Part shown: one piece after another, positions 1 through 32,005 of the stretch
Position numbering within the stretch: the first letter of the stretch is position 1
How the letters are laid out: every line of letters starts with the position of its first letter
NCBI GenBank assembly: GCA_009908725.1
Contig: JAAAOT010000265.1
Coordinates: 1-32,005, forward strand
Reading direction: 5' to 3'
From: Bacteroidota bacterium
GTDB lineage: Bacteria > Bacteroidota > Rhodothermia > Rhodothermales > Salinibacteraceae
Length of the DNA stretch: 32,005 nt
Program-made: the position numbers and the translations under genes
Notes under the pieces: generated by a model
Database searches by the model: none
Told to the model about the DNA's origin: nothing
The model's input: the letters and a program-made list of their open reading frames with translations, nothing else

Positions 1-1400
1 AGCTTGACAAGGACCTCTGGACGGAGAACGATGACGGGGAATATGTCGCGCTGATGGAGGCGCTGTCTGAGAAGGACGAGGCCAAGAAGATCGAGCGCCG
101 CATTCGCGACCTGCACGTGCGTGAAGGCCTCACCTACGGTGACTTCGCCGTTCTGTATCGCACGAACGCGCAGAGCCGGCCGATCGAGGAGGCACTGAGG
201 AAGGAGAACATCCCCTATCAGGTCATCGGTGGAACGCCGTTTTACCAGCGGAAAGAGATCAAGGATGCGCTGGCTTACCTGCGGCTTGTCGTCAACCCGA
301 ACGACACCGCCAACATCCAGCGCGTGATCAACTACCCGACGCGCGGTATCGGCAAGAAGACCCAGGAGCGCCTGCAGAATTTTGCCAACAAGCATGGATT
401 TACGCTGTGGCAGGCGATCGAGCGCGTGGAGGACATCGACACGCTGTCTACGCGGGCGAAGAACGCAGTAGAGTCGTTCCGCTTCCTGATCGCGAAGTAT
501 GCCTCGAAGGCCGAGAGCATGCCGGCGGACGAGCTGGCGCAGGAGATCATCCGAGACGCCGGGCTCCTCAGCGAACTGCGCAAAGACCACACGCGCGAGA
601 ATCTGATGCGCTGGGAGAACGTGCAGGACCTCGTCAGCGGCATCGCCGACTTCGTGGCCTCAAGTGACGATCCCTCCCTCAACATCTTCCTGCAGGAAAT
701 CGCCCTGATGACGAGCCAGGACGAAGAGGAGGATACCGACCAGGTGACACTCATGACGTTGCACGCGTCGAAAGGACTGGAATTCCCGGTCGTATTCGTG
801 GCGGGAATGGAGGAGGGGCTCTTCCCGCTGGAGATGGCTGCCAAGGAGAAGCAGGATCTGGAAGAGGAACGCCGCCTGTTCTACGTTGGCGCGACGCGGG
901 CGGAGGAGTACCTCTTTCTGAGCTGGGCACGCAGCCGGTACCGGTACGGCGATCGGGAGACGAAGCCGCGAAGCCGGTTCCTGGATGAAATCGATTCCGA
1001 CGTCGTGCGCACGGGCGGCGGGGGAGAGCTCGAGCAGAAGAAGAACCGATTCTCGTCGAGTGGCGATGGTGACACGTCAACGTCGCAGTATGACGGCGTC
1101 GACCCGCACTACTACCGTCAGAATCTGCGCGACGGCTCGTCATCCTCCGGCTCTAGTGGCAAAAAGCGGAAACTGAAGCGGATCGAGCAGTCGTCGTCGG
1201 ACGGGCGCCGTGTGGTGTACGATGAGGGGCAGGGAGAAATCGTCCCCGGCGTCCGCGTCGAGCACTCGAAGTTCGGGGAGGGCAAAGTGCAGGATGTGGA
1301 GGGGAAAGGGGACAAGGCGACGGCCGTCGTGTTCTTCGGCTCCGGGATCGGGAATAAGAAGCTGAAACTGAAGTACGCGCGGCTGCGCATTATCGGATAA
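1..1400 (+). CDS. pcrA: UvrD/PcrA-type superfamily 1 DNA helicase, 3' part (5' end outside window)
   Basis: An ATP-dependent 3'-5' DNA helicase for nucleotide excision and mismatch repair and for clearing replication obstacles. The frame is open from the first bases of the window, so the Walker A half lies upstream. Visible are the 2A/2B region with FAVLYRTNAQSR (near 144-179) and the YPTRGIGKKT helix-hairpin stretch, motif V (TLMTLHASKGLEFP, about 744-788) and motif VI (YVGATRAEEYLFLSWARSR, about 882-940) with its arginine finger. A low-complexity Ser/Gly/Lys linker (about 1020-1190) leads to a C-terminal Tudor-like module from about 1236 (VEHSKFGEGKV...), typical of PcrA/UvrD and used in RNA polymerase contact. 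The stop is TAA at 1398-1400. PcrA and UvrD cannot be told apart from this fragment alone; the C-terminal module favours the PcrA naming. Confidence 0.95.
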   Translation, partial: LDKDLWTENDDGEYVALMEALSEKDEAKKIERRIRDLHVREGLTYGDFAVLYRTNAQSRPIEEALRKENIPYQVIGGTPFYQRKEIKDALAYLRLVVNPNDTANIQRVINYPTRGIGKKTQERLQNFANKHGFTLWQAIERVEDIDTLSTRAKNAVESFRFLIAKYASKAESMPADELAQEIIRDAGLLSELRKDHTRENLMRWENVQDLVSGIADFVASSDDPSLNIFLQEIALMTSQDEEEDTDQVTLMTLHASKGLEFPVVFVAGMEEGLFPLEMAAKEKQDLEEERRLFYVGATRAEEYLFLSWARSRYRYGDRETKPRSRFLDEIDSDVVRTGGGGELEQKKNRFSSSGDGDTSTSQYDGVDPHYYRQNLRDGSSSSGSSGKKRKLKRIEQSSSDGRRVVYDEGQGEIVPGVRVEHSKFGEGKVQDVEGKGDKATAVVFFGSGIGNKKLKLKYARLRIIG

Positions 1401-1585
1401 GGTCGTTCCGGCGGGCACAACGGACTCCGGGAGGGATTGCGCCGAAAGCTCGGTTGGCCTGCTCCGTACCGGGTCCGGCGACAGCGAGCCCTCTCGTATT
1501 CTTGGTGTCGCGATGCTCCGTACCGGCTCCCGCCGCTGCGGAGTCTTTCGCGTCCAGTGACCATCCGACCGATGCCCGTACCGTC

Positions 1586-2185
1586 ATGTCCACCTCGCTA
1601 CAGCCCGCCTTTCGCGTTCTCGCGGCATTCGCGATTGCCCTCTCTCTCGTCGTTCTTCCCGCCTGGGGCCAGTCCGGGTCCGATACCGGCGGAAGTGGGA
1701 GTGACGTGTCCGGAAGCGATGTAGCGGGAGCCCTGTCCCAGTCGTCTCGACTGTCGCAGGCGTCGTTCGCCTCGGCCGCGGTGCAGCAGCGCGTAAATGC
1801 CGTCGCCGCATCGCTCGTGCAGCAGCTTAAAACCGGTTCGTTCCTGACGGCGTCGGCGTCCGTGAACGTTGCACCGACGACTGCCGCGCCGGCACTCCGC
1901 AACCTTCTGCTTCAGCCGAACCCGGGACCGGATGTGACGGCCACCGTGGCGACCGAACTTGAGGCGCACGGCGTTTCGGAAGCCGACGCGACGGGTCTGG
2001 CATCGGCGATGGCCGGGCTACTCGCCGGTCAAACGGTCGAAGCACCAGACCTGATGATGGCTGTGACGGCCTTCAACGATCTCGTGGAGGTCGCACCGGC
2101 CTCCTTTCTGCTCGACCCGCCGGACGCATTTGTCGTCTTCCGCGACGTACTGGCTGCTCTCCTCGAGGCGACCGCGACCCCGTAA
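1586..2185 (+). CDS. Secreted hypothetical protein
   Basis: Unrecognised exported protein of 199 residues. I start it at the ATG at 1586 because it is followed directly by a signal peptide (basic-polar start, then VLAAFAIALSLVVLPAWGQ with an AWG-Q type cleavage site); the frame stays open upstream to 1454, but that stretch is low-quality protein. The mature part begins with a Gly/Ser/Asp-rich linker, followed by Ala/Val/Ser-rich, probably helical sequence with no cysteines and no motif I can name. It sits 185 nt after the helicase gene and 75 nt before another exported protein on the same strand, so the two may be co-transcribed. It may be a periplasmic or surface-associated protein; its function cannot be inferred from the sequence. 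Confidence 0.7.
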   Translation: MSTSLQPAFRVLAAFAIALSLVVLPAWGQSGSDTGGSGSDVSGSDVAGALSQSSRLSQASFASAAVQQRVNAVAASLVQQLKTGSFLTASASVNVAPTTAAPALRNLLLQPNPGPDVTATVATELEAHGVSEADATGLASAMAGLLAGQTVEAPDLMMAVTAFNDLVEVAPASFLLDPPDAFVVFRDVLAALLEATATP

Positions 2186-2260
2186 ATCGACGGTGGACCC
2201 GTCCGCGACCGGAGGCATCGGTCGTCTCGTTTTTCTCTCCCCGCTTCCCGCCTCGTCCGG

Positions 2261-3166
2261 ATGCGCTATCTCCTCGTATGCCTCATCGCGGCCGTTACGT
2301 GCGTGCCGTCACCCGGCATGGCCCAGAACGCGAAATATTCGCGCGACGCGGATGCTCCCGCCCATGCCGAGCCGCGGGATACCGTGGAGGCGCTCCGCGA
2401 GGTCTACCGGCTCCCGTCCCCGGGCGGACAGAAGGGCATCACGCTTCCTGCTCCCATCGCCGTGCTTCCGGGCACGACGATCAACACGCCGACCGCCTAC
2501 GGTGCTCGGTGGGGACAGGTGTATGCCGGCGCGTCCGTGCAGGACCGGATCCGCTACGCGTCGTGGACCGACGGTGTGGTCACGATGGGGGCCGGACTCG
2601 GAGATCCGTCTCGATGGATCGGAGTAGACGTGACGCTCAACATCCTGGATACATACACCGATTTCGCGCAGGATCGCGCCGTCAGCCTCAAGCTTCACCG
2701 GCACCTGCCTGCGTCGTCGGCGATTGCCGTCGGGTGGGAAAACATCTGGCATACCGATGGGACGGACGGCGGCAGCAGCCCGTATGCTGTCGTGAGCACA
2801 TCGACTCGGCTGCACGGGGGCGGGCCGTGGACGCCCTTCGGCGTCCTGGTAGCCAGCCTGGGTGTTGGAGGGGATCGGTTTCAGGACGAACGTGCGTTTC
2901 TGCGAAGAGAGAACGGCGCCGGCCTATTCGGAAGTCTCGCCCTTCAGGTCGTACGGCCCGTCCACGCCATCGCGAACTGGACGGGGCAGGACCTCAGCCT
3001 CGGCCTATCGATCACTCCGGTCCCACGGTTTCCCGTCGTGATTACGCCCGCCCTGATGGACGTGACGGGACGGGCCGGAGACGGAGTCCGCTTTTCCGCG
3101 AGTGTAGCCATCATCTACGATGCCGTGGACCGTTCCTCGGCGCAACGCACTACGCGGTCGCGGTGA
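2261..3166 (+). CDS. Exported hypothetical protein, probable outer-membrane beta-barrel
   Basis: A 301-residue protein with a signal peptide (MRYLLVCLIAAVTCVPSPGMAQ, cleavage after AQ-like site near residue 22). The mature part alternates hydrophobic and polar residues in short strands rich in Gly, aromatic residues and Thr/Ser (for example WIGVDVTLNILD, PFGVLVASLGVGGDRF, NWTGQDLSLGLSI, RFPVVITPALMDVTG), and ends in strand-like sequence followed by a short basic tail. This pattern fits a porin-like or surface barrel of the kind annotated as conserved hypothetical in several phyla; the NWTGQDL..G and PALMDVTGRAGDG segments look like the most conserved part. The last 17 nt overlap the convergent crcB gene. 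Barrel prediction is inference; no substrate can be named. Confidence 0.75.
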   Translation: MRYLLVCLIAAVTCVPSPGMAQNAKYSRDADAPAHAEPRDTVEALREVYRLPSPGGQKGITLPAPIAVLPGTTINTPTAYGARWGQVYAGASVQDRIRYASWTDGVVTMGAGLGDPSRWIGVDVTLNILDTYTDFAQDRAVSLKLHRHLPASSAIAVGWENIWHTDGTDGGSSPYAVVSTSTRLHGGGPWTPFGVLVASLGVGGDRFQDERAFLRRENGAGLFGSLALQVVRPVHAIANWTGQDLSLGLSITPVPRFPVVITPALMDVTGRAGDGVRFSASVAIIYDAVDRSSAQRTTRSR

Positions 3167-3677
3167 GCGTCTCCAGGATCCACCGGCCGGCATGCATGCC
3201 GACGGCCACGAGAAAGAGTCCGGCCAGCGTGCTGCCGGCGATGTTGGCGAGGCCGGCCGTGACGTTCCCGCGATTCATCAGCTGCAGGCTCTCCAGTGCG
3301 TAGGTGCTGAAGGTCGTGAAGGCACCGATCATGCCGGTGAAGAGAAAGACGCCGAGTCCCGGCGGGAATGACACCCGCTCGGAGACCGCCCACAGTGCCC
3401 CGATCATGAAGCAGCCTGCGAGATTGGCGGCAAGGGTACCCCAGGGGAAGGACGGAGCAACGAACCGGTAGACAAGGGCCGAGACGCCGTGACGCATGAG
3501 AGCGCCGATGGCGCCGCCGGCGGCGATAAAGAGAAGTGAGCGCACGAACGAGAGAATCCAATCGGAAGGAGGCGGAGGGTCGAGATGAACAGGGAGTGGC
3601 AGCCCCGACCGCCTGCCTTTACTCAATCGTCGCTCGAGTTGCTCCAACGACAGCCATCGTTGCGACATCCTGCGCAT
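3150..3677 (-). CDS. crcB: CrcB/Fluc family fluoride ion channel
   Basis: Dual-topology inner-membrane fluoride exporter that protects against cytoplasmic fluoride. Four hydrophobic segments are seen, with the family signatures GGAIGALMRHG in TM1, PWGTLAANLAGCFMIG in TM2 (pore Asn), and TGMIGAFTTFSTYALES in TM3 (Phe box and the central sodium-site region). Fluc proteins are usually about 125-130 residues. The ATG at 3677 gives 175 residues with a Pro-rich, non-conserved N-terminal extension that overlaps the upstream gene by 59 nt; a GTG at 3545 would give 131 residues starting just before TM1 and fits the family better. I report the long form because GGAGG precedes the ATG, although at 15 nt. 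Only one copy is present, so it would form a homodimer. No fluoride riboswitch is visible upstream. Confidence 0.9.
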   Translation of the reverse strand: MRRMSQRWLSLEQLERRLSKGRRSGLPLPVHLDPPPPSDWILSFVRSLLFIAAGGAIGALMRHGVSALVYRFVAPSFPWGTLAANLAGCFMIGALWAVSERVSFPPGLGVFLFTGMIGAFTTFSTYALESLQLMNRGNVTAGLANIAGSTLAGLFLVAVGMHAGRWILETLTATA

Positions 3678-4365
3678 AGACGATCACCCGGGCCTCCGAC
3701 AGGTTCAGTGCCTGCGGGACGTCCAGCCGCACCGCCATCTCTTCGTCTAGAGGTACGGTGGCGAACGATCGAACCTGATTGCGGTGCTCGCCGGACGCCG
3801 AACCGGGTGCGTCCGCGACCAGCGCCACGTTCAGTCTGGCGTCGGCATGCGTTCCCGTTGCGCCGACATTGACGAGGATGGAGCGATCGGACCGAAGCGT
3901 GGCACGCGCGTCTAGCTGTACGGGCGCCTGCTGGCGGAGGACCGCCCCGATGCTGCGCCGGGCGCGGTAGTCGTCCGAGCCGACGAAGGCGTGGGTCCCG
4001 TTGACCACCATTTGCGGTGTGTAAACGTGATCGCCGAGGTGCCGGGCATAGGCTCGCTGTCGCTCGACGAAGCCACGCTGCACCTCTCGATGCGCTGGGT
4101 CAGACGCCTGCTCGTAGTCGACGTGAAAGTCGAGCGCATAGACGGCGCGATCGTGCTTCTTCGCCTCGTCCAGAAGGTGTCCGACGAGAGAGTCGGCCGG
4201 CGTGCAGGGCAGGCACGACTCGGATGAGAACAGTTCTACGACGGCGACCGCCGAACTCTCGACGGCGTTTGCTTCCGGAGGGGCGGGACGGGTGGCAAGA
4301 ACGAGAAGGCCACAGAGGAGAAGAAATCCCACCACGGAGGCGGGAAGGACGTGATCGCGGAGCAT
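3619..4365 (-). CDS. DUF1223 family thioredoxin-fold membrane-anchored protein
   Basis: A 248-residue protein with one N-terminal membrane or signal segment (about residues 8-26, VVGFLLLCGLLVLAT). The DUF1223 signatures follow: VVELFSSESCLPCTPAD with a C-L-P-C pair at residues 51-54, ALDFHVDYEQ, FVERQRAYARHLG and VYTPQMVVNGTHAFVGSD with a cis-proline-like position near 117. This is a thioredoxin-like family whose precise role is not established; a periplasmic redox function is inferred from the CxxC pair and the anchor. The C-terminal third (about 150-248) is a beta-rich domain with no catalytic motif I recognise. The gene overlaps the start of the longer crcB form on the same strand, suggesting co-transcription. 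The start is the only Met placed directly before the membrane segment. Confidence 0.88.
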   Translation of the reverse strand: MLRDHVLPASVVGFLLLCGLLVLATRPAPPEANAVESSAVAVVELFSSESCLPCTPADSLVGHLLDEAKKHDRAVYALDFHVDYEQASDPAHREVQRGFVERQRAYARHLGDHVYTPQMVVNGTHAFVGSDDYRARRSIGAVLRQQAPVQLDARATLRSDRSILVNVGATGTHADARLNVALVADAPGSASGEHRNQVRSFATVPLDEEMAVRLDVPQALNLSEARVIVYAQDVATMAVVGATRATIE

Positions 4366-4633
4366 GGGTCAGCACCCGTGCGAACTGGAAGAGTGTGGTG
4401 CCGCCTGGCAACGCGCCGGGGGAAGACTCACCGTTCACCAAAGCGGATCATGGACGGTTTGCCCATGAATACCGTCAGGTGGTCGGAATGTCAAGAAATA
4501 ACGAAGCGCAAACCGGGTTATCCGCCGCTTTCAGGTCACGAATATGTGATTACGATCGATCGGGCCTCGATTTAACGTTGTGTAAGGGAACTGAAGCACG
4601 CAGTACGGTCGACAGCAGGCCTCCCTTGCCGCC

Positions 4634-5041
4634 TTATTCGTCTCCTTCGATGCGCAATGTCGCATGCCCGGGGCGATCGTCAAGGTAGTCGCGCATGGCG
4701 GTGACGAACGTCCGTCCGACCTGCTGTCGTTCGTCCGGAGCGAGCTGATGCTCGGCGTCTGGTGCATCCACCAGCATCAATTCGAGCTGGTAGGGTTGCT
4801 CGGGATCGGTGGCGGAGAAAGCCATGTCGACGTAGCGAGGCTGCCCACCGCGCTGCCGGCGGAGAATACACGCGTCGGCCCCTTTCTCGGAGGCGTAGTG
4901 CTGGGACTCGTCCTCCAGATAGTGCCATCCGGGAGTGGCATCGGCGAAGTCTTCCAGCAGCTCCAGGGGCGTCGCCTTGGCGGTGTCGGCGGGCGTCAGG
5001 GCGATGCGCAGAATGGTGTCCATCGGGAGACCTGTTGTCAA
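4634..5041 (-). CDS. Hypothetical protein, small and acidic
   Basis: Unrecognised protein of 135 residues (or 129 if started at the second Met, 5023). It is soluble, acidic and has no signal peptide or membrane segment. Its composition (TPLELLEDFADATPGWHYLE, PYQLELMLVDAPD, RQQVGRTFVTAMRDYLDD) looks like a real alpha/beta protein rather than a chance frame, and there is no better candidate on the other strand. It lies 268 nt from DUF1223 downstream on the same strand and is divergent from the blaI gene, sharing a 235-nt upstream region with it. That region contains the BlaI-type operators, but they overlap the blaI promoter, so control of this gene by BlaI is only possible, not shown. Confidence 0.65.
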   Translation of the reverse strand: MTTGLPMDTILRIALTPADTAKATPLELLEDFADATPGWHYLEDESQHYASEKGADACILRRQRGGQPRYVDMAFSATDPEQPYQLELMLVDAPDAEHQLAPDERQQVGRTFVTAMRDYLDDRPGHATLRIEGDE

Positions 5042-5211
5042 AGTGGATCGATTGGGAGCGTGGGGGCAGCCGGGATGCGGGCGGCCGCCCGAACCATCGT
5101 ATAACGTGGCACTGCAGATAGATCAATGCAAGCGACGGGATAGAGCCGGCGTCGCACACGGTCGCTCATCGGGGGGATGAGTGCCGCGTTTCGGAAAAAT
5201 CACGCGACCTC

Positions 5212-5240
5212 TTGACATACGAAGGCATTCGTAGTATCAT
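5212..5240 (+). promoter_or_regulatory. Sigma-70-like promoter of the blaI-M56 operon
   Basis: A perfect TTGACA (-35) at 5212-5217 is followed after exactly 17 nt by TATCAT (-10) at 5235-5240, placing a start of transcription near 5247, about 30 nt before the blaI ATG at 5277. This is the clearest promoter in the window. It is overlapped by two palindromes likely to be repressor sites. Confidence 0.75.
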
Positions 5241-5255
5241 ACGAAAGCCATCGTA
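5218..5255. promoter_or_regulatory. Two tandem BlaI/MecI-type operator palindromes
   Basis: The first site, TACGAAGGCATTCGTA (5218-5233), has 6-bp arms (TACGAA/TTCGTA) and fills the spacer between -35 and -10. The second, TACGAAAGCCATCGTA (5240-5255), has 5-bp arms and covers the end of the -10 and the probable start site. Their starts are 22 bp apart, about two helical turns, so dimers would bind the same face. BlaI/MecI repressors bind short palindromes of the TAC(A/G)..(T/C)GTA kind and repress their own operon; assignment of these sites to the adjacent BlaI protein is inference from position and symmetry. Confidence 0.7.
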
Positions 5256-5276
5256 CTTCCCACATCCTCTGCTCCG

Positions 5277-5678
5277 ATGTCCGACCCAGACGCTCCTCTT
5301 CCCACCGATGCCGAGTTGTCGATCCTGCGTGTGCTCTGGCGTGAGGGACCGTCGACGGTTCGTGAAGTCCTCGCCCACATTGACGATGCCGGCTACACCA
5401 CCGTTCTCAAGCAACTCCAGATCATGCGCGACAAGGGACTGGTGACGCGCGACGAATCGAGTCGTGCACACGTGTACGCTGCGGCCGTGCAGGCGGCGTC
5501 GACCGAAAAGCGGCTCGTCGATGATTTGCTGGACCGCGCCTTCGGGGGATCCGCTCGTCGCCTGGTCGCGCATGCTATCGCGGGTGATAGCGTGTCCGAC
5601 GAGGAAATCGGGGCCATTCGCGACCTCCTGGACTCCGTTCAATCCGACGACTCTGACGATGGACCCGATGACTCCTGA
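5277..5678 (+). CDS. blaI: BlaI/MecI/CopY family winged-helix transcriptional repressor
   Basis: A 133-residue repressor. The first 75 residues are the winged helix-turn-helix: LPTDAELSILRVLWREGPSTVREV, then GYTTVLKQLQIMRDKGLVTRD, then the wing SRAHVYAAAV. Residues 76-120 (STEKRLVDDLLDRAFGGSARRLVAHAI) are the helical dimerisation part, where family members carry a site cut in response to the M56 sensor. It acts in the cytoplasm, binding its own operators and releasing them when the sensor is activated. The ATG at 5277 is 22 nt past the second operator. The end overlaps the M56 gene by up to 20 nt, the usual blaI-blaR arrangement. Outside staphylococci such pairs often control functions other than beta-lactamase; no beta-lactamase gene is in this window. 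Confidence 0.93.
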   Translation: MSDPDAPLPTDAELSILRVLWREGPSTVREVLAHIDDAGYTTVLKQLQIMRDKGLVTRDESSRAHVYAAAVQAASTEKRLVDDLLDRAFGGSARRLVAHAIAGDSVSDEEIGAIRDLLDSVQSDDSDDGPDDS

Positions 5679-6714
5679 TCCGATGTATCTCGACTCCTTT
5701 TCTCTGTACCCGTTCTGGCTAGATGTATCCGCGGTGGTGGGTGACTGGCTGCTTGCCGCCCTCTGGCAGGGGGCGATTGTGGCCGCGGTGGCGGTACTCC
5801 TGCTCGCGCTTCTGCAACAGGCGGGACCGGTCTGGCGGTACTCCCTTTCCGTAACGGCCCTCCTGGCTCTGCTGCTGGTGCCGCTGCTCTCATCGGTGGG
5901 CGGAGCGGCGGAGGAGCCGACGGCCCCTCCCGAACCCGAGGCGGTTTCTTCCATGCCTGCGCCTATCCCAGTGCCTCCCGCCGCTCCAGCCATGCCGGAG
6001 GTACCGAGAGCATCCGCTCCGGCGCCGGAAGCGGACGTAGAGGCGAGCAATGGCCTTCTTCCCGCGTTGGCATCCGCTCTGCCGGGTCAACAGCTGTCCG
6101 AGTGGCGCGGTGCAATCGAGCGCGTCTCACCGGTGTGGGTCGGGTTCTGGCTCCTGGGTGTATCAGTGCTCGCGCTCCGGCTGCTCGGAGGAATCTGGTG
6201 GATCCGACGCCTGCGGACCTCATCTCGACCGCCCGACCGCGAGGCGGCTGGAGTCGTCCGTCGTGCACGAAATCGAGCCGGAGGCGCACGCTCCGTACAG
6301 GTCCGATGCTCGCCCCGCATCGATACGCCGATCCTGTGCGGGTGGTGGCGACCGATGGTGATCCTACCCGCATCGCTCTGCAGCGAATGCCCGGACGATG
6401 AGCTCGAAGTATTGCTCGTGCACGAATTATCGCATGTCCGACGGCACGACGTGATGGTCGGCTGGATTCAGGCGGTGGCGGAGACGCTCCTGTTCTTTCA
6501 CCCGGGCGTCTGGTGGCTGACGCAGCAGATCCGCCGTGAGCGGGAGCACGTGGTTGATGATCACGTCGTGGATGCTGGCGTGGCGCCGGTTACCTACGCG
6601 GAGGCGCTTACCCGTGTGGCAGAGCAGGCGGCGTCCGTTCGGCCGGCACGGGGCATCGCGCTGATGCCCCTGACAGTGGCGGGGCCCTGCTCCAGCGGAT
6701 TCGCCGCCTGGTGA
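5659..6714 (+). CDS. M56 (BlaR1/MecR1-like) membrane metallopeptidase, N-terminal part before a frameshift
   Basis: Sensor-protease partner of BlaI. From the ATG at 5659 (5668 and 5683 are alternatives; the first two overlap blaI) it has membrane segments near residues 27-53 and 62-80, a long Pro/Ala-rich loop (85-128), a third segment near 158-178, then the peptidase core: IDTPILCGWWRPMVILPASL, the zinc motif HELSHVRRHD at 255-264, and ERE..VDDHVVD near 295-304, which supplies the third zinc ligand. Family members continue directly into an (L/A)GG.LLRRIRRL segment and a fourth membrane helix. Here the frame instead runs out after GIALMPLTVAG into a short foreign tail and stops at 6714, while the expected continuation is found one base back, in the frame of the next entry. 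The peptidase core itself looks intact. Confidence 0.85.
   Translation: MDPMTPDPMYLDSFSLYPFWLDVSAVVGDWLLAALWQGAIVAAVAVLLLALLQQAGPVWRYSLSVTALLALLLVPLLSSVGGAAEEPTAPPEPEAVSSMPAPIPVPPAAPAMPEVPRASAPAPEADVEASNGLLPALASALPGQQLSEWRGAIERVSPVWVGFWLLGVSVLALRLLGGIWWIRRLRTSSRPPDREAAGVVRRARNRAGGARSVQVRCSPRIDTPILCGWWRPMVILPASLCSECPDDELEVLLVHELSHVRRHDVMVGWIQAVAETLLFFHPGVWWLTQQIRREREHVVDDHVVDAGVAPVTYAEALTRVAEQAASVRPARGIALMPLTVAGPCSSGFAAW
6681..6714 (+). other. Frameshift junction in the M56 gene (probable loss of one G)
   Basis: At 6681-6684 a GGGG run occurs where one further G would keep the reading frame: reading GCG GGG then GCC CTG CTC CAG CGG gives AGALLQRIRRLV, the conserved M56 continuation. As sequenced, the upstream frame ends in TGA (6712-6714) and the downstream frame offers a GTG at 6711, a GTGA overlap that could allow coupled re-initiation. 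The GGGGCCC context is not an in-phase X XXY YYZ slippery heptamer, so a true mutation or a homopolymer sequencing error is more likely than programmed shifting. Confidence 0.75.
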
Positions 6715-7397
6715 CCGGGCATCGACACGACCCCGTTCCCCGGACAACGCTCATCGCTGCGATCCTGACGGTGCTCGTCGTGCCGCTCTTCGCTGCAGCC
6801 TGTTCGTCCAACGGGGCCGCCGCCGACCGGCAGGTGGAGCAGGACGTCGAAACGCGAACGATCGTCATCCCGCACGGCGACGGGGATACATTGCGCTCGG
6901 GGACCGATATTCGCGACTCCATCATCGTACGAAATGGGTCGACCGGTCGCGTCGAGCGCCTTGTGATCCGCCAGGATACAACGTGGCCCGCGGAGATCGA
7001 TTCCCTCCTGCAGAAGGCTTTCCGGTTCGATGGGGATAGCCTGGCGTTTCGGTTTGACGGAAACATCGTTGACCCGGCTCGTTTTGCGGAACGTCTCCGA
7101 CGGTCGATGACCCTTCCGAACATCGACAGCCTGCTCGCCGCTCACTCCATCGACGGGGACAGTCTTCGCTCGTTTTCCTACTCCTTCAGCGATTCGATCG
7201 GCCCGGGGTCCGCGATGATCTTCCGCCTGCGGCAGTTCGGCGATTCGTTCGCGGCCGGCGAGATAGAGCGTCAGTCGGACCTCCTCCGTCGACAGGCAGA
7301 CCGACTCCGACAGCAGGCGGAAGAAATGGAGCGACGCGCCGACGAGATGGCACGTGAGCCTGGCGAGCGGGAAAACGAACCCGGCAATCCGGACTGA
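6711..7397 (+). CDS. C-terminal part of the frameshifted M56 protein (membrane helix plus charged periplasmic domain)
   Basis: This frame carries what should be the C-terminal part of the M56 protein. Before the GTG at 6711 it already encodes ALLQRIRRL, matching the family. From the GTG it gives 228 residues: a short basic stretch, one membrane helix at about residues 13-31 (TLIAAILTVLVVPLFAAAC), then a hydrophilic domain with repeated FDGDSL / IDSLL / DGDSLRSF words and a charged coiled-coil tail (about 185-215, RQADRLRQQAEEMERRADEM). The helix plus the acidic domain would be the sensor region outside the cytoplasm. Restored, the whole protein would be about 579 residues. If taken alone it could resemble a lipoprotein (AAAC), but the upstream homology in the same frame argues against that. 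It ends 14 nt before a convergent lipoprotein gene. Confidence 0.7.
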   Translation: MTGHRHDPVPRTTLIAAILTVLVVPLFAAACSSNGAAADRQVEQDVETRTIVIPHGDGDTLRSGTDIRDSIIVRNGSTGRVERLVIRQDTTWPAEIDSLLQKAFRFDGDSLAFRFDGNIVDPARFAERLRRSMTLPNIDSLLAAHSIDGDSLRSFSYSFSDSIGPGSAMIFRLRQFGDSFAAGEIERQSDLLRRQADRLRQQAEEMERRADEMAREPGERENEPGNPD

Positions 7398-7411
7398 CGG
7401 ATTCTCGGCCG

Positions 7412-8167
7412 TCACGGCGCGCTGCAGTAGGCGCCGGTCGAAGCGATCGAGTGGACGGCAACGGTTACTTCCTTCCGGACGATGTACTCGCTCGGGCCGA
7501 CTTCTCCCGTGCCCGGATTCCAGTCGTACGTGTAGCCGAGGCGCGTCCATGGATATCCGTCCGGCGTGTACGAGGCTGCCCGTGTGCGTTCCATCCAGGC
7601 AGTGTGGGCGGAGTCGATGCGAACCGTGTCGGAGGGGCGCGGCGGCTCGAGCTCACATTCCCGGTCGGTGATCTCAGGATCCGGGCATGGCCGCCGGAGG
7701 TCGGCAGGTCGTACCCACAGTTCCACGAATCGCTCATAGGCTCCGTCGGGCGGGAGACCGAGGCGCTGGGCGAGCCGAACGTTTAGCGCCGGACCGCTCA
7801 GCGATTCGTCGCGGCAGAAGGAGCGGAGCGTCGGCACGAGGGTGACCCAGATGACGGATTCTGTCGTCAGGCTGTCCCCGGCGGCCGATGTACCGAACGC
7901 GTCCGTCCATGTCACGACCCGGACGTGGTCCGGCTCGCCCTCAACCGGGGAAGGACGGCGGCGCAGGATCGTGTTATACGGCGTGACGGGGGCGAGCGAC
8001 GTGGAGATCTCGGATGGCTCCGCCGTTTCCGCGTCCTCGATGGCGGCGCGATACTGCTCCTTCAGGTCCATCCGATCGGCCGGCGGCGCACTCCCGGTGC
8101 ACCCGCTGAGGAGCAGGACCAGGATCAGGCCGCAGACCGACCGGGTGGTGACGTTTCGCAGGAGCAC
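7412..8167 (-). CDS. Hypothetical lipoprotein
   Basis: A 251-residue protein with a lipoprotein signal peptide: basic start MLLRNVTTR, hydrophobic core CGLILVLLL, lipobox LSGC with the lipidated Cys at residue 23. The mature part begins with a helical stretch (DLKEQYRAAIEDAETAE) followed by mixed strand-rich sequence that includes VRVVTWTDAF, VIWVTLVPTLRSFC, FVELWVRPADLRRPC and YPWTRLGYTYDWNP. Four cysteines besides the lipobox Cys could form disulfides in the periplasm. I do not recognise the family. It is convergent with the M56 gene (14 nt between stops) and followed upstream on the same strand by nothing closer than the PLDc_N gene, which ends 6 nt before this gene starts, so those two are very likely one transcript. 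Confidence 0.75.
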   Translation of the reverse strand: MLLRNVTTRSVCGLILVLLLSGCTGSAPPADRMDLKEQYRAAIEDAETAEPSEISTSLAPVTPYNTILRRRPSPVEGEPDHVRVVTWTDAFGTSAAGDSLTTESVIWVTLVPTLRSFCRDESLSGPALNVRLAQRLGLPPDGAYERFVELWVRPADLRRPCPDPEITDRECELEPPRPSDTVRIDSAHTAWMERTRAASYTPDGYPWTRLGYTYDWNPGTGEVGPSEYIVRKEVTVAVHSIASTGAYCSAP

Positions 8168-8173
8168 GTGACG

Positions 8174-8479
8174 CTATCGACCGATGAAGAAGTACAACAG
8201 GACGCCGACGATGGGCATGAAGATGATCACGAGCGACCAGATGATTTTGTTCGCCGCGCTCCGTCCCCGATCGCCGATCAGGTCGACGAGGGCGACGATG
8301 TCCAGCACAATGACGAGCGTTCCGCAGATGCCCCATTGCGGCTGCTGGATGCGGTCGACGAGGTTCATCCCGCAGCCCGAAAGCATGACGGTACCGATGC
8401 CCAGCAGGGCCCAAAGGGCCGCGGGGATGCGCGCGAGACGATCGACAAAGGATAGCGAATCGGTCGAAGGAGTAGACAT
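8174..8479 (-). CDS. PLDc_N domain small membrane protein
   Basis: A 101-residue membrane protein. I start it at the Met at 8479, since upstream extension to 8866 is Arg/His-rich non-protein-like sequence. It has three hydrophobic segments: about 17-37 (IPAALWALLGIGTVMLSGCGM), 52-68 (CGTLVIVLDIVALVDLI) and 80-99 (IWSLVIIFMPIVGVLLYFFI). The last two with the connecting SAANKIIWSLVIIFMPIVG segment match the phospholipase D N-terminal membrane domain (PLDc_N), often found alone as a small protein in bacteria, where no enzymatic role is known. It ends 6 nt before the lipoprotein gene starts and is divergent from dusB across 219 nt. Confidence 0.85.
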   Translation of the reverse strand: MSTPSTDSLSFVDRLARIPAALWALLGIGTVMLSGCGMNLVDRIQQPQWGICGTLVIVLDIVALVDLIGDRGRSAANKIIWSLVIIFMPIVGVLLYFFIGR

Positions 8480-8698
8480 GGATCCAGCCAGGGTTGTGTA
8501 GAAAACGTCGTCGAAGACACCATAAGGACGCCGCCCGCTGTCAGATTGATACAGCCGGCAACCGAAAATAAGGGGAACGGCGGCCCGATGTCGAGCGGCG
8601 ATCGAATCCGGTCGACGGAACAGGGTAAAAAGAGAATGGGTTCGCTTTTCCTGTCCATCGTCAACATATCGTGTCATAGGCTGCGGCATTTGCAACTC

Positions 8699-9805
8699 AT
8701 GCGTATCGGAGATCTCGAATTCGGCGACCGCCCTCTCTTCCTTGCGCCGATGGAGGACGTGAGCGATCCGCCATTCCGTATTCTCTGCAAGCGCTACGGT
8801 GCAGATATGCTGTACACCGAGTTCGTCTCGTCGTCCGGCTTGCTGCGCGACGTGGAGGGCTCGCATCAGAAGCTTGAGATTTTCGATGAGGAGCGGCCGA
8901 TCGGCATCCAGGTGTGGGGCGGTGAAATCGACGAGGTCCGTCGGGCCACGCCCATGGTGGACGCGGTGAACCCGGACGTGATCGACATCAACTTCGGCTG
9001 CCCGGTTCGGAAAATTGTGTCGAAGGACGGAGGCGCCGGTATCCTTCGGTGCCTACCGAAGATGGAGAAAATCACGGAGGCGGTAATTGAAGAGGCCAAC
9101 CGGCCCGTGACGGTGAAGACGCGCCTCGGCTGGGATGAGGACTCGATTCAGATCGTCGACGTCGCGCGCATGCTCGAAGACGTGGGCATTGCCGCACTAA
9201 CGGTCCACGCACGAACGCGGGAGCAACAGTACAAGGGGGAGGCACGATGGAAGTGGCTGCGTAAAATCAAAGAAGAGGGGGTACGCAACATCCCTCTCGT
9301 CGGAAACGGGGATGGACTGGACCCGGAGCGCATCGACACGATGTTCGATGAAACCGGCGTCGATGCCGTCATGATCGGTCGGGGCGCGATCGGGAACCCG
9401 TGGATATTCCGCGATGCAAAGGTCTACATGGAAACGGGAGAGGTCCCGCCTCCGCCCTCGTGGGAGGAGCGAGTGCAGGTTGTGGCCGAGCATCTGTCCA
9501 TGAAATGCGAGTGGCTGGGCGAGCGGACCGGCGTTCTGGAGATGCGTAAGAACTACAGCGGATACTTCAAAGGCTTCCGCAACGCGTCGAAGCTCCGCCA
9601 CCAGCTCATGCAGCCGGAATCGAAGGAGGGCGTGCTCGACGTCATGTTGAACTTCAAACCGGACGCACCGGACATTCAAATCCCGGCTTCTCGTCTGCCG
9701 GACCGCCCGACCAAAACGAAGAAAGCGTCCCTGCCCTCCGGAGACGGAGCGCCCGCATCAACGAAGGTCGATGCCGCTGCCGCCGGGCTACCGACGTCCA
9801 ACTGA
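8699..9805 (+). CDS. dusB: tRNA-dihydrouridine synthase, DusB type
   Basis: FMN-dependent enzyme that reduces uridine to dihydrouridine in the tRNA D-loop using NADPH. 368 residues with the family order: FLAPMEDVSDPPFRILCKRYGAD (FMN binding, residues 14-36), YTEFVSSSGLL, DINFGCPVRKIVSKDGGAG with catalytic Cys101, VTVKTRLGWDED, LTVHARTREQQYKG, IPLVGNGDG and IGRGAIGNPWIF (phosphate binding), then the helical C-terminal tRNA-binding domain with RKNYSGYFKGF. The start at 8699 is chosen because the family begins right at IGDLEFGDRPLFLAPM; the open frame upstream to 8546 is not conserved in character. The last ~35 residues are a low-complexity tail, and the final residues (AAGLPTSN) and stop codon are encoded by the first unit of a 29-bp tandem repeat. 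Confidence 0.95.
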   Translation: MRIGDLEFGDRPLFLAPMEDVSDPPFRILCKRYGADMLYTEFVSSSGLLRDVEGSHQKLEIFDEERPIGIQVWGGEIDEVRRATPMVDAVNPDVIDINFGCPVRKIVSKDGGAGILRCLPKMEKITEAVIEEANRPVTVKTRLGWDEDSIQIVDVARMLEDVGIAALTVHARTREQQYKGEARWKWLRKIKEEGVRNIPLVGNGDGLDPERIDTMFDETGVDAVMIGRGAIGNPWIFRDAKVYMETGEVPPPPSWEERVQVVAEHLSMKCEWLGERTGVLEMRKNYSGYFKGFRNASKLRHQLMQPESKEGVLDVMLNFKPDAPDIQIPASRLPDRPTKTKKASLPSGDGAPASTKVDAAAAGLPTSN

Positions 9806-9897
9806 CGGCCGCCGGGCTACCGACGTCCGACTGACGGCCGCCGGGCTACCGACGTCCGACTGACGGCCGCCGGGCTACCGACGTCCAACTGACGGCC
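9779..9897 (+). repeat. 29-bp tandem repeat, four copies, starting inside the 3' end of dusB
   Basis: The unit GCCGCCGGGCTACCGACGTC plus CRACTGACG recurs at 9779, 9808, 9837 and 9866 with an exact 29-bp period and only A/G variation at one position. The first copy lies in the dusB coding region and contains its TGA stop (9803-9805); the others follow in the intergenic space. Because 29 is not a multiple of 3, copy-number change would leave the stop of copy one in place. Each unit contains the palindrome GACGTC. Confidence 0.95.
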
Positions 9898-9899
9898 AC

Positions 9900-9938
9900 G
9901 ACTGACGCTTAGGACTGACGCGTAGGACTGAGGCCTAC
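9900..9938 (+). repeat. 13-bp degenerate tandem repeat sharing its head with the 29-bp unit
   Basis: Three units with a 13-bp period start at 9900, 9913 and 9926 (GACTGACGCTTAG, GACTGACGCGTAG, GACTGAGGCCTAC). Their first eight bases, GACTGACG, are the same as the end part of the preceding 29-bp repeat, so the two arrays look related by slippage or partial duplication. Confidence 0.8.
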
Positions 9939-10139
9939 ATCATCCCGCGATGGACGCCTTTGATGGTGGTTTCTCTGCCAACGGCCGCTTCATGTCTGGC
10001 CACAGGTCGCTGCGGCGTTTTCGACCCCAACACGATCGTAACGGGGCGGGCGAACCAAGCGGTACGGAGGCTCAATTCACGTTGTCACAATGCGCAGCCG
10101 AACCCCTTTGCTTTCTGTGTTGATGACAACGCACATGCC
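9939..10139. other. Intergenic stretch between dusB repeats and the membrane-protein gene
   Basis: Together with the repeats, dusB and the next gene are separated by 334 nt. This part has a frame open from 9960 into the next gene, but its translation (Cys- and Asn-containing, irregular) is unlike its neighbours and I treat it as upstream region. No clear promoter box or hairpin is seen. Confidence 0.4.
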
Positions 10140-10670
10140 ATGAGCAGTGCTCAAGCCTCATCCTCCGATGTCCCCGTCGCGACCATAGCCAGCAATCCCG
10201 AAACAGCGGAGACGACGACGTCGCCCGGGTCAAATATGTCTCTGTCGTCCGCCCTCATCGCGGGTCTTGGCGCCGGGGTGGTTTTTCTCGCGCTTGAGCT
10301 GCTGGCGAGCAGTCTTGGGGCTGGAACGCCGATGGGCCCTGCCCGCGCAACGATCAAGGACGTCATCGGGCTATCGCCGGGACAGTACACGATGGGCGGG
10401 CTGCTGGGCACGCTCGGCGTTCACTTTGGCCTTGCGCTCCTGACGACAATGGTTCTCGCTCGCATCGTTCACGCCTGGAAGACGTACATGGCCGTCATCC
10501 TGGGCGGTGCGTTCGGCGGATTCCTGTACACAGCAAATGTGGTCTTGACCTGGACGATTGCTGCGGGCGTGACCATCGGGGGCAACCTCTCGTTGATCGC
10601 GAACTACGTCATCTTCGGTGCGACGGCGGCAGCGATCTACAAGTACTGGCAGCACCGAGACGACGCGTAG
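10140..10670 (+). CDS. Integral membrane protein of unknown function
   Basis: A 176-residue protein started at the ATG at 10140, which gives a hydrophilic Ser/Thr-rich N-terminus (residues 1-32) followed by four hydrophobic segments: about 36-58 (ALIAGLGAGVVFLALELLA), 83-106 (TMGGLLGTLGVHFGLALLTTMVLA), 115-137 (MAVILGGAFGGFLYTANVVL) and 146-166 (GGNLSLIANYVIFGATAAAIY). Small residues are abundant in the helices and one His (GVHFGLAL) lies within a helix. The pattern resembles small conserved membrane proteins of Bacteroidota often left as hypothetical. It precedes the SCP2 and phasin genes on the same strand by 146 nt, so a link with lipid storage is possible from position only. Confidence 0.8.
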   Translation: MSSAQASSSDVPVATIASNPETAETTTSPGSNMSLSSALIAGLGAGVVFLALELLASSLGAGTPMGPARATIKDVIGLSPGQYTMGGLLGTLGVHFGLALLTTMVLARIVHAWKTYMAVILGGAFGGFLYTANVVLTWTIAAGVTIGGNLSLIANYVIFGATAAAIYKYWQHRDDA

Positions 10671-10816
10671 TGCCGGGTCTCGGATCGGTGCCAGATACGG
10701 GCCTGCCCTACCGCGGGAATGTTGGTACGCGCTAGGTCTTCGGCTTGTGAATGTCGCAGCCCCGTTCGTACCATGTGCCGTCCGTGCCCTCCCCGATCTA
10801 CACCTGACGATCTGCG

Positions 10817-11257
10817 ATGAGTGACGCTCCCCGATACTGGACGCCTGCGTTTGTAGAGGCGTTCGTTCAGGCCATTAATTCGGACGATGCGTTTCAATCG
10901 ACGGCCTCCGGCTTCTCCGACACGATCGAGCTTCGTTGCTTCGATACGCCGGATGGGGAAGACGTGGCGGCAGCGTACTCGTTCGACAACGGAAAAATTG
11001 TCGATGTCGACCTCTGGATTGATGACGCACCGTCGGACGACATGCGAAATGAGCCGTTCGACAAATCGGCGATGATGGCCCGCGCTTCCGCACCGTACGA
11101 CACGTGGGTCAAGATGGATAAGGGCGAGATTGGTGCCATGCAGGCGCTGACGTCGCCCGACTACAACATCGACGGGTCGACCATCAAGATCATGTCGAAC
11201 ATGGGCGTCTTTCGCGGCTTGAACGAAGTGGCGGCCAAGATTGAGAAAACGTATTAG
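10817..11257 (+). CDS. SCP2 sterol-carrier-domain protein (lipid binding)
   Basis: A single-domain 146-residue protein of the SCP2 sterol-transfer fold, which binds fatty acyl chains, acyl-CoA or other lipids in a hydrophobic tunnel. Visible are the N-terminal amphipathic helix (YWTPAFVEAFVQAIN), the strand segment DTIELRCFDTPDG, the typical DTWVKMDKGEIGAMQAL.SPDYNIDGSTIKIM stretch (about 96-126; the ligand tunnel and the characteristic G.....G..K..GN/M region) and a closing helix (GVFRGLNEVAAKIEKTY). No signal peptide, so cytoplasmic. It sits between a membrane protein and a phasin and close to a convergent WS/DGAT acyltransferase, which supports a role in carrying lipid substrates to or from storage granules; this role is inference. 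Confidence 0.88.
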   Translation: MSDAPRYWTPAFVEAFVQAINSDDAFQSTASGFSDTIELRCFDTPDGEDVAAAYSFDNGKIVDVDLWIDDAPSDDMRNEPFDKSAMMARASAPYDTWVKMDKGEIGAMQALTSPDYNIDGSTIKIMSNMGVFRGLNEVAAKIEKTY

Positions 11258-11330
11258 GCGAATCGGCACGGGAACCCGTCGCCCGGGTGTACGTCGATGC
11301 TGCCCACCGGCAGGCAGCGGTCTTGATCGA

Positions 11331-11356
11331 CGGCCGCTGCGCGCCGGCCCCGTTTT
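11331..11356 (+). terminator. Weak possible terminator between the SCP2 and phasin genes
   Basis: A short GGCCG (11332-11336) and CGGCC (11345-11349) stem with an 8-nt loop is followed by CCGTTTT (11350-11356). The stem is only 5 bp and the T run is four bases, so it may be chance in GC-rich DNA. Confidence 0.25.
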
Positions 11357-11389
11357 CGCTGGTCCTTTTACTGAACGGTTCGACCCACG

Positions 11390-11884
11390 ATGAGCGACGA
11401 TTCCAGTCCCAATATCAACATCACGCGCGGCAGCCGCTCTCGCCGCCGGACCTCGTCGAATGGCTCGAAGGCCTCCTCACGGTCCAGTTCGGGTATTAGC
11501 TTCAGCGACGTCGCCACCGCCGCCGCAAACGGCGTGCGTAACGCCTGGCTGGCGGGTCTGGGTGCCCTTTCCTACGCGGAGAGCGTCGGTACGCAGGTTT
11601 TCGACTCGCTGGTCGAAGAGGGGAAGACCTGGGAGCGGTCCCGCCGTGAGACGCAGGAGGCGGTGAAACGCAAGGTAGATGAGCTGCGAAGCGGCGGCGA
11701 AGACGTTGCCCAGGCCGCGGAGGAGAAGGTCCGCTCCGAGGTAGACTCAGCGATCAGCCGGATCGGCGTACCAACGCAGTCCGAAATGGAAAACCTCCGA
11801 TCGCAAGTCGACGATCTGAACACCAAGATCGAGCGCCTTACCCGCGCGCTCCAAGAGAAGCAGAAAAGCGAAGACAACGCGTAG
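11390..11884 (+). CDS. Phasin family protein (PHA/lipid granule-associated)
   Basis: A 164-residue protein resembling PhaI/PhaF-type phasins, amphipathic proteins that coat polyhydroxyalkanoate or other storage-lipid granules. After a basic, Ser/Arg-rich N-terminus (residues 12-34, RGSRSRRRTSS and on) comes the phasin signature NAWLAGLGALSYAESVGTQV (about 51-70) and FDSLVEEGKTWE, followed by long helices (RRETQEAVKRKVDELRSG; EEKVRSEVDSAISRIGVPTQSEMENL) and a C-terminal leucine-zipper-like coiled coil (about 128-155, LRSQVDDLNTKIERLTRAL). No signal peptide. The basic N-terminus could bind DNA, as in PhaF-like proteins that link granules to the nucleoid, but here it is at the opposite end. A strong terminator follows. 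No PHA synthase gene is visible; a convergent wax ester/TAG synthase is. Confidence 0.88.
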   Translation: MSDDSSPNINITRGSRSRRRTSSNGSKASSRSSSGISFSDVATAAANGVRNAWLAGLGALSYAESVGTQVFDSLVEEGKTWERSRRETQEAVKRKVDELRSGGEDVAQAAEEKVRSEVDSAISRIGVPTQSEMENLRSQVDDLNTKIERLTRALQEKQKSEDNA

Positions 11885-11914
11885 ACGCTGGATCCATCCC
11901 GATTTGATCCGCTG

Positions 11915-11947
11915 GCGCCGGGCGATATTGATCGTCCCGGCGCTTTT
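11915..11947 (+). terminator. Rho-independent terminator after the phasin gene
   Basis: A perfect 8-bp stem GCGCCGGG (11915-11922) / CCCGGCGC (11936-11943), extended inward by CGA/TCG pairing across the loop, is followed by TTTT (11944-11947). It lies 31 nt past the phasin stop and between convergent genes. Confidence 0.8.
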
Positions 11948-11989
11948 GCTGTGGTGGGGGCAGGATTCCAGCTTCTTCGGGTCAGAGCG

Positions 11990-13429
11990 TTACGGGGCGT
12001 CCACGTTGTCGTCCGCCGCCTCCGTCTGCGTGGCCGTCGGAGAAGGTGCAGCGTCGCCGCGGCTCTGATTGAAGGACTCGACGATCTGCGCGAACTCGCG
12101 CTCGAAGCCTTCCAAGATTGTCTCCGGGTCCGGGACCAGCCCGTTGTCGCAGGCGATCCCGAGCCGCACCTCGCCCGCGTAACTGAAGATGCTGATGCCA
12201 ATCCCGATGTTACCGGCGCGCGGCACCCACGGCATGATGTGCTGCAGGCGTCGGCCTTTCATGTGAAGATGATTGCGCGGGCCCGGCACGTTGGTCAGCA
12301 CCGCGCTCGCCTTGCTGCTGAAGAGGCGGACGGCCTGCTCTTCCAGTTCCGTTGGAAAGTAGCCAAGGACCTCAAGAATGCCGAAGGCCGCCGCGGCTTC
12401 CGAGGAGGCTTTGATCTCATCCATCTGTTGCTTCACGTTCATCACGCGCTCGGACCGCTCGGAGAGGCCGACGGGGAGATCCACGTAGACGAGTCCGAAC
12501 TGGTTGCCCAGCTCGAAGGCTTTCTCGATCGGCCGGAGGTTGACGGGAATCATTCCGCGGATCGAAACGCCGTCGGTTGAATCCCCGTGCTCGTCGAGAT
12601 AATACCGGAGAGCCCCCGCCACCGCTGCCAGCAGGACGTCGTTGACCTTGGCGTCGATCGCGTGGGCGGTCTTCTTGACCACGTCGAGGTCGATCGGTCC
12701 GGACCACGCGGCGTTTTGCGCGACCCCGAGGTCGCCCTTGATCCGCGTGTCGGAGTCGGCCCCGATGAGGGCGAGCTTCGACAGGGCGGCGCCGAGGCTC
12801 ATCCCCTGCTTCGCGCGAAGCGTGATGCGGGACGGGTCGACCAGCGCGTGCGCCCCCTCGTTCAGCAGCAGACCGGCGGCATCGGCGGCCTTTTTCGCCG
12901 CATTCAGCGGAGCCCGGATCAGCCCCGGGAGGCGGGAGGACCGCTTGGTTCTCGGGAACCGGGAGGGATCGAAGTACTCGTCGGTGAGCGAGAGCAGGAC
13001 CTGGACCAGGGCGATCCCGTCCGCAATGCAGTGGTGGATGCGCGCGATGATGGCGCTTCCGCCCGCATAGTCCTCGATGAGCTCGAGGTGCCAGAGCGGC
13101 TTGTTGCGGTCGAGCGGTGTGCTCATGAGCTCGCTGACCCGCTCCTGCAGCTCGGCCTTGCCGGCATCGCCGGGCAGGGCGGCGCGGCGGACGTGCTGCG
13201 TCAGGTCGAAGTGCGGGTCGAGCTCCCACTGTTCGCCGCTGCTCGCAGAACGGATGCGCTGGCGAAAGCGCGTGAAGCCGATGAAGCGCTCCGCCACGAT
13301 TTCCCGCAGGGTCGACAGATCGATCGCGTCCTCAAGTACGAGGACGGATGTGATCGTCATCAGATTGGTCGGCTCGTCCATGCGGAGCCATGCGGCATCG
13401 ACGCCGGAGAGCGGTTCATAGTCTTTCAT
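11990..13429 (-). CDS. Wax ester synthase/diacylglycerol acyltransferase (WS/DGAT)
   Basis: A 479-residue acyl-CoA-dependent O-acyltransferase that makes wax esters or triacylglycerols, the final step of neutral-lipid storage. Motifs appear in family order: the start LSGVDAAWLRMDEPTNLMTI, PLWH at 111-114, the catalytic HHCIADG (H132, H133, D137; consensus HHxxxDG), KVNDVLLAAVAGALRYYL with the structural N263-D264 pair, IRGMIPVNLRP, GNQFG, and TNVPGP with GNIGIGISIFSYAGEVRLGI near the C-terminus. The end (about 450-479) is a disordered acidic tail. Length matches the family (about 450-500). It converges with a phasin gene, which supports lipid-body formation. The usual aromatic/aliphatic middle residues of HHALVDG are CIA here, still within family variation. 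Whether it prefers alcohols or diacylglycerol cannot be read from the sequence. Confidence 0.95.
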   Translation of the reverse strand: MKDYEPLSGVDAAWLRMDEPTNLMTITSVLVLEDAIDLSTLREIVAERFIGFTRFRQRIRSASSGEQWELDPHFDLTQHVRRAALPGDAGKAELQERVSELMSTPLDRNKPLWHLELIEDYAGGSAIIARIHHCIADGIALVQVLLSLTDEYFDPSRFPRTKRSSRLPGLIRAPLNAAKKAADAAGLLLNEGAHALVDPSRITLRAKQGMSLGAALSKLALIGADSDTRIKGDLGVAQNAAWSGPIDLDVVKKTAHAIDAKVNDVLLAAVAGALRYYLDEHGDSTDGVSIRGMIPVNLRPIEKAFELGNQFGLVYVDLPVGLSERSERVMNVKQQMDEIKASSEAAAAFGILEVLGYFPTELEEQAVRLFSSKASAVLTNVPGPRNHLHMKGRRLQHIMPWVPRAGNIGIGISIFSYAGEVRLGIACDNGLVPDPETILEGFEREFAQIVESFNQSRGDAAPSPTATQTEAADDNVDAP

Positions 13430-13615
13430 CGAACGCAGTCGTCCAAAAGCAAATAGCAGGCGGAGAGCCGATGGGACACCAACTCATTCCTGGCGCGGTG
13501 CAGACGATTCACGCTCTCTTTCCCACCGTCAAGTGAAGAGAAAGGTAACACGCAGGATGGACGGACACAATCGCCGGTCGCGACATCCCGTTTGATCTTC
13601 CGGTGGACGGATACC

Positions 13616-13678
13616 AAAAACGAATGAGGAGCGGTGCGAGCGGTCCGCAGGTGCGGCAACCGACTCCCATCGCTCCTC
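13616..13678 (-). terminator. Possible terminator downstream of the prolyl oligopeptidase gene
   Basis: Reading the minus strand, GAGGAGCG (13678-13671) pairs with CGCTCCTC (13633-13626) and is followed after 5 nt by TTTTT (13620-13616). The enclosed 37 nt contain smaller GC-rich inverted repeats (CCGC/GCGG). The long loop makes it less certain. The whole 274-nt gap between the two minus-strand genes holds nothing else I can support. Confidence 0.45.
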
Positions 13679-13703
13679 TTCGATCCGCCGGGGCGTGTGG
13701 GGC

Positions 13704-15863
13704 TTACCGGCGTGGGGGGCTCTTCGTGTTTAGCGCTGTGTCATGAACATCCATGTTCAAAACGCGCGCCAAAAACGCGTAGACGTCGGATTGCTCCTCA
13801 ATAATCTTCGACGTCGGCTTTCCCCCGCCGTGTCCCGCCTTGGTTTCCACCCGGAGTAAGATCGGTTCATCCCCGCCCTGTCCCTCCTGCAGCCGGGCTG
13901 CGAACTTATACGAGTGGCCTGGAACGACGCGGTCGTCGGTGTCTGCGGTTGTGATGAGCGTCGCGGGATAGGCCTCACCGTCCTCTACGTTGTGGAGCGG
14001 CGAGTACTCGTAGAGATACTCGAATTGCTCAGGGTCATCGGACGAGCCGTATTCGGGTACCCATGCCCAGCCGATGGTAAATTTGTGATACCGGAGCATG
14101 TCCAGCACGCCCACCGCGACAATCGCTGCGCCGAACAGATCGGGGTTCTGAATGAGAGAAGCGCCGGTCAAGAGGCCGCCATTGGAACCGCCCGCGATAG
14201 CCAGCTTCTCGCTCGCGGTGTATCCTTCCTCGATCAGGTAGCGTCCGGCTGCGGCAAAGTCGTCGAACACGTTCTGCTTGTTCTCGAGCATGCCCGCTTC
14301 GTGCCAGGCCTGCCCGTATTCGCCGCCGCCTCGCAGGTTGGGCACCGCATACACGCCGCCCATCTCAAGCCAGGCGAGACGACCGACCGAAAAGCGCGGT
14401 GTCAGGCTCACGTTAAAGCCGCCGTATCCGTACATCAGCGTCGGATTGGAGCCGTCCATCGAGATTCCCTTCCGGTGGACGATAAACATGGGCACCTCCG
14501 TGCCGTCGTCGCTCGTGTAAAACGCCTGCTTCACGGTGTAGCGGTCGGCGTCGAAGCCCGGAATCTCCGGCTCGCGGAAGACCTGTTCGGTATTGTCGGA
14601 AAGAGAACCGTGGTAGATCGTCGTCGGGTAGGTGTAGGATGCAAATCCGTAGTACACATGGTCGGACTCCGGCGAGGCCGTCATCTGCGTGATGCTACCG
14701 ATCGCGGGAAGCTCGATTTCGCGCTGCTGTGCGCCGTCGAGCGCGTGAACGGTCAGGCGCGCCTTTACATCGTCCAGCGCGTGGACGAGGAACCGGTCTC
14801 CGGCACGCTCGACGTCCTGAAGCACAGCATCGGATTCCGGGATGAGCGTCGTCATTCCCGCCTCCGGATTGCTGACGTCAAAGGCGACGAGGCGCTTGTT
14901 CGGGGCGTCGTCGTTGGTCAGCAGGAAGAAGGTGGACCCGTCGTTCCCGATGAACTCATAGCTCGCCTTCATCTCCTCGATGACCGGCTCGACGGACGCA
15001 TCGGGGTCCTGCAGGTTTTTCACGTACAGCAGGTTCTTCTCGGCCGTCCCCTTCCAGGCTGAGATCACGAGATACGTGCCGTCGTCGCTCACGTCGGCAC
15101 CGAAGCCGATCTTCGGGTCGTCCGGCCGCTCAAAGACGAGGCGATCGTCGGATTGCGGGGTGCCGACCTCGTGATAGAACAGCTTCATCCCTTTCGTCTG
15201 GGCTTCGTAGGCTTCCCCTTCGGCCGGCTCGGGATAGCGCCCGTAGTAAAAGCCGGACCCGTCCGGGGCCCAGGTTGGCTCGCTGAATTTGACCCACTTC
15301 AACTCTTCCTCAAGGTCATTGCCGGTGTCCACATCGCGCACTTTGATCGTGCGCCAGTCCGACCCGCTTTCACTGACGCCGTAGGCGACCTGGTCTCCGG
15401 TCGGGCTCGGCACCATGGAGGAGAGCGCGACCGTTCCGTCCTCGCTCCACTCGTTCGGGTTGAAGAGCACGGACGGCTCTTCGTCGCTTCCGGCCCGCAG
15501 CGTCACGACGACCGGCTGATTCTGGAGGCCCTCATTTCGTTCAAAAAAGAGCCGCTCATTGCGCCGCGTCGGGACGTCGTACTTCGGGTAGTCGAACAGT
15601 TCCGTCATTCGCTCCCGAATCAGATCGCGGCCGTCGATTTCTTCGAGGTACGAGAAGGTCACCTCGTTTTGCTTCTCGATCCAGGCACGAGTGTCATCGG
15701 AATCGAGGTCTTCGAGCCATCGATAGGGGTCGGGTACCTCGGTGCCGTGATACACGTCGACGGTGTCAACCTTGCGCGTATCCGGGTAATCAAGCGGCTG
15801 GCCCACCGAGGGGAGGTGGAGCCAGAGAGCGACGATCAGGGTCAGCGAAAGAAATCGAGCCAT
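13704..15863 (-). CDS. Prolyl oligopeptidase family serine peptidase (S9A), exported
   Basis: A 719-residue peptidase cutting short peptides after proline. I start it at the Met at 15863, which is directly followed by a signal peptide (ARFLSLTLIVALWLHLPSVG), so the enzyme is probably periplasmic; an open frame runs 35 codons further up but is Pro/Arg-rich. The N-terminus shows the family's YPDTRKVDTVDVYHGTEVPDPYRWLEDLDS, then a seven-bladed propeller region (about 70-440) and the alpha/beta hydrolase domain with GSNPTLMYGYGGFNVSLTP, the nucleophile GGSNGG (Ser about 560), the acid in TADTDDRVVPGHSYKFAA (Asp about 643) and the base in KAGHGGGKPTSK (His about 678). All three catalytic residues are present. 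It follows the secreted hypothetical protein gene on the same strand by 119 nt. Confidence 0.95.
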   Translation of the reverse strand: MARFLSLTLIVALWLHLPSVGQPLDYPDTRKVDTVDVYHGTEVPDPYRWLEDLDSDDTRAWIEKQNEVTFSYLEEIDGRDLIRERMTELFDYPKYDVPTRRNERLFFERNEGLQNQPVVVTLRAGSDEEPSVLFNPNEWSEDGTVALSSMVPSPTGDQVAYGVSESGSDWRTIKVRDVDTGNDLEEELKWVKFSEPTWAPDGSGFYYGRYPEPAEGEAYEAQTKGMKLFYHEVGTPQSDDRLVFERPDDPKIGFGADVSDDGTYLVISAWKGTAEKNLLYVKNLQDPDASVEPVIEEMKASYEFIGNDGSTFFLLTNDDAPNKRLVAFDVSNPEAGMTTLIPESDAVLQDVERAGDRFLVHALDDVKARLTVHALDGAQQREIELPAIGSITQMTASPESDHVYYGFASYTYPTTIYHGSLSDNTEQVFREPEIPGFDADRYTVKQAFYTSDDGTEVPMFIVHRKGISMDGSNPTLMYGYGGFNVSLTPRFSVGRLAWLEMGGVYAVPNLRGGGEYGQAWHEAGMLENKQNVFDDFAAAGRYLIEEGYTASEKLAIAGGSNGGLLTGASLIQNPDLFGAAIVAVGVLDMLRYHKFTIGWAWVPEYGSSDDPEQFEYLYEYSPLHNVEDGEAYPATLITTADTDDRVVPGHSYKFAARLQEGQGGDEPILLRVETKAGHGGGKPTSKIIEEQSDVYAFLARVLNMDVHDTALNTKSPPRR

Positions 15864-15982
15864 GAACTTTGGATGCGTTGGGATCGGTGTCGGGGGAGGG
15901 ACGCCGGCGTTTGGTCGGCCGTTCCGGCGGGACGGTGCCTGTGTTGTAAACGGCAGGCTCTGCGTCACGGGTGGAGTTGCGT

Positions 15983-17032
15983 CTACAGCTCATCGCCGCC
16001 GACGTGTTTTTTCTCGAATGAGTCCGCCCTCCGAAAGACGTCGTTCACAACCTGACGGATGTCGGTGGCCGTGGGGTTCGGGGGCGTGTAGGCGGAGTAA
16101 AAGATGCGTATGCGTCCACCGCCGACCTCAAACATTTCGAATCCGCCGTGCGCCGGGCCGTTCGTCAGAAGGGCGTCCCGCAGCGCGGCGCGGTAGGGGG
16201 CAGCCGTCGAGTCGTAGGCGATGGAGAACACCTCGTAGCCGCCGGGACCGCCGGGCTCGTTGGAGGGCGTCGATGCGATCCAGCCCAGCTGGGTACGCGT
16301 GCTGTCGGTCGACAGGATCAGGCGGTAGTCGCCGTCCGCGTCGATGCTATAGTCCCAGCCGATGTCGGAAAGCGTGGCTTCGATGTCCGAGTTGCCTGCT
16401 GTGTTCGCGGTGACGGCGCCCGGAGACGGCTCGGGAAGGGGCGGGAGACTCGCCACACTATCGAGGGGTGCACGGAAGGAGACGCTGTCGAAGAACCGTC
16501 GGGCATCGGTGCTGTCCTGGTTCACGTTCGCCTGTCCAACACCAGCCTGGTACAGCCGATTCCCGATGAGGTAGAACTGCCACGAAAACTGAATTCCCTG
16601 GCGTACAAACGTGACGCGACGTGCGGGATAGTCGCCGACGGAGAACGAATCCATCTCCACCGTGTTGGCCTCCGCGCGATTTGCGGCGACGCGCTCGATA
16701 ACGAACGTGAGAAGGGAGTCTGGATCCCGGGAACTGAGCTCCGAAGCGATGGGGGAGCCGGCCAGGAAATAGGCCTGCATCTCCGCGTCTTCGTACACGA
16801 GCATGTCATTCGACCCGTCATTCTGTTGCGGGCGGTCGGGTTCTCCGGGAAACCGGGCCTGGATGAGCCCTTCCGGGCCGGAGTAGTACGTCCACGATGT
16901 GTCGGATTGTGCGTTCGCGTCAGCCTCGGTGCCGGTTACGTCGCGGTCACCCGTCTGTGCGAATGCCGTCGTGGCGAGAAGGAGAAGATAGACAACGCTG
17001 CAGAGTGCGCGCAGCGGGTGGAGAGAGGGCAT
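15983..17032 (-). CDS. Secreted hypothetical protein with two apparent domains
   Basis: A 349-residue exported protein with a clear signal peptide (ALCSVVYLLLLATTAFAQ, cleavage after FAQ). The first half (about 45-195) has a pattern seen in periplasmic proteins of several phyla: a FPGEP segment, then alternating strands, then LIGNRLYQAGVGQAN and ARRFFDSVSF close to its end. A Pro-rich linker (about 195-210) leads to a second half (about 217-345) with DIGWDYSIDADGDYRLIL, TQLGWIAS, GYEVFSIAYDS, ALLTNGPAHGGFEMFEV and a final helix RQVVNDVFRRADSFEKKH. That arrangement resembles the YbjN/CesT-like chaperone fold, but this comparison is from pattern only. It lies between DUF445 (81 nt) and the peptidase gene (119 nt), all on the minus strand, so it may share their transcript. 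Confidence 0.75.
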   Translation of the reverse strand: MPSLHPLRALCSVVYLLLLATTAFAQTGDRDVTGTEADANAQSDTSWTYYSGPEGLIQARFPGEPDRPQQNDGSNDMLVYEDAEMQAYFLAGSPIASELSSRDPDSLLTFVIERVAANRAEANTVEMDSFSVGDYPARRVTFVRQGIQFSWQFYLIGNRLYQAGVGQANVNQDSTDARRFFDSVSFRAPLDSVASLPPLPEPSPGAVTANTAGNSDIEATLSDIGWDYSIDADGDYRLILSTDSTRTQLGWIASTPSNEPGGPGGYEVFSIAYDSTAAPYRAALRDALLTNGPAHGGFEMFEVGGGRIRIFYSAYTPPNPTATDIRQVVNDVFRRADSFEKKHVGGDEL

Positions 17033-17113
17033 GTTACGAGTACGGTCTAAAGGAAGGGGGATGCCGCAAGGTAACCGACCGACCTCAGGAATGCCACGCC
17101 CGGGTGAGACGCC

Positions 17114-18334
17114 TCACGGATGCGTGCTTTCCGACCGCATCTGGAAGAGAACCTCATCGAGTGCCCACACGGCGGGCACGATCACGGCGAGTCCGATGAG
17201 GGACGCGACCGGCGCCCAGATGACGAGGCCTCCGACTACGCCCAGCACGCCGCCGAGGTATTTGATGTAGTTAAGCTGCTCATTCGTTGTTCGCTTGAGC
17301 AGATTCTCGAGCTGGCGCTCGTCGTACGCCCGGACATTCTCCAGAACGATTTTCTGGATGTTGATGGATTCAACGAACCGGAGGACGAGCTGCGTCAGGA
17401 GGACCTCGATTTCGCCCGCGCGGCGCTCGAGCTGTTCAGGAAGGTGGTCCAGGTAGGGCATCGCTTCGTCCAGGATGGGGCCGACCGCTTCCGGAAGCTG
17501 AGCCACGGCTTCGTCGAGACGCTTCTGGAAGGCGTCCTCCCCGACGGTGCGATAGACGCGCAGGGCGAGGCCCGGCAGACCTTCCCCGACGTTCTTTTCG
17601 ATCTGCGCCTCCGTGAAGTTGACGATGCGTTCGTGCACCTCCGGCGAGGAAAGCACCTCGCGGAAATAGTCTTCGAGGAGCGACTTGAGCTCGGATCGGA
17701 ACGCGGGGTCCTCGGTCACGTCCCGCGTGATCGACAGCGCCAGATCGCGGTACCGCGACGTGAGATCGCTATCGTGGATCTTCTGGATGATGATCTCCTC
17801 ATTGATGAGCTCGTCGGAGACGGCCTGAGCCAGGCGCCAGGCGACGCGCTCGCGCTGCGCAGGAATGACGCCCTGCCCGACCAGGGGTCGAGGCTGGCGC
17901 GGCTGGAAGAGCATCGTGAGGGCCAGCCAGTTCGTGAGAAACCCGATCATGCCGCTCACGGACGTGATCCGAAGGAGGCCCTCCACGATGATCGTATGAC
18001 CGAAAAGCGTGAGGCGCGTGTCGGGGAAGTCCCATGCGAACGAGAACCCAAAGACGGCAAGCAAGACCCATGGTACCGCCCGCAGGATCGGGAGCCAGCG
18101 CGCATAGCTGCCGGTCTGGCGCGGTGGTTCATCGAGCGGCTCGTCGCTCTCGTCCCCTCTCGGCATGTGCCGCTGCACCGTCGCAACCAGAAGCCGTCGC
18201 AGGCGCCCGGTCCGCGTAGGGGGGACGGCCGGCACGCTGACGGACGAGCCGGAATCGTCTTCAGGCGTAGACGTCGATCGGCCCTCACCCGCCGCCGACC
18301 GATTCGGTGCCGAAGATGTATCCTGGTTCGCCAT
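17114..18334 (-). CDS. DUF445 family membrane protein
   Basis: A 406-residue protein of the DUF445 family (function unknown; related to Bacillus YheB-type proteins). The N-terminal ~80 residues are a disordered Ser/Pro/Arg-rich extension not usual in the family. Membrane segments lie near 86-104 (AVPWVLLAVFGFSFAW) and 120-140 region with the family signature GMIGFLTNWLALTMLFQP and GQGVIPAQRERVAWRLA. A long helical, charged domain (about 170-350) follows, and the C-terminus has LNYIKYLGGVLGVVGGLVI, which with the final hydrophobic stretch forms one or two more membrane helices. It lies 126 nt downstream of mlaD on the same strand, so its expression may follow the transporter; a link to envelope lipid transport is only a positional guess. 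Confidence 0.9.
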   Translation of the reverse strand: MANQDTSSAPNRSAAGEGRSTSTPEDDSGSSVSVPAVPPTRTGRLRRLLVATVQRHMPRGDESDEPLDEPPRQTGSYARWLPILRAVPWVLLAVFGFSFAWDFPDTRLTLFGHTIIVEGLLRITSVSGMIGFLTNWLALTMLFQPRQPRPLVGQGVIPAQRERVAWRLAQAVSDELINEEIIIQKIHDSDLTSRYRDLALSITRDVTEDPAFRSELKSLLEDYFREVLSSPEVHERIVNFTEAQIEKNVGEGLPGLALRVYRTVGEDAFQKRLDEAVAQLPEAVGPILDEAMPYLDHLPEQLERRAGEIEVLLTQLVLRFVESINIQKIVLENVRAYDERQLENLLKRTTNEQLNYIKYLGGVLGVVGGLVIWAPVASLIGLAVIVPAVWALDEVLFQMRSESTHP

Positions 18335-18398
18335 GTACGGAAGACGACAGCAGAGAAGGGGGCCTCAATTGCGATGCGGTAAGCCGGTTCGCCCCGGA

Positions 18399-18456
18399 CC
18401 TGAACCGTTGAGCCGTGTTTGCTGACCCGTGAACGCTAAAGCCTGAGCGTTGAACC
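18399..18456 (-). repeat. Short degenerate repeat just downstream of mlaD
   Basis: On the minus strand GGTTCAACGCTCAGG (18456-18442) and GGCTCAACGGTTCAGG (18414-18399) are near-copies, with a third poorer copy between them (around 18443-18427). AACGCT/AGCGTT within the region can also form a 6-bp stem. It begins 4 nt after the mlaD stop codon and has no poly-T tail, so it is not a standard terminator. Confidence 0.5.
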
Positions 18457-18460
18457 TTCG

Positions 18461-19411
18461 CTAAAACACCTTTACGAGGGTCATGTCGTCCAGGTATTTG
18501 TTCGGGTTATCCTGCAGGTCCCTGAGCAGACGGTTTGCCTCGACGGCGGCGGAGTCAAGCCGGTTGTAGAGACTCGGATCGTTGATGAGGCGTCCAGCCG
18601 TGCCGTTGCCGTTGTTCAGCTTATTCGTGATTTCGCCCAGGTTGGTGGTTGACCGTTCGAGGTTCGAGAGGTTGCGGTCGAGCTTGTCGAGCGACCGGTT
18701 GAGGCGCGCCATGATCACGCCGAGGTTGTTTTCCGAAAGCGAGTCCTCGGCGGCTTGCGTTTCGCCGGATAGACGCCGGAGGTCGGCGGTGACGGCTTCG
18801 AGGTTCGAGATCGTTTTCCCGAGTGCGTCCCCGTCGGTGGCCTGCTCCAGGTTGCGGCTGGTTTGCTCGAGCGCGCTGATGAGCTGATTCAGGTTGCTCG
18901 TGGGGTTGCTGACCTTCTGACTGAGGGCCTGCATTGCGATGCTGGCGTCGGTCAGCGTGGAGTCTGCGCGGGAGACGAGGCGCGGTCCGGCGTCTTTTAG
19001 CTGTCCGAGGATGTCGCCCTCCGGCGGTCCCGGCAACGTGGAGCCCGGTTCGATCGGCGGGTTGCTGGCGGGGCCGGGCGTGATCGAAAGCTTCACGCCG
19101 CTCAGCGCACTGAACCCGGATGCTTCCGCGTACGAGCCCTGCGGGACCTTCACGTCCTCCTCGATGCGGAAAACGACGCGAACGACCTGGTCCGCAAGGT
19201 CGAGCCGTACGGTTTCGACGGTGCCGACGTTGACCCCTTTCATCTGAACGGGATTGCCGCCCACGAGACCGCCGGCGTCCTGGAACTCCGTCTTCAGCAC
19301 GTAGCTGCTTTTGAAGATCGGGACGTTCTGGAAGAACCGGAGTCCGGCGAAGAACACGATCGCCGCAACGACGATCGAGATGCCGACCTTAATTTCTTTG
19401 CTGTAAGTCAT
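18461..19411 (-). CDS. mlaD: MlaD/MCE-domain lipid transport substrate-binding protein
   Basis: A 316-residue membrane-anchored MCE protein that forms the hexameric lipid-binding ring of a phospholipid ABC transporter. From the Met at 19411: a short cytoplasmic start YSKEIKVG, one membrane helix (about 10-27, ISIVVAAIVFFAGLRFF), the MCE domain (about 38-115, VLKTEFQDAGGLVGGNPVQM, KGVNVGTVETVRL, VPQGSYAEASGFSALSGVKL), then a long helical coiled-coil tail (about 140-300) rich in LNQLISALEQTSRNLEQ and LNRSLDKLDRNLSNLERSTTNL repeats. This is longer than E. coli MlaD (about 180) and like the long-tailed forms of other phyla. An open frame continues upstream to 19585 but is Arg/Thr-rich. It is the third gene of the operon, 85 nt after mlaF; no mlaC or mlaB gene is seen next to it. 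Confidence 0.93.
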   Translation of the reverse strand: MTYSKEIKVGISIVVAAIVFFAGLRFFQNVPIFKSSYVLKTEFQDAGGLVGGNPVQMKGVNVGTVETVRLDLADQVVRVVFRIEEDVKVPQGSYAEASGFSALSGVKLSITPGPASNPPIEPGSTLPGPPEGDILGQLKDAGPRLVSRADSTLTDASIAMQALSQKVSNPTSNLNQLISALEQTSRNLEQATDGDALGKTISNLEAVTADLRRLSGETQAAEDSLSENNLGVIMARLNRSLDKLDRNLSNLERSTTNLGEITNKLNNGNGTAGRLINDPSLYNRLDSAAVEANRLLRDLQDNPNKYLDDMTLVKVF

Positions 19412-19496
19412 GCGGGGAGTCCGCGAGCGAAAGAGAGCGAAAAAGTGGAACCGATACCGCGAGGGGGCCGGCGGACCGGTGGTACGCCGATCTGTA

Positions 19497-20273
19497 CTAC
19501 GGCTGACCGCGCTGGGTCGCCGTGGCGCGAAGGGGATCGCCGACGTGGTACTCGTTGGCCTTGACGAACCGATCGAGCGTTTCATCCGGCTGGCCGTGAA
19601 TGTCGTTCACGGGTCCGACCCAGTGTAAATGGCAGTTGTGCAGGAATGCGGCCCGGTCGGCGATGGAAAATACGGAGTGCATGTCGTGTGTGACGACGAC
19701 GCTCGTGACGCTGAGCTCCTCCGACAGCTGACTGATCAGCTCGTCGATGGTGTTCGACGTTTCGGGGTCGAGGCCGCTCGTCGGCTCGTCGTACAGCATG
19801 TAGCGCGGCTCGAGAGCGATGGCGCGCGCCAGGGCGACGCGTTTCCGCATCCCGCCGGACAGCTCCGACGGTTTCTTCGGGCCGACATCCGACAATCGCA
19901 CCAGGTCCAGGCACTCGTGAACGCGATCTCGAATGGCGTCGTCCGACATCGTAGTAAAGTACTCGAGCGGGAAGGCGATATTCTCGAACGACGTCATCGA
20001 GTCGAACAGCGCGCCTCCCTGAAAGAGCACCCCGAACTGCTGCCGGATCTCGCGAAGCTCCTCGTAGGGAATCTCGCCGATGTCCACATCGTCGACAAGG
20101 ACGCGGCCTTGATCGGGTTTCAGCAGGCCGACCAGGTGCTTCATCAGCACGCTTTTGCCGGAACCGGAGCGTCCGATTATAGCGATGGTTTCGCCATCCT
20201 CGATCTCCAGGTCGACCTCCTTGAGCACTTCGAGGTCGCCAAAGCTCTTGTATAAGTTTTCGACCTGAATCAT
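19497..20273 (-). CDS. mlaF: MlaF-type ABC transporter ATP-binding protein
   Basis: A 258-residue ATPase powering the MlaE permease at the inner membrane. From the Met at 20273 (IQVENLYKSFGDLEVL, the usual start): Walker A GRSGSGKS at 34-41, Q-loop VLFQGGALFDSMT (about 82-94; the GALFDS signature is characteristic of Mla/Mce ATPases), signature LSGGM at 138-142, Walker B YMLYDEPTSGLDP at 158-170, and switch His in VVVTHDMHS. The open frame upstream to 20531 is Ser/Arg-rich and antiparallel to mlaE, so I exclude it. The gap from mlaE is 40 nt. Confidence 0.95.
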   Translation of the reverse strand: MIQVENLYKSFGDLEVLKEVDLEIEDGETIAIIGRSGSGKSVLMKHLVGLLKPDQGRVLVDDVDIGEIPYEELREIRQQFGVLFQGGALFDSMTSFENIAFPLEYFTTMSDDAIRDRVHECLDLVRLSDVGPKKPSELSGGMRKRVALARAIALEPRYMLYDEPTSGLDPETSNTIDELISQLSEELSVTSVVVTHDMHSVFSIADRAAFLHNCHLHWVGPVNDIHGQPDETLDRFVKANEYHVGDPLRATATQRGQP

Positions 20274-20313
20274 GCGGTGCGGGTACGGCGAGCGGGGAAA
20301 AGCGTCGCGAGGG

Positions 20314-21117
20314 TCAGAGCAGCGTGACGGCGAGCAAGAGGTCGGCAATGAGGATAAAGACGCAGCTCTGCACGGCGGCTTCGGTGGTCGAGTCGCCCAC
20401 TCCTTCCGCTCCGCCGCTGGTGTAGTATCCCTTGTAGCACGCGACGGACGTGATAATGAATCCGAAGGTGAAGGACTTGATGAGGCCGAAGAAGGGGTCG
20501 AACGGCTTGAAGAACTGCCGCGCGCCGTCAATGAACTCCTGTGCGCTGAGAAAGCCTCCCGCCGAGCCGATCAGCACGCCTCCTCCGATGCCGATCAGGC
20601 ATGCGGCCACGTAGAGCACGGGAAACATGATGATGCCGGCCAGCACGCGGGGGAGGATGAGGAAGCTGATGGAGTTGAGCCCCATCGCCTCCAGCGCATC
20701 GATCTGTTCGGAAACGCGCATCGTGCCCAGCTCGGCCGCAATGCGGGCACCGACGCGGCCGGCGAGGATGAACCCCGTGATGACGGCCGCCAGCTCGAGC
20801 ATCATCGAGGGGACGACGATCGAGCCGATGATCGTATTGGGGATGAACGACGTTTCGAGCTGATACGCCGTCTGCACCGTCAGCACCGCGCCGGAAAACG
20901 CGGCCGCCAGCGCGGTGATGGGCAGCGAGTCGATCCCGATGCGCACCATCTGCGTAACCAGGTTTCCCCAGTACGTGCGAACCTCATCCAACGAGGTAAA
21001 GGCGCGGGTAAGCAGCAGGATGTACCGCCCGAGCGTGTAGAACGGGGCGAGAAGACGGTCGGCCACCGGACGCGGGTCGTTGAGAGTCAGATCGCGGGAA
21101 AAAGGGCACGCGTGCAT
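20314..21117 (-). CDS. mlaE: MlaE-type ABC transporter permease
   Basis: A 267-residue inner-membrane permease that couples MlaF ATP hydrolysis to phospholipid movement between inner membrane and MlaD. The family pattern is clear: YWGNLVTQMVRIGIDSLPITAL, FSGAVLTVQTAYQL, SIVVPSMMLELAAVITGFILAGRVGARIAAELGTMRVSEQIDALEAMG (the coupling region, about 120-165), a run of membrane helices, then FFKPFDPFFGLIKSFTFGFIITSVACYKGYYTSGGAEGVG and TTEAAVQSCVFILIADLLL at the end. First gene of the mlaE-mlaF-mlaD operon and divergent from radA across 298 nt. Direction of lipid transport is not decided by sequence. Confidence 0.95.
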   Translation of the reverse strand: MHACPFSRDLTLNDPRPVADRLLAPFYTLGRYILLLTRAFTSLDEVRTYWGNLVTQMVRIGIDSLPITALAAAFSGAVLTVQTAYQLETSFIPNTIIGSIVVPSMMLELAAVITGFILAGRVGARIAAELGTMRVSEQIDALEAMGLNSISFLILPRVLAGIIMFPVLYVAACLIGIGGGVLIGSAGGFLSAQEFIDGARQFFKPFDPFFGLIKSFTFGFIITSVACYKGYYTSGGAEGVGDSTTEAAVQSCVFILIADLLLAVTLL

Positions 21118-21415
21118 CGTTGCGTGACATCGAACAAGGTACAGGTTAGCATGGACGGCGTGTCCGTTCCGTCCCGTGAATACGTTGCAAAGGAGGGCAA
21201 ATTCGCCCCGTCACATGTTACAATCGTACGTTTTCGGGCCACCGGGCGACACAACGTTGACAGATCTGATGCGTATCCTCGACGTGTAACCCGGACCGAC
21301 GCGAAATGCTTAAACGTGCATTACATCCACGGTAAACCGGGCGACTAGCATGTAAGTTCGCGGCCTGCGAAGATGCCGGTCGCCCCCCGCCTTGTTTCGA
21401 TCCCTACTGCCGACC
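21118..21415. other. Divergent intergenic region between mlaE and radA
   Basis: This 298-nt region must hold promoters for both directions. A TTGACA at 21257-21262 points toward radA, but no good -10 box lies 16-18 nt after it, so I do not call a promoter. No hairpins or repeats stand out. Confidence 0.4.
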
Positions 21416-22831
21416 ATGGCCAAGAAGTCGATTCTCTACGTCTGTCAGGAATGCGGGCACGAAGCCCACAAGTGGATGGGCAAGTGCCCCGGCTGCGGCG
21501 CCTGGAATACGATGGTAGAGGAAACGCCCAAGTCAGCGGTGAAGGCTCGCGTGCCGAAAGGGGCGTCGAAGAAGAAGTCATCCTCCGGGTCCAATGGGTC
21601 TCGCGGGGGATGGGGGGCGAACCGGACAACAAATGCCGACATTAAGAGGCTCACGGAAATCGAGCTGACGGAGGAGGCGCGGCTCCGGACAGGCATCGTG
21701 GAATTCGACCGTGTGATGGGCGGGGGGATCATGCAGGGCTCGTTCAGCCTGATCGCGGGCGATCCGGGGATCGGAAAGTCGACGCTGATGACGGAGATGG
21801 GCCGGTACCTGCCCGAACACACGATCCTGTACGTCACGGGCGAGGAATCGAAGCGGCAGGTCAAGCTCCGCGCGCAACGGCTTGGCGTTGATTCCGATAA
21901 CCTGTTGCTGCTGTCGGAGACGAACGTCGAAGAGATCAGCGCGGCAGTGGAGGACGTGGAGCCTGACATCCTCATCGTCGACTCGATCCAGACGATCTAT
22001 CGCCCCGATCTGTCGAGTGCCCCAGGGTCGGTCAGTCAGGTGCGAGAAAGTACGGCTTCACTGCTTAAGATCACGAAAGAGATTGAGTTTTCCACGTTTC
22101 TGGTCGGGCACGTGACGAAGAAGGGGACGATTGCCGGTCCCCGCGTCCTGGAGCACATGGTGGATACCGTTCTCTACTTCGAAGGGGATCGGCACCACGC
22201 CTACCGGATCCTTCGATCGGTCAAGAACCGGTTCGGTGCGGCGAATGAGATCGGCGTCTTCGAGATGCGCGAGTCCGGCCTCCGTGAGGTGCAGAACCCG
22301 AGCGAGATTTTTCTATCGGAGCGCGGCTACGGCGTGAGTGGGTCAACGGTCGTCTGTTCGATGGAAGGAACCCGGCCGGTGCTCGTCGAAATTCAGTCGC
22401 TCGTCACGCCCAGCAGCTACGGAACGCCCCAGCGAACCGCGACGGGATTCGAATACAAACGGCTCCAGATGATCCTTGCCGTGCTGGAAAAGCGATCCGG
22501 TCTTGCGTTCAGCGACTACGATGTGTTCGTCAACGTGGCCGGTGGCGTCAAGCTCGACGAACCGGCTGTCGACCTCGGGGTGGCCCTTGCGGCAGCGTCC
22601 AGCTTCCGGGACGTCCCGACCGATACCGGCAGCGTTCTGATCGGAGAAGTCGGACTCGGTGGGGAGATCCGAACCGTCAGTCAGGTGGAGCCGCGCCTGA
22701 AAGAGGCGGCAAAGCTGGGCTTCGAACGCGCCGTGATCCCCCAGAATAACCTGGACCGCATTACAGTGGACCTCGACATCTCCATCACCGGCGCAAAAAC
22801 ACTTCGGGATGTGGTAGACATGGTCCTGTAG
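21416..22831 (+). CDS. radA: DNA repair protein RadA (Sms)
   Basis: A 471-residue hexameric DNA-dependent ATPase that drives branch migration in recombinational repair. From the ATG at 21416 (AKKSILYVCQECGHEAHKWMG): C4 zinc finger with Cys10, Cys13, Cys24, Cys27 (CPGCGAWN), a basic Ser/Lys linker (about 40-72), RecA-like core with Walker A GDPGIGKST at 115-123, Walker B LIVDSIQT near 186-193, the RadA-specific KNRFG at 270-274, and a C-terminal Lon-protease-like domain (about 300-471; YDVFVNVAGGVKLDEPAVDLGVALA, LIGEVGLGGEIR) without the Lon catalytic Ser. All signature parts are present and length is standard. The frame is open 8 codons upstream, but the chosen Met is the family start. Confidence 0.97.
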   Translation: MAKKSILYVCQECGHEAHKWMGKCPGCGAWNTMVEETPKSAVKARVPKGASKKKSSSGSNGSRGGWGANRTTNADIKRLTEIELTEEARLRTGIVEFDRVMGGGIMQGSFSLIAGDPGIGKSTLMTEMGRYLPEHTILYVTGEESKRQVKLRAQRLGVDSDNLLLLSETNVEEISAAVEDVEPDILIVDSIQTIYRPDLSSAPGSVSQVRESTASLLKITKEIEFSTFLVGHVTKKGTIAGPRVLEHMVDTVLYFEGDRHHAYRILRSVKNRFGAANEIGVFEMRESGLREVQNPSEIFLSERGYGVSGSTVVCSMEGTRPVLVEIQSLVTPSSYGTPQRTATGFEYKRLQMILAVLEKRSGLAFSDYDVFVNVAGGVKLDEPAVDLGVALAAASSFRDVPTDTGSVLIGEVGLGGEIRTVSQVEPRLKEAAKLGFERAVIPQNNLDRITVDLDISITGAKTLRDVVDMVL

Positions 22832-23066
22832 CAAGGCGCTCCCACGGTTCATACCTCTCGCATTTCACATCGCGCAGAGATCGGAAGGGGACAAACATCA
22901 ACGATCTGTAGAACGAAGTCGTGCGCAGGGCTATGCATTAAACATCTATCGAAGGCATGCCGTTGTCTTCTGCCCATTCCCTGAGGGCCGGCGTGGACCG
23001 TACCAGGACGTGATGGCCCGCCGTGGGTGGCGACCGAGTTATTCTGTTGAAACGGCTGCCAGGTTT

Positions 23067-23483
23067 ATGATGCACGACATCGACATCCTCGAGCCCTGGG
23101 GGGCGTCCGGCCCGAGTGCATGGTGCGAAACCGAAGGGGCCTACATCCGCCGCCTTGGGCCTGGCGTCGGCGAAATCCGGCTTCGGCCCTATGTCGATCT
23201 GTCGGCCGGCGATGCCGACATGATTATTCGAACGATCGAGACCATGCAGGCGTCGTGCGTTCTCATGGACCACCGTGCGCCGCACTCCTTCTCGTTTCAG
23301 GCGCAGATGGCCTTTTTCCACCAGCGAACGGCGCATACGCTGGCGCTCTGGGTCGACCTTCGCGAGCCGTGCGTGGCGGCGGCCTCGCACATGGCCATGA
23401 TCCTCCGGCCGACCTGCAGGGCGCGACTCTTCTACACGCGCGAAAAGGCATCGGACTGGTTGCACGCGGAATGCAGCACGTGA
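23067..23483 (+). CDS. Hypothetical protein, STAS-like (DUF7793-type pattern)
   Basis: A protein of 138 residues if started at the ATG at 23067 (the next codon is also ATG); AGG lies 4-6 nt before it. The frame is open to 23010, but those residues are irregular. The arrangement matches small STAS-like proteins of Bacteroidota: strand pair (YIRRLGPGVGEIRLRPYVDLS), helix (AGDADMIIRTIETMQ), strand (ASCVLMDHRAPHSFS), helix (AQMAFFHQRTAHTLALWV), then the final strand-helix with ARLFYTREKASDWLHAE, where the F.....A..WL ending is the most recognisable part. Such proteins are thought to regulate or bind partners; no enzyme motif is seen. It precedes the ferritin-like gene by 178 nt. The family call is from pattern, not search. 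Confidence 0.6.
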   Translation: MMHDIDILEPWGASGPSAWCETEGAYIRRLGPGVGEIRLRPYVDLSAGDADMIIRTIETMQASCVLMDHRAPHSFSFQAQMAFFHQRTAHTLALWVDLREPCVAAASHMAMILRPTCRARLFYTREKASDWLHAECST

Positions 23484-23661
23484 CACGGGAGGGGGAGATT
23501 TCGGCGCGTCACGCTGTCGGCGGCCCCGTCATTGCTTCGACATTGTGGCGGATCACGCCGGCGAACGGTGCCCGGAGCCACGGCTCTGCCGAAGGGAATG
23601 CACCTTGCAGGTACCGTACGATGCAATTTTGCTGGCTGTAAGTAAAACGGCGCACGACGAT

Positions 23662-24162
23662 ATGACGGTAGCAGATCTCGAGGACCTATTCATTGAGCAG
23701 GTGCGCGATCTTTATAACGCAGAAACGCAGGTCCGGAGAGCATACGAAGACTGGACGGACGCTGCTCAGTCAGAGCAGCTGAAGACGGTGTTTTCCGAGC
23801 GGATTGAGCAGGCGTCGCGGCACATCAATCGGTTGCAGCAGATCTGCAACGCGATGAACGTCGACCCATCCGGCGAGAAATGCCATGGGATGGAGGGCCT
23901 GCTGGAAGAGGGAAACGAATACATCGACGACTCCGAGCCCACCGCGGTGCGCGACGCGGGGCTGATCGCCAACGCTCAACGCGTGGAGCACTACGGGCTT
24001 GCTGGGTACGGCTGCGCCCAGACGTATGCGGAGCGACTCGGGAAGGACGAAGCGGCGCAGGCGCTTGAGAACAACGTTGACGAGAGCGCAGAAATGGATC
24101 AGCGACTCACGAATCTTGCTAAAGGCCTGCTGAACCCGAAGGCCGAAACCGCAAACGCGTAA
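23662..24162 (+). CDS. DUF892 (YciE/YciF) ferritin-like domain protein
   Basis: A 166-residue four-helix-bundle protein. The family opening is clear, LEDLFIEQVRDLYNAETQ (about 6-23), with the metal-ligand Glu residues E12 and E21; then SERIEQASRHINRLQQIC (E47, H54 as the second ligand set), CHGMEGLLEEGNEYI, and the third and fourth helices DAGLIANAQRVEHYGLAGYGCAQTYAERLG with E and H near 111-112 and the final AEMDQRLTNLA. YciE/YciF proteins are stress-induced (osmotic, stationary phase) and ferritin-like; the natural substrate is unsettled. The open frame upstream to 23545 is not conserved in character, and the Met at 23662 begins the domain. A strong terminator follows 56 nt after the stop. 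Confidence 0.92.
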   Translation: MTVADLEDLFIEQVRDLYNAETQVRRAYEDWTDAAQSEQLKTVFSERIEQASRHINRLQQICNAMNVDPSGEKCHGMEGLLEEGNEYIDDSEPTAVRDAGLIANAQRVEHYGLAGYGCAQTYAERLGKDEAAQALENNVDESAEMDQRLTNLAKGLLNPKAETANA

Positions 24163-24218
24163 GAACACCGCCCGGCTCAACCCGGTCGACTGAGACATCA
24201 CGTGCCCGAGCGACCTCC

Positions 24219-24260
24219 GCCCCTCTCGACCCGCCCCGCGGCGCCGAGAGGGGCCTTTTT
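24219..24260 (+). terminator. Rho-independent terminator after the DUF892 gene
   Basis: GCCCCTCTCG (24219-24228) pairs with CGAGAGGGGC (24245-24254), a perfect 10-bp stem with a 16-nt GC-rich loop, followed by CTTTTT (24255-24260). It separates the plus-strand DUF892 gene from the convergent LLM monooxygenase gene. Confidence 0.88.
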
Positions 24261-24274
24261 CGGTTCCAACGCCG

Positions 24275-24304
24275 CACCCGAACACCTACCACCCGAACAC
24301 CTAA
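24275..24304 (-). repeat. 15-bp direct repeat, two copies, touching the stop codon of the LLM gene
   Basis: CACCCGAACACCTAC (24275-24289) is followed immediately by CACCCGAACACCTAA (24290-24304) on the plus strand, and the word ACACCT appears once more just inside the coding region. On the minus strand the second copy contains the TAG stop (24303-24301) of the monooxygenase gene. Confidence 0.75.
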
Positions 24305-25356
24305 ACACCTCCAACGCCCACGCGGTCGAGCTTCGGAATGACGTCCCGGCCGAGGCGCTGTACTTCCTCAAGCATCGGGGAGCACTGAAGCAGGACGAGG
24401 TCCAGGCCCACATCGGCGTACTCCGCCAGTCGGTCTACGATCTGGTCCGGCGTTCCTACAAGATCGGGGCGAAGGCCTCGGTTTGAGACCGAGTAGTCCC
24501 TGAGATCGACCTCGGAGTCGAGCTTCGAGTTCTCCACGAAGTCGTCGTAGCTGTCGTAGCCCTCCGACTCGTAGTCGACTGTGGTAATGCGGTCCAGTTC
24601 GGCCATCGCCTCCTCCTCGGTATCGCGGCAGATGATGTAGGCCGCCATTCCGAACTGCATTTCATCCGGGTCGTAGCCGGCGTTCGCACGTCGTTCCCGC
24701 ATATCCTCGGTGTCGCCTCCGATTTTCTCCGGCGATCCGCCATGCATGAGGTAGTGGTCGCAGTGACGGGCAATCATGGTTCGCCCCTCGTCTGAGCCGC
24801 CGCCGGCGTAGATCGGTACGCCTCGGTCCTGCATCGGCTTCGGTTCGAGGATGGCGTCTTCGATGGTGTAAAAGTCGCCGTCGTATGAAAAGGTATCATT
24901 CGTCCACATCCCGCGGAGGATCTCCACGAACTCCGTCGACCGTGCGTAGCGGTCGCTGTGCTCGAGCCAGTCACCCACATACATCTTCATCTCCTCCTCC
25001 CACCAGGCAGACACGAGGTTGATTTCGAACCGGCCGCCGCTGATGTGGTCGATGTTGGCCGCCATCTTGGCCGTCACGGCCGGCTCGCGAAAGCCGGGGC
25101 GAATCGCCGACATCAGTCGGATGTTCTCGGTTACCGCCGCAAGGGCGGACGTCGTGGTCCAGCACTCCAGACTCGGCGCCCGGATGCCTTTGATGTCGTT
25201 CAGGTTCAGTTCGGCGATCAGAATCGTCGAAAACCCGGCATCATCGGCGGCCTGAGCGACCTTCTTGTTGTACGCGAAAGTCGGAGGCATGCCTTCGTCC
25301 GACACATTTCGAAGCCATCCGCCAAAGATGGGAAGCCAGATACCGAGATCGATCAT
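24301..25356 (-). CDS. LLM-class flavin-dependent monooxygenase (SsuD/SfnG-like)
   Basis: A 351-residue TIM-barrel bacterial-luciferase-like monooxygenase using reduced flavin. Started at the Met at 25356 (IDLGIWLPIFGGWLRNV). Visible family features: KKVAQAADDAGFSTILIAE, TTTSALAAVTENIRLMSAIRPGFREPAVTAKMAANIDHISGGRFEINLVSAWWEEEM (the strongly conserved core, about 74-135), WLEHSDRYARSTEFVEILRGMW, FSYDGDFYTIEDAILEPKPMQ and IYAGGGSDEGRTMIARHCDHYL. This pattern is closest to the alkanesulfonate (SsuD) and dimethylsulfone (SfnG) monooxygenases, so cleavage of a C-S bond in an organosulfur compound is plausible, but no transporter or flavin reductase gene is nearby to support it. It is preceded by an unusual G/A-rich leader (plus-strand view) and ends within a short repeat. 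The next minus-strand gene upstream ends 171 nt away. Confidence 0.9.
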   Translation of the reverse strand: MIDLGIWLPIFGGWLRNVSDEGMPPTFAYNKKVAQAADDAGFSTILIAELNLNDIKGIRAPSLECWTTTSALAAVTENIRLMSAIRPGFREPAVTAKMAANIDHISGGRFEINLVSAWWEEEMKMYVGDWLEHSDRYARSTEFVEILRGMWTNDTFSYDGDFYTIEDAILEPKPMQDRGVPIYAGGGSDEGRTMIARHCDHYLMHGGSPEKIGGDTEDMRERRANAGYDPDEMQFGMAAYIICRDTEEEAMAELDRITTVDYESEGYDSYDDFVENSKLDSEVDLRDYSVSNRGLRPDLVGTPDQIVDRLAEYADVGLDLVLLQCSPMLEEVQRLGRDVIPKLDRVGVGGV

Positions 25357-25389
25357 TTCTATTGCGACGTTTGGATTGTGGAATGTGGA

Positions 25390-25427
25390 GGGGAGGGGGA
25401 GGGAGAGAGGGGGAGTGGGAGAAAGGG
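25390..25427 (+). other. G-run cluster with G-quadruplex potential upstream of the LLM gene
   Basis: Six runs of three or more G lie at 25390-25393, 25395-25399, 25401-25403, 25409-25413, 25417-25419 and 25425-25427, separated by 1-5 nt, which meets the usual G3+N1-7 quadruplex rule. The run is on the template strand for the minus-strand monooxygenase gene, so its mRNA leader would be C-rich. It is followed by a GT-rich stretch (to about 25470). The composition is unlike the rest of the window. Confidence 0.6.
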
Positions 25428-25527
25428 TGAATGTGTGTATGTGTTTAGGTATGTAGGTTCTTGGCCTACGGAATCCGGCACCCAGAACCCAGAACGCTTT
25501 CGCTTTACCCATCCCCCAAACCCGCCT

Positions 25528-26451
25528 CTACGCCATGACCTGGAGTTGCTGGCCGAGGAATTGAGCCACGGCGTCCCAGGCGCTCTGCTCAGCGGCTGCC
25601 TCGATTTCCGGGTTGTAGTTGGTTGTGCCGTTCACGTCGTACGTCCAGCAGCGTCCCTCGACGTCTTCGATGAACTCGATGCCGGCAACGTCGATGTGCT
25701 CGGCTGCGAGGAAGCGCTCGTATTGCGCGACGAGGCGAGCGGGCAGTTCCGTGCGAAGGTCGAACAGGCTGTCGTCTCCGTCGATGGTGCAGGTTTGTTC
25801 GGTTCGGCAAGCCTCTGCGGGGCACAGCTCGAAGCCCTCGCGTGTGTCGGCGGTGAGCGCGTATACGAGCGTGCCGCCGACGAACTCACAGCGCGTGATC
25901 TGCGGCTCCGCGGCCTCGATATACTGCTGTAGGAGCGTGATATGGTCGGGCGAGGGAATGAAGTCGTCCGACCGAACGTACGTAGCGAACGCGTTGTGCG
26001 TATTGAAAAGCTGCACGCCAAGTCCTTTCCCGCCCCGGTTGTGCTTCGTTACGAAGGGGGCCGGCACCTCGGAGGCCGCTTCGATCAGGGCATCGGTGCC
26101 TCCGGCGACGGCGCGCGTGGCCGGCACGCGGACGCCGGCCGCAGCCAGCGCCTGGTACTGCCGCACCTTGCTCATCTCCAGCTCGAATGCCGGCAACTCG
26201 TTCACGACGCGCCGACCATGCCGTTGGAGCCACGCGAGGATCTGCCGGGTGTGACTGACGCTGGACGAATGTCCGCGTGTGTGCGATGACGCGCTCATGC
26301 GGTTGAAGAACACGCCGTCTGGCGGGGCGTCCAGGACATCGAAATGACCTTCATGGACGAACCACTCGTCAAATGGAACGCCGTGGCGGTCGAGCGCATC
26401 GCGCAGCGGCGGCAGCCAGTCGTCGTTCTCGTGGATGATGGTAACGTTCAC
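25528..26451 (-). CDS. ATP-grasp (RimK-like) ligase
   Basis: A 307-residue ATP-grasp enzyme expected to join a carboxylate to an amine through an acyl-phosphate. I choose the GTG at 26451, which gives NVTIIHENDDWLPPLRDAL as the opening strand-helix; an ATG at 26517 would add 22 basic/aromatic residues. Features in order: VFFNRMSASSHTRGHSSSVSHT (about 48-68), EMSKVRQYQALAAAGVRVPATRAV, the nucleotide-binding FVTKHNRGGKGLGVQLF (about 133-149), LLQQYIEAAEPQITRCEFVGG, and the metal-binding end IEFIEDVEGRCWTYDVNGTTNYNPE (about 258-282). Four Cys in the 188-221 span are notable. The family has been called alpha-L-glutamate ligase in annotations, but the substrate is not known. It is divergent from the lipoprotein gene and 171 nt upstream of the LLM gene. 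Confidence 0.85.
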   Translation of the reverse strand: MNVTIIHENDDWLPPLRDALDRHGVPFDEWFVHEGHFDVLDAPPDGVFFNRMSASSHTRGHSSSVSHTRQILAWLQRHGRRVVNELPAFELEMSKVRQYQALAAAGVRVPATRAVAGGTDALIEAASEVPAPFVTKHNRGGKGLGVQLFNTHNAFATYVRSDDFIPSPDHITLLQQYIEAAEPQITRCEFVGGTLVYALTADTREGFELCPAEACRTEQTCTIDGDDSLFDLRTELPARLVAQYERFLAAEHIDVAGIEFIEDVEGRCWTYDVNGTTNYNPEIEAAAEQSAWDAVAQFLGQQLQVMA

Positions 26452-26797
26452 GGCGAGACGGGAGAGTCGGAGGAGGTAAAAATAGAAACGCCCTCGCGGC
26501 ACGAACCGGGAGGGCAACAGGTGAAACGAAACGTCAGGTCGAATAACGTTGCCGGGGCCGGGTCGTTACAGGAAGGACCGGAGCGCGCGACAACAACACA
26601 TCATGCGGATACAGACGCTTAAAATAAGGACATTGGGACGAGCATTCGTTCCCTTCACGCGAACCGCACACGGTCCGGCGGGTTCCGATGCGCGCTGAAG
26701 TTACGCGTGGAGACAGCCTCCTTGAAAGCGATGATCAACCTCGGTAGGTTCTCCGCGAATGAATACACAAACTTCTTCCTGTGTTTCCCCATCTCGA
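26452..26797. other. Divergent intergenic region between the ATP-grasp and lipoprotein genes
   Basis: This 346-nt region separates two divergent genes and must include both promoters. I see AT-richer patches (around 26615-26635, CTTAAAATAAGG) but no box pair with proper spacing, no strong hairpin and no credible small gene. Confidence 0.4.
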
Positions 26798-27400
26798 ATG
26801 ATGACATCCCGTCTTCGTTTTTCCGGTTCGCGCGCCAGCGTCGTCCTCATTGTGTCGCTTCTTTGCGTCATCAACGGCTGCACGAACACCGCAAACACGC
26901 GGGTCGATGGGGAAAAGGAATACAGCTACACGCAGTTCATCGATCGCCTGCTTGTCGTGGAGCGGTTTCCGGCGGAAATGGAGGAGATGTCGTCGGCGAT
27001 GACGGACCAGATGCAGACTCGGCTTTCCGCTCACAACCGGTCGGTGACGACACTTCACCTACCGGTCACGGACAGTACGATGCTGGACTCTGCCGCCGTC
27101 CGATCGCGGTCGCTACAGGCGGCGCGAGACGAGGGTGCGACCCAGGTGCTCATCCTGGACAGGCTTGATTCAGACGTGGTCATGTCATCCGTCGGTGACT
27201 TCATGCAGTCGTACAACACCTATGAGTTTACGGCATCCGTCTACGATGTAGCGTCGGGCGACAGGGTGTTTGTCGGCACCCTGGATACACACGCGCAGGG
27301 CGGGGCTGGGGGCGGCGAACGCTTCGGCCGGGGTGTTGGCGACGACATCGTGGACGCCCTGATCGAGTATTCACTCCTGCCGCACACAATGATGGAGTAG
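26798..27400 (+). CDS. Hypothetical lipoprotein
   Basis: A 200-residue protein started at the ATG at 26798 (a second ATG follows directly; 26759 is a longer alternative). It has a lipoprotein signal peptide: basic start with RLRFSGSR, hydrophobic VVLIVSLLCVI and lipobox INGC (Cys at about residue 28). The mature part is an alpha/beta sequence: YTQFIDRLLVVERFPAEMEEMSSAMTDQMQTRLSAH, then ARDEGATQVLILDRLDSDVV, EFTASVYDVASGDRVFVGTL and VGDDIVDALIEYSLLP. The order (helix to bind, then a strand 'ATQVLIL', then 'YD..SG..V' and a terminal helix) resembles small periplasmic lipoproteins with a TolB-N or DUF4136-like fold; this is only resemblance. Function unknown. Confidence 0.75.
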   Translation: MMTSRLRFSGSRASVVLIVSLLCVINGCTNTANTRVDGEKEYSYTQFIDRLLVVERFPAEMEEMSSAMTDQMQTRLSAHNRSVTTLHLPVTDSTMLDSAAVRSRSLQAARDEGATQVLILDRLDSDVVMSSVGDFMQSYNTYEFTASVYDVASGDRVFVGTLDTHAQGGAGGGERFGRGVGDDIVDALIEYSLLPHTMME

Positions 27401-27611
27401 ATCCGCCGCCTGTTGAGCTTCCCTCTCGGTCGGGACGCGTCCGGGGCACGGAGTCGACGCGTTTGAACCCGCGGATGTACCATGATGCGACTGTGGCGTA
27501 TGGTCGGATCGGGTCGACGCGTCACATTTTCATTTCCGCAAATACAGGAACGGACGAGCAGGGCAGCGGTGGGAACGGCTCGTATTCTTCCCCCTCCCGC
27601 CGGATCCACCT

Positions 27612-28397
27612 ATGTCTCCAAGCGAAACCGTCCTCGTCACCGGCGCCTCGTCCGGTATCGGCGCTGAACTTGCCCGGTGCTTCGCCCGCGACGGCACGGA
27701 CGTCGTGCTGCTGGCCCGAAGCGAAGATGCACTGAACGACCACGCGGCGTCCCTGAGCGACACCTTCGGCGTAGCAACGCACGTTCTTCCCGCAGATCTC
27801 AGCATGCCCGGCGTAGGACGCGAGGTAGTAGACCGCCTCGATGAGATGGGGCTGACAGTGGATGTGCTTGTAAACAACGCCGGGTTCGGAACCCGCGGTC
27901 GCTTTGCTGTCGCCGATGAACAGCAGCAGCTGGACATGATCGGCGTGAACGTCAGCGCGCTGACGCACCTGACCCGGCTCTTGCTTCCGGGCATGCTGCA
28001 GCGGGGACGGGGAGGCGTGTTGAATGTCGGCTCCACGGCCGGATTTCAGCCGGGCCCCAATATGGCGGTCTATTACGCCACGAAGGCATACGTCCTGTCG
28101 TTTTCCGAAGCGCTGGCACAGGAGGTCGACGGTCAGGGCGTGACCGTGACGTGCCTGGCCCCCGGACCGACGGAGACGGATTTCGCCAATCGGGCGGGCA
28201 TGAATAACGCGTTCCTGTTCGAGTCCGGCGCGGCGATGTCGTCGGCCGCTGTGGCCTCACACGGCTACGAGGCGTTTCGGCGCGGAGACTCACTCGCGGT
28301 GCCCGGTCTATCGAACAAGGCCGGAGTCTTCGCTACGCGCTTCCTCCCGCGTTCGGTGGCGAGCAAGGTAGCGGCCTATCTGCACGGCGATGAATGA
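27612..28397 (+). CDS. Short-chain dehydrogenase/reductase (SDR), classical type
   Basis: A 261-residue NAD(P)-dependent oxidoreductase. Cofactor motif TGASSGIG at 10-17 with VVLLARSEDAL after the second strand (Arg at 36 favours NADP(H)), ADLSMPG near 61-67, VLVNNAGFGTRG with NNAG at 88-91, catalytic Ser141 in LNVGSTAGFQPGPN, and YxxxK at Tyr154/Lys158 (YYATKAYVLSFSEALAQEV), followed by the CLAPGPTETDFANRAGM loop that closes over the cofactor. All catalytic residues are present. The style is that of the DltE/YqjQ-like SDRs of unknown substrate. The ATG at 27612 fits the family start. It stands alone on the plus strand, 211 nt after the lipoprotein gene and 193 nt before the first DsbA-like gene. 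Confidence 0.93.
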   Translation: MSPSETVLVTGASSGIGAELARCFARDGTDVVLLARSEDALNDHAASLSDTFGVATHVLPADLSMPGVGREVVDRLDEMGLTVDVLVNNAGFGTRGRFAVADEQQQLDMIGVNVSALTHLTRLLLPGMLQRGRGGVLNVGSTAGFQPGPNMAVYYATKAYVLSFSEALAQEVDGQGVTVTCLAPGPTETDFANRAGMNNAFLFESGAAMSSAAVASHGYEAFRRGDSLAVPGLSNKAGVFATRFLPRSVASKVAAYLHGDE

Positions 28398-28590
28398 CAC
28401 GGGGATGGACGGGCCTGACGAGTGCGTCTGCGATTGCGTCTGAATGGCGTTTCATATCTGTTGTGGCGGCCCGGATCTCTTCCGACGGTCTTTGCAACCT
28501 CGGCTGTCGGCCATCGTTTGCGTCGTGTTTCGGAGCGGACCCACACAGGACCGCTCACCCGACGAATTTCCGTCACCAGTCCCGCGTCTC

Positions 28591-29523
28591 ATGAATCGCC
28601 GATCGTTCTCTGCCCGCGCGCTTCGCGGTGTCCTTCTCCTCAGCCTGCTGCTTCTGTTCGTCCCCCGTTCATCGCATGCCCAGGAAGACGCGCTGGACAC
28701 ACAGCGCATCATCGACAACCTGAAGATGGAGATTCCGCAGCTTCGCCAGACCGGGCAGGTGTCGCTCAGCTCGTTCTCGGAAAGCGACGTTGAAGGATTC
28801 AAGCGGGCGACGCTGACGGTCAACGGTCGCCAGATCCCGATGCTGATCACGCCGGACGGCTCTAAGGCGCTGCTGCTCGCGGGTCCTCCGATCGACGTTA
28901 GCCGTTCCCTGGAGGAGGTGAATCAGGCCATGGCCGATGAGGCCTCCGAGCGCGGGGCAACGCTCGCACGTGCAACCGAGGGCATGCCCGTCCGCGGCCC
29001 CGTCGATGCTCCGGTCACGCTGGTCGAGTTTTCAGATTTTCAGTGCCCGTACTGCGCCCGCGCATCCGATCTCGTGAACGAGCTTCTTTCGCGCTATCCC
29101 GAAACGCTAAACGTCGTGTACGTGCACTATCCGCTTCCGATGCACGAGTGGGCGCGTCCGGCCGCCGTTGCATCGCAGTGCGCGGCGCGGCAGAGCGATG
29201 AGGCCTTCTGGACGCTGCACGACGCCTACTTCGAGGAGCAGAGCGATATCACGCCGGACAACGTGATGTCAAAGAGCGAAGCCTACCTTTCTGATGCGTC
29301 GATCGACATGGCCGCGTGGAAGACATGCGCCCAGGACGAGACGTCGTCCGCACACGAAGAAGTACAGCAGACGATCACGGCGAACATGCAGGCCGGGCAG
29401 GAGGTCAATGTGACCGGGACTCCCTCGTTCTACATCAACGGGGAGAAGGTGCAGGGAGCGCGGTCGATCGAGGCCTTTACCCGCCGCATCGACCAGGCCG
29501 TCGCTGCCGCGGAAGGCAACTGA
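28591..29523 (+). CDS. DsbA-like periplasmic thiol-disulfide oxidoreductase, secreted form
   Basis: A 310-residue exported thioredoxin-fold protein. From the ATG at 28591: a signal peptide (ALRGVLLLSLLLLFVPRSSHAQ), an N-terminal domain of about 95 residues (IIDNLKMEIPQLRQ to MLITPDGSKALLLAGPPIDV) that resembles the dimerisation part of DsbC-type proteins, a helical linker, then the DsbA domain: RGPVDAPVTLVEFSDFQCPYC with active site C152-P-Y-C155, the helical insertion (EWARPAAVASQCAARQSDEAFWTLHD), WKTCAQDE, and GTPSFYINGEKVQGARS with the cis-Pro near 278. It would oxidise or isomerise disulfides in the periplasm. A paralogue follows 48 nt downstream. No DsbB-like partner is in the window. 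Confidence 0.92.
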   Translation: MNRRSFSARALRGVLLLSLLLLFVPRSSHAQEDALDTQRIIDNLKMEIPQLRQTGQVSLSSFSESDVEGFKRATLTVNGRQIPMLITPDGSKALLLAGPPIDVSRSLEEVNQAMADEASERGATLARATEGMPVRGPVDAPVTLVEFSDFQCPYCARASDLVNELLSRYPETLNVVYVHYPLPMHEWARPAAVASQCAARQSDEAFWTLHDAYFEEQSDITPDNVMSKSEAYLSDASIDMAAWKTCAQDETSSAHEEVQQTITANMQAGQEVNVTGTPSFYINGEKVQGARSIEAFTRRIDQAVAAAEGN

Positions 29524-29571
29524 CCGGTCTCTCTGCTCTGCCATCTGATTCCGTACCCAACTGCTCTGCCC

Positions 29572-30480
29572 ATGATGCGCCCGGCTTCGCTTCTCGCTAC
29601 TCTTCTCACCGCGTTTGTCTTGCTTGCGGGATGCGGCGATACCTCCACCGCGCCCGATGTCGACGAGGAGAAGATTTTGGCTAACCTCCGACTTGAGATT
29701 CCTCAGGTGCGCGACGCGGATTCGCTGCGGATCGATTCTCTCCGTGAAAGCTCGGTTGATGGGTTCTACCGCGCCCAACTCGTGGTGAACAACCAGAATC
29801 GTGTGCTCGTGATGATCCGCGAAGACGAGTCGGAGGTGTTGCTGCTGGCGGGGCCTCCGCTCGACGTCGGGCGGTCGGCAGAACAGATGCAGGCTTCGCA
29901 GCAGCAGGAAAGCGAGGCTCGAGCCGATGTGCTTCAGCGGGCGTCGGAAGGCATGCCCGCCCGCGGCCCGGCGGACGCCCCCGTCACGCTGATCGAGTTT
30001 TCGGACTTTCAGTGCCCGTACTGCGCGCGAGCGACGACGCTGGTCGACCAACTGCGCGAGCGTTATCCGGACCGGCTCCGCGTTGTGTTCATGCACTTCC
30101 CTTTGTCGTCGCATGAATGGGCGCGCCCGGCGGCCATGGCCGCACAGTGCGCGGCCCGGCAGGACGAAGACGCGTTCTGGCGGCTGCACGACTTCTACTT
30201 TTCCAACCAGGACGCGCTCACGCCGGGGAACGTGATGGCGAAAAGCGAACCCATCCTGGCGGAGACGTCGGTTAACGTGGACGACTGGAAGACCTGCGCG
30301 ACGGATCGCACGTCCGACGTGCATCGCTCCGTCGCCCGTCAGGTGAATGCTTCCCTGGAAGCCGGCAAGGAGGCAGGCGTAACCGGGACGCCGTCGTTCT
30401 TCGTGAACGGCGAAAAAGTCCAGGGCGCGCGGACGGTGGAGGCCTTTGCCAGGAAGATCGAGGCCGCCACGGGGAGTTGA
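29572..30480 (+). CDS. DsbA-like thiol-disulfide oxidoreductase, lipoprotein form
   Basis: A 302-residue paralogue of the preceding gene with the same two-domain layout but a lipoprotein signal (LLATLLTAFVLLAGC, lipidated Cys21), so it is membrane-tethered. Shared features: ILANLRLEIPQVR and VLLLAGPPLDVGRS in the N-terminal domain; RGPADAPVTLIEFSDFQCPYC with C148-P-Y-C151; EWARPAAMAAQCAARQDEDAFWRLHDFYF; WKTCATD; GTPSFFVNGEKVQGAR. The active-site dipeptide (Pro-Tyr) is identical in both, which suggests similar redox chemistry; the difference is mainly location. The close spacing (48 nt) and similarity point to a local duplication and probable co-transcription. A 14-bp tandem repeat begins 15 nt after the stop. 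Confidence 0.92.
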   Translation: MMRPASLLATLLTAFVLLAGCGDTSTAPDVDEEKILANLRLEIPQVRDADSLRIDSLRESSVDGFYRAQLVVNNQNRVLVMIREDESEVLLLAGPPLDVGRSAEQMQASQQQESEARADVLQRASEGMPARGPADAPVTLIEFSDFQCPYCARATTLVDQLRERYPDRLRVVFMHFPLSSHEWARPAAMAAQCAARQDEDAFWRLHDFYFSNQDALTPGNVMAKSEPILAETSVNVDDWKTCATDRTSDVHRSVARQVNASLEAGKEAGVTGTPSFFVNGEKVQGARTVEAFARKIEAATGS

Positions 30481-30495
30481 CAATCGGGGATTATG

Positions 30496-30555
30496 GATTG
30501 GGAATTGAGGATTGGGAATTGAGGATTGGGAATTGAGGATTGGGAATTGAGGATC
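30496..30555 (+). repeat. 14-bp tandem repeat, four copies, between the second DsbA-like gene and tsaB
   Basis: The unit GATTGGGAATTGAG recurs at 30496, 30510, 30524 and 30538 without change, with partial units on both sides (GGGGATTATG before, GATCGGGG after). The AT-rich, purine-biased unit contrasts with the GC-rich surroundings. It lies 15 nt past a stop codon and 88 nt before tsaB. Confidence 0.95.
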
Positions 30556-30642
30556 GGGGTGTTTTGACAGCGGGCCCGTTGGGTGTGGGGCGGGTGGTGC
30601 GTGTCGTATTGTTTTCTGTCTTGCGGTTTGCTGACGAACGGT

Positions 30643-31368
30643 ATGGTCCTTCTTGCGATTGAGACCGCCACGCACACGTGCGGTGCTGCGGTGAGCGTAG
30701 ACGGGGTCGTCGTCGCAGATGCCCATATGCATCGCCCCCGGGCCCATGCACGCCACCTCACGCCCCTGATCGAAGAGGCAATGGCGCGCGCGGAGGTCCG
30801 GCGCAATGAGATCGATGCGATTGCCGTGTCGAAGGGGCCGGGGTCGTACACGGGCCTTCGTATTGGCGTCAGCACCGCAAAGGGCTGGGCCGAAGCCGTC
30901 GGGGCGGACCTCATCGGGGTGCCGACCCTGGAGGCGCTTGCGGCAACGGTCAGTCCGTACACCGGGGAGGGCGACATCGTATGTGCTGCCCTCGACGCCC
31001 GGCGAGACGAGATTTACGGTGCGGCCTACCGCATTCGTGGCGACAGCCGAACGGAGGACGCTGAGGACACCGGCCCTGTTAGTCGGCTCACGATCCAGGC
31101 CGCTGCCGCAGCGATGGAGGTTTCGCACGTACCAGACTGGCTGGGGGCGGCAGGGAACCGCGTGTGGCTCCTCGGGACCGGAGCTGAGAAGACGGACTCG
31201 GCACTCGCGTTGGCCGGCGTCCGGGTGACCCGCCTCGCGGCCGAGGCGTCCCGGCCCTCAGCCGCCTGGGTGGCGCGCTGCGCGGTCGAACGGATCCGTC
31301 GCGACCAGAAGCCGGAGCCATCGACGTTCGAGCCCATGTACCTGAAGGCGTTTCAGGCGGGAGGGTAG
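30643..31368 (+). CDS. tsaB: tRNA threonylcarbamoyladenosine biosynthesis protein TsaB
   Basis: A 241-residue ASKHA-fold protein, the scaffold partner of TsaD in making t6A37 of ANN-decoding tRNAs. From the ATG at 30643: VLLAIETATHTCGAAV (family start, phosphate-1 motif), HARHLTPLIEEAMARAEV, the diagnostic AVSKGPGSYTGLRIGVSTAKG (65-75 core), GVPTLEALA, VCAALDARRDEIYGAAYR, and the short C-terminal end YLKAFQAGG typical of TsaB. It lacks the TsaD HxxxH metal site, as expected. The frame is open 20 codons further up, but the chosen start fits the family. Length is standard (about 230). The next gene, accD, begins 180 nt later. Confidence 0.95.
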   Translation: MVLLAIETATHTCGAAVSVDGVVVADAHMHRPRAHARHLTPLIEEAMARAEVRRNEIDAIAVSKGPGSYTGLRIGVSTAKGWAEAVGADLIGVPTLEALAATVSPYTGEGDIVCAALDARRDEIYGAAYRIRGDSRTEDAEDTGPVSRLTIQAAAAAMEVSHVPDWLGAAGNRVWLLGTGAEKTDSALALAGVRVTRLAAEASRPSAAWVARCAVERIRRDQKPEPSTFEPMYLKAFQAGG

Positions 31369-31548
31369 AGGTGGGACACGCCTCGACCTCGCCTGGGAGC
31401 GCGGATGCGCGAGGGGATTTCACGCGGACCGCGAGCGTGGATTTGGACATTGGCACCGGTGATCCAGATTATGGAATGTCTGTCGCGGTTCGCCCCCGCC
31501 GCCCGATTCTATTCGACTGTCTCTACGTGACTCGACGATCGCTCCGCT

Positions 31549-32005
31549 ATGCCGTGGTTCAAGCGCAAGAAAGCCGGCATTCTCACGACCCGGAAGGAAC
31601 AGAATGAGGTACCGGAAGGGCAGTGGGTGAAGTGCCCGAAAACGGGAGAGATCATCAACCGGCGCGAACTGGAAGAGAACCTGCTGGTCTTCCCGAGTTC
31701 CGGGTATCACTTCGGCATGGGCAGCGGGCGGTACTTTGACTTCCTCTTTAACGACGGCGAGTACGAGCTGCACGACACTGACCTTGTCAGCGTCGATCGG
31801 CTCGACTTCGAAGATCGCAAGCCCTACGACCAGCGACTGGAAAAGGCCCGCCAGAAAACCGGGCAGAACGATGCCGCCCGCGCCGCCACTGGCCAGATGG
31901 GCGAGCACGACGTATCCATGGCCTGCATGGACTTCAGCTTTATCGGCGGGTCGATGGGATCGGTTGTAGGGGAGACGATCGCCCGTACTATCAAGCGCGC
32001 CTACA
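31549..32005 (+). CDS. accD: Acetyl-CoA carboxylase carboxyltransferase beta subunit, 5' part (cut by window end)
   Basis: First 152 residues of AccD, which with AccA transfers carboxyl from biotin to acetyl-CoA in the first step of fatty-acid synthesis. The family opening PWFKRKKAGILT is followed by VPEGQWVKCPKTGEIINRRELEENLLVFPSSGYHF, then SGRYFDFLFNDGEYELHD.DLVSVD, KPYDQRLEKARQKTGQNDA and the crotonase-fold start MDFSFIGGSMGSVVGETIART. The zinc ribbon normally has two CxxC pairs; here only the first Cys of the first pair remains (KCPKT) and the second pair is replaced (VFPSS). The rest is well conserved, so the gene is probably functional with a zinc-free ribbon, as may be a lineage trait. 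The 3' end is outside the window. Confidence 0.93.
   Translation, partial: MPWFKRKKAGILTTRKEQNEVPEGQWVKCPKTGEIINRRELEENLLVFPSSGYHFGMGSGRYFDFLFNDGEYELHDTDLVSVDRLDFEDRKPYDQRLEKARQKTGQNDAARAATGQMGEHDVSMACMDFSFIGGSMGSVVGETIARTIKRAY

Follow-up and report, generated by a model that had tools for sequence, protein, structure and literature searches.

The window analyzed here is a stretch of 32,005 nucleotides that constitutes contig C337 of a draft Rhodothermales genome (G000), a metagenome-type assembly of 394 contigs that is 84% complete. The whole window is syntenic with G001, the only other genome of the same genus that was compared; two adjoining paralogous open reading frames (ORFs) at 28444-30480 on the plus strand are likewise neighbours in G001. 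The locus of interest encodes a repressor and a membrane sensor whose reading frame is broken, with the following features.

5212..5240, plus strand: putative sigma70-type promoter of the blaI-M56 operon (TTGACA at 5212-5217, 17 bp, TATCAT at 5235-5240)
5218..5255, no strand assigned: double BlaI-type operator, TACGAAGGCATTCGTA at 5218-5233 and TACGAAAGCCATCGTA at 5240-5255, 22 bp apart
5277..5678, plus strand: BlaI/MecI-type repressor of 133 amino acids (PF03965 Penicillinase_R, E 6.7e-23), its end overlapping the start of the M56 gene
5659..6714, plus strand: M56 peptidase part of the sensor, 351 amino acids as sequenced (PF05569, E 1.7e-30), with an aberrant C-terminal tail
6421..6435, plus strand: HELSH zinc motif (HExxH), residues 255-259
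6544..6558, plus strand: EHVVD (ExxxD) with the third zinc ligand, residues 296-300
6667..6684, plus strand: region in which one net base was lost, most likely at about 6667-6674 (CCCCTGAC) and less likely at GGGG 6681-6684
6681..6710, plus strand: codons of the G-ALLQ-R-I-R-R-L stretch in the -1 frame, in neither ORF as sequenced
6711..7397, plus strand: -1 frame ORF of 228 amino acids from a GTG, comprising the last membrane helix and the periplasmic sensor part
6750..6803, plus strand: last membrane helix, ending in a lipobox-like FAAAC with its Cys at 6801-6803

The match to the PF03965 profile, together with paired dyad operators (TACGA-N6-TCGTA, twice) upstream of blaI, places the repressor in the BlaI/MecI family. 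The putative promoter, called solely from its match to the consensus, overlaps these dyads, and the same double dyad lies upstream in all eight relatives checked. Within the genome the double operator occurs once, even allowing three mismatches, and only two further positions carry a single TACGA-N6-TCGTA site; within the limits of an 84% complete genome, the BlaI/M56 module thus seems to regulate mainly itself. The single dyads (L189, G000:C316, 6691-6706, and G000:C17:2254-2269) may be further BlaI sites or chance occurrences.

The peptidase part scores 106.7 bits against PF05569 Peptidase_M56 (gathering score 31) and contains the gluzincin zinc site HExxH...ExxxD of that family. It also matches the solved BlaR1 chains 8exs and 8exp (E 2e-4), and the spacing of 41 between the two zinc motifs is the same as that between H201 and E242 of Staphylococcus aureus BlaR1, in which the motifs are H201EXXH and E242XXXD (PMC9834060). 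As in the BlaR1/MecR1-BlaI/MecI systems of S. aureus and B. licheniformis, the genes for the repressor and the M56 zinc peptidase are adjacent and overlapping, HExxH and ExxxD are equally spaced, paired dyad operators lie upstream, and the last helix is followed by an extracytoplasmic C-terminal part. In contrast to BlaR1 and MecR1, the C-terminal part is short, a lipobox-like Cys follows the last helix, and the frame is broken.

An earlier note, made from the letters of this stretch, had described an M56 sensor split in two with its continuation in the -1 frame, and its coordinates for the two ORFs (5659-6714 and 6711-7397) and for the GTGA stop-start overlap between them (6711-6714) are correct. 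Reading one base twice joins the two frames into a protein of 579 residues, in agreement with the length of about 579 that it had predicted. This joined protein is collinear with a single 607-codon gene at the syntenic locus of G001 (L003, G001:C2:94379-96199), with 46% identity over 584 columns (E 4e-135). L003 is thus a syntenic orthologue, collinear from end to end and with the same operator pair and overlap with blaI; it differs from the window's gene in having an intact frame and the lipobox LVAC where the latter has AAAC. With the orthologue as query, residues 6-352 matched 5671-6684 and residues 349-583 matched 6672-7376. On a profile constructed from ten homologues, the upstream ORF scored 338.6 bits, the downstream GTG ORF 46.7 bits and the joined protein 407.2 bits; for the remaining five frames of the downstream stretch, scores were negative or not reported, and the best shuffle reached 4.4 bits. 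Since the -1 frame is the only one that scores on the profile and the orthologue is collinear, the downstream frame does belong to an M56 protein, as had been proposed. Substitutions relative to the orthologue peak at third codon positions both upstream (0.58) and downstream (0.73) of the break, which indicates that both parts evolved as coding sequence; the downstream dS is saturated. No further lesion was found in either part of the gene.

Relatives offered a direct check on whether such a split is normal for the family. The twelve best homologues inspected were single ORFs in every case (12 of 12), and among the ten genomes of the family that matched strongly, only the window's own gene was found to be split. 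Elsewhere in the order, M56 ORFs of about 300 residues (L193-L195) were considered as candidate natural splits and set aside; they are distant and end soon after the peptidase domain. We conclude that the locus contains a single M56 sensor gene, in which a net loss of one base has disrupted the frame. We put at roughly 0.92 the probability that it is an ordinary BlaI-regulated M56 sensor gene minus one net base, through either a base error or a recent inactivating mutation. Against this explanation, short GC-rich runs of four bases are not where errors classically occur, and the GTGA overlap, with a start just before a lipoprotein-like signal, would fit a coupled second protein.

The earlier note had assigned the missing base to the G run at 6681-6684, a placement that did not hold up. 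This GGGG aligns to a GGGG in the orthologue, and both the aligners and the profile favour a position upstream of it: the one-base gap in the DNA alignment falls after 6673 with MAFFT and after 6668 with blastn, and when every one-base insertion was scored on the homologue profile, insertion after 6669 gave 414.0 bits and an extra G gave 407.2 bits, although score gaps of a few bits do not pin the exact position. Insertion after 6669 produces ...MPADSGGALL... and an extra G produces ...VAGALL..., where relatives have (S/T)DG-LL. Taken together, the alignments and scores indicate that the base was probably lost outside GGGG 6681-6684, upstream at about 6667-6674, and the break should not be assigned to the base originally proposed.

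One alternative is that the split is functional, such that the cell makes a truncated peptidase and, by coupling at the GTGA, a separate lipoprotein from GTG 6711. GTGA overlaps often couple translation, and the GTG ORF starts with MTGHRHDPVPRTTLIAAILTVLVVPLFAAAC, a credible lipoprotein signal sequence ending in FAAAC. In addition, the last helices of S. aureus BlaR1 are flanked by two natural cleavage sites (PMC9834060), and the break lies near the equivalent of the autocleavage loop, as placed by numbering offset. However, a clear Shine-Dalgarno sequence was not found before GTG 6711, the twelve homologues are all single ORFs, and the conserved Gly/Arg stretch is carried by neither product, because the -1 frame contains no ATG, GTG or TTG between 6561 and 6711. 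Within this stretch, Gly-x4-Arg-x2-Arg (G352, R357 and R360 of L003) is invariant in nine aligned relatives. In BlaR1, the active site is completed by the conserved Arg294, in the helix after the autocleavage loop, which forms a salt bridge with the active-site Asp246 of the partner chain (PMC9834060). The first invariant Arg lies 47 residues after the equivalent ExxxD Asp, compared to 48 in S. aureus BlaR1, and from this spacing we infer that it is the counterpart of Arg294, the alignment to BlaR1 itself ending before the Arg. Because residues that never vary in the aligned relatives are encoded by neither ORF, a working sensor made in two parts, which the earlier note had entertained, is unlikely, and we regard a functional split of the gene as very improbable.

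A second alternative is that programmed -1 frameshifting at GCG-GGG-CCC yields the full protein, since a tRNA on GGG 6682-6684 could re-pair at 6681-6683. Conservation of the frame change in relatives was not observed: none (0) has one at the equivalent place, the twelve homologues being single ORFs. The G run is, moreover, away from the likely site of the lost base, and we give programmed frameshifting almost no weight.

The net loss of one base could have arisen in the data or in the organism. An error of sequencing or assembly would mean that the gene is whole in the living cell and that the two annotated parts should be merged; this we consider slightly better than an even bet, given that neither part shows other damage, that the assembly is a draft, and that a second one-base break turned up within 129 kb of aligned coding sequence. 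The latter figure comes from a survey in which about 0.5 Mb of the genome was compared with 2.0 Mb of G001 (122 genes). Two convincing one-base breaks were found, the sensor gene and one near C11:17276 (L073, G000:C11, minus strand), where a 741-residue G001 protein matches two adjoining frames with no gap. A third candidate, on C320, was rejected as untranslated sequence before another gene, and a fourth as an antisense match. One-base breaks of this kind are therefore not rare. Two observations speak against error: the break is not beside a long homopolymer, and the reciprocal comparison gave ten candidate breaks in G001, taken as raw candidates, so that real pseudogenes are to be expected too. 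No independent copy of the species was found among the loci returned by a contig scan, and viral contigs contained no exact match.

The same facts (no other damage, the second break and the draft assembly) fit a real and recent loss-of-function mutation that leaves a dead sensor and a BlaI that represses its own operon, and this we hold to be a serious possibility at somewhat less than even odds. It is favoured by the absence of the invariant Gly/Arg stretch from both ORFs and by the double operator being unique to the operon, such that loss of the sensor may cost little; against it, decay is limited to a single base. If the break is real, the loss of one net base would cause translation to leave the frame near residue 337-342 and to stop at 6714. 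The resulting 351-residue product would keep the zinc ligands without the conserved Gly/Arg stretch and the last helix, and owing to the loss of these elements it would probably be inactive, with the operon staying repressed. The suggestion in the earlier note that BlaI would then be left as a constitutive repressor is reasonable, and the only double operator found in the genome is the operon's own.

What the intact sensor would respond to is a separate matter. The description of the protein as BlaR1-like applies to the peptidase part and not to the downstream part: NCBIfam NF000326 (blaR1) scored 70.3 bits against a cut-off of 400 and matched the peptidase part only, no SxxK or KTG/KSG motif of a penicillin-binding sensor was found in 6711-7397, and the downstream part had no match in Pfam or NCBIfam. 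Lacking these motifs and any Pfam match, it has nothing that points to beta-lactam sensing; judged by its sequence, the sensor is probably not of the beta-lactam type and probably does not bind beta-lactams, and the ligand is likely to be some envelope signal. Intact relatives most likely work like BlaR1, with three helices and a cytosolic zinc peptidase followed by a final helix and the periplasmic sensor part. In such a system a signal would activate the peptidase, which would cut BlaI and free the operon's own double operator.

We conclude that this is most likely a gene of a known kind whose frame break reflects either an error or a recent null allele, and that a new two-part sensor is unlikely. 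For annotation, the two predicted proteins should be recorded together as a single sensor gene, its frame break being listed as of unverified origin.

The last helix has a feature that extends beyond this locus. Of 35 M56 proteins from the order, 14, the window's included, have a lipobox-like motif at the end of the outer half of this helix, a count that ignores kinship and uses a motif chosen after seeing examples. The variants are LVAC, LAAC, IIAC, LLAC and others, and two more proteins end in LMAC. Carriers are the window's protein (6750-6803), L003, L006, L008, L009, L010, L011, L012, L014, L029, L030, L196, L197 and L198; elsewhere in these proteins, the same motif is expected 0.009 times per 20 residues. 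L196 (G000:C81, 78-1217, minus strand) is a second M56 gene of the same genome, and the lipobox of its last helix is IIAC. S. aureus BlaR1 cuts itself at Ser283-Phe284 and is cut by the signal peptidase SpsB after Gly331, just past the last helix (PMC9834060), so that removal of the sensor at this helix has precedent. Our literature search found nothing on a BlaR1 with a lipobox or on M56/BlaI in Bacteroidetes. The motif suggests that signal peptidase II may release the sensor in M56 proteins of the order. A more specific proposal, which we offer tentatively and consider rather doubtful, is that in part of the order the lipobox directs lipid modification of the periplasmic sensor of BlaI-linked M56 proteins and signal peptidase II frees it, as a Gram-negative counterpart of the SpsB cut. 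If this is true, the split gene described here would reproduce at the genetic level a cleavage to which the protein is subject in any case, and processing at the lipobox would show how sensors that lack a penicillin-binding domain are turned over or passed to the outer membrane.
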